Shown: positions 1-64,000 of the stretch, piece after piece
Numbering within the stretch: the stretch's first letter is position 1
Layout: each line of letters starts with the position of its first letter
Assembly: GCA_947623595.1 (NCBI GenBank)
Contig: CANQHC010000004.1
Coordinates: forward strand, 1-64,000
Length of the DNA: 64,000 bases
Reading direction: 5' to 3'
Source of the DNA: an uncultured Clostridia bacterium
Lineage (GTDB): Bacteria; Bacillota; Clostridia; TANB77; CAG-508
Position numbers and translations under genes: made by a program
Notes under the pieces: generated by a model
What the model saw: the letters and a program-made list of their open reading frames with translations, nothing else
The model's database searches: none
What the model was told of the DNA's origin: nothing

Positions 1-17
1 TAGTAGCTTTTTTTATA

Positions 18-52
18 CCAAAAATGAGTGAAAATTTTTCACTCATTTTTGG
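18..52. repeat. Perfect 17-bp inverted repeat
   Basis: Arms at 18-34 and 36-52 are perfectly complementary around one central base. The structure is flanked by T-runs on one side and A-runs on the other, so it could terminate transcription in either direction. It is the outermost of four hairpins downstream (minus-strand sense) of the FGE-fold gene fragment. No gene is seen in 1-313. Confidence 0.7.
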
Positions 53-81
53 ATAGGACTTTTTTTACAGCCCCTTTACTT

Positions 82-131
82 GCGCTTTTTCTAAGTTTGC
101 TATCAAAAGTCCGCAAACGCAGAAAAAGCGC
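82..131. repeat. Nested stem-loop downstream of FGE-fold fragment
   Basis: GCGCTTTTTCT (82-92) pairs with AGAAAAAGCGC (121-131). Inside it GTTTGC (95-100) pairs with GCAAAC (113-118), giving a long two-part stem with a 12-nt loop. The G+C content is well above the surrounding sequence. Confidence 0.65.
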
Positions 132-137
132 CACGCT

Positions 138-199
138 AGTGGAAAATTTAAGTCTTCTTACGAGCTTTTCAGCTCGAAGTACACATTAAATTTTCCACT
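138..199. repeat. 62-nt hairpin with inner GC stem
   Basis: The 13-nt arm at 138-150 pairs perfectly with 187-199. An inner CGAGCT (161-166) / AGCTCG (171-176) stem closes a TTTC loop. It lies in the same non-coding stretch as the other hairpins behind the FGE-fold fragment. Confidence 0.65.
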
Positions 200-236
200 C
201 CTCGCGTATTTCATTCGTTACATTCATCCAATTCGC

Positions 237-264
237 TAGAGTAGTTCTTGAAAAAACTACTCTA
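237..264. repeat. 10-bp perfect hairpin
   Basis: TAGAGTAGTT (237-246) and AACTACTCTA (255-264) are separated by an 8-nt loop. This is the hairpin closest to the stop codon of the FGE-fold fragment, 50 nt away. Confidence 0.6.
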
Positions 265-313
265 TCACTTCTAAAATACTCCCTTCTTCTAATCCCTCAT
301 ACAGCAGGCAGTG

Positions 314-538
314 CTACTTCACATAAAGTGTAGAGCGTGAACCATAGCCGCTAGCGCTAAAGTACGGACTGCTGAGGTCGCGGTAACAAGTTGAATAGCG
401 AGAACCGGAACCGCCGTAAGAGCCCCCTCTACTAACACGAAAGTCGGCTTCGTCGGCCTCTAGTGTCCATTCTCTTACATTTCCTGCCATGTCGTAGATG
501 TTATTTACTATATTTGCTATTTTGCCATTTTTGATTAG
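314..538 (-). pseudogene. 3' fragment of an FGE-sulfatase (SUMF1) fold gene, possible retroelement target
   Basis: On the minus strand 538-314 reads as 74 codons ending in TAG, with no start codon and an in-frame stop immediately before the fragment. The peptide contains NNIYDMAGNVREWT and then SRGGSY, the conserved C-terminal core of the formylglycine-generating-enzyme / C-type-lectin fold, and ends STLYVK. From the second G of RGGSY through the S of the closing GSRS, 28 of 31 codons end in C or T, unlike the A-ending codons of this genome. That pattern is what A-to-N mutagenesis of AAC/AAT template codons by a diversity-generating retroelement would leave. No reverse transcriptase or template repeat is in this window, so the retroelement link is inference. 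The FGE-fold assignment is secure; function is presumably lost unless it acts as a donor cassette. Confidence 0.75.
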
Positions 539-609
539 TTAACATAAACTTTGCATAATACAAATAGAGTACCGGTAATCTAAATATTTTTAAAGGAGAT
601 TATAAAAAT

Positions 610-660
610 ATGAAAAGAAAATTTAAAAAATCAAAAAGTAGCTATTTTAAACTTTATTAA
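610..660 (+). CDS. Possible 16-residue basic peptide upstream of excisionase
   Basis: An ATG 9 nt after AAAGGAGAT (592-600) opens a 16-codon frame rich in Lys, Ser and Tyr (MKRKFKKSKSSYFKLY). The ribosome-binding site is good and the frame ends 36 nt before the excisionase gene. Short leader-like frames occur in front of recombination genes of mobile elements, but nothing here proves translation or function. Confidence 0.35.
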   Translation: MKRKFKKSKSSYFKLY

Positions 661-696
661 AAATAGTCAAAATTAAATAAGAAAGGTTGAAAAAAT

Positions 697-1005
697 ATGG
701 AAGAATTAAATAATTTATCTGAAAAAATATCAAGTGAAATACAAAACACAGAAACAAAAAATATAGTAATTGAAACAAAAGAAATATTAACACCAGAACA
801 AAGAATGGCAATAGACACAATAATGAGAGTAAAAAATCCGTTTATAATGCTTACTGTAAAAGACGTTATGCGTGATTTAAACATTTGCGAAACTGTAGCA
901 TACAAAACATTTAAAAGAGCTGACTTTCCATCAATTAATGTAGGAAAAAATAATCAAGTAATGTTACTTGCCTACTTAATATGGAAAATGAGCAAAAGAG
1001 TTTAG
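697..1005 (+). CDS. Excisionase-like helix-turn-helix DNA-binding protein
   Basis: The product is a 102-residue protein. Residues about 50-100 contain TVKDVMRDLNICETVAYKTF followed by a Phe-Pro-x-Ile-x-Val-Gly segment, the usual layout of winged helix-turn-helix excisionase (Xis) proteins of Tn916-type elements. The first 45 residues are charged and poorly conserved. The start follows AGAAAGG by about 10 nt. It overlaps or abuts the integrase gene, so the pair is probably one transcript, as expected for Xis-Int modules that balance integration and excision. Family assignment rests on motif and context. Confidence 0.7.
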   Translation: MEELNNLSEKISSEIQNTETKNIVIETKEILTPEQRMAIDTIMRVKNPFIMLTVKDVMRDLNICETVAYKTFKRADFPSINVGKNNQVMLLAYLIWKMSKRV

Positions 1006-1016
1006 GTGGTGATAGT

Positions 1017-2261
1017 ATGGAAAAAAGTAAAAAAGAAAAAATTGCTAGTATTTATTATGACAAAAATCGTAAAAACTGGCGTTGCACATATTACATATAT
1101 GAAAAAGATACGCAAGAAGAAACAAGAAAAACAAAATCATTTTTAACTGAACAAGAAGCTAAAGATTTTTTGACAACTATTCAATACCAAAAAGGAAATG
1201 AACTATTTATAAAAAATAATGGAATACCATTAAATCAACTTATGAGAGAAAATTTACAAAGAAAATTAGACATGAATTTAATAGGAGATAGAAGTTATAT
1301 AAGAATAATGGAAAGTATAAAAAAAAATGAAAAAAGCCCTATGTCAAAGAAAAACATTAATGAAATAACAAGCAATGAAATCCAAAATTACTTGAATTCA
1401 TTAAAAGATTACAGCAACTCAACTATTAAGAAAGTAAAAGAACAATTTTCACAGGCATTTAGAGATGCTGTAAATAAAGGATATATTATAAGAAATCCTA
1501 TGTTAGAAGTAATAAGACCCAAAAGCACACAAATACGAAAACCTGTAAGAGCATTAGAAATTGAAGAACAACAAAAATTAACTAATTACTTAATGAGTGC
1601 ACCTATTGCAGAGGTTCCATTTAAAGTATTATATTTAATTCAAATGTATTTAGGACTTCGTATAGGAGAGGCTTTAGCATTACGTAGTACAGACATAAAT
1701 TTACATAGAAATCTAATTACAGTTGATAAGACTTTGTCAAAAGATAAAGAAGGTAAAATAATAATGAAATACATGCCTAAAACTTATGCAGGAATTAGGG
1801 AAGTTCCTATACCAGTTTTCATAAGAAATGAAATAATAAATCAAATGAGATTAGCTGAAAACAACAAAGATAAACAATTATTTTTAGATAAAAATGAAAA
1901 TTATGTAAGACCTGAAAATGCTAATAGAAGATTAAGAGAATTAATGAAAGAAATGAGCATACAAGGTATATCTTCACATAGTTTACGTCATACTTATGGA
2001 ACTAGGTGTATTGAAGCAGGAATGAGAGCTGTTGCACTACAAAGGTTAATGGGACATTCTGACGTAGCAATAACGCTAAATACATATACTTCTGTTTTCA
2101 ATAAATATAAGGAAACAGAATTAGAAAAGGTTAATAACTATTATATGAACAATGAAATTGTAAGTGCAGAAAGTTTACTTACAGAGAATAATAATATAAT
2201 TCAAAGTACAGCTATTGAAAGAGAAAATACTAATTATGAAAATGAACAACATGAAAGATAA
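1017..2261 (+). CDS. int: Tyrosine recombinase / integrase
   Basis: The enzyme is a 414-residue site-specific recombinase. Residues about 8-50 resemble the arm-DNA-binding domain of Tn916/phage integrases, 60-160 the SAM-like core-binding domain and 180-370 the catalytic domain. Catalytic residues are visible: Arg215 in LGLRIGEAL, His321-x-x-Arg324 in HSLRH, the GHS box and the nucleophile Tyr357 in NTYTSVF. The start is placed at 1017 because AGGTGGTGAT precedes it; an upstream in-frame ATG at 981 lies inside the excisionase gene and lacks an SD. The gene lies 0.64 kb from the 3' end of a tRNA-Leu gene, with short repeats between, the standard layout for an element integrated in a tRNA gene. 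Confidence 0.9.
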   Translation: MEKSKKEKIASIYYDKNRKNWRCTYYIYEKDTQEETRKTKSFLTEQEAKDFLTTIQYQKGNELFIKNNGIPLNQLMRENLQRKLDMNLIGDRSYIRIMESIKKNEKSPMSKKNINEITSNEIQNYLNSLKDYSNSTIKKVKEQFSQAFRDAVNKGYIIRNPMLEVIRPKSTQIRKPVRALEIEEQQKLTNYLMSAPIAEVPFKVLYLIQMYLGLRIGEALALRSTDINLHRNLITVDKTLSKDKEGKIIMKYMPKTYAGIREVPIPVFIRNEIINQMRLAENNKDKQLFLDKNENYVRPENANRRLRELMKEMSIQGISSHSLRHTYGTRCIEAGMRAVALQRLMGHSDVAITLNTYTSVFNKYKETELEKVNNYYMNNEIVSAESLLTENNNIIQSTAIERENTNYENEQHER

Positions 2262-2304
2262 ATTCATAAAATTGATTAAATTTTATTTAAGCAATTTTAT
2301 GAAT
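2262..2304 (+). terminator. Hairpin after the integrase gene
   Basis: A 13-bp perfect inverted repeat (2262-2274 and 2292-2304) begins at the integrase stop codon. There is no strong T-run after it, so it may stabilise or only weakly terminate the int transcript. Confidence 0.5.
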
Positions 2305-2416
2305 GCTGTGGAAAAGGGTTACAACACTTTTTCATTTGTGTTATATTAGCTTAAAATTAGAGTATTAGAACATAAGTAAATCTTATGAAGCCTTGCTAAA
2401 ATAAATAAAAAAATAA

Positions 2417-2614
2417 TTTAGAGCTGAAAAAGTACAAGCAGAAAATTATATCTTAAAGCGAGAAAATGAAACTTTAAAAACTGAAGTTATAAAACTTAAA
2501 GATTATATTGATAAGGCTTTTGAATATATCAGCTTACTTTTTGACTTTTCAAAAGATAAATTAAAACGATTAGTCAATTCATTTATAGACAAATTTAACC
2601 ATGAAAAATTATAA
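2417..2614 (+). pseudogene. C-terminal remnant of a mobilisation (Pre/Mob-type) protein
   Basis: A frame without a start codon, preceded by an in-frame stop, encodes about 65 residues ending at TAA 2612-2614. The sequence (ENYILKRENETLKTEVIKLKDYIDKAFEYIS...) is a leucine-heptad coiled coil followed by a basic tail. It resembles the C-terminus of MobV/Pre-type plasmid mobilisation proteins found on small clostridial elements. The catalytic N-terminal part is absent, so this is a relic. The family call is from memory of such tails and is moderate. Confidence 0.5.
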
Positions 2615-2631
2615 AAAATGTTAAATATGGT

Positions 2632-2751
2632 TGTGTGCAACAACTCTATTTTTGTGTGCACAAAATTTTTTGGCTAACTTCTGTAACACTATATTTGAAT
2701 ACTATTTCAGAGATTATTTTGTGTGCAAATCGTGTGTGCAGATTGTGTGCA
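2632..2751. repeat. Five direct copies of TGTGTGCA, candidate integrase arm sites
   Basis: Copies occur at 2632-2639, 2653-2660, 2720-2727, 2733-2740 and 2744-2751, all in one orientation. They fall between the integrase gene and the 3' end of tRNA-Leu, exactly where arm-type integrase or excisionase sites lie in attachment regions of tyrosine-recombinase elements. The binding role is inferred from position and repetition. Confidence 0.5.
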
Positions 2752-2854
2752 GAAATGAAAAAATAATGAATAATTTTAAATGATTTTGAAAATAGTTTGA
2801 ATAATGAAAAATTCTATAATGCAGTAATATCAATACTTACAAATACTTTTGAAT

Positions 2855-2894
2855 AAAAATAAAAAATGCTAAATTTGGTTAAAATTTAGCATTT
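2855..2894 (-). terminator. Intrinsic terminator of tRNA-Leu
   Basis: AAATGCTAAATTT (2864-2876) pairs with AAATTTAGCATTT (2882-2894). In minus-strand sense it follows the tRNA CCA end at once and is followed by a T-rich run. Confidence 0.75.
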
Positions 2895-2896
2895 AA

Positions 2897-2984
2897 TGGT
2901 GCAGATGGCCGGAATCGAACCGGCACGGTTTATTCAACCGCAGGATTTTAAGTCCTGTGCGTCTGCCAGTTCCGCCACATCTGC
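2897..2984 (-). tRNA. tRNA-Leu (anticodon UAA)
   Basis: The 88-nt minus-strand sequence starts GCAGATGTGGCGGAA and ends in an encoded CCA. The acceptor stem GCAGATG/CATCTGC, a long variable arm typical of class II tRNAs, the T-arm GGTTCGATTCC and the anticodon loop CTTAAAA inside CAGGA/TCCTG are all visible. The anticodon reads UAA (leucine). Its 3' end faces the integrase and is the likely integration target. Confidence 0.95.
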
Positions 2985-3019
2985 AAGTATCTAAAATTGA
3001 GAATGTTTTGCTTCACATA

Positions 3020-3082
3020 CTGACGTTGTAACTCAGGCTTCGCCTTCGAACAACCTCAGCAAGTTCCGCCACATCTGCAAGT
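3020..3082. repeat. Structured tRNA-Leu 5'-end duplicate
   Basis: A 21-bp copy of the tRNA-Leu 5' region (3062-3082, identical to 2968-2988) sits 94 bp from the original. Next to it 3020-3059 folds into a hairpin: CTGA, GTTGT and AGGC pair with GCCT, ACAAC and TCAG. It may be the decayed remnant of a second tRNA-Leu or a relic of an old insertion. Confidence 0.55.
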
Positions 3083-3200
3083 GTTCAAACATACGTAACT
3101 TCAACTGACAAGAATTATTTTACTACATCTAATAATAAAATGTCAATACTTATAAGAAAAAAAATAGAAAAAGCAGAAAGTTAAAATTTTGTTATATTTG

Positions 3201-3229
3201 TTGCTTTATAGAACTTTAAATGCTATAAT
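3201..3229 (+). promoter_or_regulatory. Promoter of the ppa leader
   Basis: TTGCTT (3201-3206) and TATAAT (3224-3229) are 17 bp apart. Transcription from here gives a leader of about 175 nt before ppa. The leader carries a small GGAATG/CATTCC hairpin (3249-3265) and the SD-spacer hairpin described next. Confidence 0.6.
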
Positions 3230-3365
3230 CTATAAAAACAAAGGAAAAGGAATGTTTTACATTCCATATTTAGAAACAACAATTTTTAGTGCTATAAATA
3301 TAGTAGCAAATTAAATTTAGCTATTAGGTATAGCAATTTCTGTTTTTATATGACTTATTTTTAAG

Positions 3366-3413
3366 AAAGGAGGATATGTTAGCTATTTATGAACTAACAT
3401 AAATAATAAAATG
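3366..3413 (+). promoter_or_regulatory. SD - hairpin - start arrangement of ppa
   Basis: AAAGGAGG (3366-3373) is 37 nt from the ATG (3411). Between them TATGTTAG (3375-3382) pairs perfectly with CTAACATA (3394-3401). Folding leaves 10 unpaired nt between the SD and the start, near the normal spacing. No other SD lies nearer the start. Confidence 0.65.
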
Positions 3414-3941
3414 AATATTTGGCATGATATTTCAAAAGAAAGAATAAAAAAAGATGATTTTGTTTCAGTTATAGAAATAAGTAAAAACGGACGTAATAAA
3501 TATGAATTAGATAAAAGTACAGGAATGCTTAGATTAGATAGGGTATTATATACATCTACGCACTATCCAGCTAATTATGGATTTATTCCAAGAACTTATG
3601 CAGATGACAATGACCCATTAGACGTTCTAGTACTATGTCAAGAAGAAATTTTACCATTAACATTGGTAGAATGTTATCCAATTGGAGTATTAACCATGAC
3701 TGACAATAATGAATATGATGAAAAAATCATTGCGATTTGTAAAAAAGATCCATTTTTAAATTGTTATCATGATATAAGAGAAGTACCAGCACAAATTTCT
3801 TCTGAAATAATGCACTTTTTCGAAGTTTACAAGCAATTAGAAGGAAAAACCACTGCTGTAGATAAAATGTTAGGTAGAGAAGATGCAGAAAAAATTATAG
3901 AAAAATGTTTAAAACAATATGAAGAAAAATATGGTAAATAA
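3411..3941 (+). CDS. ppa: Inorganic pyrophosphatase (family I)
   Basis: This 176-residue cytoplasmic enzyme hydrolyses diphosphate to phosphate and so pulls biosynthetic reactions forward. The family I signature DNDPLDVLVL is at about residues 64-73 and holds the metal-binding aspartates. Upstream TGMLRLDR and HYPANYGFIPRTYADD match the substrate-binding strands. The length is normal for the bacterial soluble enzyme. It appears to be a single-gene unit with its own promoter and structured leader; the TPR gene follows 109 nt later. Confidence 0.93.
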   Translation: MNIWHDISKERIKKDDFVSVIEISKNGRNKYELDKSTGMLRLDRVLYTSTHYPANYGFIPRTYADDNDPLDVLVLCQEEILPLTLVECYPIGVLTMTDNNEYDEKIIAICKKDPFLNCYHDIREVPAQISSEIMHFFEVYKQLEGKTTAVDKMLGREDAEKIIEKCLKQYEEKYGK

Positions 3942-4050
3942 AATATAAGCAATTGCTATCTAATAAAAATGAAGCAGGCTGGAAAATAATTGCAACTTTG
4001 ACAGTAAATTTGCAATCAGATTTATACATAAGAAAGGAATAAAAGTAAAT

Positions 4051-5259
4051 ATGATTGAAAAAATATTTTTTAACATATTAGCAATTGCACTATTTTGCAT
4101 CACTTTTTTTAGGTTAATACAAAAAAATGATACAAGCTATATATATTTATTAGGAATGGAATTTATAGGAATTGCTATTAACTTCATAGAATTACTCATA
4201 ACTGCTCCATTTCACTGGGGCATAAAAGTTATAATGTATTTATTTTCAATAATAATACCGGGTTTTTTATTTATAATAGAAAAAATAAAAAAAATAGACT
4301 TGTCAGAATTATTTCGTGTAGTATTGGTTAAAATCTTAGAAAAGGTGGGAAAAACAGACAAAGCAAAAACTATTTTAAATAATTTTATAAGAAAAAATCC
4401 AAAAAGTTATGTTACACGTAAATTATTAGCACAAATATTTGAAAAAGAAGAAAATTATGAAGCAGCAATTAGTGAATATATGAAAGTAACTGAATTAAAC
4501 AGAAAAGACATAGATGCACATTATCAACTATCAGTTGTTTTAAATAAAAATAAACAAAATGAAGAAGCGATTGTTGTTTTACAAGATGTTCTAAAGCAGA
4601 AACCAGAGTTTGAAAAAGCTACTAATTTGTTGGGAGATATTTATTTTGAACAAGAAAGGTATAAGGAAGCAGTTTCTATTTATATGACGGCACTTCGTTA
4701 TCATCCAGGAAGTTATGAACTATATTATAGTTTGGGAATAGCCTATACTATGATGAATGACTTCCAAAGAGCAAAGGAATTTTATGAAAAAGCAGCAGAA
4801 ATAAATACATTAGCATATAACGCAAGGCTAAATTTAGGGCAAATTGCACTAATGTATGGAGACTTAGACGAAGCGGAGAAATATTTTAGAAAGTCTATGG
4901 AACAAGAAGACTTAGAAGCAGGTTCATATTATTATCTTTCTGAAATAGCATTATTAAAAGGCGATGAAGATAGAGCTAAAAATTATATGAATGTAGCTGT
5001 TCAGTTAGATCCAAAGGCATATAAGCAAATGCAAAAAGATCCTGTATTCACTCCAATAAAAGAAGAGGTGCCACCACCACAGGAACAAATAGAAGAACAA
5101 AAAGAAGAAAAGAAAAAAATCTTGACACAACGAGAGAAAAAAGTAAATAAGCATTTAACAAAAACATGCATATTAATAGAAAGCCTAAATAGCGATGAAA
5201 TGCGTGAACTTGATGCTGAAAGTCAAAGGGATATTCAGAGAGAAGACAAACAAAAATAA
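4051..5259 (+). CDS. TPR-repeat membrane protein
   Basis: This 402-residue protein has two or three N-terminal hydrophobic segments (about residues 5-20, 30-52 and 58-78). A cytoplasmic-type array of tetratricopeptide repeats follows at about residues 95-325, with characteristic AHYQLSVVLNKNKQNEEAI and YELYYSLGIAYTMMNDFQRA helices. The last 65 residues are charged (EEQKEEKKK) and probably disordered. TPR arrays bind partner proteins; the partner is not evident. The start follows AAAGGA by about 12 nt. Neighbours (ppa, uppP) give no clear functional link. Confidence 0.75.
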   Translation: MIEKIFFNILAIALFCITFFRLIQKNDTSYIYLLGMEFIGIAINFIELLITAPFHWGIKVIMYLFSIIIPGFLFIIEKIKKIDLSELFRVVLVKILEKVGKTDKAKTILNNFIRKNPKSYVTRKLLAQIFEKEENYEAAISEYMKVTELNRKDIDAHYQLSVVLNKNKQNEEAIVVLQDVLKQKPEFEKATNLLGDIYFEQERYKEAVSIYMTALRYHPGSYELYYSLGIAYTMMNDFQRAKEFYEKAAEINTLAYNARLNLGQIALMYGDLDEAEKYFRKSMEQEDLEAGSYYYLSEIALLKGDEDRAKNYMNVAVQLDPKAYKQMQKDPVFTPIKEEVPPPQEQIEEQKEEKKKILTQREKKVNKHLTKTCILIESLNSDEMRELDAESQRDIQREDKQK

Positions 5260-5370
5260 TAAAGTCTATAATATTAGAATGTAATTATAAAAATTAAAGA
5301 AAAAAGCATAAAATGTAAAAAAAGAAAATAAAAATATAAACAAAAGATACATGAAAGAGGGAAAATAAAA

Positions 5371-6156
5371 ATGGAAATTTATCAAGCTTTAATATTAGGA
5401 ATTGTACAGGGCTTAACAGAATTATTACCAATTTCTAGTTCAGCACATTTAACAATTATACCATGGATGTTCAATTGGGAAAACATCCCAGCCAGTTTTG
5501 ATGTAGCACTTCATTTTGGCACATTACTTGCAATAGGTCTTTATTTTTTCAAAGATTGGTTACAATTAATAAAAGGTGGGTTTGAGCAAGTTGTTAAAAA
5601 GAAAAAAACAACAGAAGGAAGAATGTTTTGGTATATAGTACTAGCAACAATTCCAGGAGGAATTATTGGATTCATATTAGACAAATTTTTAGAAGACACA
5701 TTAACTAAACCTTTAATCATTGCTATAGCACTAATTGTAATGGGAATTCTTTTATATATAGTAGATAAAAAAGCAAAATCTGTAACTACTTATGAACAAA
5801 TGAGTTTAAAACAAACATTTTTAATAGGGTTATCACAATCATTAGCTTTCATTCCTGGAGTATCGCGTTCAGGAGTTACAATGACTACTGCTAGAATGTT
5901 AGGAGTAGAAAGAGAATCAGCAGCAAAATATTCATTTATGCTTTCAGCACCAATTGTATTAGCAGCTACAGTGTTTAAAATAAAAGATTTTGTTTTTAAT
6001 ATTCCATTTTTTATTGGAGTATTAGCTAGTTTTATAATTGGACTTCTTGTTATTAAATTTTTATTAAATTACCTAAAAAAAGGCAGTTTTAAGTGGTTTG
6101 CCATATATCGTTTAGTTTTTGGAATAATAATTATTGGATTAATTATTTTAAGATAA
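5371..6156 (+). CDS. uppP: Undecaprenyl-diphosphatase UppP/BacA
   Basis: This 261-residue integral membrane protein recycles undecaprenyl diphosphate to the monophosphate lipid carrier for peptidoglycan and wall-polymer synthesis; it often confers bacitracin resistance. The two BacA signature regions are clear: GIVQGLTELLPISSSAHL near residue 10 and PGVSRSGVTMTTARMLG near residue 165. About seven or eight hydrophobic helices are present and the length is typical. GAGGGAAAA precedes the start. A strong terminator follows at 6173. Confidence 0.95.
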   Translation: MEIYQALILGIVQGLTELLPISSSAHLTIIPWMFNWENIPASFDVALHFGTLLAIGLYFFKDWLQLIKGGFEQVVKKKKTTEGRMFWYIVLATIPGGIIGFILDKFLEDTLTKPLIIAIALIVMGILLYIVDKKAKSVTTYEQMSLKQTFLIGLSQSLAFIPGVSRSGVTMTTARMLGVERESAAKYSFMLSAPIVLAATVFKIKDFVFNIPFFIGVLASFIIGLLVIKFLLNYLKKGSFKWFAIYRLVFGIIIIGLIILR

Positions 6157-6172
6157 TATATTTTAATATGAG

Positions 6173-6208
6173 AATTAGCGAATTATTATAATTTGCTAAT
6201 TTTTTTTC
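6173..6208 (+). terminator. Intrinsic terminator after uppP
   Basis: The 12-nt arms 6173-6184 and 6190-6201 pair with one mismatch and are followed by eight T residues. It separates uppP from the pilus operon. Confidence 0.85.
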
Positions 6209-6303
6209 TAAATAGAATTTTTTAGTATTCAAAGAAATACAAAAACAATATTACAATTATATTACAATTACATTACTTTTGTATTAAATTAAACAGAGAT
6301 GTA

Positions 6304-6331
6304 TTGACTTTTAAGGAGAAAAATGTAAAAT
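6304..6331 (+). promoter_or_regulatory. Candidate promoter of the type IV pilus operon
   Basis: TTGACT (6304-6309) and TAAAAT (6326-6331) are 16 bp apart. The spacer region and 6357-6370 share a direct repeat AAATGTAAAATAAA, which could be an operator pair. A second A/T-rich TATAAT lies at about 6411. The intergenic stretch 6209-6443 holds nothing else recognisable. Confidence 0.4.
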
Positions 6332-6443
6332 AAATACAAAGTGTTTAGAGTTCAAAAAATGTAAAATAAAGAAAAATGTTCAAGTATTTTTTTTATTTTT
6401 TTGTAAAATATAATATAAAAATCTATTAACAAAGGAGAAAAAA

Positions 6444-8048
6444 ATGGCTAGCTGTTTAGGAATGTATATAGAACCAAATATAATTAAATATGCCAAAGTT
6501 TCAAAAGATCATGACATTTTGACAGTAGAGTCATTTGGAATAAAATTTTATGATAAATTAGGTGATGCAATAAAACAAATAATAGAAGATACTTATAGCT
6601 TTAAAGTACCAATTAGTATTAATTTATCTGAAGAAGTTTATGATTATTTTTATATGTTTAGCTTATTAACTAAAAATGATATGAAAAAAGCAATAGCAAC
6701 AGAATTTGAATCATATTGTGCAGAAAAACAAATAAATAGAAATGCTTTAGAAACAAGATATGCACTTGTTAATAGCTTAGATGACAAAGACAGAGTAAAA
6801 GTAATTCATATTTCAGTAAATAAAGCAACACTTGATACTATGTCTCATGATTTTGGAGACCATACAGTTACATCTATTACACCACTTGGAATTAGTATAT
6901 CCAATCTTGCTAACTTAAATCCAAAAGAAAATGTTGCTATTATTAATATGGAAAAAGAAACAACATTAACAACAATAGTAGACCAGAAAATATATTCAGT
7001 AGATAAAATCCCAGAAGGCTCAGGAACTGTGCTAGACAGCATTAATTTGAAGGAAAATTCATATTCAAAAGCATATGAAATATGCAAAAACACAACTATT
7101 TATACAATGGAAGGTAAAGAATTACAAGATGAGGCAAATGAATATCTAGAAGACATTATGCCTACAGTTTATCAAATTGCAAATAAAGCAAAAGAAATAA
7201 TTAATACTAATAATGTAAAAATAGATAAAATTTATATAACAGGAACCTTAACTGTAATAAATAATATAGACTTATATTTTCAAGAATTCTTTTCAACTGA
7301 AAAATGTGAAATATTAAAACCATTTTTCATTAAAGATACAGTAAAAATTAGTATGCAAGATTATATAGAGGTAAATTCAGCACTTGCATTAGCTTTACAA
7401 GGTTTAGAATATGGTTTAAGAGATATTAATTTTAAAAAAGTAACATGGAAAAATCAACTATCAGCAATTTCCTTTGGAAAAGGTGATAATAGTAAACAAG
7501 AAAGTAAATTTAGTTTTGAATTAGGTGGAGAATTAGATAATGCTGATATATGGCTTCTTCGCACAGCTGGGGGAATACTATTTTTAACCATTATATATAT
7601 ATGTTTTTCTATGTTTTTAAATAGTGGTATTTCAAAGAAAAATTCAGAAGTTGCTGATGTAAAAGCAGACACTCAGTTACAAATGCTTGCGATAACAGAG
7701 GATATATCAAATGTAAATGCAAAGGCAAACCAATATATACAATTAAAAGATAATTTAGAGAATATTAGAAAAGAAGTACAAGAAAAAAATAAAACAAAAA
7801 AAACAATACCTAATTTATTAAGCCAAATAATGTTTTCGATTCCACAAGGAGTGCAAATTACTTCAATTGAAAATACAACAAATAATCATATCGTAATAAA
7901 GGCACAAGCAAGACAGCATGAGCAATTAGGCTATTTTAAAGCAATTTTAAGAACGCAAGGAATTTTAAAATCGGATACAGTTGTTTCTACAAATGGAGTA
8001 AAAGAGAATGATTTAGTCAAAATTGTAATAGAAGGAGAGTTGCCATGA
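6444..8048 (+). CDS. pilM: Type IV pilus assembly protein, PilM-PilN fusion
   Basis: The 534 residues combine two normally separate pilus proteins. Residues 1-345 resemble the cytoplasmic actin-like ATPase PilM, and the N-terminus (GMYIEPNIIKYAKVSKD) matches the first phosphate-binding strand. A transmembrane helix at about residues 372-392 (LLRTAGGILFLTIIYICF) is followed by a coiled coil and a ferredoxin-like C-terminal region as in PilN. In other systems PilM binds the short cytoplasmic tail of PilN; here they are covalently joined. It is the first gene of the pilus operon. AAAGGAG precedes the start and the gene overlaps the next by 4 nt. Confidence 0.8.
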   Translation: MASCLGMYIEPNIIKYAKVSKDHDILTVESFGIKFYDKLGDAIKQIIEDTYSFKVPISINLSEEVYDYFYMFSLLTKNDMKKAIATEFESYCAEKQINRNALETRYALVNSLDDKDRVKVIHISVNKATLDTMSHDFGDHTVTSITPLGISISNLANLNPKENVAIINMEKETTLTTIVDQKIYSVDKIPEGSGTVLDSINLKENSYSKAYEICKNTTIYTMEGKELQDEANEYLEDIMPTVYQIANKAKEIINTNNVKIDKIYITGTLTVINNIDLYFQEFFSTEKCEILKPFFIKDTVKISMQDYIEVNSALALALQGLEYGLRDINFKKVTWKNQLSAISFGKGDNSKQESKFSFELGGELDNADIWLLRTAGGILFLTIIYICFSMFLNSGISKKNSEVADVKADTQLQMLAITEDISNVNAKANQYIQLKDNLENIRKEVQEKNKTKKTIPNLLSQIMFSIPQGVQITSIENTTNNHIVIKAQARQHEQLGYFKAILRTQGILKSDTVVSTNGVKENDLVKIVIEGELP

Positions 8049-8818
8049 GAAAGATTTTAATAGTTGTTGTTATTCTTTTATTACTAGTTATATCATACTG
8101 TGCCATTTTTAGAGGTATTTCATTAGGTAGTTTTTCAATATTAAGTGTATCACAAATAGCAGATGCAAATGCAAAATTAGAAAATGAAATTGCCATAACT
8201 CAACAGCTTATGAAGGGAGAATACCAAACTAAAACAGCAGAACTTGAAACTAGTATTTCGACTTTATTAGAAGCTAAAACAAATTATTACGATTTAGCTG
8301 GAGTTAGTACTGATGGTGAAATTCAAAAAGCCAATCAGGATGAAATATATACACCAGAATTCTTACTTGCAACATTTGGTAGACATGCTACTTCACAGGG
8401 GGTAAATTTGAATTATGAAATTTCTCCAGTTGGAAGTTCAGCAGATAAATTATCAAATATAAATTTTACGGTTAATGGGGGATATATTCAAATAATAAAC
8501 TTTATAACCGCAATAGAAGATGATAGTAAACTTGGATTTAGAATTCAAAATTTTAAGATGGAACAAGGTACAGGTGAAGGAAATATAAGAGCTCAATTTT
8601 TAGTAGCAAATGTTAAAATTAATCAAGAAATTAACGATAATAATGGAGGAGATTCAGAGACTCCAAGTGATTCTAATACTGAAGTTAATAATGATAATGA
8701 AAGTACAGAAAGCAATACTGAAACAAACACAACAACAGAAAATACCGAAAATACTGAAACAAACACAACAACAGAAAGTGCCGAGGGTACTGAAACAAAT
8801 ACAACAACAGCAGAATAA
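8045..8818 (+). CDS. PilO-like pilus assembly protein with low-complexity tail
   Basis: The 257 residues have one N-terminal membrane helix (about residues 4-24), a coiled-coil region (about 38-85) and a globular part (about 105-200), the architecture of the PilO inner-membrane subunit. From about residue 205 the protein is a repeated Asn/Thr/Glu tail (NTETNTTTENTE units). The start overlaps the previous stop (ATGA), preceded by GAAGGAGAG, so translation is coupled. Assignment as PilO rests on gene order and topology more than sequence. Confidence 0.65.
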   Translation: MRKILIVVVILLLLVISYCAIFRGISLGSFSILSVSQIADANAKLENEIAITQQLMKGEYQTKTAELETSISTLLEAKTNYYDLAGVSTDGEIQKANQDEIYTPEFLLATFGRHATSQGVNLNYEISPVGSSADKLSNINFTVNGGYIQIINFITAIEDDSKLGFRIQNFKMEQGTGEGNIRAQFLVANVKINQEINDNNGGDSETPSDSNTEVNNDNESTESNTETNTTTENTENTETNTTTESAEGTETNTTTAE

Positions 8819-8866
8819 AATGTTTTAACTTATCAAAAAAAGTATATATGCGTAAAGGAGAAAAAA

Positions 8867-9415
8867 ATGATTAAGTCAGTTTTAAAGGAAATATGTATAA
8901 TGTTATTACTATGTATTGCCATTGTATTACTTTTAGGAGTTATATTTTATGACTATATTCCAACTAATAAAGCGATTCCAAATAAATTATCAGCATATGA
9001 AACTCCTGAAAATGTGCAAAATGAACTTAGTGAACAAATAATGGAAGAAACTGCTTCACCTGTAAATTATACAATTAATGGTGCTGATTTAAAATTATAT
9101 AAGCAAACTAATAGTTATGTGGCAGGAAAGCCAGATCCATTTTCGGCAAGTATTATATCAAATGATAATACAAACAATGTAGGCACAGGAAACAATAACA
9201 ATTCTAATAATAACAATGGCAATGGCAATAATAATAGTAACAGCAATAACAATAATAACAATAATAATAACAATAGCAATAATAACAATAACAGCAATAA
9301 CAACAATAATAACAATAGCAATAATAACAATAATAATAACAGCTCTAGTGAAACAAGTACTGGAACAGATCCAAACTCAACAGGTACATTCTTCAATAAT
9401 ACGGGTCTTAAATAA
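8867..9415 (+). CDS. PilP-like lipoprotein-sized protein with Asn-rich tail
   Basis: The 182 residues comprise a membrane helix (about residues 7-28), a linker, and the sequence AGKPDPFSA at about residues 86-94, which resembles the (G/K)xxDPF box of PilP-type alignment-complex proteins. About 65 residues that are almost entirely Asn with some Ser and Gly follow, encoded by AAC/AAT/AGC trinucleotides. The gene sits between the PilO-like gene and the pilin, where PilP is expected. The trinucleotide tract can change length without shifting frame. Confidence 0.55.
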   Translation: MIKSVLKEICIMLLLCIAIVLLLGVIFYDYIPTNKAIPNKLSAYETPENVQNELSEQIMEETASPVNYTINGADLKLYKQTNSYVAGKPDPFSASIISNDNTNNVGTGNNNNSNNNNGNGNNNSNSNNNNNNNNNNSNNNNNSNNNNNNNSNNNNNNNSSSETSTGTDPNSTGTFFNNTGLK

Positions 9416-9479
9416 TTTCGGTTATATTTATTAACATAAATATATACAAAATAATCTAAAGAGAAAGGAGTAAAGAGGC

Positions 9480-9941
9480 ATGAAAAAAACAAATGGGCAA
9501 TCAGGTATTACCTTAATTGCGTTAGTAGTTACAATTATTGTACTATTGATTTTAGCTGGTGTTACAATTAACTTTGTATTATCAGATGGAGGTATTTTCG
9601 GTAAAGCAAAAGAAGCAGGATCAGCAACAAAAGTGGCTGCAGTTAAAGAATATATAAACAATGCTATAACTACTATGTTCTCTGAAATTGCATCAACTGG
9701 AAAGGCTTCATTAGAATCTACTACAATAGATTCAATTTTAGCTGCAAGTATTCCAAAAAATGCTGATACAGATACGTATGCATTTACAGAAAAAACAGTA
9801 ACATACGCAGTTGATACAGGTGTGGTAATTAAACTTACAGGAACTGTTACAAGTTCAGGAGTAACGTATGATGTCAAGTATGATAGCAGTTCAACAACCA
9901 ATAATACTGTCCAAGTTACAGTTCATACTGATGCTGAATAA
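9480..9941 (+). CDS. pilA: Type IV pilin-like protein (probable major pilin)
   Basis: This 153-residue prepilin has the short leader MKKTNGQSG followed by ITLIALVVTIIVLLILAG, a class III signal in which cleavage is expected after the Gly. The remainder is a 125-residue head rich in Thr, Ala and Val (TSSGVTYDVKYDSSS). Position +5 of the mature protein is Ala rather than the usual Glu. GAAAGGAG lies 11 nt upstream. Position between the assembly genes and the peptidase supports the pilin role. An almost identical N-terminus heads the BspA-repeat protein encoded at 17.6-19.2 kb. Confidence 0.8.
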   Translation: MKKTNGQSGITLIALVVTIIVLLILAGVTINFVLSDGGIFGKAKEAGSATKVAAVKEYINNAITTMFSEIASTGKASLESTTIDSILAASIPKNADTDTYAFTEKTVTYAVDTGVVIKLTGTVTSSGVTYDVKYDSSSTTNNTVQVTVHTDAE

Positions 9942-9995
9942 AATTAAAATTTGTGAAGTATATAAAATTAATAGTAACAAATATGATAAAATGAA

Positions 9996-10030
9996 GGGCA
10001 TATGCGCATATTTTAAAAGTGTATATGCCT
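9996..10030 (+). promoter_or_regulatory. Stem-loop between pilin and peptidase genes
   Basis: GGGCATATGC (9996-10005) pairs with GTATATGCCT (10021-10030) with two G-U pairs and a 15-nt loop. There is no T-run, so it is more likely an RNA-processing or stability element that raises pilin mRNA above its neighbours than a terminator. Confidence 0.5.
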
Positions 10031-10066
10031 CGAATTTTACAAATCAAATTATTATGAGGAAGAGAA

Positions 10067-10882
10067 ATGAACATAATTTTATACATAATCATTTTTATAA
10101 TTGGTTCGTTATTTGGTAGTTTTTTTACTTTAGCAGTATATCGTATACCACTCAATCAAGATATTACACATAAGCGTTCATATTGCCCAAATTGTAATCA
10201 TAGATTATCATTCTTAGATCTAATTCCTATTGTTAGTTATTTATGTCTAGGAGGAAAATGTAGATATTGCAAACAAAAAATAAGACCAAGATATTTATGT
10301 TTAGAAATTTTATCTGGTATAGTTTTTGTTTTATTTGCTATGTCAATAAAACTAAATATATTTTCATTTGTAGAGAATATTCCACTAATAATTTACTTTT
10401 GCTTTAGCTTATTATATTTTGTTACATTATTTATTATTGCAGGAATAGACAAAGAAAAACATGAAATACAAAAATCAGTTTTGTTATTTGGTTATATAAT
10501 AGAAATAGTTTATATAATTTATCTATATATAGTAGGTGCAGATACTAATATATATAAATATGTTATATATTTGGCATTAATAGCCATTATAGAGTTTTTA
10601 AATATAATCATATTAAGGAAGAAAGCTGAAAATAATTATACTCTTGAAATTCTAGGCTTAGTAATCTTATTATTAGCGTTCACATATGAAGCAGTTACTA
10701 TTTTAACAATCAATTTTACATTATTAGTTATTGCATTTTATTTGTTAATAAAAAAGATAGTAAATAGATTTAATAAAAAGAAAAAGAGTTCAACTAAGCC
10801 AGAAGTTATACCAATAGGTTTTTTATTATGTATAACCAATATAATATGTTTCATTACTGCCAATTTTTATATTTTTAGATAA
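10067..10882 (+). CDS. pilD: Prepilin peptidase (type 4) with altered second aspartate motif
   Basis: This 271-residue membrane aspartyl protease and N-methyltransferase matures pilins. The N-terminal GSLFGSFFTLAVYRIP and the zinc-type cysteines CPNC...CRYC with RPRYLCLEILSG are intact, as is the first catalytic Asp in AGIDKEKHEI. The expected GxGD second motif, about 62 residues later, reads KKAENNYTLEILGL, with Asn or Glu where the catalytic Asp should be. Seven or eight hydrophobic segments are present. The gene sits between the pilin and the minor pilins. Family is certain; activity is uncertain. Confidence 0.82.
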   Translation: MNIILYIIIFIIGSLFGSFFTLAVYRIPLNQDITHKRSYCPNCNHRLSFLDLIPIVSYLCLGGKCRYCKQKIRPRYLCLEILSGIVFVLFAMSIKLNIFSFVENIPLIIYFCFSLLYFVTLFIIAGIDKEKHEIQKSVLLFGYIIEIVYIIYLYIVGADTNIYKYVIYLALIAIIEFLNIIILRKKAENNYTLEILGLVILLLAFTYEAVTILTINFTLLVIAFYLLIKKIVNRFNKKKKSSTKPEVIPIGFLLCITNIICFITANFYIFR

Positions 10883-10920
10883 ATTACATAAAAGCATAAT
10901 AAAAGAAAGGATTTTGGGTC

Positions 10921-11340
10921 ATGAAAATAGCAAAGAAATTTTTAAAATCAAATAATGGTTTTACATTACAAGATGCTGTAGTAGCAGCAATGCTATTTAC
11001 GATTTTCATAGGCGTAATTGCTAGCATATATTTGACAATATATAGAATACAAGGCGAAACTATAATTAACTCAAGAGTTAATATCTTCATGATCCAGATA
11101 ATGGAAAGAATAGACTTAATCAGTTATGAAGAAGCGAATGAAAATTACTTAAATAGCCAACTAAATGTAGAATGGAAAGAAGAATTTGAAATACCTAATG
11201 ATCTTAGTATAACGGCTCAAGTTATTCCTAGCGAATATGAATTTGATGTTATAAAAACGGTAAAATTAAATTTTAGCTATATGGTTGGAGATAAAGTACA
11301 AAATATTTCTGTAGAAAAACTAAAAGTGAAGGAAACATAA
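10921..11340 (+). CDS. Minor pilin / pseudopilin
   Basis: The product is 139 residues with leader ...KSNNG and then FTLQDAVVAAMLFTIFIGVIAS, a class III prepilin signal with Phe at +1 and Asp at +5. After the hydrophobic helix a head of about 95 residues follows. It is similar in size to PilV/GspI-type minor pilins, which prime pilus assembly. AGAAAGGA precedes the start by about 10 nt. Confidence 0.7.
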   Translation: MKIAKKFLKSNNGFTLQDAVVAAMLFTIFIGVIASIYLTIYRIQGETIINSRVNIFMIQIMERIDLISYEEANENYLNSQLNVEWKEEFEIPNDLSITAQVIPSEYEFDVIKTVKLNFSYMVGDKVQNISVEKLKVKET

Positions 11341-11403
11341 AAATTTATATTCTGAGCTAACAAATAAAATTGGTTAAATTATAAAATTAAGAGGAGAAAA
11401 TTC

Positions 11404-11850
11404 ATGAAATCGCAAAAAGGCATTACTTTAATTGCATTAGTAATTTATGTTATAGTTGCTACAATTGTAATAGGCACTATGGCAACTCTTAGTGCGTTTT
11501 TCTTTTCAAATGCAAATAATATAAAAGGGCAAGAAGAATATGCAGTAGAATATAATAAATTTAACATGTTTTTCGTTAATGATGTAAAAAATAATCAAAC
11601 TGCAGAAATAACAAATGGAGATGTTAAAAAAATTAAATTTGCAGATGAAACAACTTATGAATGGAGAGATGGGTCGATATATAGAAATGATAAAAAAATT
11701 GCAACTAATGTAAATAGTGTTGAAATTTCTTCTAGAGTGGTTAAAAGAGGAGGAGAAACAACTCAGAAAACTGTAATCACTGTGGAAATGGATATAGGAG
11801 TTAGAAATTCATTAAAAAAATCAATTGAATATGTTTTAAAATATTGGTAA
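11404..11850 (+). CDS. Minor pilin / pseudopilin
   Basis: The product is 148 residues. MKSQKG precedes ITLIALVIYVIVATIVIGTM, a prepilin-type helix lacking Glu at +5. The head domain has strands such as IKFADETTYEWRDGSIYRNDKKI, like the PilW/GspJ-type minor pilins. It is preceded by AGAGGAG and lies in the pilus operon upstream of pilB. Confidence 0.68.
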   Translation: MKSQKGITLIALVIYVIVATIVIGTMATLSAFFFSNANNIKGQEEYAVEYNKFNMFFVNDVKNNQTAEITNGDVKKIKFADETTYEWRDGSIYRNDKKIATNVNSVEISSRVVKRGGETTQKTVITVEMDIGVRNSLKKSIEYVLKYW

Positions 11851-11938
11851 ATTAATGTAAATGTCGAAAATCATACAAATACAAATTAAGATATAGTATA
11901 ATAAAAATATACTAAAGAAAAGAGAAAGGAGAAATTAA

Positions 11939-13561
11939 ATGGATAGAGGTCAACCATTAGGAATAGAATTAGTTAGAATGGGCATTGTAAATCAAGGTGA
12001 TATTCAAAAGGCTTTAGACTATCAAAAACAACATTCAAAAAAGAAAATAGGTGATATTCTTAATATATTAGGATTATGTGATCCCAACGTTTTAATAAAT
12101 GCAATAGGAGAAATTCTTAATGAGAAGGCAATCTTATTAACAATTAATGATGTAAAAATAAACATATTAGACTATATAACACTGGATTTAATAAAACAAA
12201 ATAAAGCTGTTCCATTTGAAACTGCTCAAGGAAGAATAAGAGTATGCTTTGCAGACACTTCTAACAAAAGGTCAATAGATGTAATTCGTCTTTTATTATT
12301 AAATAAAGGCTTAGTAATGGAAAAATACATTACTTTTGAAAGTAATATAGATAAAATAATAAATAGCTTAGAAGGAACTGCTACAGAAAAAATAGACGCA
12401 GATGCAGACATATCTGGTTTAGTTGATAGTATTATAAAATCAGGAATAGAAAAAAGAGCAAGTGATATTCATATAGAGCCATTAGAAGAAAGTGTAAGAG
12501 TAAGATATAGAATAGATGGTCGTCTATTTACAGCAGTACAAATTAATAAGGAAAAGCAACAGCAAATTATAGGCAGGTTAAAGGCAATATCAAACATGCA
12601 TCAGGAAAAACAAGAATCGCAAGATGGTAGAATTCTTTCATATCCAGACTATAATATTCGTGTATCCTCACAAAAAAATATTTATGGAGAAAAATTCGTT
12701 TTAAGGTTGCTTAAGAAAAACGGAAATGTTCGTGAAATATTTGATTTAGGTTTTCCAAGAGACGAACAACTTGTTAAAAGAAGTTTTAACAAAAGAAATA
12801 GTATTACAGTAATTGCAGCACCAACTGGTGAAGGTAAAACAACTACCTTGTACAGTATTATAAATTACTTAAATAATCCACACATAAATATTTCTACAAT
12901 TGAAGACCCAGTAGAAATTAGAATCAATGGTTTAAATCAAATTGAAGTTGATGCAAAAGCAAACTTTGCTCATTCATTAAGAACAATTCTAAGACAAGAT
13001 CCTGATATTATTCTTGTTGGAGAAATTCGTGACTTGGAAACAGCAGAGATTGCAATGCAAGCTGGTCAAACAGGACACTACGTATTATCAACTATACATA
13101 CTATTGACAGTATTGAGGTTATTACAAGGCTTAGAAAAATGGGAATTTCTAATTATGATATATCAAGTATTTTAGCAACTTCTATTTCACAAAGATTAGT
13201 AAGAAGAATTTGCAAAAATTGTGCTGTAGAAAGAGATTATACTGAACAGGAAAAACAAATTATGACAGAAATTGCTTCAAAATATGGAGAAAAAATTGAT
13301 TTTACAGGAAAGAAAACTTATGAGGCAGTAGGATGCAAAGAGTGTAATCAAAGTGGTTATTTAGATAGAATTGGTATTTTTGAAATATTGAATGTTGATG
13401 ATACAATTAAAGATTTAATATCAAGGGATGCCTCAAGTATGGAAATAAGAAAAACAGCATTAGAAATTGGATATAGGCCATTAATAATAGATGGATTCCA
13501 AAAAGTATTAGAGGGGATTACTACTTTAGACGAACTAAATAATAAATTAGCAATTTACTAA
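11939..13561 (+). CDS. pilB: Type IV pilus extension ATPase PilB
   Basis: This 540-residue GspE/PilB-family hexameric ATPase powers pilus polymerisation. Residues 1-145 are the MshE/T2SSE N-terminal domain. The catalytic part has KRASDIHIEP, Walker A APTGEGKTTTLYS (about residue 296), the Asp box TIEDPVE, Walker B RQDPDIILVGEIRD and the His box QTGHYVLSTIHT. A zinc knuckle CKNC...CKEC lies near residues 423-480, typical of extension rather than retraction ATPases. AGAAAGGAG precedes the start. Confidence 0.95.
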   Translation: MDRGQPLGIELVRMGIVNQGDIQKALDYQKQHSKKKIGDILNILGLCDPNVLINAIGEILNEKAILLTINDVKINILDYITLDLIKQNKAVPFETAQGRIRVCFADTSNKRSIDVIRLLLLNKGLVMEKYITFESNIDKIINSLEGTATEKIDADADISGLVDSIIKSGIEKRASDIHIEPLEESVRVRYRIDGRLFTAVQINKEKQQQIIGRLKAISNMHQEKQESQDGRILSYPDYNIRVSSQKNIYGEKFVLRLLKKNGNVREIFDLGFPRDEQLVKRSFNKRNSITVIAAPTGEGKTTTLYSIINYLNNPHINISTIEDPVEIRINGLNQIEVDAKANFAHSLRTILRQDPDIILVGEIRDLETAEIAMQAGQTGHYVLSTIHTIDSIEVITRLRKMGISNYDISSILATSISQRLVRRICKNCAVERDYTEQEKQIMTEIASKYGEKIDFTGKKTYEAVGCKECNQSGYLDRIGIFEILNVDDTIKDLISRDASSMEIRKTALEIGYRPLIIDGFQKVLEGITTLDELNNKLAIY

Positions 13562-13595
13562 GATTTTAATTTTGTAAAATACATAGGAGGAGTAT

Positions 13596-14723
13596 ATGAT
13601 AGATATAGAGAACATATTAACACAAGCCATTGAAAAGGATGCATCAGATATACATTTAATTGCAGGAAATAAGCCAATAATAAGAATTAGGAGAGAACTA
13701 GTAGAGGTAGATGGTTTTGACGTTTTAACACCTGATGATATGGTAGAAATATATGATTATTTAGTAAGAGGAAATATAGAAAAGGATCAAATTTATAAAG
13801 AAACAAGAAAATTAGATTGTTCTATGGAATTTGGAGATATAAGGCTAAGGGTAAATATTTCATCCTCAGATGATGTGCCTACAGCTGTACTCAGAATAAT
13901 AAAGAGTACTCTACCCAAATATGAAGATTTAGGTGTTCCAGATATTGTTAGTAGAATGATGTATCAACCACAAGGGTTAATATTAGTAACAGGAAAAACA
14001 AACTCTGGTAAAAGTACTACATTAAATGCATTAATTAATAGAGTAAATGAGGAACAAAATAAAAAGATATTAACTTTGGAAAGCCCTATAGAGTTTAGAC
14101 ATAAATCTAAAAAGTCAATTATTGTACAAAAAGAAGTTGGTTTAGGAAGGGATTGTAGAAACTTTAGCGAAGGTACCAAAAACTCTTTAAGAGAGGACTG
14201 CGATATTCTAGTTATAGGAGAGATTCGTGATAGAGAAACGATGGAAGCTGCAATTGAAACAGCAGAATCTGGACACTTAGTAATAGGAACATTACATACC
14301 AAGTCATGTGCGGAAACTATTGATAGAATGATTAACTTTTATGAAATTCGTGACCAACAAACTGTAAAATTTTTAATTGCATCTTTATTAAAATTAGTTG
14401 TATCACAAAGGCTTTTAAAAGGTAGGGATAATTCACTTGTTTTAGTACCAGAAGTAATGGTAGTAGATAGTATAGTTGCAGGTATGATTCGTAAGGAAAA
14501 AATTAGCGTTTCTGAAATTGAGGATGCTATTCAAAGTAGTAGTGAAAAAGGAAGTATTGGTTTAATTAATTCTTTAGCCCAATTATTTGTAGATGATAAA
14601 ATTACTTTAGATCAAGCTAAAGCTCAAATTGAAGAAAAGAATATTGAAGTATTAAATAGAACAATAATGCAATTAAAGATAAAAAGAGATAGCCAAGCAA
14701 AATCTATGAATCCAGGGTTTTAA
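13596..14723 (+). CDS. pilT: Type IV pilus retraction ATPase PilT
   Basis: This 375-residue protein drives pilus disassembly, giving twitching or uptake. It shows KDASDIHLIAG near the N-terminus, Walker A VTGKTNSGKSTTLN, Walker B DCDILVIGEIRD and the His box ESGHLVIGTLHT. It lacks the PilB zinc knuckle and N-terminal domain, which marks it as PilT. The Walker A has Lys-Thr-Asn where most homologues have Pro-Thr-Gly. CATAGGAGGAG precedes the start. Confidence 0.92.
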   Translation: MIDIENILTQAIEKDASDIHLIAGNKPIIRIRRELVEVDGFDVLTPDDMVEIYDYLVRGNIEKDQIYKETRKLDCSMEFGDIRLRVNISSSDDVPTAVLRIIKSTLPKYEDLGVPDIVSRMMYQPQGLILVTGKTNSGKSTTLNALINRVNEEQNKKILTLESPIEFRHKSKKSIIVQKEVGLGRDCRNFSEGTKNSLREDCDILVIGEIRDRETMEAAIETAESGHLVIGTLHTKSCAETIDRMINFYEIRDQQTVKFLIASLLKLVVSQRLLKGRDNSLVLVPEVMVVDSIVAGMIRKEKISVSEIEDAIQSSSEKGSIGLINSLAQLFVDDKITLDQAKAQIEEKNIEVLNRTIMQLKIKRDSQAKSMNPGF

Positions 14724-14828
14724 ACTTTATATCTATTATAAATTCCACTCGAAATTGTATGTTTTTCAATAATCTTGAGTGAAATAAAAAAGTTATATTA
14801 TAGCAAAATACTAAAGGAGGGAGATAAA

Positions 14829-16181
14829 GTGCCAGAATACGTATACAGAGCTATAACGAAAAATGGACAAATTGTACGTAATAAAGTAGAAGAGGCAAGT
14901 AAAAATAACCTTATAAGAAAATTAAAAGGCAATGATTTAATGCCAATAGAAATAGTACAAACAAGTTATAGCAGAATAAAAAAGAGAAAGGTAACTAGAA
15001 AAAATGGTATTGATGTTGATGATATTATGAAAACAGCTAACTCAGCATCTGTATTACAAGGAAGAGTTAGTACAAAACCATCAACTAGAGAAAAAATTAA
15101 CTTGCTTTTAGCAGCAGGTCAAAGAATTACAGAAAGAGATATTATAATTTTTACTCAGAACTTTTATTTATTAAAAAAGGCAAATTTTAATAATATACAT
15201 GCACTAAGTACAATTATAAGCAGTACTGAAAACCTGTCATTTAAGGGAGTTTTACAGGATATTTTAGCAGGTGTTGAAGCTGGAGAGTATATGTATACAA
15301 CAATGGAGTATTATGATAATATATTTCCTTTTATATACATTAATATGATTAGGGTAGGAGAACTTTCAGGATCTCTTACAAAATCTCTTGAACAAGCAGT
15401 TACATATCTTGAAGATACTAGCGCAAGGAACAAGAAAATAAGAAGTATTTTACTCCCAAACATTGCGCAATTTATTGGAATATTTTTATTACTTATTGCA
15501 GGAACAATATTTGTATTACCAGCTATTCAAGACGTATTTGCGTCGGTGGGTGGCAATGCAAGTTTGCCAGAAATTACACTATCATTTATGAGCTTTATAG
15601 ATCTCTTGAAAGTTTATTGGTATATACCAGTAGGAATTATTGGTATCATTGTAGCCATTTTTTTTAGCTACATAAATACACCAAGAGGAAAATATAACTG
15701 GCATTACTTTAAATATAAAGCACCTGTATTTGGAAGGTTAATTTTTGGAATTGATTTTTCAAGACTAATGAGAGCTATGTTATTAAACTTGCAAAATGGT
15801 ATGAGAATTCAGGAGTCATTGGAAGTTAGTAAATCAGTTGTAAAAAATTATGTTATGCTATCAATAGTAGAAACTTCTATTAACAGTTTATTAGCAGGAG
15901 GGTCATGGATTGAGCCATTTGAAAAATCAGGATTATGTTCACCAATGGAAATAGAAATGTTAAAAATAGGTATGCAAACAGACTTATCAGAAATGATGGA
16001 AAAAATGCTGGACGTTATGGATATGGATATTCAACAAAGTTTAAACAAGATTATGAAGATATTACCAGAAATTTCATATTCATTTGTTGGTATATTATTA
16101 ATTTTCTTAGTAGTTGTTGTACTTGTACCTTGTATTCAATTATACATGGGAGATTGGCTACTTGAAGCAAATGGATTCTAA
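14829..16181 (+). CDS. pilC: Type IV pilus inner-membrane platform protein PilC
   Basis: The GTG at 14829 follows AAAGGAGGG and gives the family-typical start PEYVYRA; an upstream TTG at 14775 has no SD. The 450 residues contain the two GspF domains with three membrane segments (about residues 215-240, 272-298 and 420-445). It anchors the PilB/PilT motors at the membrane. A weak hairpin (14747-14781) precedes the SD. It is the last gene of the pilus operon. Confidence 0.93.
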   Translation: MPEYVYRAITKNGQIVRNKVEEASKNNLIRKLKGNDLMPIEIVQTSYSRIKKRKVTRKNGIDVDDIMKTANSASVLQGRVSTKPSTREKINLLLAAGQRITERDIIIFTQNFYLLKKANFNNIHALSTIISSTENLSFKGVLQDILAGVEAGEYMYTTMEYYDNIFPFIYINMIRVGELSGSLTKSLEQAVTYLEDTSARNKKIRSILLPNIAQFIGIFLLLIAGTIFVLPAIQDVFASVGGNASLPEITLSFMSFIDLLKVYWYIPVGIIGIIVAIFFSYINTPRGKYNWHYFKYKAPVFGRLIFGIDFSRLMRAMLLNLQNGMRIQESLEVSKSVVKNYVMLSIVETSINSLLAGGSWIEPFEKSGLCSPMEIEMLKIGMQTDLSEMMEKMLDVMDMDIQQSLNKIMKILPEISYSFVGILLIFLVVVVLVPCIQLYMGDWLLEANGF

Positions 16182-16232
16182 AGATAAAATTTTATGGAGG
16201 AGAAAAATTATCAAACAAGGAATGAGAAATAT

Positions 16233-17126
16233 ATGAAAATTGGAATTGACTTAGGAGGAAGCCATATAGGAATTGGCATAGTAAATGAAGAAGGAAAAAT
16301 TATTGAAAAATCAGAAACTGATATAGATATGTCATTTACTGCTAATTTTATAGAAAATTATATACTAAATGAGGTAAAAAAAATATTAGAAAAATATGAA
16401 ATAGAAGCAATAGGTGTAGCAAGCCCTGGCACTCCTAAAAACGGAAAAATAACTGCTATGGTAAATCTAGGTATAAAAGAACTAGATATTACCAGTATTT
16501 TAAAAAAGGTATTTTCCGGGTTAATACAAGTAAGAAATGATGCAAAATGTGCAGGGATAGCAGAAAAAACATATGGAAGCTTAAAGCAATATCAAGATGC
16601 AGTTTTTCTATGTTTGGGAACAGGTATTGGTGGAAGCTGTTTTATGCAAGGAAAAGCATTATCACCTAATAGAAATCCAGGTTTTGAAATCGGACATATG
16701 ATTATTCAAAAAGATGGTAATCTATGTAATTGTGGTAAGAAAGGGTGCTTTGAAACATATTGCTCTATGAAAAAATTGAAAAATCAATTAATAGAAGCAA
16801 TGGGATTAGAAAAAAATACCCAAGCTAAAGAATTATTAAATATATTAAAACAAAGGCAAAATGAAGAAAAAGTGCAATTAATTTTAAAACAATATATACA
16901 AAATTTGAATATCGGGCTTTCAAATATTACTGATATTTTAGAACCTGAAGCAATTTGCTTAGGCGGTGGATTTGTATATTTTGAAGATGTTTTATATAAA
17001 ATATTAGTAGAAGAATATTATAGAAAGAGATATGTTTTTAATAGTCAAAACATGCCTGAATTAAAATTAGCTACTTTAGGAAATGATGCAGGAATAATAG
17101 GAGCAACTATTTCTTGTAACATATAA
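16233..17126 (+). CDS. ROK-family sugar kinase
   Basis: The 297 residues start with IGIDLGGSHIGIGIV, the phosphate-1 ATP loop of ROK kinases. GVASPGTP and GTGIGGSC are further nucleotide-binding loops, and CNCGKKGCFETYCS is the ROK zinc motif. No helix-turn-helix is present, so it is a kinase (glucokinase or related hexokinase) and not a repressor. The start at 16233 is chosen because it begins the domain; an upstream in-frame ATG at 16194 would add 13 residues. Confidence 0.85.
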   Translation: MKIGIDLGGSHIGIGIVNEEGKIIEKSETDIDMSFTANFIENYILNEVKKILEKYEIEAIGVASPGTPKNGKITAMVNLGIKELDITSILKKVFSGLIQVRNDAKCAGIAEKTYGSLKQYQDAVFLCLGTGIGGSCFMQGKALSPNRNPGFEIGHMIIQKDGNLCNCGKKGCFETYCSMKKLKNQLIEAMGLEKNTQAKELLNILKQRQNEEKVQLILKQYIQNLNIGLSNITDILEPEAICLGGGFVYFEDVLYKILVEEYYRKRYVFNSQNMPELKLATLGNDAGIIGATISCNI

Positions 17127-17187
17127 AAAACTATGTTATAATTTATGTATATAAAATTTTTTATACCTAGAGGGGGGCGACAAATGC

Positions 17188-17424
17188 ATGATTACAATTA
17201 GAATATCTGAAATACGGTTTGGAAGGTATTTAGTAGTCAGAAAGGCGAAAATTCCAGCAAATCTCTTATCAAAAATAGAAACATATATTTATTTTAAAGG
17301 TGGTGTCATGATAGAAAAAAATCATTATAGAGTAACTTCTCCAAAATTGATACCAATGGTAAATGAATTGGAACGAACGTTAAAAATTAAGTTTGTCGAG
17401 GAAAGAGGCAGAAGAGTCGATTAA
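17188..17424 (+). CDS. Hypothetical small basic protein
   Basis: This 78-residue frame is preceded by the G-rich AGAGGGGGGCGAC. I do not recognise it. An internal ATG at 17308 with AAAGGTGGTGTC before it would give a 38-residue product (MIEKNHYRVTSPKLIPMV...). The protein is basic with no membrane segment. A good terminator follows at once, which supports a real transcript. Confidence 0.45.
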   Translation: MITIRISEIRFGRYLVVRKAKIPANLLSKIETYIYFKGGVMIEKNHYRVTSPKLIPMVNELERTLKIKFVEERGRRVD

Positions 17425-17438
17425 CTTTTCTTGCACTA

Positions 17439-17468
17439 GGGGGTCATTTTAGACCCTCATTTTTTTTA
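17439..17468 (+). terminator. Intrinsic terminator
   Basis: GGGGTC (17440-17445) pairs with GACCCT (17452-17457, one G-U pair) and is followed by a run of eight T residues (17460-17467). It ends the small upstream gene. Confidence 0.85.
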
Positions 17469-17475
17469 TTAAATC

Positions 17476-17531
17476 GTCAAGTGAAAAGTTAAATTATTAA
17501 TTACTTTTAGAAAAGCATCTTTTCACTTGAC
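17476..17531 (-). repeat. 13-bp inverted repeat downstream of the BspA gene
   Basis: GTCAAGTGAAAAG (17476-17488) and CTTTTCACTTGAC (17519-17531) pair perfectly around a 30-nt A/T loop. It lies just beyond the 3' end of the minus-strand BspA gene and probably caps that mRNA. No T-run follows. Confidence 0.5.
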
Positions 17532-17571
17532 AGTAACTCTCATTCTATTCTAAGCCCAAAAATATTCCTAA

Positions 17572-19155
17572 TTATCGATATTCAACACTTTTTGTGACAC
17601 AACCAGTAAACATTTCAAAGGCATTACCTTTCGGAACAACCCATAATTCCTGACTAACAAATACATGTTCTAATTTAGTACAGCCACGAAACATTTCATT
17701 CATACCAGTAACATTACTTGTATCAAAACTAGTTAAATCCAAAGTTGTAAGAGCCGCACAGTCAGCAAACAATAAGGTCATATTATCAATTTTTCGTGTG
17801 TCAAAATTACTTACATTTAAACTTGCCAAACTAGAACATTTATAAAACATTTCCCTTATTTCAGTAGCACTACTTGTATCAAAATTGCTTAAATCTAAAT
17901 TTGAAATTTTTTCACAACCATAAAACATTTGTGACATATTTTTTACTTTACTTGTGTTAAAATTTTTTAAATTCAAACTTGTTAGGCTTTTACAGTTTTC
18001 AAACATACTTTCCATATTAAGCACAGAACTTGTATCAAAACTACTCAAATCCAGACTTATAAGCGCACTACTTTCACTAAACATGTTATACATACTAGTT
18101 ACTTTACTTGTGTCAAAACTACTCAAATTCAAACTTTTTAAGCTTTTACACCAACTAAACATTGACGTCATATTAGTCATTTCACTTGTGTTAAAATTAC
18201 TAACATCCAAACTCGTTAAGTTATAACAACTAATGAACATTGACGTAACATCAGTTACTTTACTCGTGTCAAAATTACTCAAATTCAAACTTATAAGTGA
18301 TTCACAGCCACTAAACATAGAAGACATATCAGTCACATTACTTGTATTAAAACTACTTACATTTAAACTTTCTAAATTCGAACAGTCCATAAACATTTGG
18401 TGCATATCAGTTACATTACTTGTATCAAAATTACTCAAATCCAAACTTTTTAAGTTAGTACACCAACCAAACATTCCATACATAGAAGTTACATTACTTG
18501 TATTCAAATTGTTAATGCCTTCTATATTAGTCATGTCACAACCCCAAAACCACCAAGCCGTACTTTCTGGAGCAATTACATCTAAAAATTTAACAGTTTT
18601 TATATTATCGCTTTCACTGTACCATGGGGCTTTATTAAAAATATTTCCTTTTATATTCCCATAGCTTATTCCTTCTGGTAAATTTTCTTTTTTACTACTA
18701 AATGTTAATGTTCCATCATCGGATAATACTACATATATATCCGTTGGCTCCACTGGAATATATTCTTTTACCTTCCCATTTGATGATATTTCATAGCTTT
18801 TTCTTTCTCCTTTAAATTTCCAAGGTCCTTCTCCTTTAAAAGTATCATTTGTTACTTTATCTGCTCCAAATTTATTTTTTAATGCATTTTTTACATTTTC
18901 TGTTGAAAGCGTTCCTGTTCCATTAATTAGTGCATCTGTAACTGCTAGTTTTACTTGTTCTTCTTCTGTTACATCTTTTGTTATTTCATCTGCTTGTCCA
19001 GCCCTTCCTATAATTCCATTTTTCCCAATTAACATATTAATTGATATTCCTGCTAATATCAAAAGTACAATTATGGTTATGACTAACGCAATAAGTGTAA
19101 TACCATCAACATTTCTTTTAAAATTTTTAATAATTTTTGTTCCTTTCTTTGTCAT
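17572..19155 (-). CDS. Pilin-headed BspA-repeat (DUF285) surface protein
   Basis: The 527 residues begin with a basic leader ending ...NVDG, followed by ITLIALVITIIVLLILAG, a class III prepilin signal nearly identical to that of the pilin at 9480. Residues 50-200 form a linker and small domain. About eleven consecutive 26-residue repeats of the form TSNVTDMxxMFxxCxxLxSLxLSxFD follow, the BspA/DUF285 leucine-rich family seen on bacterial adhesins. It is predicted to be processed and displayed by the pilus apparatus. The ATG at 19155 lacks an SD; an AAGAAAGGA lies just inside the frame, so the true start is uncertain. Confidence 0.8.
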   Translation of the reverse strand: MTKKGTKIIKNFKRNVDGITLIALVITIIVLLILAGISINMLIGKNGIIGRAGQADEITKDVTEEEQVKLAVTDALINGTGTLSTENVKNALKNKFGADKVTNDTFKGEGPWKFKGERKSYEISSNGKVKEYIPVEPTDIYVVLSDDGTLTFSSKKENLPEGISYGNIKGNIFNKAPWYSESDNIKTVKFLDVIAPESTAWWFWGCDMTNIEGINNLNTSNVTSMYGMFGWCTNLKSLDLSNFDTSNVTDMHQMFMDCSNLESLNVSSFNTSNVTDMSSMFSGCESLISLNLSNFDTSKVTDVTSMFISCYNLTSLDVSNFNTSEMTNMTSMFSWCKSLKSLNLSSFDTSKVTSMYNMFSESSALISLDLSSFDTSSVLNMESMFENCKSLTSLNLKNFNTSKVKNMSQMFYGCEKISNLDLSNFDTSSATEIREMFYKCSSLASLNVSNFDTRKIDNMTLLFADCAALTTLDLTSFDTSNVTGMNEMFRGCTKLEHVFVSQELWVVPKGNAFEMFTGCVTKSVEYR

Positions 19156-19229
19156 TTGTAAAAGACATATATATTTTTTTTAATATTAAAAACAAATTTA
19201 AAAAACTGTTCTTTAATTTTTACGTTTAT

Positions 19230-19258
19230 ATTATAGCAGTTTACTATTTTTCTTGCAA
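19230..19258 (-). promoter_or_regulatory. Promoter of the BspA-repeat gene
   Basis: In minus-strand sense TTGCAA (19258-19253) and TATAAT (19235-19230) are 17 bp apart, about 75 nt upstream of the coding start. Confidence 0.6.
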
Positions 19259-19299
19259 CAGCATTTTCAAAATTGACACTATCTTAAGGTTGGGGTTAG

Positions 19300-19328
19300 T
19301 TGACAAAATAAGGAAAAAAAGTTATAAT
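19300..19328 (+). promoter_or_regulatory. Consensus promoter of the RNase J gene
   Basis: TTGACA (19300-19305) and TATAAT (19323-19328) are separated by 17 bp, a perfect housekeeping promoter. It creates a leader of about 330 nt before the coding start. Confidence 0.8.
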
Positions 19329-19334
19329 AGTAAC

Positions 19335-19663
19335 AGTTGTTACCAATCATGGTAAAGAAGAGATTTATATATATTTATTTTTAGATGCAAATAAATATTA
19401 AATAATAAGATAAAACGGAAAAATAAAAGAAAAATATGTTTAAGGGTCGGTTTAATTAAACATTATAAAAAAATTTTATTTTCTTAAAAAACAAGAAAAT
19501 ATTTTTTTGCGTTGTTTTTAAGAATCTTTGAAAAAATCTTATTATTTAGATTGTTTTTGTTTAAAAGAGCAAAAAAAGTAAAAGATAAAATAAAATAATT
19601 TTTTTAGAAAACAAAAATAAGTGTATAAATTGAAAAATAAGTAAAGAAGGAGAGAAAAAAATA
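19335..19663 (+). promoter_or_regulatory. Long A/T-rich leader of the RNase J gene
   Basis: The leader contains ATTTTCTT (19478-19485) pairing with AAGAAAAT (19493-19500), followed by a T-run, which resembles a weak intrinsic terminator. No other gene is seen in 19156-19663. Because RNase J can act on its own mRNA in other Firmicutes, an autoregulatory leader is plausible but unproven. Confidence 0.4.
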
Positions 19664-21793
19664 ATGACAAACGAAAAAACGCAAAACAATTTAGAGCAAG
19701 ACAGTATTAACAATTTAAGTGAATCAAAGCTTACAAAAAGAAAAAATAATTATAAAGAGAGAAATAATTCTTCAAAGGAAAAAACACATAATCAAAATAA
19801 GGGCTATACAAGAGGAGCAAGAGAAAGCAAAACCAGAAGTGGTTCAAGGCAAAATAAGTCTAGAAATAATGTAAGAGAAAATATAGCACAAACAGATGCA
19901 AGTGAAGGAATTCTAGAAAATGATTTAAAAGAAAATCTAGTAAGAAATGAAAAAAAGGAAAATAAAACAAATAGAAATTTAGAACGAAACAAAACTACAA
20001 GTAATTTAAAAAAAGAAGATGAATCTAAATTAGAAGGAGCAATTCAAAAGGCAACTAGAACAAGAAATTCAAGAAATACAAGGTCAATTCAAAGTGACCA
20101 TTCAATATTAGCAGATAAATTAAAATTTGAATTTAAGAAAGAAAATTTAAAAATTATTCCTTTAGGTGGGTTGGATGAAATAGGCAAAAACATAACTGTT
20201 TTTGAATATGGTAATGAAATTGTATTAGTAGATTGTGGTTTAGAGTTCCCTGAAGACGATATGCTTGGTGTAGATTTAGTAATACCAGATATTACTTACC
20301 TAGAAAGAAACAAAGAAAAAATTAAAGGTTTAGTAATTACCCATGGTCATGAAGATCACATTGGCTCAATACCATATATTTTAAGACAGATAAATATTCC
20401 AATTTATGCAACTAAATTAACAGTAGCATTAATTAAAAATAAATTAGAAGAACATAATTTGTTAAGAAGCACAAAAATACATGTTGTAGAACAGGGGCAA
20501 ACCGTTAATTTTGGAAATATAAAAGTAGAGTTTATTAGAAGTAATCACAGTATTCCAGATTCTGTTATGCTAGCTATAAAAACTCCAGTAGGAGTAGTAC
20601 TTCATACTGGTGATTTTAAAATAGACTATACTCCAATAGATGACAAAGTAATGGATTTAGGAAGAATAGCCGAACTTGGAAATAGAGGAATCTTAGCACT
20701 TCTTTCTGATAGTACAAATAGTGAAAGAAAAGGTTATACAATGTCAGAAAGTTCTGTAGGAGAAGTATTTGATAGATTATTCCTAAATAATACAAAAAGA
20801 ATTGTAGTAGCAACATTTGCTTCAAATGTACATCGTGTTCAACAAATAGTAAACTCATCTGTAAAATATGGAAGAAAAATTGCAGTATGTGGTAGAAGTA
20901 TGATGAATATGATAGATGCAGCAATTGATTTAGGCTATATTGATGTTCCAAATAATATTTTTATAGATATTGATAATATCAAAAATTATCGTGATGACCA
21001 ATTAGTAATCATCACAACAGGTAGTCAAGGAGAAGCAATGTCAGCACTTACTAGAATGGCAAATGGTGAACACAAAAAAGTAACAATTACTTCAAACGAT
21101 ATGGTCATTATTTCAGCAACACCAATTCCAGGAAATGAAAAATTAGTTTCAAGAGTAATTGATGAATTGATGAAAATAGGAGCAGAAGTAATTTATAGTT
21201 CATTAGAAGATATTCACGTATCAGGACATGCTTGCCAAGAGGAACAAAAATTAATTTTAACATTAGCAAAACCAAAATATTTTATACCTGTTCATGGTGA
21301 ATATAGGCAACTTATGGCACATGCAGAAACAGCTAAAAAGGTTGGAATCGAAGGAAAGAATATATTTATTATGAGCAATGGTAGAACACTTGAATTAAAC
21401 GAAAATGAAGCTAAACTTACTACTTCTGTACCAAATGGAAAAATATTAGTAGATGGTTTAGGAGTAGGAGATGTTGGAAATATAGTTTTAAGAGATAGGC
21501 AACACTTATCTCAAGATGGTTTAATTGTTATTGTTATGACAATGGATACATCTACAGGTGAAATCGTTTCAGGACCTGATGTAGTATCTAGAGGATTTGT
21601 TTATGTAAGAGAATCTGAAAACTTAATGGATGATGTGAAAAAAGTAATCAGAGATGAAGTAAGAAAATGTGAAGAAAATCGTATTCGTGATTGGGCAACT
21701 ATAAAATCAAATGTAAAAGATACCTTAAGAGATTACATTTTTGAAAAAACCAAAAGAAATCCTATGATTTTACCAATTATAATGGAAGTATAA
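19664..21793 (+). CDS. rnj: Ribonuclease J
   Basis: This 709-residue metallo-beta-lactamase/beta-CASP nuclease has 5'-exonuclease and endonuclease activity on mRNA and rRNA precursors. The zinc motif HGHEDHIGS is at about residue 227, and the beta-CASP region and C-terminal domain (HVSGHACQEEQKLIL, PVHGEYRQL) are complete. The first 145 residues are a hydrophilic Asn/Lys/Arg/Glu-rich extension not needed for the fold, as in some clostridial homologues, perhaps for RNA or partner binding. AGAAGGAGAG precedes the start. Confidence 0.93.
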   Translation: MTNEKTQNNLEQDSINNLSESKLTKRKNNYKERNNSSKEKTHNQNKGYTRGARESKTRSGSRQNKSRNNVRENIAQTDASEGILENDLKENLVRNEKKENKTNRNLERNKTTSNLKKEDESKLEGAIQKATRTRNSRNTRSIQSDHSILADKLKFEFKKENLKIIPLGGLDEIGKNITVFEYGNEIVLVDCGLEFPEDDMLGVDLVIPDITYLERNKEKIKGLVITHGHEDHIGSIPYILRQINIPIYATKLTVALIKNKLEEHNLLRSTKIHVVEQGQTVNFGNIKVEFIRSNHSIPDSVMLAIKTPVGVVLHTGDFKIDYTPIDDKVMDLGRIAELGNRGILALLSDSTNSERKGYTMSESSVGEVFDRLFLNNTKRIVVATFASNVHRVQQIVNSSVKYGRKIAVCGRSMMNMIDAAIDLGYIDVPNNIFIDIDNIKNYRDDQLVIITTGSQGEAMSALTRMANGEHKKVTITSNDMVIISATPIPGNEKLVSRVIDELMKIGAEVIYSSLEDIHVSGHACQEEQKLILTLAKPKYFIPVHGEYRQLMAHAETAKKVGIEGKNIFIMSNGRTLELNENEAKLTTSVPNGKILVDGLGVGDVGNIVLRDRQHLSQDGLIVIVMTMDTSTGEIVSGPDVVSRGFVYVRESENLMDDVKKVIRDEVRKCEENRIRDWATIKSNVKDTLRDYIFEKTKRNPMILPIIMEV

Positions 21794-21818
21794 AAAAATC
21801 TGGAAAGAGGTGGTTCAT

Positions 21819-22016
21819 GTGGAATACGAAGTAGGGGATATTGTAAAAACTAAAAAACAACATCCGTGTGGTAGTAAACTATGGGAATTAACTAGAGTAG
21901 GTGTTGACTTCAAATTAAAATGCATGGGCTGTGGACATATTATAACTTTAGAAAGGCAAAAAGCTTTAAAAGCAATAACTAAAAAAATAGATAAGAATCA
22001 GAATGAAAAAAGGTAA
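21819..22016 (+). CDS. DUF951 family protein
   Basis: The product is 65 residues if started at the GTG at 21819 (EYEVGDIVKTKKQHPCGS); GGAAAGAGGTG precedes it. A GTG at 21810 would add three residues. The family signature HPCGS...W...R.G.DFKLKCMGCGH is intact and contains two cysteines of a putative metal site. Function is unknown. It follows rnj by 25 nt and is probably cotranscribed. Confidence 0.8.
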   Translation: MEYEVGDIVKTKKQHPCGSKLWELTRVGVDFKLKCMGCGHIITLERQKALKAITKKIDKNQNEKR

Positions 22017-22026
22017 CTTAACATTG

Positions 22027-22062
22027 TTGCTCCAGAAAAATCGCTAGATTTTTCTGGAGCAA
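22027..22062. repeat. Perfect 16-bp inverted repeat with 4-nt loop
   Basis: Arms 22027-22042 and 22047-22062 are fully complementary. There is no adjacent T-run in either direction, so it is not a classical terminator. It lies between the DUF951 gene and the terminator of the minus-strand G+C-rich gene. Confidence 0.6.
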
Positions 22063-22095
22063 TAAAAAAGCGGGGCGACCAATGGCCACCTCGCC
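22063..22095 (-). terminator. Terminator of the G+C-rich small gene
   Basis: In minus-strand sense a G+C-rich stem (22095-22085 with 22081-22071, ATT loop, two G-U pairs and one mismatch) is followed by a T-run ending at 22063. Confidence 0.7.
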
Positions 22096-22111
22096 TTGAA
22101 AACGTATTATA

Positions 22112-22327
22112 TTATACGGGAAGGGCACCGAGCTCGTCGAAGAAGTTGCGCACGCTGGGGGCAGGGAGCCTGGTGGAATCCTCCTGAATGAGAACCTTAT
22201 CGCCATCCACACGGCTGAGGTCTCCTGCGGGCAAACCCACGCGGGGAAACTTTTCCTGGAACGCTTGGAAAGCGTCTTCAGCCGCCTTGTTGCTTACAAA
22301 CCGAACGACAAAAAACTTCCGCATCAT
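22112..22327 (-). CDS. Hypothetical 71-residue protein of foreign base composition
   Basis: The start ATG at 22327 follows AAGGAGGAC; the product MMRKFFVVRFVSNKAAEDAF... is soluble with a helix-rich middle. I do not recognise it. Coding G+C is roughly 55%, against about 30% around it, while its promoter is A/T-rich and native-looking. It has its own promoter, SD and terminator, so it forms a free-standing cassette inserted between the DUF951 gene and engB. This composition suggests recent transfer. Confidence 0.7.
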   Translation of the reverse strand: MMRKFFVVRFVSNKAAEDAFQAFQEKFPRVGLPAGDLSRVDGDKVLIQEDSTRLPAPSVRNFFDELGALPV

Positions 22328-22378
22328 ATCAATTACGTCCTCCTTAAAATAAGATACTCCAATAACGGAGCTCTTTTT

Positions 22379-22407
22379 ATTATACAAAAAAAATAACAAA
22401 AAGTCAA
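22379..22407 (-). promoter_or_regulatory. Promoter of the G+C-rich small gene
   Basis: In minus-strand sense TTGACT (22407-22402) and TATAAT (22384-22379) are 17 bp apart. A GCTCC/GGAGT hairpin lies in the leader before the SD. Confidence 0.7.
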
Positions 22408-22439
22408 CAAATGATATATATTTTTATATTACAAAATTG

Positions 22440-22474
22440 TAAAAATAAAGCTAGGTGCGCTATACCTAGCTTTA
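22440..22474 (-). terminator. Terminator of the serS-engB operon
   Basis: AAAGCTAGGT (22447-22456) pairs with ACCTAGCTTT (22464-22473). In minus-strand sense it is followed by TTTATTTTT. Confidence 0.75.
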
Positions 22475-22503
22475 AATAAAGTAAGATTAATATGTTTATA
22501 ATA

Positions 22504-23088
22504 TTAAAATAAATAATTTTCAATAGCTTCCCAAACTTTGTCCGAGTATATTTTTCTTTCTGATGAAAATGGAAGAAAAGTAATATCCTTCAATGAGTTT
22601 AAATCTTCCTGCAAATCTTTTACACAATCATCTACCTTAGTAATAGCTATTTTATCTGCCTTATTAGCAATTACAATACATGGAAGGTTTGTTTTAAAAA
22701 TATAGTCATACATTAATTTATCATTTTCAGTAGGCTTGTGCCTAATATCAATAAGAAAAATAATAAGTGAAATGTTCTTACTTACTTGCAAATATTCTTC
22801 TATAAAATGCCCAACTTTTTCTTGTTCTTTTTTTGACATTTTACTATATCCATACCCTGGCAAATCAACAAAATAAAACTTATTATCCATATTATAAAAA
22901 TTAATTTGCCTGGTTTTTCCGGGTTCACTGCTTGTTCTAGCTAGTTTCTTACGGCAGACTAAAGTATTTATAAAAGAAGATTTACCAACATTAGATTTAC
23001 CAACCAGTACAATTTGAGGCAAATTATCTTGAGGATATTGCTTTGGATTTACAGCAGAGATTTTAAATTCAGGATTTTTTATAATCAT
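22504..23088 (-). CDS. engB: Ribosome-assembly GTPase EngB/YsxC
   Basis: This 194-residue TrmE-Era-EngA-like GTPase acts in large ribosomal subunit maturation. G1 GKSNVGKSSFIN, G3 DLPGYGYSKM and G4 NKADK are present in the expected order. The start is placed at 23088 (MIIKNPEF) because AGGAAAGGATATTACC precedes it; a further 15 residues upstream lack an SD. It follows serS by 66 nt and shares its terminator. Confidence 0.93.
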   Translation of the reverse strand: MIIKNPEFKISAVNPKQYPQDNLPQIVLVGKSNVGKSSFINTLVCRKKLARTSSEPGKTRQINFYNMDNKFYFVDLPGYGYSKMSKKEQEKVGHFIEEYLQVSKNISLIIFLIDIRHKPTENDKLMYDYIFKTNLPCIVIANKADKIAITKVDDCVKDLQEDLNSLKDITFLPFSSERKIYSDKVWEAIENYLF

Positions 23089-23154
23089 AAGGTAATATCC
23101 TTTCCTAAAAATATAAAAATATGAATTAATCATATTTTTATATTTTTCACTATA

Positions 23155-24441
23155 TTATTTTTTTGGAGTTAAAAGTTTAGTTCCACCCATGTATGACCAT
23201 AAGATTTCAGGAATTGTAATACTTCCATCTTCTTGATAATGATTCTCTAAAAATGCAATTAGCATACGAGGAGGAGCAACTACTGTGTTATTTAATGTAT
23301 GAGCATAGTAATTACCTTTTTCACCTTTTATACGAATACCAAGACGTCTAGCTTGAGCATCTGTTAAATTAGAACAGCTACCAACCTCAAAGTATTTTTG
23401 TTGTCTAGGGCTCCAAGCTTCTACATCACAGCTTTTTGCTTTTAAATCTGCTAAATCTCCACTGCAACATTCTAAAGTACGTACAGGAATTTCTAGACTT
23501 CTAAATAGTTCCACAGTATAAGACCATAATTTATCATACCATTCATAACTATCTTCAGGTTCACAAACAACTATCATTTCTTGTTTTTCAAATTGGTGAA
23601 TACGGTAAACACCACGTTCTTCAATACCATGAGCACCTTTTTCTTTTCTAAAACATGGAGAATAAGAAGTCATAGTATAAGGTAATTTATCTTTTTGCAA
23701 AATTTGTTCTTTAAATTTACCAATCATAGAGTGTTCACTAGTACCGATTAAGTATAAATCTTCACCTTCAATTTTATACATCATTGCATCCATTTCTTCA
23801 AAACTCATAACACCTGTTACAACATTGCTACGAATCATAAATGGAGGCACACAATATGTAAAACCTTTATTAATCATAAAATCCCTAGCATAAGAAATAA
23901 CTGCAGAATGTAATCTAGCAATATCTCCCATCAAATAATAAAAACCATTTCCAGCAACTCTACGTGCACTATCTAAATCTATTCCATCTAGAGCTTCCAT
24001 AATATCTGTATGGTATGGAATTTCATAAGGAGGGGTAACTGGTTCTCCAAATTTTTGTATTTCAACATTTTCACTATCATCTTTTCCAATAGGAACAGAT
24101 TCATGAATAATGTTAGGAATTTTCATCATTCTTTGAAGAATTTCATTACTATATTCTTCTTCTAACTTTTCATTTTCTAAAAGTGAATCATTAATTTCTT
24201 GTACTTGTTTTTTTATATTTTCTGCTTCATCTTTTTTACCTTGTTTCATTAAATTGCCAATTTCACTACTTAAGGAATTTCTTTTGCTCCTTAATTCATC
24301 ACCCTTCATCTTTGCATCACGATTTTTAGTATCCAATGCAATAACTTCATCAACTAACCCTAATTTATGATCTTGAAATTTTTTCTTCATGTTTTCTTTT
24401 ACTAAATCAGGATTTTCTCTTAAAAATTTAATGTCAATCAT
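23155..24441 (-). CDS. serS: Seryl-tRNA synthetase
   Basis: This 428-residue class II synthetase charges tRNA-Ser. Residues 1-110 are the antiparallel coiled-coil tRNA-binding arm. Motif 2 (CFRKEKGAHGIEERGVYRIHQF) and motif 3 (NNTVVAPPRMLIAFLENH) are intact. AAGGAGG precedes the start. No T-box leader is visible upstream, unlike many Firmicutes serS genes. Confidence 0.96.
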   Translation of the reverse strand: MIDIKFLRENPDLVKENMKKKFQDHKLGLVDEVIALDTKNRDAKMKGDELRSKRNSLSSEIGNLMKQGKKDEAENIKKQVQEINDSLLENEKLEEEYSNEILQRMMKIPNIIHESVPIGKDDSENVEIQKFGEPVTPPYEIPYHTDIMEALDGIDLDSARRVAGNGFYYLMGDIARLHSAVISYARDFMINKGFTYCVPPFMIRSNVVTGVMSFEEMDAMMYKIEGEDLYLIGTSEHSMIGKFKEQILQKDKLPYTMTSYSPCFRKEKGAHGIEERGVYRIHQFEKQEMIVVCEPEDSYEWYDKLWSYTVELFRSLEIPVRTLECCSGDLADLKAKSCDVEAWSPRQQKYFEVGSCSNLTDAQARRLGIRIKGEKGNYYAHTLNNTVVAPPRMLIAFLENHYQEDGSITIPEILWSYMGGTKLLTPKK

Positions 24442-24614
24442 AATTTCCTCCTTAATTTATAGTTAAAACGCTAACTTTTTATGCAATTTTAACACTTTTT
24501 ATGTTATTTTTCAATGTTTTTTATAAATTTTTAAAATGCTGAAAAAAAGTCTATTTGAATAACTTATGTATAAATTAAAAAATCTGGGTAAAATAGAAAA
24601 AAAATGGAGGTTAT

Positions 24615-25463
24615 ATGAATTTGCTTTTTGAATTTTTTAAGTTTATCTTTTTTACATTACTAATTGTTTTAATATCAAAATATCTTTTAGTAACAGTTTT
24701 ACGAAAATTAGCAGAAAGTTTAAATTTAAAACCAAAAACAGTAGGGAATATTGCAGGAATTGCTACATCTGTTCCGGAATTGTTAACAGTGTCGTTTTCA
24801 GCATTTTCTGGGTTAATATCAGCAAGTACTTATAATATTATCAGTTCAAATATTATTAATGTAATTCAATACTTATTAACTATATTCTTAAATAAAAACC
24901 AAAAAATATTATATAAGAAAGCAATTAAAATTGATTTAGTTATGGTATTATTTACAATTTTAATTCCAATATTGATTTTTGCTTTTAAAATGGATTCATC
25001 TGCCGAAATTGTTCCAGCTTTTATTTTATTATTTTTACTCTGCTATTTTATTAATAATCATTCACACAAACTTTACTTAAATAAACAAACTGATAGTGAA
25101 AAGCAAATTCAAGAAGAGTCAAAATGGGTAAAAGGCAAGAGAAATGTAATTATAAAAAATACACTATATTTAATTGTTATAGCAATTACACTTTATATAA
25201 TAGGAAATTTATTAAGTGATACCTTAGAAAATTTGTGTATATATTTTCATGTGGCTCAGTGGTTCATTGGAATTTTATTGGGAATTATTACTAGTATTCC
25301 CGAACTCATTACATTTTTAGAGTCACAGAAACATTACAATAAACAAGATAATGCAGAAGATGGGGTAATAGAAGCAACTAATAATTTATTAACTTCAAAT
25401 ATTTTAAACTTATTTATTATTCAATCAATTGGACTAATACTTTTCAAATTAGTACAAAGCTAA
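24615..25463 (+). CDS. Calcium/sodium antiporter-family (CaCA) membrane protein
   Basis: The 282 residues comprise about nine or ten hydrophobic segments in two inverted halves. Each half carries an alpha-repeat core: GIATSVPELLTVSFSAFSG (about residue 50) and GIITSIPELITFLES (about residue 222), with the ion-coordinating Glu. It is slightly shorter than typical YrbG-type exchangers. It is divergent from serS with ATGGAGG before the start. Substrate is inferred from family. Confidence 0.8.
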   Translation: MNLLFEFFKFIFFTLLIVLISKYLLVTVLRKLAESLNLKPKTVGNIAGIATSVPELLTVSFSAFSGLISASTYNIISSNIINVIQYLLTIFLNKNQKILYKKAIKIDLVMVLFTILIPILIFAFKMDSSAEIVPAFILLFLLCYFINNHSHKLYLNKQTDSEKQIQEESKWVKGKRNVIIKNTLYLIVIAITLYIIGNLLSDTLENLCIYFHVAQWFIGILLGIITSIPELITFLESQKHYNKQDNAEDGVIEATNNLLTSNILNLFIIQSIGLILFKLVQS

Positions 25464-25541
25464 AGTGCATATATAAAAAATTGGAATAAAAAAATTTTTT
25501 TTGGATATATTTAAACAAACAAAAGAGGGGAGATGAACTAA

Positions 25542-25817
25542 ATGAATTATGATTATCAAAAGGAAGATATAGTTTTAGAGAAAACTGAAGAAGAGAGAAA
25601 TATTGAATTGATTATTAGTGTATTAAAAACTAAAAGAGAGCTAGATTTAGCCAATAGAAACTTTGAGACAGCCGAACCAGGCCTTATTGATTACTATGTA
25701 TATCAAATAAAAGCAAATAAAAGTAAGCTTGACTTTTTAGTAAATAAAGCCAAGCAAAAGGGAATATCTTTGAATATGATTGAAGAATTATACTATAAAA
25801 AAAATCAAGTTGGATAA
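25542..25817 (+). CDS. YaaL-like DUF2508 protein
   Basis: The 91 residues are helical and charged, with RELDLANRNFETAEPGLIDYYVYQIKANKSKLDFLV matching the DUF2508 family. In Bacillus the homologue (yaaL) sits directly upstream of bofA, as here, which strengthens the call. GAGGGGAG precedes the start. Function is unknown. Confidence 0.8.
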   Translation: MNYDYQKEDIVLEKTEEERNIELIISVLKTKRELDLANRNFETAEPGLIDYYVYQIKANKSKLDFLVNKAKQKGISLNMIEELYYKKNQVG

Positions 25818-25827
25818 GTCATATTTG

Positions 25828-25877
25828 TCCAAATTCTATCATAAAAATTATTAAGTATTGAGGTGATAGAATTTGGA
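25828..25877 (+). promoter_or_regulatory. Hairpin enclosing the bofA SD and start codon
   Basis: The 14-nt arm 25828-25841 (TCCAAATTCTATCA) pairs perfectly with 25864-25877. The right arm contains the end of the SD GAGGTGAT (25860-25867) and the TTG start (25873-25875). Folded, the start is inaccessible; translation would need unfolding, a helper, or coupling to the gene before it. Confidence 0.7.
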
Positions 25878-26133
25878 TTTTTTTAATGTTTTTGTTATTA
25901 TAGGGTGCATTATTGCTTTTTGGGTATTGGGCAGAATTTTTTCCATTCCAATAAAAGCCATTGCTAAATTGATAGGAAATTCAATATTGGGTGGAATCCT
26001 TATTTTTATTATTAATTTAATTGGTGGTATTTTTAATTTCCATATAGGCCTAAATTTAGGAACATCTATTTTAGTAGGTATTTTAGGAATCCCTGGAAGT
26101 ATTTTGTTAATAATTTTAAAAATATGGATTTAA
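25873..26133 (+). CDS. bofA: Pro-sigma-K processing inhibitor BofA
   Basis: The 86 residues start at TTG after GAGGTGAT. Three hydrophobic segments cover most of the protein, with the family pattern NSILGGILIFIINLIGG...GLNLGTSILVGILGIPG. In Bacillus, BofA holds the protease SpoIVFB inactive in the forespore outer membrane until the sigma-G signal arrives. Its presence marks an endospore-forming lineage. The start is buried in a hairpin, so control is probably translational. Confidence 0.9.
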   Translation: MDFFNVFVIIGCIIAFWVLGRIFSIPIKAIAKLIGNSILGGILIFIINLIGGIFNFHIGLNLGTSILVGILGIPGSILLIILKIWI

Positions 26134-26136
26134 AAA

Positions 26137-27978
26137 TTATTCAACTGTTACAGATTTTGCTAAATTCCTTGGCTTATCTACGTCCAATCCTTTATTTTTA
26201 GAAATGTAATAAGCAAGTAGTTGTAAAGGAATGATTGATAAAATAGGGGATATTAATGAATCTATTGTAGGAATATTTATCATACAATCAAAATTACTAT
26301 CAGTAATTTTTTGATTAGTAATAACAAAAGTTTTTGCTCCTCTAGCTACAACTTCTTGAAGATTACTAATAGATTTTTCCATTAAATTTGGATCAGTTAA
26401 AATACCAATAACAGTTATATTATTTTCAATTAAAGCAATTGGTCCATGTTTTAATTCACCAGCAGCATATGCTTCAGAGTGAATGTATGAAATTTCTTTT
26501 AATTTTAAAGAACCTTCCATAGCAACAGGGTAATCAGTTCCTCTTCCAAGAAAATAAATATCATGTTCTTTATAAATTTTCTTAGCCAATTCTTTAATTT
26601 TATCATTTTCTTTTAATACGGTTTCTATTTTTGAAGGCAATTCTAAAATAGAAGTTTTAAGCTTATTTATAGTATCTTTTGAAGAAGACTCTAAAACTTC
26701 AGCAAAATACATAGCAATCATAACTAATAATACTACTTGTGAAGTATATGCTTTTGTAGATGCTACTGCAATTTCAGGACCTGCATGTGTATAAATTGTA
26801 TAATCAGCTTCACGAGTAATAGAACTTCCAAGAACATTGGAAATAGCTAAAGTTTTAGCACCTTTTTTCTTTGATAATTTTAAAGCTGCTATAGTATCAG
26901 CTGTTTCACCTGATTGACTAATATAAATGCAAAGAGTTTTTTCATCTATAATAGGGTTTCTGTAACGAAATTCAGATGCAATATCAACTTCAGTAGGAAT
27001 ACGGCAAAGGCTTTCTAAAGCATTTTTTCCTACTAGACCTGCATGCATAGCAGTACCACATGCAACAATATAAATTTTATTAATGTTGCTCAAATATTCT
27101 TTAGTAAATGAAAGTTCATCAAATGAACATTTTTCATCTAACTTTAACCTAGTTCCAACTGTTTCACGAATAGAATTTGGTTGTTCATAAATTTCTTTTA
27201 ACATATAATCTTCAAAACCATTTTTCTCAGTTGCATTTGCATCCCATTTAATATTTTTGATAGGTTTGTCATGAGTTGTCAAAGAACTATCATAAAATTG
27301 AATTGAATCATTAGAAATAACAGCATATTCACAATCATCTAATAAATAGAAGTTTTTAGTATATGGAAGAATAGCAGGAATATCAGAAGCAACAAAGTTT
27401 TCATAAGATCCTTTTCCTATTACTAAAGGGCTATCCTTTCTAACAACTATTAGCTTATCTGGGTATAATTTACAAACTACTTCGATAGCATAACTTCCTC
27501 TTAAATCATCAACAGCTGTTTTTACAGCCCATAAGAAACGGTCTTCTATAGTAGGAACACCATTAGTATAATAGTAGTGAATTAAATTAGGAATAACTTC
27601 TGTATCTGTTTGTGACAAGAAAAAATATCCTTTTTGAGTTAAAAAGTTTCTTAATTCATTATAATTTTCAATAATACCATTATGAACAACAGCAAATTGA
27701 TTACTATTATCCATATGAGGATGGGAATTTTCTTGAGAAGGTTTTCCATGGGTTGCCCATCTAGTATGAGCAATACCAATAGTGGAAGTTAACTCATCAA
27801 TTCCAGAAAGTGATTTTAAATTTGCGACTCTACCTTTATCTTTCATAACGCAAATTTCATTATTTTCAATAACAGCTATTCCAGCTGAATCATATCCTCT
27901 GTATTCTAAACATGATAAACCATTTATTAAAATAGGAGTGGCTTTTTTATCTCCTATATATCCTACAATGCCACACAT
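26137..27978 (-). CDS. glmS: Glutamine-fructose-6-phosphate aminotransferase
   Basis: The 613-residue enzyme makes glucosamine-6-phosphate, the first step to UDP-GlcNAc. After Met, CGIVGYIG gives the N-terminal nucleophile Cys of the glutamine amidotransferase domain (to about residue 240). Two SIS sugar-isomerase domains follow, with ACGTAMHAGLVGK and SQSGETADTIAAL, and the C-terminus LAKSVTVE is standard. AAGGAGG precedes the ATG. Expression is controlled by the glmS ribozyme in the leader. Confidence 0.97.
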   Translation of the reverse strand: MCGIVGYIGDKKATPILINGLSCLEYRGYDSAGIAVIENNEICVMKDKGRVANLKSLSGIDELTSTIGIAHTRWATHGKPSQENSHPHMDNSNQFAVVHNGIIENYNELRNFLTQKGYFFLSQTDTEVIPNLIHYYYTNGVPTIEDRFLWAVKTAVDDLRGSYAIEVVCKLYPDKLIVVRKDSPLVIGKGSYENFVASDIPAILPYTKNFYLLDDCEYAVISNDSIQFYDSSLTTHDKPIKNIKWDANATEKNGFEDYMLKEIYEQPNSIRETVGTRLKLDEKCSFDELSFTKEYLSNINKIYIVACGTAMHAGLVGKNALESLCRIPTEVDIASEFRYRNPIIDEKTLCIYISQSGETADTIAALKLSKKKGAKTLAISNVLGSSITREADYTIYTHAGPEIAVASTKAYTSQVVLLVMIAMYFAEVLESSSKDTINKLKTSILELPSKIETVLKENDKIKELAKKIYKEHDIYFLGRGTDYPVAMEGSLKLKEISYIHSEAYAAGELKHGPIALIENNITVIGILTDPNLMEKSISNLQEVVARGAKTFVITNQKITDSNFDCMINIPTIDSLISPILSIIPLQLLAYYISKNKGLDVDKPRNLAKSVTVE

Positions 27979-28034
27979 AAATATACCTCCTTAAGTGACA
28001 TAAAAAATCACAACATAGGAAAGCATACAAATTA

Positions 28035-28182
28035 AATGTACCCTATTAGATTTGTTATATCATATCACTATGATTTTTTATCTAATATTTCATGGCAGTA
28101 CATTTGCCACAGAACCATCCGCCGAATATTTCGATAAGTTCCATCCTCGTCAACAATTAATTATAATTGTCCAGGCGCTATA
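28035..28182 (-). ncRNA. glmS ribozyme/riboswitch
   Basis: In minus-strand sense the leader reads ATAGCGCC, then GTTGACGAGG, then TTATCGAA...TTCGGCGGATG, the conserved core of the glmS self-cleaving RNA. It is in the right place, about 60-200 nt upstream of glmS. Self-cleavage, activated by glucosamine-6-phosphate, is expected between A28179 and G28178. AAATGTAC and GTACATTT further downstream can pair as a peripheral stem. The 3' limit is approximate. It gives product feedback on GlmS. Confidence 0.92.
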
Positions 28183-28232
28183 AAGAAAACCTCCTTTTAC
28201 ATATTTCTTAATTTGTAACTTTCAATATTATT

Positions 28233-28261
28233 ATATTACTACAAAAAATTAAATGTGTCAA
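28233..28261 (-). promoter_or_regulatory. Promoter of glmS
   Basis: In minus-strand sense TTGACA (28261-28256) and TAATAT (28238-28233) are 17 bp apart. The start of transcription would lie about 45 nt before the ribozyme. Confidence 0.6.
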
Positions 28262-28313
28262 AATTGATAATACTTTATTCTCTCAAAGTGGGGTTTCAAT
28301 GGTAAAATATTCA

Positions 28314-28342
28314 TTGTAAAAAAGAGTGAAATATGCTACAAT
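28314..28342 (+). promoter_or_regulatory. Promoter of uvrC
   Basis: TTGTAA (28314-28319) and TACAAT (28337-28342) have a 17-bp spacer and lie about 28 bp upstream of the uvrC start. Confidence 0.55.
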
Positions 28343-28370
28343 AATTATCATAGATTGGGAGGTGCGCCAG

Positions 28371-30167
28371 TTGTTTGATATAGAACAAGAATTGAAAAAA
28401 TTGCCAGACAAACCGGGTGTATATATTATGCATGATAAAAATGATAAAATCATTTATGTAGGAAAAGCAATTTCTTTAAAAAATAGAGTAAGGCAATATT
28501 TCAGAAAAAACAATAAAACAAAAAGAATAGAAAACATGGTGTCATTAATAGATCATTTTGAATACATAGTTACAGACAATGAATCTGAAGCATTAATATT
28601 AGAATGTAATTTAATTAAAAAAAACATGCCCAAGTTCAATGTTTTGTTAAAAGATGATAAAACTTATCCATATATTAAAGTAAATGTAAAAGAAACATAT
28701 CCAGATGTCTATATTACTAGAAGAATACTAAATGACGGAGCAAAATATTTTGGACCATATGCCAGCAGTGGCAGTGCGAAAGAAATGATAGATTTCATAA
28801 AATCCAAATTTAAAATAAGGCAATGCAAAAGTTTTAAATTCAAAGATAGACCTTGTTTAAATTACCATATAAAAAAATGCAGTGCACCTTGTATGGGATA
28901 TATTTCAGAGCAAGAATACAGGGAGCAAATAAATCAAATTATTAACTTATTAAGTGGAAAAACAGCTGTAGTAGTAAAACAATTAGAAAAAGAAATGCAA
29001 GAAGCTTCAAATAAATTAGAATTTGAAAAGGCAGCATACTTAAGAGATAAAAAATTAGCAATCGAAAAAATAAGTTATGAAAGGCAAAAAGTTTCTAACT
29101 TGTCAGAAAATGATATTGATGTTATTGGACTCGCAAGAAATGAGCTACGTGTTTGCATAGAAATATTTTTTATTAGAAATAGTAAAATGATAGGCAGGCA
29201 ACATTATTTTTTTGAAGACTTAGAGGATGAAACAGATAGAGAGATTCTTTCAAATTTTATTAAACAATATTATATGAATAGTTTAATAATTCCACATAAA
29301 ATAATGCTTAAAGAAAGTATAGAAGATAAAGAATTAATAGAGCAATCACTTTCAGAAAAAATTGGAAGAAATGTAGAATTAAAGTCCCCACAAAAGGGTG
29401 AAAAACTTAAATTAGTGGAAATGGCAGAAAGAAATGCAAAAATCACTTTAGAAAATACAGAAAGAGAAAAATATAGTATTGTAAATGAATTAAAAAAAGT
29501 ACTTTCCATGGAAAAACTTCCTAGAAAAATAGAAAGTTTCGATATTTCAAATCTCTCTGGAGAATATGTAGTTGCAGGAATGTGCGTACTTCAAGATGGT
29601 ATAGTAAAGAAAAACTTATCTAGAACTTTCAAAATAAAAACAGTATTGGGGCAAGATGACCCACGTTGTATGAAAGAAGTAATAATAAGAAGGCTAAAAC
29701 ATTCATTGGAAAATCCAAATGGTGGTTTTGGAACATTACCAGATGCTATTTTCGTAGATGGTGGTATTACCCAAATGAGAGCTGCTAAAGAAGCGGTGCA
29801 AGTGTATCAGTTAAATATTCCTATTTTTGGAATGGTAAAAGATGATAAACATACCACAAGAGCATTGATAGATGAAAATAGAAATGAATTTAAACTATCT
29901 GAAAGGCTTATGAATACAATTACTCATTTTCAAGATTGCGTGCATGAAAAAGCAATAGGATATCATAGAAAGCTTAGAGGTAAATCAATTACAAAATCAG
30001 AATTGGATAATATTCCAGGAATTGGGCCTGCAAAAAAGCAAGCACTACTAAAGCATTTTGGAAGTGTTTCAAAAATAAAACAAGCAACAGTTGAAGAAAT
30101 GGTTAAAGTAAAGGGTATAAATGAAAAATTAGCTACATTTATACAAGATGAATTATCAAAAAAATAA
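28371..30167 (+). CDS. uvrC: Excinuclease ABC subunit C
   Basis: The 598-residue incision nuclease of nucleotide excision repair. TTG 28371 is the start because GGGAGGTG precedes it. The GIY-YIG domain (PGVYIMHDKNDKIIYVGKA) is at residues 10-95, the Cys-rich region near 165-185, the UVR motif (KLEFEKAAYLRDK) near 220, the RNase H-like nuclease domain at 370-520 and helix-hairpin-helix motifs (IPGIGPAKKQALLKHFG) at the C-terminus. Length is typical. Confidence 0.95.
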   Translation: MFDIEQELKKLPDKPGVYIMHDKNDKIIYVGKAISLKNRVRQYFRKNNKTKRIENMVSLIDHFEYIVTDNESEALILECNLIKKNMPKFNVLLKDDKTYPYIKVNVKETYPDVYITRRILNDGAKYFGPYASSGSAKEMIDFIKSKFKIRQCKSFKFKDRPCLNYHIKKCSAPCMGYISEQEYREQINQIINLLSGKTAVVVKQLEKEMQEASNKLEFEKAAYLRDKKLAIEKISYERQKVSNLSENDIDVIGLARNELRVCIEIFFIRNSKMIGRQHYFFEDLEDETDREILSNFIKQYYMNSLIIPHKIMLKESIEDKELIEQSLSEKIGRNVELKSPQKGEKLKLVEMAERNAKITLENTEREKYSIVNELKKVLSMEKLPRKIESFDISNLSGEYVVAGMCVLQDGIVKKNLSRTFKIKTVLGQDDPRCMKEVIIRRLKHSLENPNGGFGTLPDAIFVDGGITQMRAAKEAVQVYQLNIPIFGMVKDDKHTTRALIDENRNEFKLSERLMNTITHFQDCVHEKAIGYHRKLRGKSITKSELDNIPGIGPAKKQALLKHFGSVSKIKQATVEEMVKVKGINEKLATFIQDELSKK

Positions 30168-30271
30168 AGAAATTGTCAGAATTTTGTATACGTTTTTTAT
30201 CATAAACCTAAAAAACTAGCATATATATTTAAAAAGGTATTTTTATACTAAAAATGAAAGGAATGGGGTTT

Positions 30272-30475
30272 ATGGAGTATACAAAAGATTTAATTTTAGA
30301 TGTACGTTATGGAGAGGTAAAAAGGAGAAAAGCTTTTAAAAGTAGGACAAGCAAAATAACTGCAAAGCTAATAAAACATAAAATTGTAACAGCAAGTGTT
30401 TTTATAGCTGGTATTTTAATAGCAATAGATGTTTTATTAGTAATGAATTTTGTACAGATTTTAGAAATTTATTAG
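30272..30475 (+). CDS. Small single-pass membrane protein
   Basis: The 67 residues have a basic N-terminal half (EVKRRKAFKSRTSKITAKLIKHK) and one membrane helix (about residues 42-62). The start follows AAAGGAATGGGG; an upstream ATG at 30254 overlaps that SD. I do not recognise the family. It lies between uvrC and a methyltransferase gene. Confidence 0.55.
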   Translation: MEYTKDLILDVRYGEVKRRKAFKSRTSKITAKLIKHKIVTASVFIAGILIAIDVLLVMNFVQILEIY

Positions 30476-30595
30476 AAGCTAAGAAATATTTAGAATGTTA
30501 AATATGCTATATGCAAGCAAATAATTGTTATCAAAATTTTCTTAGCTAGTTAAATGAGAGAAAAATCAGCAGAAATGAAAGGAATGAAAGCAGTA

Positions 30596-31462
30596 ATGGA
30601 AATAGCAAATGAATGGAAAGATTATGAAATATTAGATATGGCAAATGGCGAAAAACTAGAAAGATGGAAAAATGTTATTTTAGTTAGGCCTGATCCACAA
30701 ATAATTTGGAAAGAAAAGACGTATCCAGAAAAATGGAAAAATGTAAATGCTAGATACCATAGAAGCTCAACAGGAGGAGGAAATTGGCAGTATGAGAAAA
30801 AAATACCAGAAAGCTGGAAAGTACAATATAAAAATCTAACTTTTCAAATTAAACCAATGGGATTTAAACATACAGGCTTATTTCCTGAACAAGCTGTTAA
30901 TTGGGATTGGATGATAGAAAAAATTCAAAATGCAAAAAGACCAATAAAAGTATTGAATTTATTTGCGTACACAGGTGGAGCAACTGTCGCATGTAGCTAT
31001 GCGGGGGCTTCAGTATGCCATGTAGATAGTTCAAAAGGAATGGTAACATGGGCAAAAGAAAATTTGCAGGCCTCAGGGTTACAAGAAAATCCGGTTAGAT
31101 TTATTGTTGATGATGTTTTCAAATTTGTAAACCGTGAAATTAGAAGGGGAAATACTTATGATGCCATTATAATGGATCCTCCATCATATGGAAGAGGTAC
31201 CAATGGAGAAGTATGGAAATTTGAAGAAAATTTGATAGAATTAGTCCAATTATGTTCAAAAGTATTATCAAATAATCCATTATTTTTCTTAATTAATTCA
31301 TATACTACAGGAATATCTAGCAAAGTATTGGAAAACATTTTGAGCCTAACTGTGGATAAATCCTATAAAGGAATATTGTCCAGCGGAGAAATAGGACTTC
31401 CAATGACAGAATCTAAACTAGTACTTCCTTGTGGAATTTATGGAAGATGGGAATCACGTTAA
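30596..31462 (+). CDS. Class I SAM-dependent methyltransferase (RlmI/RlmK-like)
   Basis: The 288 residues (from the ATG at 30596, preceded by AAAGGAATG; 30554 is a longer alternative without SD) include a SAM-binding Rossmann core: VLNLFAYTGGATVAC (motif I), HVDSSKGMV (motif II) and the catalytic DPPSYGRG (motif IV). This resembles the COG1092 family of 23S rRNA methyltransferases. The usual PUA domain is missing; a shorter N-terminal beta domain is present. The RNA substrate is inferred. Confidence 0.8.
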   Translation: MEIANEWKDYEILDMANGEKLERWKNVILVRPDPQIIWKEKTYPEKWKNVNARYHRSSTGGGNWQYEKKIPESWKVQYKNLTFQIKPMGFKHTGLFPEQAVNWDWMIEKIQNAKRPIKVLNLFAYTGGATVACSYAGASVCHVDSSKGMVTWAKENLQASGLQENPVRFIVDDVFKFVNREIRRGNTYDAIIMDPPSYGRGTNGEVWKFEENLIELVQLCSKVLSNNPLFFLINSYTTGISSKVLENILSLTVDKSYKGILSSGEIGLPMTESKLVLPCGIYGRWESR

Positions 31463-31525
31463 TAAAATGTATGATTAATTGCATTTTCAATTGAAGTTAT
31501 ATTTAGAAAGGAAATTGGAGCAAGA

Positions 31526-32212
31526 ATGGAAGCACTCAATGTAATTTATGAAGATAATCATATAATAGTAGTAGAAAAGCCTGTTAATATCCCATCCCAG
31601 GGAGATAAAACAGGAGATATAGATATGCTAACATTAGTAAAAAAATATCTAAAAGAAAAATATCAAAAGCCAGGAGAGGCATATGTTGGCTTAGTTCATA
31701 GATTGGACAGACCAGTTGGAGGAGTAATGGTATTTGCAAAAACCTCTAAATCAGCGGGGAGACTAAGTGATCAAATACGAGAAAAGAAATTTCACAAAAA
31801 TTACCTAGTTATTGTAAATGGTAAGATGGAAAAAGAAAAAGGTACCTTAGAAGATTATCTACTAAAAAATGAAAAGAAAAATATGAGTAGAGTAGTTCCA
31901 GAAGGCACTAAAAACAGTAAATTAGCTAGTTTGGATTATGAAGTTTTAAAATATGATTCAGAAATTAATTTATCTGTTTTAAAAATAAATTTACATACAG
32001 GAAGGCATCATCAAATTAGAGTTCAGTTATCTAGTAGAAATCACAGCATTTATGGAGATCAAAAATATGGGGGAAGAGGTCATGGAAAACAAATTGCTCT
32101 TTGGGCATATGAATTAAAACTATATCATCCTATAAAAAACGAGTTAATGACCTTTAACAGTATTCCAAAACAAATAGGAAGTTGGAAAATTTTAGAAGGA
32201 CTAAAAATTTAA
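31526..32212 (+). CDS. RluA-family pseudouridine synthase
   Basis: The 228 residues carry the catalytic HRLDRPVGGVMVFAKT (active Asp in HRLD) and LHTGRHHQIRVQL, which define the RluA family. No S4 domain is present, so it is a short form acting on rRNA or tRNA. AGAAAGGAAATTGG precedes the start. Its last codons lie in the first copy of a tandem repeat. Confidence 0.88.
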   Translation: MEALNVIYEDNHIIVVEKPVNIPSQGDKTGDIDMLTLVKKYLKEKYQKPGEAYVGLVHRLDRPVGGVMVFAKTSKSAGRLSDQIREKKFHKNYLVIVNGKMEKEKGTLEDYLLKNEKKNMSRVVPEGTKNSKLASLDYEVLKYDSEINLSVLKINLHTGRHHQIRVQLSSRNHSIYGDQKYGGRGHGKQIALWAYELKLYHPIKNELMTFNSIPKQIGSWKILEGLKI

Positions 32213-32301
32213 AATTAGATAAAAGGAAAAGACATAAAAGAAATACAAATTTAAAATTAGATAAAAGGGAAAGCCATAAAGGAATACAAATTAAAAAATA
32301 C
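32205..32301 (+). repeat. Tandem 42-bp repeat over the 3' end of the pseudouridine synthase gene
   Basis: Copy 1 (32205-32246) and copy 2 (32247-32287) differ at only a few positions, and a partial third copy (32288-32301) follows. Copy 1 contains the stop codon of the synthase gene. Confidence 0.8.
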
Positions 32302-32338
32302 AAAGCCATATCTGTAAAAATAATTTATAGATATGGCT
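32290..32338 (-). terminator. Terminator of the Agr-like kinase operon
   Basis: AGCCATATCT (32304-32313) pairs with AGATATGGCT (32329-32338). In minus-strand sense it is followed by TTTGTATTTTTT. Confidence 0.65.
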
Positions 32339-32375
32339 ATAAGTTTATTTAGAGCTTGTTTTGAATAAAAGAAAT

Positions 32376-33263
32376 TTAATAATAAATTTCCAATTGTTGA
32401 GAAAAAAGATTGTCATTTTTAGATGTATACAAATTCAAATTTTTATTCTTTTTTAGAAATTCCCTAACTTCCCACAAACCAAGCCCACTATTAGTTTTTT
32501 CAGATTTTGTAGAAAAATCTTTTTCAAATATGCGATTTAAGTCAATGTCTTTATTAAAATAGGTATTTTCAATAACTATAATAAAACGTGAACGATTTTC
32601 TTCTTTACGAAAAGTAATATAAACCATTTTTTCATCACATTCAGAAGCAGCTTCAATTGCATTATCAATAAGAATTCCGAGAATTCTAGTAAATTGATAC
32701 ATTTTCAAATGATTTTCAAGTTCATTTAAGTCTACAAGAACACATAAACTAATTTGTACTTCTATATCATTTGCTTTATGATATTTGCCAGCTATTACAT
32801 TATAAATAGCAGAACTATTAATTATTTTTGGATTTAAAGTAGATAAATTATTAACACGGTTACAATCCTTTTGCAACTGCGAATAATACTTCTTTAAGCC
32901 TGACATATTATTTGTTTCTACATATCCTCCAATTCCTTGCATAATGTTATTAAAGTCATGCTTGAAACATCTCATATTATCAAGTAATAAATTTACAGTT
33001 TGATTATACAATTTAGCTTCTTCTAAATTCCTAGATGTAATTACTAGTTTAGAAACATTAAATAAATTATAAAGAACTATGAAGATACAACTACAAGAAC
33101 CAATAATTGCAATTGTAAGAATAATAGAAGGCATATTATATTTATAAAATGAAATAAGGAAAATTTGAATTCCCGCTGTTACAGAACCAAGTAAAATATT
33201 AATTATGATAAAGATTTTTCCCTTAGTAGGCAAATCTTCTAAATTAACATGAAATATTTCCAT
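32376..33263 (-). CDS. AgrC/GHKL-type sensor histidine kinase with short membrane domain
   Basis: The 295 residues have two membrane helices (about residues 18-36 and 43-68), far fewer than the six of AgrC. A dimerisation region with KHDFNNIMQGIGGY (phosphorylated His) and a GHKL ATPase with the N box DNAIEAA and G box GLGLWEVREF follow. The start at 33263 follows TTGGAGG and overlaps the regulator gene by 20 nt. No AgrB/AgrD genes are nearby, so the input signal is unknown. It acts with the LytTR regulator. Confidence 0.85.
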   Translation of the reverse strand: MEIFHVNLEDLPTKGKIFIIINILLGSVTAGIQIFLISFYKYNMPSIILTIAIIGSCSCIFIVLYNLFNVSKLVITSRNLEEAKLYNQTVNLLLDNMRCFKHDFNNIMQGIGGYVETNNMSGLKKYYSQLQKDCNRVNNLSTLNPKIINSSAIYNVIAGKYHKANDIEVQISLCVLVDLNELENHLKMYQFTRILGILIDNAIEAASECDEKMVYITFRKEENRSRFIIVIENTYFNKDIDLNRIFEKDFSTKSEKTNSGLGLWEVREFLKKNKNLNLYTSKNDNLFSQQLEIYY

Positions 33264-33963
33264 TATCAAATACCTCCAATAATTGATTTTTATATTTGGG
33301 TCCAATATAACATTTTGAATTTTCGTTATTATTTAAGAAAATAGTATTATTACACATATTGATATCTGTTATTTTTTCCAGATTTACAATATAGGACTTA
33401 TGGCATTGAATAAATTGTTTTGGAAGATTAGGCAAAATTTTCCTAAAAGAACCATAAAGCTCATACTTTTTGGTATCTGTATAAAAAATTAATTTCATTC
33501 CATCTTTTTGAATATATTGAATAGTATCTTGTCTTATTAATGTCTTACTATTATCAAATTTTACAAACTTTATTTTAGAGTCAATTACATCTTCAAATAG
33601 TCTAGTAATTGTATTTTCCAAACGTTCAATAGTAATTGGTTTAGGCAGATAATCAAAGGTTTTGTATTTATATGCTACTAGGCTATATTCTAAATGACCA
33701 GTTAGAAAAATAATGTAAGTATTTTTATCTTTTTTTCGAATAATTTCTGCTAAATCAAGTCCAGAAATTTTTGATTTTAAATCAATATCTAAAATAAACA
33801 CATTAACAGTATGTGTTTTAATATAATTTATTACAGTATTAGGATTTGTAGTACTCAGCACAACTTGTGCTTCAAAACATTTTTTAGTAAAAATGGAATT
33901 CAGCATTTTTTCTAATTTTGAGAGAATAATATTATTATCATCACATAATAAAAAATCTAACAT
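33244..33963 (-). CDS. LytTR-family response regulator (AgrA-like)
   Basis: The 239 residues comprise a receiver domain with DD at residues 7-8, phospho-acceptor Asp in FILDIDL (about residue 46) and Lys in YLPKPI. A LytTR DNA-binding domain (about residues 140-235) contains the ending KSYIVNLEKI. CGGAGG precedes the start at 33963. LytTR proteins bind paired direct repeats; three 43-bp-spaced repeats upstream of the divergent protease gene are the obvious candidate target. Confidence 0.9.
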   Translation of the reverse strand: MLDFLLCDDNNIILSKLEKMLNSIFTKKCFEAQVVLSTTNPNTVINYIKTHTVNVFILDIDLKSKISGLDLAEIIRKKDKNTYIIFLTGHLEYSLVAYKYKTFDYLPKPITIERLENTITRLFEDVIDSKIKFVKFDNSKTLIRQDTIQYIQKDGMKLIFYTDTKKYELYGSFRKILPNLPKQFIQCHKSYIVNLEKITDINMCNNTIFLNNNENSKCYIGPKYKNQLLEVFDNGNISC

Positions 33964-34172
33964 AAATTTCCTCCGCATAATAAAAAATATAAATTTTATC
34001 ATTTAAGCAAATACAAATTTTTTTCAAAATTCAACAAATCCAATAAAATGGCGACAAAATTGTTATATAATTAACATTTTTTTCCAGTCATAAAAATAAA
34101 TATAATTCAAATATCAAAGAATGTCAAGAAATTTAAAATAAAAAGTAAAATAATGGAAATGAATATTAGAAA

Positions 34173-34265
34173 AAAAGTCTATTGAAAGATGCTTATAAAT
34201 AGCAAAATAATAATTAAAAGTCTGATGAAAAATTAATAAATATGATTGGAAAAAAATAAAAAGTC
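34173..34265 (+). promoter_or_regulatory. Three helically phased repeats upstream of the protease promoter
   Basis: AAAAGTCTATTGAAA (34173-34187), AAAAGTCTGATGAAA (34216-34230) and AAAAGTCGAAAC (34259-34270) begin exactly 43 bp apart, about four helical turns. The last ends 12 bp before the -35 box. They look like activator sites, plausibly for the adjacent LytTR regulator. Nothing else is recognisable in 34003-34282. Confidence 0.5.
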
Positions 34266-34282
34266 GAAACATGAAAAAAATA

Positions 34283-34311
34283 TTTACAATTTTTTTTCAA
34301 AGTAATATAAT
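34283..34311 (+). promoter_or_regulatory. Promoter of the cysteine protease gene
   Basis: TTTACA (34283-34288) and TATAAT (34306-34311) have a 17-bp spacer, 74 bp upstream of the coding start. Confidence 0.65.
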
Positions 34312-34385
34312 AATATTGTAAGCTATATCTAAAATGTAGAAATAATATATTTATTATCAAAATATATGTGCTAAGGGGAAAAAAA

Positions 34386-37300
34386 ATGAAAAAACTAAAG
34401 AAACTGTTTATAATAATAAGCATATTAATTTTTATTCTAATTTTATTATTAAATCAAAAAGTAATTGCAGATTATGATGTTCCTTCAGTTGAAGGTATTG
34501 AATATTCAGAAGATTTTAAAAACTGGCTACAGCTTCCGGAAAAGCAAAAGTCAGAAGTTTTGCAACCTAGAGTTTACAATGCATTAGCTACAACATTTAA
34601 TTCAAAAAGCCCACTTTATAAAGCAAGGTTATTAGGAATTAGTGCTAGTGCTACATATAATCTAAAAAATATAATTCCATCAAATTTACAAATAAGAAAC
34701 CAAATGGATACATATTCATGCTGGGCATTTGCTGCTTTGTCATCACTTGAAACAAACTTAGCAATGGCCAATTATAATAGAAAAAAGAGTGATGCAAACT
34801 CAAAAGTGTTTGACTACTCAGAAAGACATATGGAATATTCTACAAGTAGGAATTTTAAAGATGGTCAACAAAATGAACTTGGATATAATAGAGTAGCAGG
34901 AACCGGTGGCAACTGGAATTATGCAATATCATATTTAACAAATGGTAGTGGAGCAATTCCAGAAGAGGAAATGGAATTTGAAAATAATACTGATGAGATA
35001 GAATTAAGTCAAATTCAAGGAAAAACTCTTGCAACTAGAGTTTTAGACTCAGTAGAATTTGCAGATTATAATGCTGAAGAAAATAGTGGCTCTAAAAGCC
35101 AAATAATGTCTCAAATAAAACAACATATACAAAGTTATGGCTCCGTGTTTGCTTCAATACATGGTAATGCTTCTTCAGAATTAGGTTTTTCATGTTATGA
35201 TAATGCAAACAGTGCTAAATATTGTAATGATTCTGGGCTTCATAGAGCTGATCATGCGGTTTCCATAGTTGGTTGGGATGATGGTTTCAGTAAAGATAAA
35301 TTTACAGAAAATTGTAGGCCTACATCAGATGGTGCTTGGATAATAAGAAATTCTTGGGGAGAGAATATAAGTTGTAGCCTATCAGAATTAAAACAAGCTA
35401 TTATTCAATCAGCAAGGGATCAAGGAAATTATACCTTGCAATATTCTGATATCACAACTGAATTTCTTCAGCAACATGGATATACTGTACAGGGGAATAT
35501 GGTATATTATGAGGTTGGCGATGCAGGCTTTATGTATGTATCTTATGAAGATTGCAATATATCCAAAAATCTTTATGGAATAGAAAAAGCATCAGATATT
35601 ATTGATTATGACTATATGTATCAATATGATACATATTATCCAGCAATGACTGTAAAATTTAAGCCTACGTCATATATTGGAACTGTATATGATAGAAAAA
35701 ATGCAAGTGGAACAGAATATTTAACACAAGTTGGAATATATGCACCAGAAACATATACTTGTAAAGTATTTGTAAATCCAACTGGTGAAAGTATGGAAAA
35801 ATCATCTTTGAAAGAAATTACATTAAAAGAAGGCCCAACAGAAACCTTTAATTCAGGATATCATACTTTAGAATTTGCAACACCTTTACAATTAACAGGA
35901 AGTAAATTCGCAGTTGTTCTAGAAATAAAAAGTACACAAGAAAAAGCAAGTATAGCACTAGAAACTAGATTAGATGGATATCAACAATTTGACTATGTAC
36001 AGGTAGAAAGTAATAAATGTTTTATGGGAACAACCGACAATTTGGAAACTTGTGAATGGAAAGATATGGGCAAATTAAAGGATTGGGTATCAACTTTACC
36101 AAATGGAGATAATACAATAAAAGCATATACTATAAAAAAGCCATATGATGAGTCTCTAAAAAGTATTGAAATAGAAACACCACCACAAAAAACAACATAT
36201 TATGAGGGAGAAGAATTTCAAAAGGATGGTATGACAATAAAAGCAATATACAATAGTGCTACGAAGCCGTTTGAAATATTAGCTGATAATGCATATAGCA
36301 TTACAGATGGTAATAGTTTAACTAAAGACAAAACCTATGTAACAATATCTTATAATGATAAAACAGTTCAACAAAAAATAGCAGTACAAGAAAATGAGCT
36401 AACTAGTATAGAAATAGCACATCAACCTGAAAAAACTGATTATATTGAAGGTGAAAGTTTTAATAGCACTGGAATGGTTGTAAATGCTGTGTATAAAAAT
36501 GGTACTAAAACACCAATAACAGAATATAGCATAGAAAATGGTACCAATTTAACGAATGGTCAAACAGAAGTTAAAATTTCATATCAAGGAAAGACGGCTA
36601 CAGTAACAATAAGTGTAACACCAAATGCATTAGAGAACATATTCATATCTACGCAACCATCTAAAAAAGATTATATAGAAGGACAAGATTTTGATCCTAA
36701 CGGAATGGTTGTTAAAGGGCACTATAAAAATGGTTCAGAACCAACAATTGCAGAATATACTGTTGAAAATGGAAAAAAATTAACTGTAGGTCAAGACCAT
36801 GTAACAATAAAATATCAAGAAAAAACAGTTGACCAAGGAATAACTGTTAGAGCAAAACAAATTACTCAGATTGAAATAAGTACTCAGCCTCAAAAATTGA
36901 AATATGTCCAAGGCAAAGACTCTTTAAGCTTAGAAGGAGGAGTTTTAACTGTAACATATGATAATGGAACTTCTGAAAACATTGATATGACTTCACAAGA
37001 TGTTGTACCAGGTGAATTTAGTAATGCTACTATAGGCCCTGTTACAGTTACAATTACATATAAAGGCCATACAACACAACTTCATGTTGAAGTAGTTGCT
37101 GAGCCAGTAGCTCCAAAAACAGTTACAGGAATTTCAGTAAGCAAAAAGCCAGATAAATTAGAATATATTAAAGACAAAGAAAATGAACTACAATTAGCAG
37201 GTGGTACATTAAAAGTTGAATATAGTGATGGAACAAATACTACTATTCAGATGACAGATACTGGAGTACATGCAAGTGGATTTAAAAATGATACAGTAGG

Positions 37301-38747
37301 AAAAGTAACAATAACAATTACATATCAAGAACAAACAACAACTTTTCAAATTGATATAATTAATGAACCTGTGGTAGAAAAAACAGTTACAGGAATTTCG
37401 ATAAGTAAGAAACCAACAAAGTTAAAATATATAAAAGGTAAGGATACAGAGTTAAATCTAGAGGGTGGAGAATTAACTGTTACATATAGTGATCAATCAA
37501 CAAAAAAGATTTCAATGACAGCTGGTGGAGTATCTACAAGTGGTTTTAGTACTCAAACCTTAGGAGAGATAACAATTACAGTCACCTATGAAAATCAAAC
37601 AGCAGAATTTAAAGTTGAGATAATAGAAGAACAAGTAGCTCCAAAAACAGTTACAGGAATTTCAATAGCACAACCACCAACAAAACTAACCTATATAAAA
37701 GGAAAGGAAAATCTAGAGTTAGCAGGTGGTAGCATAAAAGTTACATATAGCGACGGTTCAAATCAAAATATTCCAATGAATTCTGAGGGAGTATCGATAA
37801 GTGGATTTAGCAATGATGTAGCAGGTACTGTAAATGTGACAGTTACTTATCAAAGCAAAACAACACAATTCCAAGTGCAAATAATAGATGAGCAAGTGAT
37901 AGAAAAAACAGTTACCAAAATTTCAGTGAAAAATTTACCAACAAAATTAACTTATATTAAGGATAAAGAAGAATTGAACCTAGCAGGAGGTACTATAGAA
38001 GTTACATATAGTGATGGAACATCACAAGAACTTCAAATGGCTTCTAGTGGTATTGCTGTAAATGGATTCAATAATGAAACTGTAGGTACAGTAGTAATAG
38101 TACTTACATATCAAGAAAAATCAGCACAATTTGAAGTGAAAATTGTTGAAGAGGAAGCAGAAAATTCAAATATTGATAATCTAGGATGTGAAGTACAAAA
38201 AATTCAAGCATATTATTTTACAAGTAATTCACAAAAAAATTATGTTTTAGTAGATATTGAAATTTCAGGTATTTTGAAGAGCTCAGGTAATGATTCTCTT
38301 GAATATTATTATTACTTATCTCCAAATGCAAATGAACAAAATGTTCAAGATTGGACTGAAATTACTGAAGAACAAAATGATAACACAAAATTGAAATTTA
38401 ATGTGGATTCAAGAAAAATGTCAAATTATGCTGAAATAGCTAATGAAGATACATTATATTTATATATAAAAGAAGTTGCTGTAAGAGGTGGAAACCAAAG
38501 TGTAGTTATTTCTAAACCAATCAAACTAGAATCAGATGTAGGAGTTGAAGCATATGTTGATAATGTAAGAAGAGAAGATTTAGAACAAAGTGAACCAGGT
38601 AGTGATAATCCAGATAAAGATAATACTACAGCAGAAGGTGAGATGCCTCAAACAGGTATAATGTCAATGATTGTGGTACTAATTGCTATAGCTGGATTAA
38701 CTATATTCTGCTATATAAGATACCATAAATTAAAAGATGTAAAATAA
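34386..38747 (+). CDS. Cell-wall-anchored papain-like (C1A) cysteine protease with Ig-like repeats
   Basis: The 1453-residue secreted protein has a signal peptide at residues 1-30. Catalytic residues of the C1A fold are Cys112 (YSCWAFAAL), His290 (DHAVSIVGWD) and Asn322 (IRNSWG). A lectin-like domain often paired with these proteases spans about 400-590. Eight bacterial Ig-like repeats follow: three with the core YxEGExFxxxGM and five with YIKGKxxLxLxGGxLxVxYSDG. A C-terminal MPQTG motif (about residue 1420), a membrane helix and a basic tail indicate sortase anchoring. AAGGGGAAAA precedes the start. It probably degrades or binds surface or host proteins. Confidence 0.9.
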   Translation: MKKLKKLFIIISILIFILILLLNQKVIADYDVPSVEGIEYSEDFKNWLQLPEKQKSEVLQPRVYNALATTFNSKSPLYKARLLGISASATYNLKNIIPSNLQIRNQMDTYSCWAFAALSSLETNLAMANYNRKKSDANSKVFDYSERHMEYSTSRNFKDGQQNELGYNRVAGTGGNWNYAISYLTNGSGAIPEEEMEFENNTDEIELSQIQGKTLATRVLDSVEFADYNAEENSGSKSQIMSQIKQHIQSYGSVFASIHGNASSELGFSCYDNANSAKYCNDSGLHRADHAVSIVGWDDGFSKDKFTENCRPTSDGAWIIRNSWGENISCSLSELKQAIIQSARDQGNYTLQYSDITTEFLQQHGYTVQGNMVYYEVGDAGFMYVSYEDCNISKNLYGIEKASDIIDYDYMYQYDTYYPAMTVKFKPTSYIGTVYDRKNASGTEYLTQVGIYAPETYTCKVFVNPTGESMEKSSLKEITLKEGPTETFNSGYHTLEFATPLQLTGSKFAVVLEIKSTQEKASIALETRLDGYQQFDYVQVESNKCFMGTTDNLETCEWKDMGKLKDWVSTLPNGDNTIKAYTIKKPYDESLKSIEIETPPQKTTYYEGEEFQKDGMTIKAIYNSATKPFEILADNAYSITDGNSLTKDKTYVTISYNDKTVQQKIAVQENELTSIEIAHQPEKTDYIEGESFNSTGMVVNAVYKNGTKTPITEYSIENGTNLTNGQTEVKISYQGKTATVTISVTPNALENIFISTQPSKKDYIEGQDFDPNGMVVKGHYKNGSEPTIAEYTVENGKKLTVGQDHVTIKYQEKTVDQGITVRAKQITQIEISTQPQKLKYVQGKDSLSLEGGVLTVTYDNGTSENIDMTSQDVVPGEFSNATIGPVTVTITYKGHTTQLHVEVVAEPVAPKTVTGISVSKKPDKLEYIKDKENELQLAGGTLKVEYSDGTNTTIQMTDTGVHASGFKNDTVGKVTITITYQEQTTTFQIDIINEPVVEKTVTGISISKKPTKLKYIKGKDTELNLEGGELTVTYSDQSTKKISMTAGGVSTSGFSTQTLGEITITVTYENQTAEFKVEIIEEQVAPKTVTGISIAQPPTKLTYIKGKENLELAGGSIKVTYSDGSNQNIPMNSEGVSISGFSNDVAGTVNVTVTYQSKTTQFQVQIIDEQVIEKTVTKISVKNLPTKLTYIKDKEELNLAGGTIEVTYSDGTSQELQMASSGIAVNGFNNETVGTVVIVLTYQEKSAQFEVKIVEEEAENSNIDNLGCEVQKIQAYYFTSNSQKNYVLVDIEISGILKSSGNDSLEYYYYLSPNANEQNVQDWTEITEEQNDNTKLKFNVDSRKMSNYAEIANEDTLYLYIKEVAVRGGNQSVVISKPIKLESDVGVEAYVDNVRREDLEQSEPGSDNPDKDNTTAEGEMPQTGIMSMIVVLIAIAGLTIFCYIRYHKLKDVK

Positions 38748-38800
38748 GCAATATTACTTCAAAGAATTAAGTAAAATGTAAATGAATTAATTAATATAAA

Positions 38801-38836
38801 AATAACTAAAGAGTAAAATCTTTAGTTATTTTTTTA
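38801..38836 (+). terminator. Intrinsic terminator after the protease gene
   Basis: AATAACTAAAGA (38801-38812) pairs perfectly with TCTTTAGTTATT (38819-38830), followed by a T-run. Confidence 0.9.
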
Positions 38837-38879
38837 TATATTTATTCATAAGATTAAATAATGAAATGGAGGCAAGCAC

Positions 38880-39310
38880 ATGAAAAAATCAATATTTGAG
38901 TCAAATTTAAAAAAAGTAATAATATCTATTTTTCTACTTATATTCGCATTCTCAGTAATACAGACCAATAAAAAAGAAAATACTATTCAAACAAGTTCAT
39001 CATCTTCACTAGATAATCAAAAAATTGGGTGGGGAATAAAAAGAGAAGATAACCACAAACAACCTGACTTGGGAGCAAAAAATAAAAAGATTATTGATGA
39101 ATATCAGGGAATTGCTATGGGAAATTCTGAAAAGCAATATGTGTATTTAACCTTTGACGAAGGTTATGAAGCTGGATATACAGAAAAAATTTTAGAAGTT
39201 TTAAAACAAAATGATGTAAAAGCCACTTTTTTCATAACAGCTCATTATTTGAATACTCAGCCAGACTTAGTGAAAAGAATGATTGATGAAGGTCATATTG
39301 TAGGAAATCA
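38880..39310 (+). pseudogene. pdaA: Polysaccharide deacetylase (PdaA-like), N-terminal part, interrupted
   Basis: The frame opens after ATGGAGGCAAGCAC and encodes a membrane anchor (about residues 12-28), a spacer and the first half of a NodB-homology domain (YLTFDEGYEAGYT with the catalytic Asp, ATFFITAHYL, then DEGHIVGNH). It runs into a stop seven bases past the junction, inside the inserted element. With the 3' part at 41885-42275 it would give 273 residues. PdaA deacetylates N-acetylmuramic acid for spore cortex synthesis. The break falls inside the zinc-binding H-T-V-N-H motif. Confidence 0.9.
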
Positions 39311-39363
39311 TATTTAAGTTATATATATGTACGTAAATAATAAGCTATCAAAATTAAAGCAAA

Positions 39364-39399
39364 TAAAAAGCCGGGTGTCAGTGACGCCCAGCTTTTTTG
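39364..39399. terminator. Bidirectional terminator inside the element
   Basis: AAAAGCCGGGTGTC (39366-39379) pairs with GACGCCCAGCTTTT (39383-39396), with T-runs on both strands. It stops the truncated pdaA transcript and ends the minus-strand cargo gene, whose stop codon lies in the hairpin. Confidence 0.85.
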
Positions 39400-39812
39400 G
39401 TAATGATGGCAATGGTGGCTATTAGCATTACCAATGTGTGGCTTCCAATTAAAATTGCCATGATACCAGAAATAGCAGACCCAAACGAGAAAATTAAGGT
39501 TACTATCATGGCTGTGATGACCAAACTGGAAACAGTTGCGAGTACGGGTTTTTTAATGTTGAATAACCAGAACGTGATAATGCCAAGGGTTACTGTTTCA
39601 CCAATGGCGCCCTCAAGAATCAGGTTTCCTACGACTTTGCAGTTGCCAAGAGAAATCATTTTGATTCCTCCGACGATAAATTCGATGGGACATACTACTG
39701 CAAGATAGAGGAAGACGATGAAGATTGGCATGAACACGAAGATCATTGCCAAATCGCCAGCAGCCTTGGGGCTCCTCTTAGCACCTTTTGCCAGCAAGAA
39801 CATTTTTAACAT
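39378..39812 (-). CDS. Membrane protein of unknown function (element cargo)
   Basis: The 144 residues contain about four hydrophobic segments (FVFMPIFIVFLYLAVVCPIEFIVGG; NLILEGAIGETVTLGIITFWL; PVLATVSSLVITAMIVTLIF; GIMAILIGSHTLVMLIATIAI). The start ATG at 39812 follows GCGGAGGG. G+C is about 45%, clearly above the neighbourhood. I do not recognise the family. It is transcribed against pdaA from its own promoter, so it is an autonomous cargo gene of the element. Confidence 0.75.
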   Translation of the reverse strand: MLKMFLLAKGAKRSPKAAGDLAMIFVFMPIFIVFLYLAVVCPIEFIVGGIKMISLGNCKVVGNLILEGAIGETVTLGIITFWLFNIKKPVLATVSSLVITAMIVTLIFSFGSAISGIMAILIGSHTLVMLIATIAIITKKAGRH

Positions 39813-39895
39813 AAGATTTCCCTCCGCACAGTTGTGCACTTAAAGTCAAGCCTTTGTTGCCTTTCGAGGATTTATACAAAAAACTTGCTATATAT

Positions 39896-39924
39896 ATTAT
39901 AACATATTATGTTAATTCTAGCAA
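39896..39924 (-). promoter_or_regulatory. Promoter of the cargo membrane-protein gene
   Basis: In minus-strand sense TTGCTA (39924-39919) and TATAAT (39901-39896) are 17 bp apart. The leader holds a GCAC/GTGC hairpin just before the SD. The remainder of 39925-40066 shows only an ATGTAAG/CTTACAT hairpin at 40041-40063. Confidence 0.65.
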
Positions 39925-40066
39925 ATCAAAAATGTATTATACACAAGATTTATTTTGGAAAATGTTCATAATTTAAAAATAATAGAAATACCTTTAAATG
40001 TAAAGGATGGGGAAAATAAATATTTCAATCCATATTGTTTATGTAAGTATTAAAGGCTTACATAAC

Positions 40067-40117
40067 AGGAGAGGAGAATAGGTTAGTTTTTAAGGCTAAC
40101 CTAAGCTAGTAAATATG
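40067..40117 (+). promoter_or_regulatory. SD - hairpin - start arrangement of the small element ORF
   Basis: AGGAGAGGAG (40067-40076) is 38 nt from the ATG at 40115. TAGGTTAG (40079-40086) pairs perfectly with CTAACCTA (40096-40103), leaving 13 unpaired nt. Confidence 0.6.
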
Positions 40118-40246
40118 AAAAATTATGAACAAAGTAAAACTAAAAAAGTGTATGGAGAAGAAAGCTTAAAAGAAATATTAACAAATTTACTTGAAAAAAC
40201 TTTTATAAAAGAGATTGAAAGGAAGAAAAATGCTAAAAGTAAATAA
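40115..40246 (+). CDS. Small accessory protein upstream of serine recombinase
   Basis: The 43-residue, highly charged peptide (MKNYEQSKTKKVYGEESLKEIL...) overlaps the recombinase start by 17 nt, so the two are translationally linked. Small ORFs in this position are common in clostridial serine-recombinase elements, but a function is not assigned. Confidence 0.6.
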   Translation: MKNYEQSKTKKVYGEESLKEILTNLLEKTFIKEIERKKNAKSK

Positions 40247-41826
40247 TTATAAAGTGGCTAAGTATATGCGTTTATCAAGGGATGACGGAGATGAGGTTGA
40301 AAGCGAAAGTATAGAAAACCAAAGGGATATACTAGATAGCTATATAGTTAAACATGAAGAATTACAAGATATTGAAGAATATGTTGATGATGGCTATACA
40401 GGAACAAATTTTAATAGACCACGGATTTAAGAAAATGCTTCAAGATATAGAAGATGGTAAGATAAATTGTATTATAACAAAGGACTTATCAAGATTTGGC
40501 AGGGATCATATTGATACAGGTTATTATTTAGAAAGATATCTACCAGCAAATAATATAAGATATATAGCAATAGGAGATAATGTAGACACAATTAATCCTG
40601 AGGGACTACAATTTTTAACCTTTAAATTGAGCTTCAATGATTATTATGCACAAGATATATCAAATAAAATTAAAAGTGTAAAAAAAAGGAAAATGGAAAA
40701 AGGAGAATTTCAAGGAGGAATAGCTCCTTATGGATACAAAAAAGATAGCAAAATAAAAAATCATTTAATTATAGATGAATATGCTTCAAGAATTATTAGA
40801 GAAATATTTGATATGTATGTATATAAAGGAATGTCTACAATAAAAATTGCAGATAACTTAAATGAAAGAAACATTGAAGCTCCATGCCTATATCTAAAAA
40901 TTCCAGTATGTATGAAAAGAAAAAGCAAAAACCAAGCAGGATATATATGGCGTAGTGAGCAAATTGTAAAAATCTTAAAAAATGAAGTATATATAGGAAA
41001 TGTAGTGGGAAGAAAATTTCAAAAGATAAGCCACAAAGTTGAAAAGGTAAGAGCAACTAAAAAAGAAGAATATGTTATTGTAAAAAATATGCATGAACCA
41101 ATTATTGATGAACTAATTTGGGAAAAAGCGCAAGACAAGCTAAGTAAACATTCAAAATCAAAAACAAGAAATAATGAACAACCATTAAAAGAATTTTTAT
41201 ATTGTGCAGAATGTGGTGGAAAAGCAACATATAGAATAAGAAGAGAAGAAAGAAAAAATGGCAACATCTGGGAGCAAAGAACTTTTATATGTTCTAACAA
41301 AAATATTAATAAAAATTGTACTTGCAAGCCAATAGATGAGCAGATTATTTTAAATGCATTAAATGAAGTTATACAAGAAGAAGTTGGAAAAATAACTTAT
41401 ACAGAAGCTGAAATAATAGAAATTTATAAAAATGCGGAAAAGAAAGTAGAATCTCAAAATAACTTATTAAATAAAAAGAAAGATGAAATACAAGAAAGGA
41501 TAACTAAGAATGAGCAGGTTTTGAAAGAAGTTTATCAAGATAAAGTACAAAAAATAATCACAACAGATGACTTTAACATTATTTATAAAAAGTTGCAAAA
41601 AGATAAAAACGAGCTATTAAGCAAGCTAAAGCAAATAGAAACAGAAATAACACAAGCACAAAAGGAAAATACAAAAATAGACTACATAGAAATAATAAAC
41701 CTTGCTAAAACAGTTTTAAAGCTTGAAAATCCAAGTAAAGAAGTATATGCAAAGCTAATAAATAAAATAGAATTTGATAGCCATAAAAATATTATTGTCA
41801 CATTCACTTTTAAAAAACAATTATGA
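40230..41826 (+). pseudogene. Large serine recombinase with a single-base frameshift
   Basis: The start ATG at 40230 follows AAAGGAAG. The first frame encodes YMRLSRDDGDEVESESIENQRD with the catalytic Ser in RLS, through DDGYTGTNFNRPR, and stops at 40430. The homologous sequence resumes in another frame as FKKMLQDIEDGKINCIITKDLSRFGRDHIDTG. One extra base near 40424 explains the break. The rest (recombinase domain, a Cys zinc ribbon CAECGG...CSNK...CTC and a coiled coil) is intact to 41826. It may be inactivated, an assembly error, or a +1 frameshift at ATT-TAA-G. Confidence 0.85.
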
Positions 41827-41884
41827 AGAAATGTGATTAGTGCCATAACTAACAAATAAAGTACATAGATATAACTTAAATACA

Positions 41885-42275
41885 TACTGTTAATCACAAA
41901 TCCATGCCAGATTTAACTAATGAGCAAATAAAAAAAGAGGTTATGGATTTACATTCAGCAATATATGAGAAATTTGGCTATGAAATGAAATATATAAGGC
42001 CACCTAAGGGTGAATTTAGTCAAAGAACTATAGCATATACAAACACATTAGGATATAAAACTGTTATGTGGTCTTTTGCATATGATGATTGGGATGAAAA
42101 CAAGCAAGGAAGAGAAGAATATGCTAAAAAGAAGATCTTAGATAATGTACACAATGGAGCAGTTATTTTACTCCATGGTAATTCAAAAGATAATACTAAT
42201 ATTTTAGATTATTGTATTAAACAAATTAAAAGTATGGGATATGAGTTTAAAAACTTAAATGAATTTTCTAGGTAA
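41885..42275 (+). pseudogene. pdaA: Polysaccharide deacetylase (PdaA-like), C-terminal part
   Basis: In frame with the N-terminal part once the element is removed, it begins T-V-N-H-K-S-MPDLTNEQIKKEV and includes RPPKGEFSQRTI (catalytic motif 3) and NGAVILLHGNSKDN (motif 5 His). All NodB catalytic residues are present across the two halves, with no other damage, which suggests the insertion is recent or reversible. yqfC follows 71 nt later. Confidence 0.9.
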
Positions 42276-42284
42276 AATAATTAG

Positions 42285-42349
42285 AAAGGAGTAGAAGCTA
42301 AAAAGCATAAAAGAAAATTTCTTGCTTAATATGCTTCAAAATTAATATG
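42285..42349 (+). promoter_or_regulatory. SD - hairpin - start arrangement of yqfC
   Basis: AAAGGAG (42285-42291) is 55 nt from the ATG at 42347. GAAGC (42294-42298) can pair with GCTTC (42333-42337), leaving 11 unpaired nt; a competing inner stem AAGCATA/TATGCTT (42303-42309 and 42330-42336) is also possible. Confidence 0.5.
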
Positions 42350-42640
42350 GCAAAACCAAAAAAGAAAGCTCCAAGTAAAGTAAATAAATTATTAGATATT
42401 CCTCAAGAAGTTTCTACTAATATACCTAAAATCACTATTATTGGGTTTGAGCAAATGCTAATTGAAAATTACAAATCCATTCTAGAATATCAAGAATTTT
42501 ATATTCGTATTAGTACATATATTGGCATTTTAAATATAAATGGCTATGAATTAAATTTAAGAGAAATGACCACAGATGATTTAATAATAACAGGAAAAAT
42601 AGATGCAATAGATTTTGAGCCAATTGTTGATGAGCAATAG
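42347..42640 (+). CDS. yqfC: Sporulation protein YqfC
   Basis: The 97 residues match the YqfC family, with PKITIIGFEQMLIENYKSILEY and the C-terminal beta strands ending in IDAIDFE. It is expressed in the mother cell under sigma-E in Bacillus. It is directly followed by yqfD, as in other spore formers. Confidence 0.9.
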   Translation: MAKPKKKAPSKVNKLLDIPQEVSTNIPKITIIGFEQMLIENYKSILEYQEFYIRISTYIGILNINGYELNLREMTTDDLIITGKIDAIDFEPIVDEQ

Positions 42641-42673
42641 TATTACAGATGAAAAATAAAGGAGGTAAATAAA

Positions 42674-43858
42674 TTGTACTTTAAGGTATTACTAAATAAA
42701 ATCTTTGGGTATATAACAATAGAAGTAGAGGGATATTTTATAGAACGCTTCATGAACCTTTGCAACCAACGAAAAATCTTTTTATGGAATTTAAAAAGAA
42801 TACATTCAACAATTATGAATGTAAATATCGGAATAAACGATTTTAAAAAGTTAAAACAGATTGCTAAAAAAACTAAATGCAGGGTAAAAATTAAAAAGAA
42901 AAGAGGACTCCCTTTTTTACTTCAAAGGTATAAAAAGCGAAAAATATTTTTTGCTTTATTTTTACTCATTTTAATTTCTATTGTTGTGTTATCAAATTTT
43001 ATTTGGAATATTGAAATTATAGGAAATGAACAAATACCTTCTGAAGAAATAAGCCAAATATTGGAAAAGAGTAATTTTAAAGTAGGAAGATGTAAAATAG
43101 GAATAAATACAAAAGAGGTGATTAATCAAATTCGATTAGAAAGAGATGACATAGCATGGGCAGGAATAGAAATAAGGGGTACTAATGCAACTGTAAAAAT
43201 TGTTGAAGCTGATTTAAAACCAGAGCTAATTTCAGAGGAAGAATATTGTAACCTTGTTGCAACAAAAGATGGAATAATTACAAAAATTACAGCACAAAAC
43301 GGAACTCCTGTAGTAGAAGAAGGAGAGGTAGTAAAAAAAGGAAGTGTTTTAGTTGGTGGTTGGCTAGAAGGAAAGTATACAGGAACCAGATATGTGCATG
43401 CAAATGGCGAGGTACAGGCAAAAGTATGGTATTCAGAAAAGGTTCAAATACCTTTAAAACAGATGAAAAAAGAGAAAACAGGAAACGAGGAAAATAAATA
43501 CTCTGTAAAGGTAAATAATTTTGAAATAAATTTGGCAAAAAGGGTTTCAAAATTTAAAAAATATGATACAATAGAGTCGACTAAAAAATTGAAGCTATTT
43601 TCTGATTTTTATTTACCAATTGAAATACATAAAACGAATTTTCAAGAGTACCAAGAAAAGGAAATTGTTTATACACTTCAAGAAGCAGAAAATATAGGAA
43701 TACAAGAAGCAAAACAAAAATTAGATGAAAAAGTACCAAACAAAGATATGATTTCAGATGAAAAAATTTATAAAGAACAAACATCAGAATATGTGGAAAT
43801 TGAAGTAGTTTATGAAGTGCTAGAAAATATTGCGACAAAAGAGAAAATAATATTTTGA
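42674..43858 (+). CDS. yqfD: Sporulation protein YqfD
   Basis: The 394 residues begin at TTG after AAAGGAGG. A cytoplasmic domain (1-85), one membrane helix (about 95-115, FFALFLLILISIVVLSNFIW) and an extracytoplasmic region with NIEIIGNEQIPSEEI and GTRYVHANGEVQAKVWY match the family. It is needed in sporulation with YqfC; the exact role is not settled. Confidence 0.92.
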   Translation: MYFKVLLNKIFGYITIEVEGYFIERFMNLCNQRKIFLWNLKRIHSTIMNVNIGINDFKKLKQIAKKTKCRVKIKKKRGLPFLLQRYKKRKIFFALFLLILISIVVLSNFIWNIEIIGNEQIPSEEISQILEKSNFKVGRCKIGINTKEVINQIRLERDDIAWAGIEIRGTNATVKIVEADLKPELISEEEYCNLVATKDGIITKITAQNGTPVVEEGEVVKKGSVLVGGWLEGKYTGTRYVHANGEVQAKVWYSEKVQIPLKQMKKEKTGNEENKYSVKVNNFEINLAKRVSKFKKYDTIESTKKLKLFSDFYLPIEIHKTNFQEYQEKEIVYTLQEAENIGIQEAKQKLDEKVPNKDMISDEKIYKEQTSEYVEIEVVYEVLENIATKEKIIF

Positions 43859-43872
43859 AAGGAAGATTAGCC

Positions 43873-45087
43873 ATGGAAGAAAGAAGTTTGAGAGTATACC
43901 AAGACAAAACATTTATCTCTAAACTAACAAATACAATTACAAAAATACTAACACCAACTAAAATTGGAATAAATGGAATGCTCATTTCTATGAAAAGAAA
44001 TAATGCACTAAAAAACTATGAACAATATGTAGAAGCCAAAGAAATAGAAAATCAAGCTAAGCAAGAGGCAATTTCAAAAAAGTTTGAAGACATTTATGCA
44101 CTTTATCTAGAATCAATAGATAAATACATATTAGATTCTATATATAAAAAAGTTAGAAGTGATTCAGCTACAGACTTCGAAAGAAATGCATTATCACAAT
44201 ACTATACAATAGTGCACCTAAAAGAAACTGAATATTTAGAGTATAAGTATAGAAAGCAAATGTATTTATTAAGCTTAGACTACCAAACAGTAGAAAATCT
44301 TAATAAACCACAATTATTTGACAGATATAAAAGATTATATTCTGAGCAAATGGAATCTTTATATAAAGGGTTATTAAAACATTATTCAATAAAATTAGCA
44401 GATAACCAAAATGCAAGTTCTAAAGATGAAATATATCAGAAAATTTTTGATACAATAGAAGGTTATATAGATAGTATCTTACCAATAAAAATGAAGCAAG
44501 AGCCTAACAACAAAGTATATCAAGAAATTTTAGAAGAATATCAAAATTTTGAAAAATTTACAATAGGTAAGTTAGACCAAAATGATACTATTGAAAAAAA
44601 TATGATATTATTAGCACTTAGTAGAAAATTGTTTACACACAGTTTGCCATTAATTGTGGCAGAACAATGTTATGAAAAATTATTACAAGACACAAGAAGC
44701 CTAATAGTAGATACAAAAATATCTCGCAAACAAGAAAAAGCATATTCAATATTAATGAATTTAATTGAAGAATATCAAGTAAAATTGCTATCAACTAAAA
44801 TTTACTGGGAAAAGCCAGCAGAACGTGAGCAATACAAAGAATTTTGGAAAGCATATCAAGACATGCAAGAACAAAAAGATATAAATTATGCACAATATTT
44901 ACAACAAAAACAAATTTTATTTTTGAAAAATGACCTAAAAAAATTACGTGCAGATTATAATAAACATTATAGAATTATTCAATTTTATCAAAATAAGTTG
45001 GTAGAATTTGGAGTAATGAAAAACTTAAAAAATGCTTGTAGAACAGAAAAAGGTTATATCAAAAAGAAAGTTACTGCACATGCATAA
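43873..45087 (+). CDS. Unknown alpha-helical protein between yqfD and ybeY
   Basis: The 404 residues follow AAAGGAAG and show no signal peptide or membrane helix. The sequence is almost wholly helical and charged, with long heptad-like stretches (KNYEQYVEAKEIENQAKQEA; NYAQYLQQKQILFLKNDLKK). I do not recognise it. In many Firmicutes phoH occupies this place between yqfD and ybeY, but no ATPase motif is present here. Context suggests a sporulation- or ribosome-linked role; that is inference only. Confidence 0.7.
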   Translation: MEERSLRVYQDKTFISKLTNTITKILTPTKIGINGMLISMKRNNALKNYEQYVEAKEIENQAKQEAISKKFEDIYALYLESIDKYILDSIYKKVRSDSATDFERNALSQYYTIVHLKETEYLEYKYRKQMYLLSLDYQTVENLNKPQLFDRYKRLYSEQMESLYKGLLKHYSIKLADNQNASSKDEIYQKIFDTIEGYIDSILPIKMKQEPNNKVYQEILEEYQNFEKFTIGKLDQNDTIEKNMILLALSRKLFTHSLPLIVAEQCYEKLLQDTRSLIVDTKISRKQEKAYSILMNLIEEYQVKLLSTKIYWEKPAEREQYKEFWKAYQDMQEQKDINYAQYLQQKQILFLKNDLKKLRADYNKHYRIIQFYQNKLVEFGVMKNLKNACRTEKGYIKKKVTAHA

Positions 45088-45117
45088 TAACAAAATTTGA
45101 AAATGTGGGGAAATTAG

Positions 45118-45654
45118 ATGGGCAAGGTAGCTGAAATTATTTGGAATAATATTCAAAAAGATGAACAAAATGAAGAACTAATTGAACAAGTAATACAAAA
45201 ATGTTTTGAGGTAGAGAATATAAATCCTACCTCTTTCTATATATGTGTTACTTTAACAAATCCGGAGGAAATTAATAAAATAAATAAACAATATAGAAAC
45301 ATAGATAAACCAACAGATGTATTATCTTTTCCTATGTTTGAAAAAAAAGAATTAGATGAATTAATTAAAAATAATCTTTCAAATGAACAAGCAGAAGAAA
45401 AATCACTTGATAAAAATGATATAGAGGCATTAGAAGAAACTACTCAAGATATATTAGGTGATATTATTATTTCTGTTCCACAAGTAGAAGTACAAGCAAA
45501 AGAATATGGGCATAGTTTCACAAGGGAACTTGCATATATGGTAGTTCATGGCTTTTACCATTTAAGAGGTTATGACCATATGACTGAAGAAGAAAAAACA
45601 CAAATGAGGGAAAGAGAAGAAAATGTACTTATGAAATTAAATATAACAAGATAA
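45118..45654 (+). CDS. ybeY: Endoribonuclease YbeY
   Basis: The 178-residue zinc enzyme matures 16S rRNA 3' ends and takes part in ribosome quality control. The metal motif HGFYHLRGYDH (H-x3-H-x5-H) is at about residue 142. NKQYRNIDKPTDVLSFPM is the family signature. An acidic insertion of about 25 residues (NNLSNEQAEEKSLDKND...) lengthens it relative to the usual 150-160. GTGGGGAAATT precedes the start. Confidence 0.93.
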   Translation: MGKVAEIIWNNIQKDEQNEELIEQVIQKCFEVENINPTSFYICVTLTNPEEINKINKQYRNIDKPTDVLSFPMFEKKELDELIKNNLSNEQAEEKSLDKNDIEALEETTQDILGDIIISVPQVEVQAKEYGHSFTRELAYMVVHGFYHLRGYDHMTEEEKTQMREREENVLMKLNITR

Positions 45655-45675
45655 ATTAAAAATGAAGGGAAGTCT

Positions 45676-46557
45676 ATGAAATCAAAAAAGAAAAACAATG
45701 AAAAGAATGAAAAAAAAGACTTACATAATCAAGCAAATAAAATAGAGGTTTCAAAACAATCTAAACAAGAAAATCGAAAAGATGAAAAAAGCATTTTAGA
45801 AGAAAAAACAAAAAAACAGCAAGATGATAGAACAAAAAATCATAGCTTTATAGATGCTTGGAAAAATGCATTTAATGGAATTATATATGCAACTACAACT
45901 CAAGGAAATATAAAAAAACAATTAATTATTGCAGTTGTTGTTGTTATTGTCAGTCTTTTTTTTAATCTAAATAGAGCAGAGTTTTTATGCTTTTTATTCA
46001 CTATAGTATTAATTCTTTTTGCAGAGATGGTAAATACAGCAATTGAAACAGTTGTAGATTTATATGTTGATGTATATCATCCAAAAGCAAAAATAGCAAA
46101 AGATGTTGCAGCAGGTGGTGTTGTTATTACCACAATAAATGCATTAATCGTAGCATATTTCTTATTCTTTGACAAAATAGCAGATATTGGTTTGGCATTT
46201 ATAGAAAATATTACAAATACACCATCACATTTAGCGTTTTCAGTAATGATAATTGTTATTATTGCTGTATTAGCTTTAATTGCATATGCAAAAACAAATA
46301 AACATAAAGGGTTAAATGCAAAATTTGTTCCAAGTGGACATGCAACAATTGGTTTTGCTGCAAATGCTATTATATGGCTTTTAACAGATAATTTTATTGT
46401 ATTAATATTATCATTAATAATGTCAATTTTACTAGCAGAAAGTAGATGCGCAGCAAAAGAACATAAACTATCAGAAATTATCTTTAGTGCATGTTTTGCA
46501 AACGCTATGGTTCTAATCTTATATGGAATTTCTATAGCATTTACTCAATTAACTTAA
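45676..46557 (+). CDS. Diacylglycerol/undecaprenol kinase fused to a PAP2 phosphatase
   Basis: The 293 residues start with a 60-residue Lys-rich cytoplasmic extension. A DgkA domain (about 62-165, with AEMVNTAIETVVDLYVDVYHPKAKIAKDVAAG) is followed by a PAP2 region containing KFVPSGHATIGFAAN, ESRCAAKEHKLSE. The N-terminal half would phosphorylate undecaprenol or diacylglycerol and the C-terminal half dephosphorylate a lipid phosphate, both serving envelope lipid recycling. It lies 21 nt after ybeY; in many Firmicutes dgkA is likewise next to ybeY. Confidence 0.9.
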   Translation: MKSKKKNNEKNEKKDLHNQANKIEVSKQSKQENRKDEKSILEEKTKKQQDDRTKNHSFIDAWKNAFNGIIYATTTQGNIKKQLIIAVVVVIVSLFFNLNRAEFLCFLFTIVLILFAEMVNTAIETVVDLYVDVYHPKAKIAKDVAAGGVVITTINALIVAYFLFFDKIADIGLAFIENITNTPSHLAFSVMIIVIIAVLALIAYAKTNKHKGLNAKFVPSGHATIGFAANAIIWLLTDNFIVLILSLIMSILLAESRCAAKEHKLSEIIFSACFANAMVLILYGISIAFTQLT

Positions 46558-46560
46558 GAA

Positions 46561-46606
46561 AAAGGAGGAAAAGTATCCTATTAAGGAAACTTTTGAAAAA
46601 ATTATG
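46561..46606 (+). promoter_or_regulatory. SD - hairpin - start arrangement of the DUF3048 gene
   Basis: AAAGGAGG (46561-46568) is 35 nt from the ATG at 46604. AAAAGT-A-TCCT (46569-46579) pairs with AGGA-A-ACTTTT (46584-46594) around ATTA-type loop bases with one A-A mismatch, leaving 9 unpaired nt. Confidence 0.6.
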
Positions 46607-47791
46607 ATGGAAAAGGTAAGAAGTAATAAAGGTGGAATAAAAATTTTAGTAGCAATACTAATAGTTTTAATTATCATAGCAGGAATACTATTAGTAGAAA
46701 AAATAAATAGAGATAAAAAGCAAATAGAAGTAGGAACTGCTAAGGGAGAAAACATAGAAAATACTAATATAGAAAATATTAACACGGAAAATGATACTAT
46801 ACAACAAATTGCAAAACCTAAAACTTTTGAAGGTGATGAAAGGCCAATTGCTTTTATGATAGATAATAACATTAAAGCAATGCCACAGGCAGGCCTATTA
46901 GAGGCAGATTTAATATATGAAATAATTGTAGAAGGTGGAGAAACTAGATTAATGGCAGTTATGAAAAATAAGGAACTAGAGAAAATCGGTCCACTAAGGA
47001 GTGCAAGGCATTATTTCTTAGATTATGCTCTAGAAAATGATGCAATTTATGTACACTATGGGCAAAGTCCACAGGCAGAATCTGATATCAAAAGTTTAGG
47101 CGTTAATAATATAAATGGTATGTATGAGAGTTCAAAAAACTTTTGGAGAGTGAAAGATCGTTATGCTCCACACAATGCAGTAACTTCTACAGAAAAATTA
47201 AAAGAGGTTATTAAAGCTAAAGGTTATAGAACAACTACTAACAAAAGTAATGTATTAAATTATGTAGCAGAGGATTTCGATTTAGAAGATATTAAAGAAA
47301 AAGTAAAAAGCGGAAAAAATACTAATTCTACAAAAAATAATCAAACAAGTTCAAATGAACAATCAGAAAACCAAGAAAATGAAAAGGTAACAAACATAGC
47401 AAATACAGTTACTATACCATATTCAACAGTAAATACAGTAAAATATACTTATGATAAAAAAACTAAAACCTACATTAGATATTCCAGAAAAAAGAAACAA
47501 GTAGACTGGGATACACAAAAAGATGTTACTACAAAAAATATTATTATAACTAAATGTAAGAATACAACATTAAATGATGGTACTACAAAAGGAAGGCAAA
47601 CAATATCTAATATAAAAAAATTAGATGGTTATTATATAACCAATGGAAAGTATATTCCAATTACTTGTGAAAAAACTTCTAGGAGCGGAAAAACAGTTTA
47701 TAAAGATTTAGAAGGAAATGAAATAAAAGTAAATGACGGAAAAACATTTATTCAAATATGTCCAATAGATAGTAAAATTACTTTTGAGTAA
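46604..47791 (+). CDS. DUF3048 (YerB-like) extracytoplasmic protein
   Basis: The 395 residues have one N-terminal membrane helix (about residues 9-30) without a lipobox. The DUF3048 core includes RPIAFMIDNNIKAMPQAGLLEADLIYE, GGETRLMAV, GPLRSARHYFLD and HYGQSP, with a C-terminal half containing KRKKQVDWDTQK-like strands. The family is widespread in Firmicutes and of unknown function. A terminator follows. Confidence 0.85.
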   Translation: MMEKVRSNKGGIKILVAILIVLIIIAGILLVEKINRDKKQIEVGTAKGENIENTNIENINTENDTIQQIAKPKTFEGDERPIAFMIDNNIKAMPQAGLLEADLIYEIIVEGGETRLMAVMKNKELEKIGPLRSARHYFLDYALENDAIYVHYGQSPQAESDIKSLGVNNINGMYESSKNFWRVKDRYAPHNAVTSTEKLKEVIKAKGYRTTTNKSNVLNYVAEDFDLEDIKEKVKSGKNTNSTKNNQTSSNEQSENQENEKVTNIANTVTIPYSTVNTVKYTYDKKTKTYIRYSRKKKQVDWDTQKDVTTKNIIITKCKNTTLNDGTTKGRQTISNIKKLDGYYITNGKYIPITCEKTSRSGKTVYKDLEGNEIKVNDGKTFIQICPIDSKITFE

Positions 47792-47839
47792 AAGTACCCA
47801 TTAATGAGGTAAACGAAAATTATTAAAAAATGTGATATA

Positions 47840-47876
47840 AACCCAAAATGTTAGAAAAAACATGGAGGGTTTTTAT
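47840..47876 (+). terminator. Intrinsic terminator after the DUF3048 gene
   Basis: AACCC (47840-47844) with GGGTT (47867-47871) and ATGTT (47848-47852) with AACAT (47859-47863) form a stem with a 3x3 internal loop, followed by a T-run. The region 47877-48007 shows nothing else. Confidence 0.75.
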
Positions 47877-48007
47877 TATACTTAAATATAATTAGAATAT
47901 TACTTAAACAACGAATGTGGATTAAACTGACTAAATATGTAAAGTTACTGCTAAAAATTATGCTAAAAATTACCATGTAGAAAAATGAAGATTATAGTCG
48001 AATTTTC

Positions 48008-48036
48008 TTGTAGAAAAAAATACACTTTGATATAAT
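48008..48036 (+). promoter_or_regulatory. Promoter of the hydrogenase operon
   Basis: TTGTAG (48008-48013) and TATAAT (48031-48036) are 17 bp apart, about 90 bp upstream of hydC. Confidence 0.65.
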
Positions 48037-48088
48037 AAGAATAGGCATGTGTTAATAAAATTGTTTTATATAAATAATAAAAATAAGG

Positions 48089-48135
48089 AAAGGAGAAATG
48101 TTAGCAATTATTGTGTTAGCATAAAAAATGAAATG
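48089..48135 (+). promoter_or_regulatory. SD - hairpin - start arrangement of hydC
   Basis: AAAGGAG (48089-48095) is 37 nt from the ATG at 48133. ATGTTAGC (48098-48105) pairs with GTTAGCAT (48115-48122) using two G-U pairs, leaving 12 unpaired nt. The sequence resembles the ppa hairpin. Confidence 0.6.
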
Positions 48136-48627
48136 GAAGAAAACAAAGTTGAAAACTGCTCTTGTATGGATGAAAAGTTAGAAAAAGAGTTAGAAAAAAT
48201 TTTAGAGCAATATACGAATGTAAAAGATAATTTAATTCCTATTTTAAATGAAGTTCAAATAAAATATGGATATATTCCACAAATTGCACAAAGAAAAATT
48301 TCAGAATATTTGAATATTCCAATGGCAGAAATTTATGGAGTTATTACTTTTTATTCTCGTTTTACTCTAAAACCAAAGGGAAAGTATGCAATTTCAGTAT
48401 GTTTAGGAACTGCTTGTTTTGTAAAAGGTTCTGAGAAAATAATGGAGAGATTAAAACAAAGGTTGAACATTCAAGAAGGAGAAACTACACCTGATGGAAA
48501 ATTTTCAATTGACAGTACACGTTGCGTTGGAGCATGTGGTATAGCACCAGTATTTACTGTAAATGGAGAAGTATATGGCAAAGCAACAGTAAAAAAATTA
48601 GATGAAGTGCTTGATTCATTAGAATAA
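48133..48627 (+). CDS. hydC: NuoE-like hydrogenase subunit HydC
   Basis: The 164 residues form a thioredoxin-like [2Fe-2S] subunit of a multimeric [FeFe] hydrogenase. Cysteines are seen in CLGTACFVKGS and RCVGACGIAP, the four cluster ligands. The helical N-terminus (YGYIPQIAQRKISEYLNIP) is typical of NuoE. It passes electrons between NADH/ferredoxin and the HydA-HydB core. It is the first gene of hydCBA. Confidence 0.92.
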   Translation: MEENKVENCSCMDEKLEKELEKILEQYTNVKDNLIPILNEVQIKYGYIPQIAQRKISEYLNIPMAEIYGVITFYSRFTLKPKGKYAISVCLGTACFVKGSEKIMERLKQRLNIQEGETTPDGKFSIDSTRCVGACGIAPVFTVNGEVYGKATVKKLDEVLDSLE

Positions 48628-48665
48628 TAAAACAAAAAGATGAAAATAGTAATATGGAGGTCAGA

Positions 48666-50522
48666 ATGAAAACTCTAGAAAAAATAAGAAAAATTAGAGA
48701 AGATAAGAGAAAAGAGCTTGATATTAGGGTAAATAGTGAAGTTGGAACAAAAGAAAAACATATTTTAGTATGTCATGGTACAGGTTGTACATCTTCAAAA
48801 TCCCCTAAAATTATAGAAAATTTCAGAAAAATTATTGAAGAGAAAAAAATAGAAAATGTACGTGTTATTCAAACAGGTTGTTTTGGATTATGTGCTAAAG
48901 GGCCAATAGTTATAATTCGTCCTGAAAATACTTTCTATGCAATGGTAACACCGGATGATTGTGAAGAAATTATTCAAACACATATCATAGAAGGAAAACC
49001 AGTAGAAAGGTTACTATGCAAAGACATTGATGGTAACAAAGTACATAATTTAGATGAACTTACATTCTACAAAAAGCAAAAAAGAATTGCACTTAAAAAC
49101 TGTGGTAGAATAGATCCTGAGCAAATTGATGAATATATTGCTTTTGATGGATATAAAGCATTGGAAAAAGTTCTATTAGAAATGAGTCCTGATGAAGTAA
49201 TTGATGAAATAGAAAAATCAGGTTTAAGAGGTAGAGGTGGAGCCGGTTTCCCAACAGGAAAAAAATGGAGGCTTACAAAAGATGTTAAAGGTGATCAAAA
49301 ATATGTAGTATGTAATGCAGATGAAGGAGATCCAGGAGCTTTTATGGACAGAAGTATTCTAGAAGGTGACCCACATTCTGTTTTAGAGTCCATGATAATT
49401 GCAGGTTTTGCAATTGGAGCAAATCAAGGATATATCTATGTTAGAGCTGAATATCCTATTGCTGTTGAAAGATTTGCAGTTGCAATTAAACAAGCAAGAG
49501 AATATGGGCTACTTGGAAAAAATATTTTTGGAACCGATTTTAGTTTTGATGTAGAAATTCGTTTAGGAGCAGGAGCATTCGTATGTGGTGAGGAAACCGC
49601 ACTTTTAGAGTCAATAGAAGGAAAGAGAGGTCAACCAAGGTTAAAACCACCATATCCAGCAAATTCAGGGCTATGGGGCAAACCAACTCTTATTAATAAT
49701 GTTGAAACATATGCCAATATTACCAGAATTATTTTAAATGGTGCAGATTGGTATTCAAGCATAGGCACACAAGGTTCAAAAGGTACAAAAGTATTTGCTT
49801 TAGGTGGAAATGTAGTAAATGTTGGATTAGTAGAAGTTCCAATGGGTACAACTTTAAGAGAAATTGTATATGATATTGGTGGAGGAATTCCAAATGGAAG
49901 AGACTTTAAAGCAGCACAAACTGGAGGACCTTCTGGAGGATGTATTCCAAAAGAACATTTAGATACACCAATAGATTATGAATCTTTAAAAGAGATTGGC
50001 TCAATGATGGGCTCAGGTGGATTAATTGTAATGGATGATACAAAATGTATGGTAAATTTGGCTAAATTCTATTTGAGCTTTACTGTAGATGAATCTTGTG
50101 GAAAATGTACTCCATGTAGAATAGGAACAAAAAGAATGTTAGAAATATTGGAGAAAATATCTAAAGGAGAAGGAGAATTAGAAGACGTAGAAAAACTAGA
50201 AGAATTAGCAAACAGTATTCCAAAATCTGCAGTTTGTGGATTAGGTCAATCAGCTCCAAATCCAGTTCTTTCAACATTCAAATATTTTAGACAAGAGTAT
50301 TTAGACCATGTAAAAGAAAAAGTATGTAAAACAGGAGAATGTAAAGCATTAGCCAGAATTCAGATAGATGAAACAAAATGTAGAGGTTGTGGAATGTGTA
50401 AGAGAAATTGCCCAGTAGAAGCAATTTCAGGTGAACCAGGAAAAGTTCATCATATAGATGAAACAAAATGTATTAAATGTGGTACATGTTTAACAAGTTG
50501 TCCATTCCATGCAATCGGATAA
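48666..50522 (+). CDS. hydB: NuoF-like hydrogenase subunit HydB
   Basis: The 618 residues start at 48666 after TGGAGGTC. The N-terminal thioredoxin-like [2Fe-2S] domain (CHGTGCTSSKS, CFGLCAKGP) is followed by the NuoF FMN/NADH domain (GLRGRGGAGFPTGKKW, GDPGAFMDRSILEGDPH) with the 4Fe4S motif SCGKCTPCR. Two C-terminal ferredoxin 4Fe4S motifs (CRGCGMCKRNCP, CIKCGTCLTSCP) follow. It binds FMN and NAD(H) and is the electron-bifurcating centre in related enzymes. Confidence 0.95.
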   Translation: MKTLEKIRKIREDKRKELDIRVNSEVGTKEKHILVCHGTGCTSSKSPKIIENFRKIIEEKKIENVRVIQTGCFGLCAKGPIVIIRPENTFYAMVTPDDCEEIIQTHIIEGKPVERLLCKDIDGNKVHNLDELTFYKKQKRIALKNCGRIDPEQIDEYIAFDGYKALEKVLLEMSPDEVIDEIEKSGLRGRGGAGFPTGKKWRLTKDVKGDQKYVVCNADEGDPGAFMDRSILEGDPHSVLESMIIAGFAIGANQGYIYVRAEYPIAVERFAVAIKQAREYGLLGKNIFGTDFSFDVEIRLGAGAFVCGEETALLESIEGKRGQPRLKPPYPANSGLWGKPTLINNVETYANITRIILNGADWYSSIGTQGSKGTKVFALGGNVVNVGLVEVPMGTTLREIVYDIGGGIPNGRDFKAAQTGGPSGGCIPKEHLDTPIDYESLKEIGSMMGSGGLIVMDDTKCMVNLAKFYLSFTVDESCGKCTPCRIGTKRMLEILEKISKGEGELEDVEKLEELANSIPKSAVCGLGQSAPNPVLSTFKYFRQEYLDHVKEKVCKTGECKALARIQIDETKCRGCGMCKRNCPVEAISGEPGKVHHIDETKCIKCGTCLTSCPFHAIG

Positions 50523-50553
50523 TATTTGTGATAAACAAAGATAAAATGAAAAG

Positions 50554-50626
50554 AAAGGAGCGAGGCTGTTCAATAAATGTTAATACATAATAAATTCTAG
50601 CTAGAACGCCTCAAAAATAAAGAATG
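50554..50626 (+). promoter_or_regulatory. SD - hairpin - start arrangement of hydA
   Basis: AAAGGAG (50554-50560) is 63 nt from the ATG at 50624. GAGGC-T-GTTC (50562-50571) pairs with GAAC-GCCTC (50604-50612) with a single bulge, leaving 12 unpaired nt between SD and start. Confidence 0.6.
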
Positions 50627-52378
50627 GCTGAGAAAAAAATGATAAGTTTAAAAATAGATAATAAAGATGTAAAAGTGCCAGAAGGAACTACCATTTTAGA
50701 AGCTGCGAGAAAAGTCAACATAGATATTCCAACTCTTTGCTTTTTAAAAGAAATTAACGAAGTTGGTGATTGCAGAATGTGTATTACAGAAGTAGAAGGA
50801 AGGCGTGGATTTGCTACTTCATGTATACAAAAGGTAGAAGAAGGAATGGTAGTACATACAAATTCACCAGCAGTTATAGAAGCTAGAAAAATGATATTAG
50901 ATTTAATTTTATCAAATCATCATAGAGATTGTTTAACTTGTATTAGAAATGGAAGTTGTGAATTACAAGCATTAGCCACAAAGTTAAACATGACAGAAGT
51001 TCGTTATGATGGAGTAAAAAATGAACATGAAGTAGACGATTCTTCACCTTCAATTGTTCGTGATTTCAACAAATGTATTTTATGTAGAAGATGTGTTGCT
51101 ACTTGTAAAAATGTACAAAAAATAGGAGCAATTGCAAGTTGTGAAAGAGGTTTTGCTTCATGTGTATCAACAGTAGGAAACAATAGTTTAAATGATGTAA
51201 ACTGTACTTTCTGTGGGCAATGTATACAAAGCTGTCCAACAGGTGCATTACATGAAAAGGATTCAACTAAACAAGTATGGGAAAAATTAAAAGATCCAAA
51301 TAGTTATGTAGTAGTACAAACAGCACCAGCTGTTAGAGTAGCATTAGGAGAAGAATTTGGAATGCCAATAGGAACTAATGTAACTGGAAAAATGGTTACA
51401 GCATTAAAAAGATTAGGTTTTGATAAGGTATTTGATACCAATACTGGTGCAGACTTTACAATTATGGAAGAAGGAACAGAATTTTTAAAACGTTTAAAAG
51501 AAAAAGACAATTTACCAATGATTACTTCTTGTAGTCCAGGATGGGTAAAATATATAGAAATGAATTATCCAGAAAACTTACCACATCTATCTAGTTGTAA
51601 ATCTCCACATGAAATGTTTGGAGCAATTATAAAGACATATTATGCTGCAAAACAAAAAATAAATCCTGAAAAAATTTATGTAGTTTCAGTAATGCCATGT
51701 GTAGCTAAAAAGTTTGAAAGACAAAGAGATGAGATGAAAGAAAATGGATTATATGATGTGGATGCAGTAATTACAACTAGAGAATTAGCTCGTATGATAA
51801 AACAAGCTAATATTGAGTTTACTGAATTAAAAGATGATATATTTGATGATCCAATGGGAGAAGCAACAGGAGCAGGAGCAATATTTGGAGTAACTGGCGG
51901 AGTTATGGAAGCTGCATTAAGAAGTGTATATGAAATATCTACAGGAAAAGAATTAAAACAAATTAACTTTGAAGAAGTAAGAGGACAAGAAGGAATAAAA
52001 AGAGCTACTATAAAAATTGGAACAGAACAAGTAAAAGTAGTTGTAGCACATGGTTTAGGTAATGCACAAACAATAATGGAAGAAATTAAACAAGGAAAAG
52101 CAGATTATCAATTTGTAGAAATTATGGCATGTCCTGGTGGATGTATTATGGGTGGAGGACAACCGATAGTAAATTCAAAAACTCGTGCAACAGTTAATGT
52201 TCGTGAAAAAAGAGCAAAGGCTATGTACACAATTGATGAGAAAAGTAAAATTAGAAAATCTCATGAAAACCCAGCTTTAAAACAGATTTACAGGGAATTT
52301 TTGGGTGAACCAGGCGGACATTTAGCACATGAATTACTACATACTCATTATGAGCCAAGAAAAAAATATAATATATAA
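50624..52378 (+). CDS. hydA: [FeFe] hydrogenase catalytic subunit HydA
   Basis: The 584 residues hold an N-terminal [2Fe-2S] ferredoxin domain (CFLKEINEVGDCRMC), the His/Cys 4Fe4S site (HHRDCLTCIRNGSC), two 4Fe4S motifs (CILCRRCVATC, CTFCGQCIQSC) and the H-cluster motifs TSCSPGWVKY, MPCVAKKFE and ACPGGCIMGGG. A small-subunit-type tail (LAHELLHTHYEPR) ends it. It reduces protons to H2 with electrons from ferredoxin and NADH through HydBC. The HydEFG maturases are not in this window. Confidence 0.96.
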   Translation: MAEKKMISLKIDNKDVKVPEGTTILEAARKVNIDIPTLCFLKEINEVGDCRMCITEVEGRRGFATSCIQKVEEGMVVHTNSPAVIEARKMILDLILSNHHRDCLTCIRNGSCELQALATKLNMTEVRYDGVKNEHEVDDSSPSIVRDFNKCILCRRCVATCKNVQKIGAIASCERGFASCVSTVGNNSLNDVNCTFCGQCIQSCPTGALHEKDSTKQVWEKLKDPNSYVVVQTAPAVRVALGEEFGMPIGTNVTGKMVTALKRLGFDKVFDTNTGADFTIMEEGTEFLKRLKEKDNLPMITSCSPGWVKYIEMNYPENLPHLSSCKSPHEMFGAIIKTYYAAKQKINPEKIYVVSVMPCVAKKFERQRDEMKENGLYDVDAVITTRELARMIKQANIEFTELKDDIFDDPMGEATGAGAIFGVTGGVMEAALRSVYEISTGKELKQINFEEVRGQEGIKRATIKIGTEQVKVVVAHGLGNAQTIMEEIKQGKADYQFVEIMACPGGCIMGGGQPIVNSKTRATVNVREKRAKAMYTIDEKSKIRKSHENPALKQIYREFLGEPGGHLAHELLHTHYEPRKKYNI

Positions 52379-52479
52379 GTTGTCTAGTAAAAAAAGTCGA
52401 AAAAAACTAAAAACTTGTTTACAAAATTCTACAAAAATTAAAAACTAAAAGTATTATAATAACAAAGAAAGGAAAGTTT

Positions 52480-53385
52480 ATGGCAAATTTTAAATCTGGA
52501 TTTGTGGCAATTGTAGGAAGAACTAATGTTGGAAAATCAAGCATATTAAATGATATAGCTGGGCAAAAGGTAGCAGTAGTAGTAAACAAGCCACAAACCA
52601 CAAGAACTACAATTAAAGCTATCGTAAATAGAGAAAATTCTCAAATTATTTTTATTGATACACCAGGTATTCACAAACCAAAATCAAAACTTGGTACTAC
52701 AATGAATGATACAGCATGGAGTAGCATTCCAGATGCGGATGTTGTATTATTTGTTGTAGAAGCTACATCTGATGGCATTGGAAAGGGAGACCAAATGATT
52801 TTGGACAAAATTAAAGAATCTAATGTAGCAACAATTTTAATCATTAATAAAATTGATTTAGTAACTAAAGAGCAAATATTTAACCTGATAGAAACATTTA
52901 AAGATGAGTATCATTTTAAAGCAATTATACCAATTTCAGCTTTAAAACAACCTGATGTAGAAATTATTTTAGAGGAAATAGAAAAGAACTTAAAAGAAGG
53001 TCCTGCATATTATGATACAGAGGAGTATACAGATCAAACATTAAGGGATATCGCCTCAGAAATTATTCGAGAAAAAGCCCTAAAGCTTTTACAAGAAGAA
53101 GTACCACATGGTATTTTTGTAGAAATTCAAAAGATGAAGAAAGGAAAAACAAGAGAAAATACGCCAATTTTTAATATAGAAGCAACTATTTATTGTGTTA
53201 AGGAATCTCATAAAGGCATCATCATAGGAAAGCAAGGCAGAATGCTTAAGAAAATAGGAACTTACGCAAGAGAAGATTTAGAAAAAGAGTTGCAAGAAAA
53301 AGTAAATTTAAAATTATGGGTAAAAGTAAAAGAAGACTGGATTAATAACGAACAATTTGTTAAAAAATTTAAAACAACAGATTAA
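52480..53385 (+). CDS. era: Ribosome-associated GTPase Era
   Basis: The 301 residues contain the G domain (GRTNVGKSSILND, DTPGIHKPKS, NKIDLV) and a C-terminal KH domain (GIIIGKQGRMLKKIG) that binds the 3' end of 16S rRNA. AGAAAGGAAAG precedes the start. era, the yqzL-like gene and recO keep the order seen in Bacillus. Confidence 0.96.
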   Translation: MANFKSGFVAIVGRTNVGKSSILNDIAGQKVAVVVNKPQTTRTTIKAIVNRENSQIIFIDTPGIHKPKSKLGTTMNDTAWSSIPDADVVLFVVEATSDGIGKGDQMILDKIKESNVATILIINKIDLVTKEQIFNLIETFKDEYHFKAIIPISALKQPDVEIILEEIEKNLKEGPAYYDTEEYTDQTLRDIASEIIREKALKLLQEEVPHGIFVEIQKMKKGKTRENTPIFNIEATIYCVKESHKGIIIGKQGRMLKKIGTYAREDLEKELQEKVNLKLWVKVKEDWINNEQFVKKFKTTD

Positions 53386-53541
53386 AAATAAAAGTAGTTA
53401 CAAAAGTAGTATGAAATCCAAATACAAAAGAAGAGAAAATTTAATTGGCAAATTATGTTAGTGTAAAACAAGTATAAAAAAGCAAAAAAAGCAAAAGCTA
53501 ACAAAAGAAGAAAATCTTCTAGAATAGGAGTTGATAAATAC

Positions 53542-53730
53542 ATGATGGAAAAGCAAATCAAAGATTTGGCATGGAATACTTTTAAACAAACAGGAAATAT
53601 AAATACTTTTATGGAATTAATGCAAGTAGAAAATATAACTAAAAATAAGATGGAAAATAAACTAGGAAATATAGAGGACACACAATATGGGAATTATCAA
53701 AACGAAAGGGATTATCCTATCGGAAAATAA
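53542..53730 (+). CDS. YqzL-like small protein
   Basis: The 62 residues begin MMEKQIKDLAWNTFKQTGNINTFMEL, which matches the short YqzL family (xxDLTWKxFxxTGNIDxY). It extends longer than usual and overlaps the recO start by 44 nt. AGGAG precedes it by 11 nt, and an AGAAGA/TCTTCT hairpin lies just upstream. Its position between era and recO supports the call. Function is unknown. Confidence 0.75.
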   Translation: MMEKQIKDLAWNTFKQTGNINTFMELMQVENITKNKMENKLGNIEDTQYGNYQNERDYPIGK

Positions 53731-54412
53731 CATGAATGATTTTGACAAAATGGTAACTATACTTACTCCCAATGGTAAAATTGGGTGTGCTGCCAAAGGG
53801 GCTAGAAAACCTAAAAGCCTTTTAATGGCAGGCACTCAATTTTTGTGCTTTGGAGAATACTTAATTTATCAAAGTGCAAGTACTTATCATATTAATTCTT
53901 GCGAAACTATTGAAATTTTTTATCCAATTAGAACAGACTTAGATAAGTTAAAATATGCGGTTCACATTACTAAAATAATTAATGATGTAACAGATGAGAA
54001 TCAAAATACTTATAAAATTTTGCAATTATACTTAAATACTTTATACATGATTTCACAAACAGATCAAAACCTAGACTTCATAATTTCTGTTTTTAAAATA
54101 AGATTACTATGTTTATTAGGTTTTACACCAAAAATAAAAGGTTGTACTAGTTGCAATTCTCAGGAAAATTTATGCTATTTTAGTTTAAAAGATAATGGTT
54201 TAAAATGTGAAAATTGTGGAAGAATAGATAAAGGCGCTATACAGATTTCAAATTCAACAATGACAGCAATAAGATATATTATATTGGCAGATGCAAAAAA
54301 AATATTTTCCTTCCAAATTTCGGATGAAAACTTGCAAGAATTAAATTTAGTAAGCAAATTATATTTTAATGAAAAATTAGAAAAAGAATATAAGCTAGAA
54401 AGTATATATTAA
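53687..54412 (+). CDS. recO: DNA repair protein RecO
   Basis: The 241 residues have an N-terminal OB fold (KTKGIILSENNMNDFDKMVTILTPNGKIGCAAKGARKPKS) and a zinc site CTSCNSQENLCYF...CENCG. RecO loads RecA with RecFR on gapped DNA. It overlaps the yqzL-like gene. Confidence 0.93.
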   Translation: MGIIKTKGIILSENNMNDFDKMVTILTPNGKIGCAAKGARKPKSLLMAGTQFLCFGEYLIYQSASTYHINSCETIEIFYPIRTDLDKLKYAVHITKIINDVTDENQNTYKILQLYLNTLYMISQTDQNLDFIISVFKIRLLCLLGFTPKIKGCTSCNSQENLCYFSLKDNGLKCENCGRIDKGAIQISNSTMTAIRYIILADAKKIFSFQISDENLQELNLVSKLYFNEKLEKEYKLESIY

Positions 54413-54472
54413 CCAAAAAAAATTATGTAAATAAAACGCAAAAAAGCCTGAAATAACAGCAAAAATATCGAA

Positions 54473-54501
54473 TTGACAACTGGGACTTGATAATATATAA
54501 T
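54473..54501 (+). promoter_or_regulatory. Consensus promoter of the SDR-lactonase-GT2-PHP cluster
   Basis: TTGACA (54473-54478) and TATAAT (54496-54501) with a 17-bp spacer lie just upstream of the SDR gene, giving a leader of only about 10 nt. Confidence 0.8.
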
Positions 54502-54516
54502 ATAAAGGGTGATTAA

Positions 54517-55263
54517 ATGGAAAGAACAGATATTGTTGTAATAACAGGTGGAGCAGGAAATATTGCTAGAGCAACCATAAAAAAATATTTAGATAATGGA
54601 TGCATTGTAATTGCAACAGATTTAAAAGAAAAAAACGAAAAAGATGAATTTTTGAATAATCCAAATTATGAATATTATAAATGTGATGTAACAGATGTAA
54701 AAAGTATAACAAATCTAAAAGAACAAATAGAAAAAAAATACGGCAAAATAACTCATTTAATTAGTATGGCTGGAGATGCAATAGGTACAGACATAAAAGG
54801 AATAGAATATGTTACTATAGAAGACATAGACAAAACCATAAAATTAAACCTTTCAAGCCATATATATATTACAACAATTTTGCTACCATTATTAAAAAAT
54901 GAAACTGAAACAGATAATAAAACGATAACATATGTCTCATCTATTAATGCTTTAAGAGCTTATGATGTTCCAGTATATAGTGCAGCAAAATCAGCTCTAT
55001 ATGGTTTATGTAATGGAATGTTAATAGATATGGGAAAATTAAATATAAGAGTTAACACAATTTCACCAGGAACTATATTAAAACCACATGAAGTGGCAGA
55101 AAATGAGCGCACAAATGGTGAATATGCCAAAGGAAGGCCAAAAACAAAACATAAAGATTTTGCAATCAATGAAGACATAGCAGATGCACTTTATAGCATA
55201 ACTCATGTTATGAAAAGAATGGTTGGTCAAAATGTAGTAATAGATGCAGGTCAAATGGCATGA
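54517..55263 (+). CDS. Short-chain dehydrogenase/reductase
   Basis: The 248-residue Rossmann enzyme has the NAD(P) loop TGGAGNIARA, Asp in ATDLKE after strand 2 (suggesting NAD preference), and the catalytic Ser...Tyr-x3-Lys in VSSINALRAYDVPVYSAAKSA. The substrate is unknown; the next gene encodes a lactonase, so oxidation of a sugar to a lactone is plausible. AAAGGGTGATT precedes the start. Confidence 0.85.
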   Translation: MERTDIVVITGGAGNIARATIKKYLDNGCIVIATDLKEKNEKDEFLNNPNYEYYKCDVTDVKSITNLKEQIEKKYGKITHLISMAGDAIGTDIKGIEYVTIEDIDKTIKLNLSSHIYITTILLPLLKNETETDNKTITYVSSINALRAYDVPVYSAAKSALYGLCNGMLIDMGKLNIRVNTISPGTILKPHEVAENERTNGEYAKGRPKTKHKDFAINEDIADALYSITHVMKRMVGQNVVIDAGQMA

Positions 55264-56222
55264 TAGAAGAAATTTATATAGGAAATTATTCAAATAATAT
55301 AAAAATCTGTGAATTTGAAGATGGAAAATTAAAAATAGTTAGTCAATCCGAATTTATAGAAAATCCGTCTTATTTACACATAAATAATGATATTCTATAT
55401 GCTGTTTCAGAAACAAAAAAAGGTAGTATTAGTTCATTTAAAATTGGCAATAACTCACTTATAAATACAAGTGAAAAAATAATAATGCAATCTTTGCCAT
55501 GTTATATAACTACAAATGAAGCAAGAAGCAGTTTACTAGTAGCAAATTATGAAAGTGGCTCTTTAATAATGTATAATTTAGAGCCCAATGGCAATATAGG
55601 TTCAAAAAAATATTATAAAAGTTATAACAATGCAAATATGCATTTTGCTGAATTTGTAGGCGATAATATATATGGTATAGATTTAGGCAATGATAATATT
55701 TATATTTATGACATTAACATGGAACTATTATCAACTATAAAATTTGAACCAAAATCTGCACCAAGGCATTTAGTAATGTCAAAAGATAAAAAAACAATAT
55801 ATGTAGTAACGGAATTATCAAATCAGATATATGTTTTTGAAAAAAATAAAAATGAATTTAAAAATGTACAAAAAATTTCAACTTTAGAAAATGAAAGCAT
55901 AAAATCATATGCAGGAGCAATAAAAATTAGCAAGAATAATAAAAATGTTTATGTTACAAACAGAGGGCATGATAGTATTTCTGTATTTGCAGTGGATAAT
56001 GGCAAATTAGAATTAATTCAGAATATATCTACATATGGTAACTTCCCGAGAGATATAATGCTAAATGAAAACGAAAAATTTTTATTAGTAGCAAACCAAA
56101 AGTCAAATAACATAGTAGTATATGAGAGAAACTTAAATTCAGGTAAACTATCAAGAATAAAAAATGCAGATGTAATAATGGACAAGCCATCATGTATAGT
56201 AAGCAGAAAGGCTGAGGTCTAA
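55260..56222 (+). CDS. Seven-bladed beta-propeller lactonase
   Basis: The 320 residues resemble the YkgB/6-phosphogluconolactonase-like propeller family. Repeated blades carry the family wording: APRHLVMSKDKKTIYVVTELSNQIYVFE, NKNVYVTNRGHDSISVFAV and FPRDIMLNENEKFLLVANQ. The ATG overlaps the SDR stop (ATGA), so the two genes are translationally coupled and likely act in sequence. Substrate is not known. Confidence 0.85.
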   Translation: MIEEIYIGNYSNNIKICEFEDGKLKIVSQSEFIENPSYLHINNDILYAVSETKKGSISSFKIGNNSLINTSEKIIMQSLPCYITTNEARSSLLVANYESGSLIMYNLEPNGNIGSKKYYKSYNNANMHFAEFVGDNIYGIDLGNDNIYIYDINMELLSTIKFEPKSAPRHLVMSKDKKTIYVVTELSNQIYVFEKNKNEFKNVQKISTLENESIKSYAGAIKISKNNKNVYVTNRGHDSISVFAVDNGKLELIQNISTYGNFPRDIMLNENEKFLLVANQKSNNIVVYERNLNSGKLSRIKNADVIMDKPSCIVSRKAEV

Positions 56223-56238
56223 GAAAGGAATAATAAAG

Positions 56239-57294
56239 ATGAAGCATAAAATAAGTATAATAATTCCAGTTTATAATGCAGAAAAATATTTAGACGAATG
56301 TATAAATTCTATAATAAATCAAACAATAGGGTTTGAAAATATTCAAATAGTATTAGTTAATGATGGTTCAAAAGATAAAAGCGGTTTAATAATAGATAAA
56401 TATTGTGAAAAATACGAAAACATTATAGGAATACACTTAGATAAATCACATTCATTAGGTGGTTTTGCAAGAAATACAGGTGTTGAAAAAGCAGATGGAG
56501 AATATCTAATGTTTGTTGATTCAGATGATTATATTGATCAAAATGCTTGCAAAGCAATGTATGATGCAGTAACAAGCAATAATGCAGATATAGTAACAGC
56601 AAATTATAAATGTATGGATGAAGATGGAAAAATATGGGCAAAAGCCATGTTTGATCAAGCCAAATATAAATCATGCGAATTAAAAGAGGCAAGTCAAAAA
56701 TTCTTTTATTTGTATTGCCCATCAGCATGTATGAAAATATTTAGTAACAAACTAATAAAAGAAAACCAAATAAAATTCTTAGAGGGAGTACCTGCTGAAG
56801 ATGCTTATTTTTCTTGTAGTGCCTTATTAAAAAGCAAGAAAGTTTGTTACTTGCAAGATGTAATTTATTACTATAGAAGAAGAAATACAGGAGATGTTTC
56901 TACATCATGGATGAGAAATAAAAAGTATTTTGTAGATGTAAATTATGCTTTTAAAGAAATATATAAATTATTTGAAAATGCTGGAAAGATAGATTTTTAT
57001 AAATATTATTATGCTAAAAACTTAATCTCATTAACATATAAATTCATCGATTCAAAACTAATCACACATGAAGAGAGAATTGAATTAATGGATGAATTAT
57101 ATTGGTTCTTTGAGCAAAGAAGAACTTTAAATATAGTATTAGCACAACAATCTATAGAAATTTTAATTGATTATATAATAGACAAAAAATATGAAGAAGC
57201 AATTAAGGCTTGTATAATAATTGCAGAACTTAGAACCTTTATGACAGAGGTACAAAAAGAAATGACATCCAAACCACAAAAAATTGTTTTGTAA
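56239..57294 (+). CDS. Family 2 glycosyltransferase
   Basis: The 351 residues hold a GT-A fold: ISIIIPVYNAEKYLDECINSI at the N-terminus, NDGSKD and the DxD-type FVDSDDYID. No membrane helix is seen; it probably transfers a sugar to an envelope or soluble acceptor. AAGAAAGGAA precedes the start. Downstream Tyr-rich helices (YYYRRRNTGDVS) are as in polysaccharide transferases. Confidence 0.85.
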   Translation: MKHKISIIIPVYNAEKYLDECINSIINQTIGFENIQIVLVNDGSKDKSGLIIDKYCEKYENIIGIHLDKSHSLGGFARNTGVEKADGEYLMFVDSDDYIDQNACKAMYDAVTSNNADIVTANYKCMDEDGKIWAKAMFDQAKYKSCELKEASQKFFYLYCPSACMKIFSNKLIKENQIKFLEGVPAEDAYFSCSALLKSKKVCYLQDVIYYYRRRNTGDVSTSWMRNKKYFVDVNYAFKEIYKLFENAGKIDFYKYYYAKNLISLTYKFIDSKLITHEERIELMDELYWFFEQRRTLNIVLAQQSIEILIDYIIDKKYEEAIKACIIIAELRTFMTEVQKEMTSKPQKIVL

Positions 57295-57306
57295 AGGAGT
57301 ACCTTT

Positions 57307-58179
57307 ATGATAGATTTACATTGTCATTCTATTTTTTCAGATGGAGAACATTCACCTGCAGAACTCTTAAAAAAAGCAGAAAATTTAGGTTTAACATATT
57401 TCTCAATTACAGATCACAATAATTGCTTTGCTTATGAAAACATTGACCAAACTGTATTTAGCGGAAGATTGATACCAGGTGTTGAGATAGTAACATCATT
57501 TGAAACACATATTATAGAAGTCCTAGGATATGGAATTGATATAAAAAAAATAAATGAATGGGTTGTAAAAAATAAGAATAAAGAGCTTGAATTTGCAAAA
57601 ACAATATATCCTAAATTAACTCAAATATTTGATAAAGAAAAAATAAAATATACTAAAAATGTTAATTATGAAGAAATTGTTAAGGATGATGATCCAACAG
57701 GAAAAATCAAGCAATATATATACAATGACCTTCTAAAATATGAAGAAAATCAAAATATTATTAAAGAAGACATATTATTGACATATGCTAATTTTAATAA
57801 AAAAGGGTTAAATAATCCAAACAGTAATTTCTTTATTAGTGAGTATATTAGGTTTCCTAGCATAAATGAAACTATAGATTTAATACATAAAAGTGGAGGC
57901 CTAAGCTTTATTGCACACATATATCAATACAATGTAGAAAATCATATAGATTTCTTAGAAAAAATAAGGAATCAAGTTAATTTAGATGGTATTGAAACAT
58001 ATCATAGCTCATTTTCTAAAGAGCAAACAAAGCAGATAAACGATTATGCTGATAAAAATAATTTATATAAAAGTGGAGGTAGCGATTATCACGGCAAATT
58101 AAAGCCAGGAATTAAATTAGGCTTAAACTTGGAAATTGAAGATGAAATTATTACTCCATGGATTAATAAAATTAAATAA
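57307..58179 (+). CDS. PHP-domain phosphoesterase
   Basis: The 290 residues carry the metal motifs of the PHP superfamily: DLHCHSIFSDGEHSP, ITDHNN, GVEI, FIAHIY and GGSDYHGK. Such proteins hydrolyse nucleotide or sugar phosphates. The SD AAAGG (57293-57297) can pair with CCTTT (57302-57306), placing a tiny hairpin right at the start. It is the last gene of the four-gene cluster. Confidence 0.85.
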   Translation: MIDLHCHSIFSDGEHSPAELLKKAENLGLTYFSITDHNNCFAYENIDQTVFSGRLIPGVEIVTSFETHIIEVLGYGIDIKKINEWVVKNKNKELEFAKTIYPKLTQIFDKEKIKYTKNVNYEEIVKDDDPTGKIKQYIYNDLLKYEENQNIIKEDILLTYANFNKKGLNNPNSNFFISEYIRFPSINETIDLIHKSGGLSFIAHIYQYNVENHIDFLEKIRNQVNLDGIETYHSSFSKEQTKQINDYADKNNLYKSGGSDYHGKLKPGIKLGLNLEIEDEIITPWINKIK

Positions 58180-58203
58180 AAACATAAGAGGTAATGAGGA
58201 AAA

Positions 58204-58764
58204 ATGTATTTAATAGTAGGATTAGGAAACCCAGAGCCTGAATATAGCAGAACTAGGCATAACATGGGGTTTGACGTAATTAACAAAATTAGTGAAGAAC
58301 AAGAGATAGAATTATCAAGAACAAAATTTAATGGAATATATGGTAGCGGTATCATAGAAGAACAAAAAGTAATTTTAGTAAAACCACAAACATTTATGAA
58401 TTTAAGTGGACAATGTATAAAACCCTTTATTGATTTTTATAAAATTCCAGTAGAAAATGTTTTAGTTATTTATGATGACATGGATGTAGATATTGGAACT
58501 ATAAAGATTAGAAAAAAAGGAGGTCCAGGTACTCATAATGGAGCAAAATCAGTTGTTCATGAATTAGTTTCTGAAGATTTTCCAAGAATTAGAGTTGGAA
58601 TTGGCAGACCAACATCTGAATATGAAGCAATTGATTATGTAATAGGTCCGCTAGAAGACGAAACTTATGAACAATTAAAAAAAGGAATTGAAAAAGCAGC
58701 AATTGCTACAATTGAGTATTTGAAAAATGGAATTGACTCAGCAATGAATAAATACAATAAATAA
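58204..58764 (+). CDS. pth: Peptidyl-tRNA hydrolase
   Basis: The 186-residue enzyme rescues peptidyl-tRNAs. LGNPEPEYSRTRHNMGFDVI holds the catalytic His, and YDDMDVDIG and GGPGTHNGAKSV the remaining active-site residues. Length is normal. GAGGTAATGAGG precedes the start. Confidence 0.95.
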   Translation: MYLIVGLGNPEPEYSRTRHNMGFDVINKISEEQEIELSRTKFNGIYGSGIIEEQKVILVKPQTFMNLSGQCIKPFIDFYKIPVENVLVIYDDMDVDIGTIKIRKKGGPGTHNGAKSVVHELVSEDFPRIRVGIGRPTSEYEAIDYVIGPLEDETYEQLKKGIEKAAIATIEYLKNGIDSAMNKYNK

Positions 58765-58811
58765 TTAGAAAGCTAAAGATGACGAGATTGAAATGTAGAA
58801 AGGACCATATA

Positions 58812-60014
58812 ATGCAAGAAATTATCATCAAACAGGATAAAGAAAACAACAAGATAGTCACCTTAATAGAAAATGGAAATCTAGTAGAAAAGTATGAAGA
58901 AAGAGTAAACCAAGAAAGACTAGAGGGAAATATTTATTTAGGAAAAGTGGAAAATGTATTAGTAGGTATGCAAGCAGCATTTGTAAATATTGGAATGGAA
59001 AAAAATACATTTATTCATCTTAAAGATATTATCCCTAAAATTAGTAATGAAACAGGTAATAAGAATGAAGAATTAAGTAAATATGATATAAAAAATTATA
59101 TACATCCTGGAATGCCAATTTTAGTGCAAGTAAAAAGAGACAGTACAAATAAAAAAGGTGCAAGAGTTTCTACTCATGTTAGCTTACCAGGAAGGTTTGT
59201 TGTTCTTATGCCTAAAACTGAGTTTGTTACAATTTCTAAAAAAATAGAAAAAGAATCTGAAAGAGAAAGACTTCTTGAAATAGCAAAACAAAATTTACCT
59301 AAAAATTATGGAGTAATAATAAGAACTTCAGCACAAGGAAAAAGTACAGATTTAATAAAACAAGATATCCAAAGAGTTATAAATCAATATCAAACAATGA
59401 TAAAAAAGGTAGAAGAAATAAATAAAAGTTCTAAATTTGAGCCTGTTTTATTACATAAAAATGATGGCATTATTGGAAAAATCTTAACAGATGTCGTAGA
59501 TCAAAATCTAAATAGAATTATTACTAACAATACTGAAGTACATGAATATGTAAAACAATTTTTACAAGATACAGGGTTACAAGAAAAAATTAAATTAGAA
59601 TTAAAAAATGAAGATGTATTACAATTATATGGTATTGAAAAACAACTAGAAAAGGCTGTAAATCGTAAAATATGGTTGAAATGTGGAGGTTTCATAACAA
59701 TAGACAAAACTGAAGCTTTAACTGCTATTGATGTAAATTCTGGTAAATATGTTGGAACAAAAAGCTTAGAGCAAACCGTATTTACAGTTAATAAAGAGGC
59801 AAGCATTGAAATCGCTAAACAATTACGCTTACGTGATATAGGTGGAATAATTATAATAGATTATATAGACATGGAAAAAGAAGAAACTAAGCAAAAAATT
59901 TTAGAAACATTAGAAGAAGCACTAAAAAAAGATAGGTCAAAAACTCAAATAATTGGGTTTACTCCATTAGATTTGTTAGAAATGACTAGAAAGCACATGT
60001 GTAGTAATGATTAG
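58812..60014 (+). CDS. rng: RNase G/E family ribonuclease, short form
   Basis: The 400 residues start at 58812 after AGAAAGGACC. The S1 domain (about residues 35-115) and DNase I-like catalytic part are present, with metal-binding aspartates in TAIDVNSGKYVG and IIIIDYIDME. The protein stops at EMTRKHMCSND, just where the zinc-link CPxC and small domain would begin, so the dimer-of-dimers interface is missing. The stop codon lies in the first copy of a 30-bp tandem repeat. Confidence 0.88.
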   Translation: MQEIIIKQDKENNKIVTLIENGNLVEKYEERVNQERLEGNIYLGKVENVLVGMQAAFVNIGMEKNTFIHLKDIIPKISNETGNKNEELSKYDIKNYIHPGMPILVQVKRDSTNKKGARVSTHVSLPGRFVVLMPKTEFVTISKKIEKESERERLLEIAKQNLPKNYGVIIRTSAQGKSTDLIKQDIQRVINQYQTMIKKVEEINKSSKFEPVLLHKNDGIIGKILTDVVDQNLNRIITNNTEVHEYVKQFLQDTGLQEKIKLELKNEDVLQLYGIEKQLEKAVNRKIWLKCGGFITIDKTEALTAIDVNSGKYVGTKSLEQTVFTVNKEASIEIAKQLRLRDIGGIIIIDYIDMEKEETKQKILETLEEALKKDRSKTQIIGFTPLDLLEMTRKHMCSND

Positions 60015-60094
60015 TATAGAAGTATTAATATAAGTAATGATTAGTATAAGAAGTATTAATATAAGTGGTGATTAGTATAGAAGTATTAATATAA
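60004..60094 (+). repeat. Three tandem 30-31-bp repeats at the end of rng
   Basis: Copies 60004-60033, 60034-60064 and 60065-60094 are nearly identical, differing by a single-base insertion and two substitutions. Copy 1 contains the rng stop codon. Confidence 0.9.
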
Positions 60095-60112
60095 GTGGGA
60101 GAGTAGCATTTC

Positions 60113-60781
60113 ATGAGAATACGTTATAAACCATGGGCAAGAAAAGAATTAGAAGAAAGCCCATTTTACAGAGAGCATCCAGAAGAAATTATTGGAAACT
60201 GGAGAAAAGAATTTAAAAATCCAGAAAATCCATTTTTTGTAGAATTAGGATGTGGCAAAGGTGGATTCATATCACAAAAAGCTGTAAAGCATCCAGAAAA
60301 TAATTATTTAGCAATAGATTTAGTTGATCCAATGTTAGGGTTAGCTAAAAGAAAAATAGAAGAAGTATATAAAAGTGAAAATAAAGAAATTAATAATGTT
60401 ATCTTAACTCGTTTTGATATAGAAAGAATTTTTCTAATATTGAATGAAAATGATAGTGTTGACGGAATTTATATAAATTTTTGTAATCCTTGGCCAAGGG
60501 GTAAGCATCATAAAAAAAGGTTAACACATACAAAACAACTAGAAAACTACAAGAAATTTTTAAAGCCAGGAGCAAAAATTTATTTTAAAACAGATGACAA
60601 TAACTTATTTGATGAAAGCTTAGGTTATTTTAAGCAAGCCGGTCTAAAACTTCAAAAACTAACAAGAAATTTAGAGCAAGAAAATGATTTTTGGGAAAAT
60701 ATAGAAACAGAACATGAAAAAATGTTTAATGAGCAAGGAATAGAAATTAAAGCATGCATTCTTGAATTACCAAATGAATAG
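60113..60781 (+). CDS. trmB: tRNA (guanine-N7-)-methyltransferase
   Basis: The 222-residue SAM enzyme forms m7G46 in tRNA. ELGCGKGGFISQKA is the SAM loop, FCNPWPRGKHHKKRL the signature and KTDDNNLFDE the C-terminal motif. A weak GGGAGAG precedes the start, immediately after the tandem repeats. Confidence 0.95.
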   Translation: MRIRYKPWARKELEESPFYREHPEEIIGNWRKEFKNPENPFFVELGCGKGGFISQKAVKHPENNYLAIDLVDPMLGLAKRKIEEVYKSENKEINNVILTRFDIERIFLILNENDSVDGIYINFCNPWPRGKHHKKRLTHTKQLENYKKFLKPGAKIYFKTDDNNLFDESLGYFKQAGLKLQKLTRNLEQENDFWENIETEHEKMFNEQGIEIKACILELPNE

Positions 60782-60868
60782 AATATATTATACTTTGGTA
60801 AAACAATCAAAAAAATGTACTATTAATGTAAAATCAAATATACTACTGTTTTGGCAAAATATTGAAAA

Positions 60869-60909
60869 GAGGAGGAAATACTAGTAAAACTAGTATAAGC
60901 TAAGGAATG
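60869..60909 (+). promoter_or_regulatory. SD - hairpin - start arrangement of mscS
   Basis: GAGGAGG (60869-60875) is 31 nt from the ATG at 60907. ATACTAGT (60878-60885) pairs perfectly with ACTAGTAT (60889-60896), leaving 12 unpaired nt. Confidence 0.65.
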
Positions 60910-61974
60910 GAACCAATAAACGACCTAAAAACATATTTTCAGAATATTACTCAAGAAAGAATGATTCACATTTTAATAGCTTTGGCAATAATATTAGTAA
61001 GCATTTTATTTAGTTCAATTTTTTCCTACTTAATAATAAAAATTTTCAAAAGAAAAGAAAAAGATAAAAAGAAAATAAAATCAAATGCTTTTTATTTTCC
61101 ATTAAAACTTGCATTTATCATATTAGGAATTTATATAGCCACAATGCTTTTAGAACTACCAATAAGTATAAGGTTGATAATATACAAGATATTAGAAATT
61201 ATTACTATTTGTATAGTTGCTAAAGGAATTTCTAATTTATTTATGCCGAATTCCAATTTAATGCGAAAAATAGCAAATAATGAGCGTATGAGTGGAAACA
61301 GAAGCTTAGTAAATTTTAGTGGGAAAATTGCAAAATTTATTATATATACTATTTCTGGAATGTTAATAATTTCAGCATTGGACTACAATATAAATGGAAT
61401 TATTACAGGCTTAGGCTTAGGAAGTGTTGTTATTGCACTTGCAGCTCAAGATTTAGCCAAAAGTATATTAGCAGGTGTTGCAATATTAGTAGATAAGCCA
61501 TTCAAAGTTGGGGATTGGGTTCAAACAACTACCTGTGAAGGTACTGTTGTAGATATTACATTTAGAAGTACTAGAATAAAAACTACAGAAGATACAACAG
61601 TTGCTATACCAAATTCAAAATTAATAGAAGAAGCGGTTGTAAATTATGCTAAAATTCAAAAAAGAAGATATACTACAGATTTAAAATTACCATTACAAAC
61701 TAATTCAGATACAGTTGAAACAATAATAAACAGAATTAAATTTGTGTTAGAACATGATAATGAAGTTATAAAAGATAGCATTATCGTAGAATGTAATAGC
61801 ATTTTAGCAGATGGAATTAACATACTTGTTGCTCTAAACACAACTATTACAGACTATACAAATTATCTAACCTTTAGAACCAAAGTAAATAAAGCAATAT
61901 TAAAAATATTAGAGTCAGAAGAAATAAGGCTTTCAAATCCAACACAAGATATTTATATGAAAAAAATCGAATAA
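60907..61974 (+). CDS. mscS: MscS-family mechanosensitive channel
   Basis: The 355 residues have N-terminal membrane helices (about 20-45, 65-85, 95-115 and 135-155). The pore helix and beta domain GLGLGSVVIALAAQDLAKSILAGVAILVDKPFKVGDWVQ are diagnostic of MscS, and the cytoplasmic cage domain follows. It releases solutes under hypo-osmotic stress. Confidence 0.92.
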   Translation: MEPINDLKTYFQNITQERMIHILIALAIILVSILFSSIFSYLIIKIFKRKEKDKKKIKSNAFYFPLKLAFIILGIYIATMLLELPISIRLIIYKILEIITICIVAKGISNLFMPNSNLMRKIANNERMSGNRSLVNFSGKIAKFIIYTISGMLIISALDYNINGIITGLGLGSVVIALAAQDLAKSILAGVAILVDKPFKVGDWVQTTTCEGTVVDITFRSTRIKTTEDTTVAIPNSKLIEEAVVNYAKIQKRRYTTDLKLPLQTNSDTVETIINRIKFVLEHDNEVIKDSIIVECNSILADGINILVALNTTITDYTNYLTFRTKVNKAILKILESEEIRLSNPTQDIYMKKIE

Positions 61975-62022
61975 TAAAGCTAAATAAGGCAAGAATATTT
62001 TAGTAGAAAGGAGAATCTACTT

Positions 62023-63027
62023 ATGTTCTTGCCTAAAGCAATTTATTATGAAAAAGAAAGTGAAAATTATGAACTTGGAAAAAAATTATTAAATCAGTAC
62101 AGAGAAAAAAACATTCCATGTATAGAGATTGAAAACCATAATAATATAGAGGAAATGAGGAAAAAGCAGAATAGTGAATTCCCTACAATGAAACAAAACC
62201 TTATTATTGGTATACGAAAAACACATAAATTTGTGCCAAATCACAAAACTTCAGATTTTTTAGTTCCATATACATCTTCTGGATGTATTGCAATGTGCCT
62301 TTACTGTTATTTAGTTTGCAATTACAATAAATGTGCATATTTAAGGCTATTTGTAAATAGGGAGCAGATGTTGGATAAAATAAAAAAAGTGGCAAACCAA
62401 AGTGAAACAAATTTAACATTCGAAATAGGTAGTAATAGTGATTTAATTTTAGAAAATACTATTACAGGAAACTTGAATTGGACTATTGAAAATTTCTGCA
62501 ACAATCCTAAAGGATTTTTAACATTTCCAACAAAATTTGATATGGTAGACCCAATTTTGCCATTAGATCATAAAGGTAAAATCATAGTTAGGATGAGTGT
62601 TAATCCCAAAGATATTATTAGAACAATTGAAGTAGGCACATCACCATTAGAAAATCGTGTAGAAGCTATTAATAAGTTAAGCGAAGCAGGATATCCTATT
62701 GGAATTTTGGTTGCTCCTATAATTTTAGTTGAAAATTGGAGAGAACAATATACACAACTTATTTCATATTTAGCAGAAAATTTAAGCCAAACAGTAAAGA
62801 AAAAGGCATTTTTTGAAATTATTTTTATGACATATAGCTATATCCACAGAAAAATAAATGAAGAAGCATTTCCAACCTTATTAAACTTATATAATCCTTC
62901 AATTATGACAGGAAGAGGAAAAGGTAAATATACTTATAATAGAGAAGTAAGAGAAGAAGCAGAAATATTTTTAAGAGACTTGATGAAAAAGTATTTTCCT
63001 AATAATGAAATTAAATATATTGTATAG
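62023..63027 (+). CDS. splB: Spore photoproduct lyase (radical SAM)
   Basis: The 334 residues have the CxxxCxxC iron-sulfur motif in SSGCIAMCLYCYL and the family regions FEIGSNSDL, LTFPTKFDMVDPIL and VRMSVNP. It repairs the UV photoproduct of spore DNA during germination. AAAGGAG precedes the start. It fits with the other sporulation genes in the window. Confidence 0.93.
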   Translation: MFLPKAIYYEKESENYELGKKLLNQYREKNIPCIEIENHNNIEEMRKKQNSEFPTMKQNLIIGIRKTHKFVPNHKTSDFLVPYTSSGCIAMCLYCYLVCNYNKCAYLRLFVNREQMLDKIKKVANQSETNLTFEIGSNSDLILENTITGNLNWTIENFCNNPKGFLTFPTKFDMVDPILPLDHKGKIIVRMSVNPKDIIRTIEVGTSPLENRVEAINKLSEAGYPIGILVAPIILVENWREQYTQLISYLAENLSQTVKKKAFFEIIFMTYSYIHRKINEEAFPTLLNLYNPSIMTGRGKGKYTYNREVREEAEIFLRDLMKKYFPNNEIKYIV

Positions 63028-63104
63028 GTAAAATTCAGTTACTCGTTCATTTTTGTTCACATTATAGACATAAAACATGATTATAATGTATAATAATTAT
63101 GTAA

Positions 63105-63156
63105 AAATCTAATGGGAAGCATAGTGCTAAAGTTACCTATGCTGACCATCAGATTT
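63105..63156 (+). promoter_or_regulatory. Leader hairpin of the response regulator gene
   Basis: AAATCT/AGATTT, ATGG/CCAT and AGCATAG/CTATGCT pair in order (63105-63124 with 63137-63156), with one A-C mismatch and a tandem G-A step (63116-63117 with 63144-63145). A TATAAT at 63082-63087 lies just upstream, so this would be near the mRNA 5' end. The SD AAGAAAGG follows 6 nt later. Confidence 0.55.
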
Positions 63157-63183
63157 GTACTCAAGAAAGGAATGAAAATAAAA

Positions 63184-63861
63184 ATGAATGATATTACTGT
63201 TTTAGTTGTAGATGATGAGTCAAGAATGAGAAAATTAATCAAAGACTTTTTAGCACAAAAAGGATATCACATTTTAGAAGCTGAAAATGGAGAAGAAGCA
63301 TTAAAAGTATTTCAAGAAAATGTAAATAAAATTAATCTTATCTTACTAGATGTCATGATGCCAAAATTAGACGGATGGTCAGTGCTTCGTCAAATTAGGC
63401 AAAGCTCAAAAGTGCCTATTATTATGCTAACTGCAAGAGGAGAAGAACAGGATGAACTATTTGGATTTGAATTAGGTGTAGATGAATATATATCTAAACC
63501 ATTTAGTCCTAAAATTTTAGTAGCAAGAGTTGAAGCAATATTAAAAAGAACAATGGGTGAGAAAGCTGAAACTAAAGATTATGGTGGAATTACAATAGAT
63601 CCAGAAGGAAGAACTGTAAAAGTTGACGGAAAGCAAGTAGAAATGAGCTTGAGAGAGTATGAATTATTAAAATACCTAGTAGATAATGAAAAAATTGCAT
63701 TATCACGAGATAAAATTTTAAACAATGTATGGAATTATGATTATTATGGAGATTCTAGAACAATAGATAGTCATATAAAAAAAATCAGACACAAGTTAGG
63801 AAAAAAAGGAAAATATATAGAAACTATGAGGGGCATAGGTTATAAATTTGAAGTAAAATAG
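63184..63861 (+). CDS. OmpR/PhoB-family response regulator
   Basis: The 225 residues comprise a receiver domain (DD pair in VVDDESRM, phospho-Asp in ILLDVMMPKLDG, Lys in YISKPF) and a winged-helix output domain (ALSRDKILNNVWNYDYYGDSRTIDSHIKKIRHKLG). The ATG at 63184 is 13 nt after AAAGG; an earlier ATG overlaps the SD. It is paired with the kinase gene that starts downstream. Confidence 0.92.
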   Translation: MNDITVLVVDDESRMRKLIKDFLAQKGYHILEAENGEEALKVFQENVNKINLILLDVMMPKLDGWSVLRQIRQSSKVPIIMLTARGEEQDELFGFELGVDEYISKPFSPKILVARVEAILKRTMGEKAETKDYGGITIDPEGRTVKVDGKQVEMSLREYELLKYLVDNEKIALSRDKILNNVWNYDYYGDSRTIDSHIKKIRHKLGKKGKYIETMRGIGYKFEVK

Positions 63862-63928
63862 TAAAAAATTGCAAATTGGGCTGCATTTTTTCAAACAATC
63901 TCATGCCTAAAAAGGAATGGAAATAAGA

Positions 63929-64000
63929 ATGAAAAAAGTAAAAGAAAGGCTAAAATCAATAAGAGTAAGGTTATTCTTAATATTTTGTGTTGTTATAATG
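63929..64000 (+). CDS. Sensor histidine kinase (partial, runs off the window)
   Basis: After AAAGGAATGG an open frame begins MKKVKERLKSIRVRLFLIF, a basic segment leading into a first membrane helix, the usual start of the kinase partner of an OmpR-type regulator. Only 24 codons are seen, so the call rests on context. Confidence 0.6.
   Translation, partial: MKKVKERLKSIRVRLFLIFCVVIM

Follow-up and report, generated by a model that had tools for sequence, protein, structure and literature searches.

Positions 1–64,000 of contig C4 of an uncultured Clostridia bacterium (the window; 64,000 nucleotides in all) begin at the very end of that contig, in an assembly of 85 contigs and 1.9 Mb that is 97.7% complete and not closed. 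An initial annotation of the first 538 nucleotides described the 3' end of a gene with the formylglycine-enzyme (FGE) fold, and proposed that the window either begins at the edge of a diversity-generating retroelement (DGR) or holds an orphan variable-region (VR) cassette carried on a mobile element. The questions addressed here are whether this gene end is the VR of a DGR target, how it came to lie beside the neighbouring DNA, and whether it is likely to be in use.

A gene end with an unusual codon pattern

The minus strand has an open frame from 538 to 317, with the stop codon at 314–316; its translation is LIKNGKIANIVNNIYDMAGNVREWTLEADEADFRVSRGGSYGGSGSRYSTCYRDLSSPYFSASGYGSRSTLYVK and its C-terminal end reads NNIYDMAGNVREWTLEADEADFRVSRGGSYGGSGSRYSTCYRDLSSPYFSASGYGSRSTLYVK. 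It matches the Pfam family FGE-sulfatase slightly below threshold (E = 2.5e-4; 21.2 bits, with a curated cut-off of 23.3). The frame and the FGE match proposed for 314–538 were thus recovered, but about the first 9 codons (approximately 515–538) belong to mobile-element DNA. After the motif RGGSY, C or T is the last base in 27 of 33 codons; the run is real, with 27 of the first 31 codons by our count and not 28 as first given, and the codons before RGGSY do not have this bias (18 of 36). In the long ORFs of the window, an average of 44% of codons end in C or T and 47% in A, and only 5 of the 14,277 segments of 33 codons in these ORFs reach 27 C/T-ending codons, which confirms the excess over the preference of the genome.

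Comparison with template repeats

Homologues of the fragment are present in the same genome on contigs C62 and C68, where they are intact, and in sister species; it shares 46–52% identity with the C-termini encoded at C62, C68, L086, L088, L089 and L092. Alignment with C62, C68 and four sister-species genes yielded the fixed framework NIYD.AGN..EWT.EA...R..RGG.Y..SGS..PAS.R....P...SR with variable positions between, and at the DNA level the variable codons are mostly NNC or NNT.

A complete DGR of the same type, in the order target, Avd, reverse transcriptase (RT) and template repeat (TR), was found at locus L122 of a rabbit-gut Clostridia MAG (Table 1). The window VR differs from the L122 TR at 33 of 47 adenines and at 15 of 76 other bases (Fisher p = 2.7e-8, odds ratio 9.6). 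The VR of C62 differs from the same TR at 20/48 adenines and 1/78 other bases (p = 3e-9) and that of C68 at 32/48 and 11/78 (p = 1.9e-9). The adenine bias of the window VR recurs with other TRs of the genus, for example with that of G002 (32/50 adenines, 17/90 other bases). About 19–26% of the non-adenine bases differ between the window VR and its best TRs, so that it is adenine-biased but near-identical to no TR found. This divergence exceeds that of a freshly rewritten VR; it means either that the cognate TR is missing from the sample or that the relic has undergone decay.

A TR serving the window VR would be expected to resemble AATCGTGGGGGCAATTACAAC.... Searches of the assembly with an IUPAC pattern allowing 3 mismatches, with the VR DNA and with the L122 TR returned VRs only; no RT matching the window VR was found in this incomplete assembly, and neither RT nor Avd adjoins it. 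Since the assembly has no TR or RT able to serve this VR, its link to a DGR is drawn from sister species and homologues. On the strength of these comparisons, namely the adenine-biased mismatches to sister TRs and the homologous target genes, 314–514 is the 3' end of a DGR target gene including its VR, as first suggested for a gene with a C-type-lectin (CLec)/FGE fold.

DGRs in the genome and in the genus

The absence of any RT or TR from the genome, which would have spoken against the initial proposal, does not apply here. Contig C49 of the same genome carries an Avd gene (bAvd, E = 9.6e-24), an RT gene whose product has the IGNYTSQ motif of DGRs, and a TR/VR pair that differs over 37 nt at 8 adenines and at no other base; this TR serves a different target than the window VR. 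In sister species, a scan for near-repeats differing only at adenines detected convincing TR/VR pairs in ten loci (L093–L097, L102, L104, L108, L109 and L111), with 7–25 adenine mismatches and 0–3 others. RT matches at E ≤ 1e-10 were obtained in 36 of the 57 genomes searched, not all of them necessarily to DGR RTs. The RT of contig C57 (L015, 1375–2649) was rejected as a DGR RT, being of the group II intron type with the motif QGGxxSP.

TR loci L212, L214–L218 and L228 have conserved flanks (GGGATAAATCAAAAGGCC... and CTCTAATACAA...CAGATAATATATTTTAAGGAATATA), which are probably part of the template-RNA scaffold. Compared with L122, contig C62 (L018, 2514–3342) has lost RT and TR by deletion and retains a fused Avd remnant; the VR of C62 nevertheless agrees with the L122 TR at almost every non-adenine position. 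Identity between C62 and L122 is 99% over a 285-bp segment of Avd and 85% over the main flank, a difference that suggests recent exchange. On contig C54 (L041, 243–1725), a tandem target array has its third gene broken into frames of 409 and 93 aa, which gives this genome another kind of orphan VR fragment. DGR targets are present in several copies per genome, often without an RT nearby, and some lie beside integrative mobilizable elements (IMEs).

Table 1. Features of the window and of related loci
Feature	Sequence	Position	Strand	Remarks
IS end	window	1–74		terminal inverted repeat GGGGCTGTAAAAAAAGTCC at 56–74 (reverse complement) and hairpin 18–52; repeat common to C19, C29, C75 and L176
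Inverted repeat downstream of VR	window	82–131		19-nt arms; DNA fold -16.5 kcal/mol, z -5.5
Inverted repeat downstream of VR	window	138–199		29-nt imperfect arms; fold -20.1 kcal/mol, z -8.8
Inverted repeat nearest to VR	window	237–264		13-nt arms, 50 bp past stop; fold z -4.7
Target-gene 3' fragment, about 67 codons	window	314–514	-	prepilin-like CLec/FGE family, without prepilin N-terminus; homologue C-termini 46–52% identity; Pfam FGE-sulfatase
VR	window	326–458 (approx.)	-	from alignment with sister-species TRs
Breakpoint, target-gene fragment/element DNA	window	513–516		element homology of L208 (G003) and L211 (G027) stops at 515, where target-gene homology begins
Element DNA upstream of integrase module	window	515–651		90–92% identical in G003 and G027
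Small protein gene, xis-like by position	window	697–1005	+	directly upstream of and overlapping integrase; no Pfam match
Tyrosine integrase of IME	window	981–2261	+	Phage_integrase E = 4.7e-21; identity 93% (G003), 85% (G001), 74% (G027)
Mob_Pre relaxase, C-terminal remnant	window	2416–2620	+	rest deleted; 89% DNA identity with L208 relaxase 3' region
tRNA-Leu(taa), apparent integration site	window	2897–2984	-	same arrangement in G003 and G001
Major pilin, type IV pilus operon	window	9480–9941		start same as in prepilin-like targets; identified by reading the sequence
Prepilin peptidase, type IV pilus operon	window	10067–10882		identified by reading the sequence; pilus ATPase genes also after pilin
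Prepilin-like CLec/FGE target	L122	1932–3383		complete DGR locus
Avd	L122	4011–4481		bAvd E = 8.6e-18
RT	L122	4462–5514		RVT_1 E = 1.1e-20; motif IGNYTSQ
TR	L122	5578–5710		complete DGR locus
(CA)n tracts	L041 (C54)	1780, 4301, 6402
(CA)n tract	L017 (C68)	1624
(CA)n tract	L016 (C49)	1995

The intact target protein

Among 82 related loci, 32 of the 57 complete ORFs begin with a prepilin-like sequence such as GITLIALVVTIVVLLILAG, and many of the remaining ones have another hydrophobic N-terminal stretch. Since the Glu5 usual in type IV pilins is replaced by Ala in these targets and their scores with Pfam N_methyl (19.6 and 19.3 bits) are just below the cut-off of 21.2, 'prepilin-like' is the safe wording. 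A profile search with the family matched SUMF2 (E = 3.6e-7), the DGR protein TvpA (E = 0.0012) and, weakly, the type IV pilin PilE1 (E = 0.038). An AlphaFold model of the family was of modest confidence (mean pLDDT 65); its best Foldseek match was TvpA, with TaqVP and Mtd also listed, all with E-values above 0.001. A CLec/FGE fold with a C-terminal VR was therefore recognized at the family level (Pfam, PDB profile and Foldseek), the window holding the tail of the fold only. NCBIfam gave no informative match to the target proteins. As the family had just 2 matches in viral contigs, it is not mainly phage-borne.

The window also contains a type IV pilus operon (6444–16181), located 3.5 kb from the integration site and comprising PilM/N/O-like genes, PilB, PilT and PilC as well as the pilin and peptidase genes in Table 1. 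At 17572–19155 (minus strand), a protein with BspA-like repeats has the same prepilin-like N-terminus (GITLIALVITIIVLLILAGI), suggesting that the prepilin-like stem also serves other surface proteins.

Junction with an integrative mobilizable element

The DNA of the IME in G003 and G027 matches the window leftwards as far as 515 and continues there into other element DNA; these sister copies do not contain the target-gene fragment. The element has the composition of an IME: integrase and tRNA-Leu are present in the window, together with a relaxase remnant, and the relaxase is intact in G003 (L208; Mob_Pre, E = 8e-38) and in G001. In the stretches read, conjugation machinery is absent from the element. 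The repeat of the tRNA 3' end that would mark the far att site was sought across the genome and found nowhere else, and no relatives of the integrase were found in viral contigs. In G027, a target gene is located beside an HTH gene, a xis-like gene and an integrase of the same element type, an arrangement which suggests how a target gene came to adjoin the integrase module.

The target gene itself is not complete and has no export signal: about 67 codons are left, the upstream part is replaced by element DNA, and the copy has neither the prepilin stem nor most of the CLec domain. The proposal of an orphan VR cassette on a mobile element came close to this arrangement, in which a 5'-truncated VR is fused to an IME.

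Inverted repeats and the IS end

Four inverted repeats (18–52, 82–131, 138–199 and 237–264) fold well beyond shuffled sequences, with z from -4.7 to -8.8. The four strong hairpins reported within 300 bp are thus all present, but they are not a single DGR feature, since that at 18–52 belongs to an IS. The first 76 bp of the window also form the end of contig C19, and the inverted repeat GGGGCTGTAAAAAAAGTCC lies close to contig ends in C29 and C75 and, in L176, flanks an intact transposase gene (DUF772/DDE_Tnp_1_6 type) on either side. Because these sequences recur at other contig ends and around the L176 transposase, the contig break at position 1 and the hairpin at 18–52 are attributed to the IS, which we take to be IS1182-like. 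A set of four DGR cruciforms was ruled out on the same ground, one hairpin being that of the IS.

Long inverted repeats similar in appearance to 138–199 also follow some other VRs of the family (L118, L126 and L130). Inverted repeats downstream of family VRs are stronger than those at the other ORF ends of their loci (mean score 9.0 vs 7.0, p = 9e-7; 77 vs 395 ends). Since just 23% of the family VR ends reach a stem score of 12 or more, no DGR role is claimed for them.

Origin of the fragment

The results can be accommodated by the following scheme: i) in its intact relatives, the gene encodes a surface protein with a prepilin-like N-terminal helix, a spacer and a C-terminal CLec/FGE-fold domain containing the VR; ii) the helix would be cleaved and the protein exported by the machinery of the type IV pilus operon at 6444–16181; iii) a DGR, with Avd and RT, copies the template RNA with errors at adenines and overwrites the VR, turning AAC/AAT codons into NNC/NNT codons, which accounts for the run of C/T-ending codons; and iv) a deletion or recombination would have fused the integrase module of the element, at the tRNA-Leu gene, to the tail of the target gene, with the IS on the other side. 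The segment 314–514 is thus very probably the severed, VR-bearing 3' end of a DGR target gene, left behind by recombination. Lacking an export signal and all but the tail of the CLec fold, the copy is most likely a non-functional relic.

It is unlikely that the fragment is a live cassette, either still subject to rewriting by a trans-acting DGR or kept as a silent donor for recombination into full-length targets, like the pilS cassettes of Neisseria. Its VR is open, the framework positions are conserved and hairpins follow, and the existence of several targets per genome without an adjoining RT implies action at a distance or donors. However, the assembly contains neither an array of such cassettes nor a TR, the 15/76 non-adenine mismatches to the L122 TR, compared with 1/78 for C62, argue against recent rewriting by a TR of that type, and the element copies of the sister species do not have the fragment.

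An intact DGR whose edge lies at the start of the window, with RT and TR just left of position 1, is very unlikely; that the window opens at the border of an active system was not supported. The contig does end there in an unclosed genome, and DGR repeats can break assemblies, but position 1 lies inside an IS end whose 76 bp also terminate C19, so the break was caused by a multicopy IS; moreover, the missing 5' part of the target, most of which is lost, would be expected on the right-hand side, which consists of element DNA instead. Least probable is an ordinary FGE-sulfatase-like fragment with no DGR history and with a codon bias due to horizontal transfer: although FGE-sulfatase is the Pfam family matched, and domains of this type are also encountered where there is no DGR, the substitutions cluster at adenine positions of homologous TRs, the C/T bias is absent from the codons before RGGSY, and the contrast of 20/48 with 1/78 for C62 excludes chance TR/VR pairs.

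(CA)n tracts upstream of the prepilin-like genes

All 20 matches to (CA)10 in the genome fall into five tracts (three on C54 and one each on C49 and C68), and every tract precedes a prepilin-like gene of the kind described above. Every one of these tracts lies in a short ORF whose translation ends ...A[VL]HTHTHTHT. Tracts of (CA)10–27 in leader ORFs were also observed in other genomes (L230–L245); when tracts there were located by the repeat alone, a prepilin-like gene followed in most cases with enough sequence. The tally stands at 18 of 24, with some tracts of the own genome counted twice because their loci overlap. The leader of L232 runs in frame into the prepilin. These leaders may be a means of slipped-strand phase variation on top of DGR diversification.

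Taken further, the surface proteins of the genus might vary in two layers, with many dispersed prepilin-anchored CLec proteins spread by IMEs, diversified by DGRs acting partly at a distance and switched on and off by (CA)n slippage, the fragment in the window being debris of this system. We regard this broader picture as tentative and somewhat doubtful.

Relation to known systems

The family resembles TvpA of Treponema denticola, TaqVP of Thermus aquaticus and Mtd of a Bordetella phage in fold, in the C-terminal position of the VR and in adenine-driven substitutions. TvpA is a lipoprotein. Unlike such a lipoprotein or a tail fibre, the Clostridia proteins usually have a prepilin-like N-terminus, and the copy in the window is truncated. 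Compared with IMEs that carry a Mob_Pre relaxase and a tyrosine integrase and insert at a tRNA gene, the element shares relaxase, integrase, HTH regulator and tRNA-Leu site (G003 and G001); in the window, however, most of the relaxase has been deleted and the integrase side is occupied by a fragment of a DGR target.

According to work cited in PMC12632263, DGRs of Bacteroides diversify the tip pilins of type V pili. These are likewise DGR-diversified, fibre-type surface proteins of gut commensals, but the type V pili of Bacteroidales have no relationship with the type IV-like prepilins considered here. Putative pilin structures have been mentioned among targets of the DUF1566 type (PMC6642488). 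In the survey of Roux et al. 2021 (PMC8144416), cellular DGR targets had an N-terminal transmembrane segment or signal peptide and a C-lectin VR, and Firmicutes were enriched; its main text does not mention pilins, and by its own statement targets remote from the RT were undetectable, whereas such targets are frequent in the present genus. No paper pairing 'diversity-generating retroelement' with 'prepilin' was found in a literature search whose range excluded preprints and most subscription papers, and which is therefore weak evidence on novelty.

Taken alone, the fragment in the window is a relic, but it points to a genus in which DGR-type RTs are widespread and multi-copy targets are often remote from the RT, the diversified domain being borne by a prepilin-like stem. 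Many such targets would escape surveys in which a VR must lie beside the RT. If the (CA)n leaders and the DGRs do act on the same genes, these gut commensals would offer a directly testable example in which phase variation and targeted hypermutation are combined.
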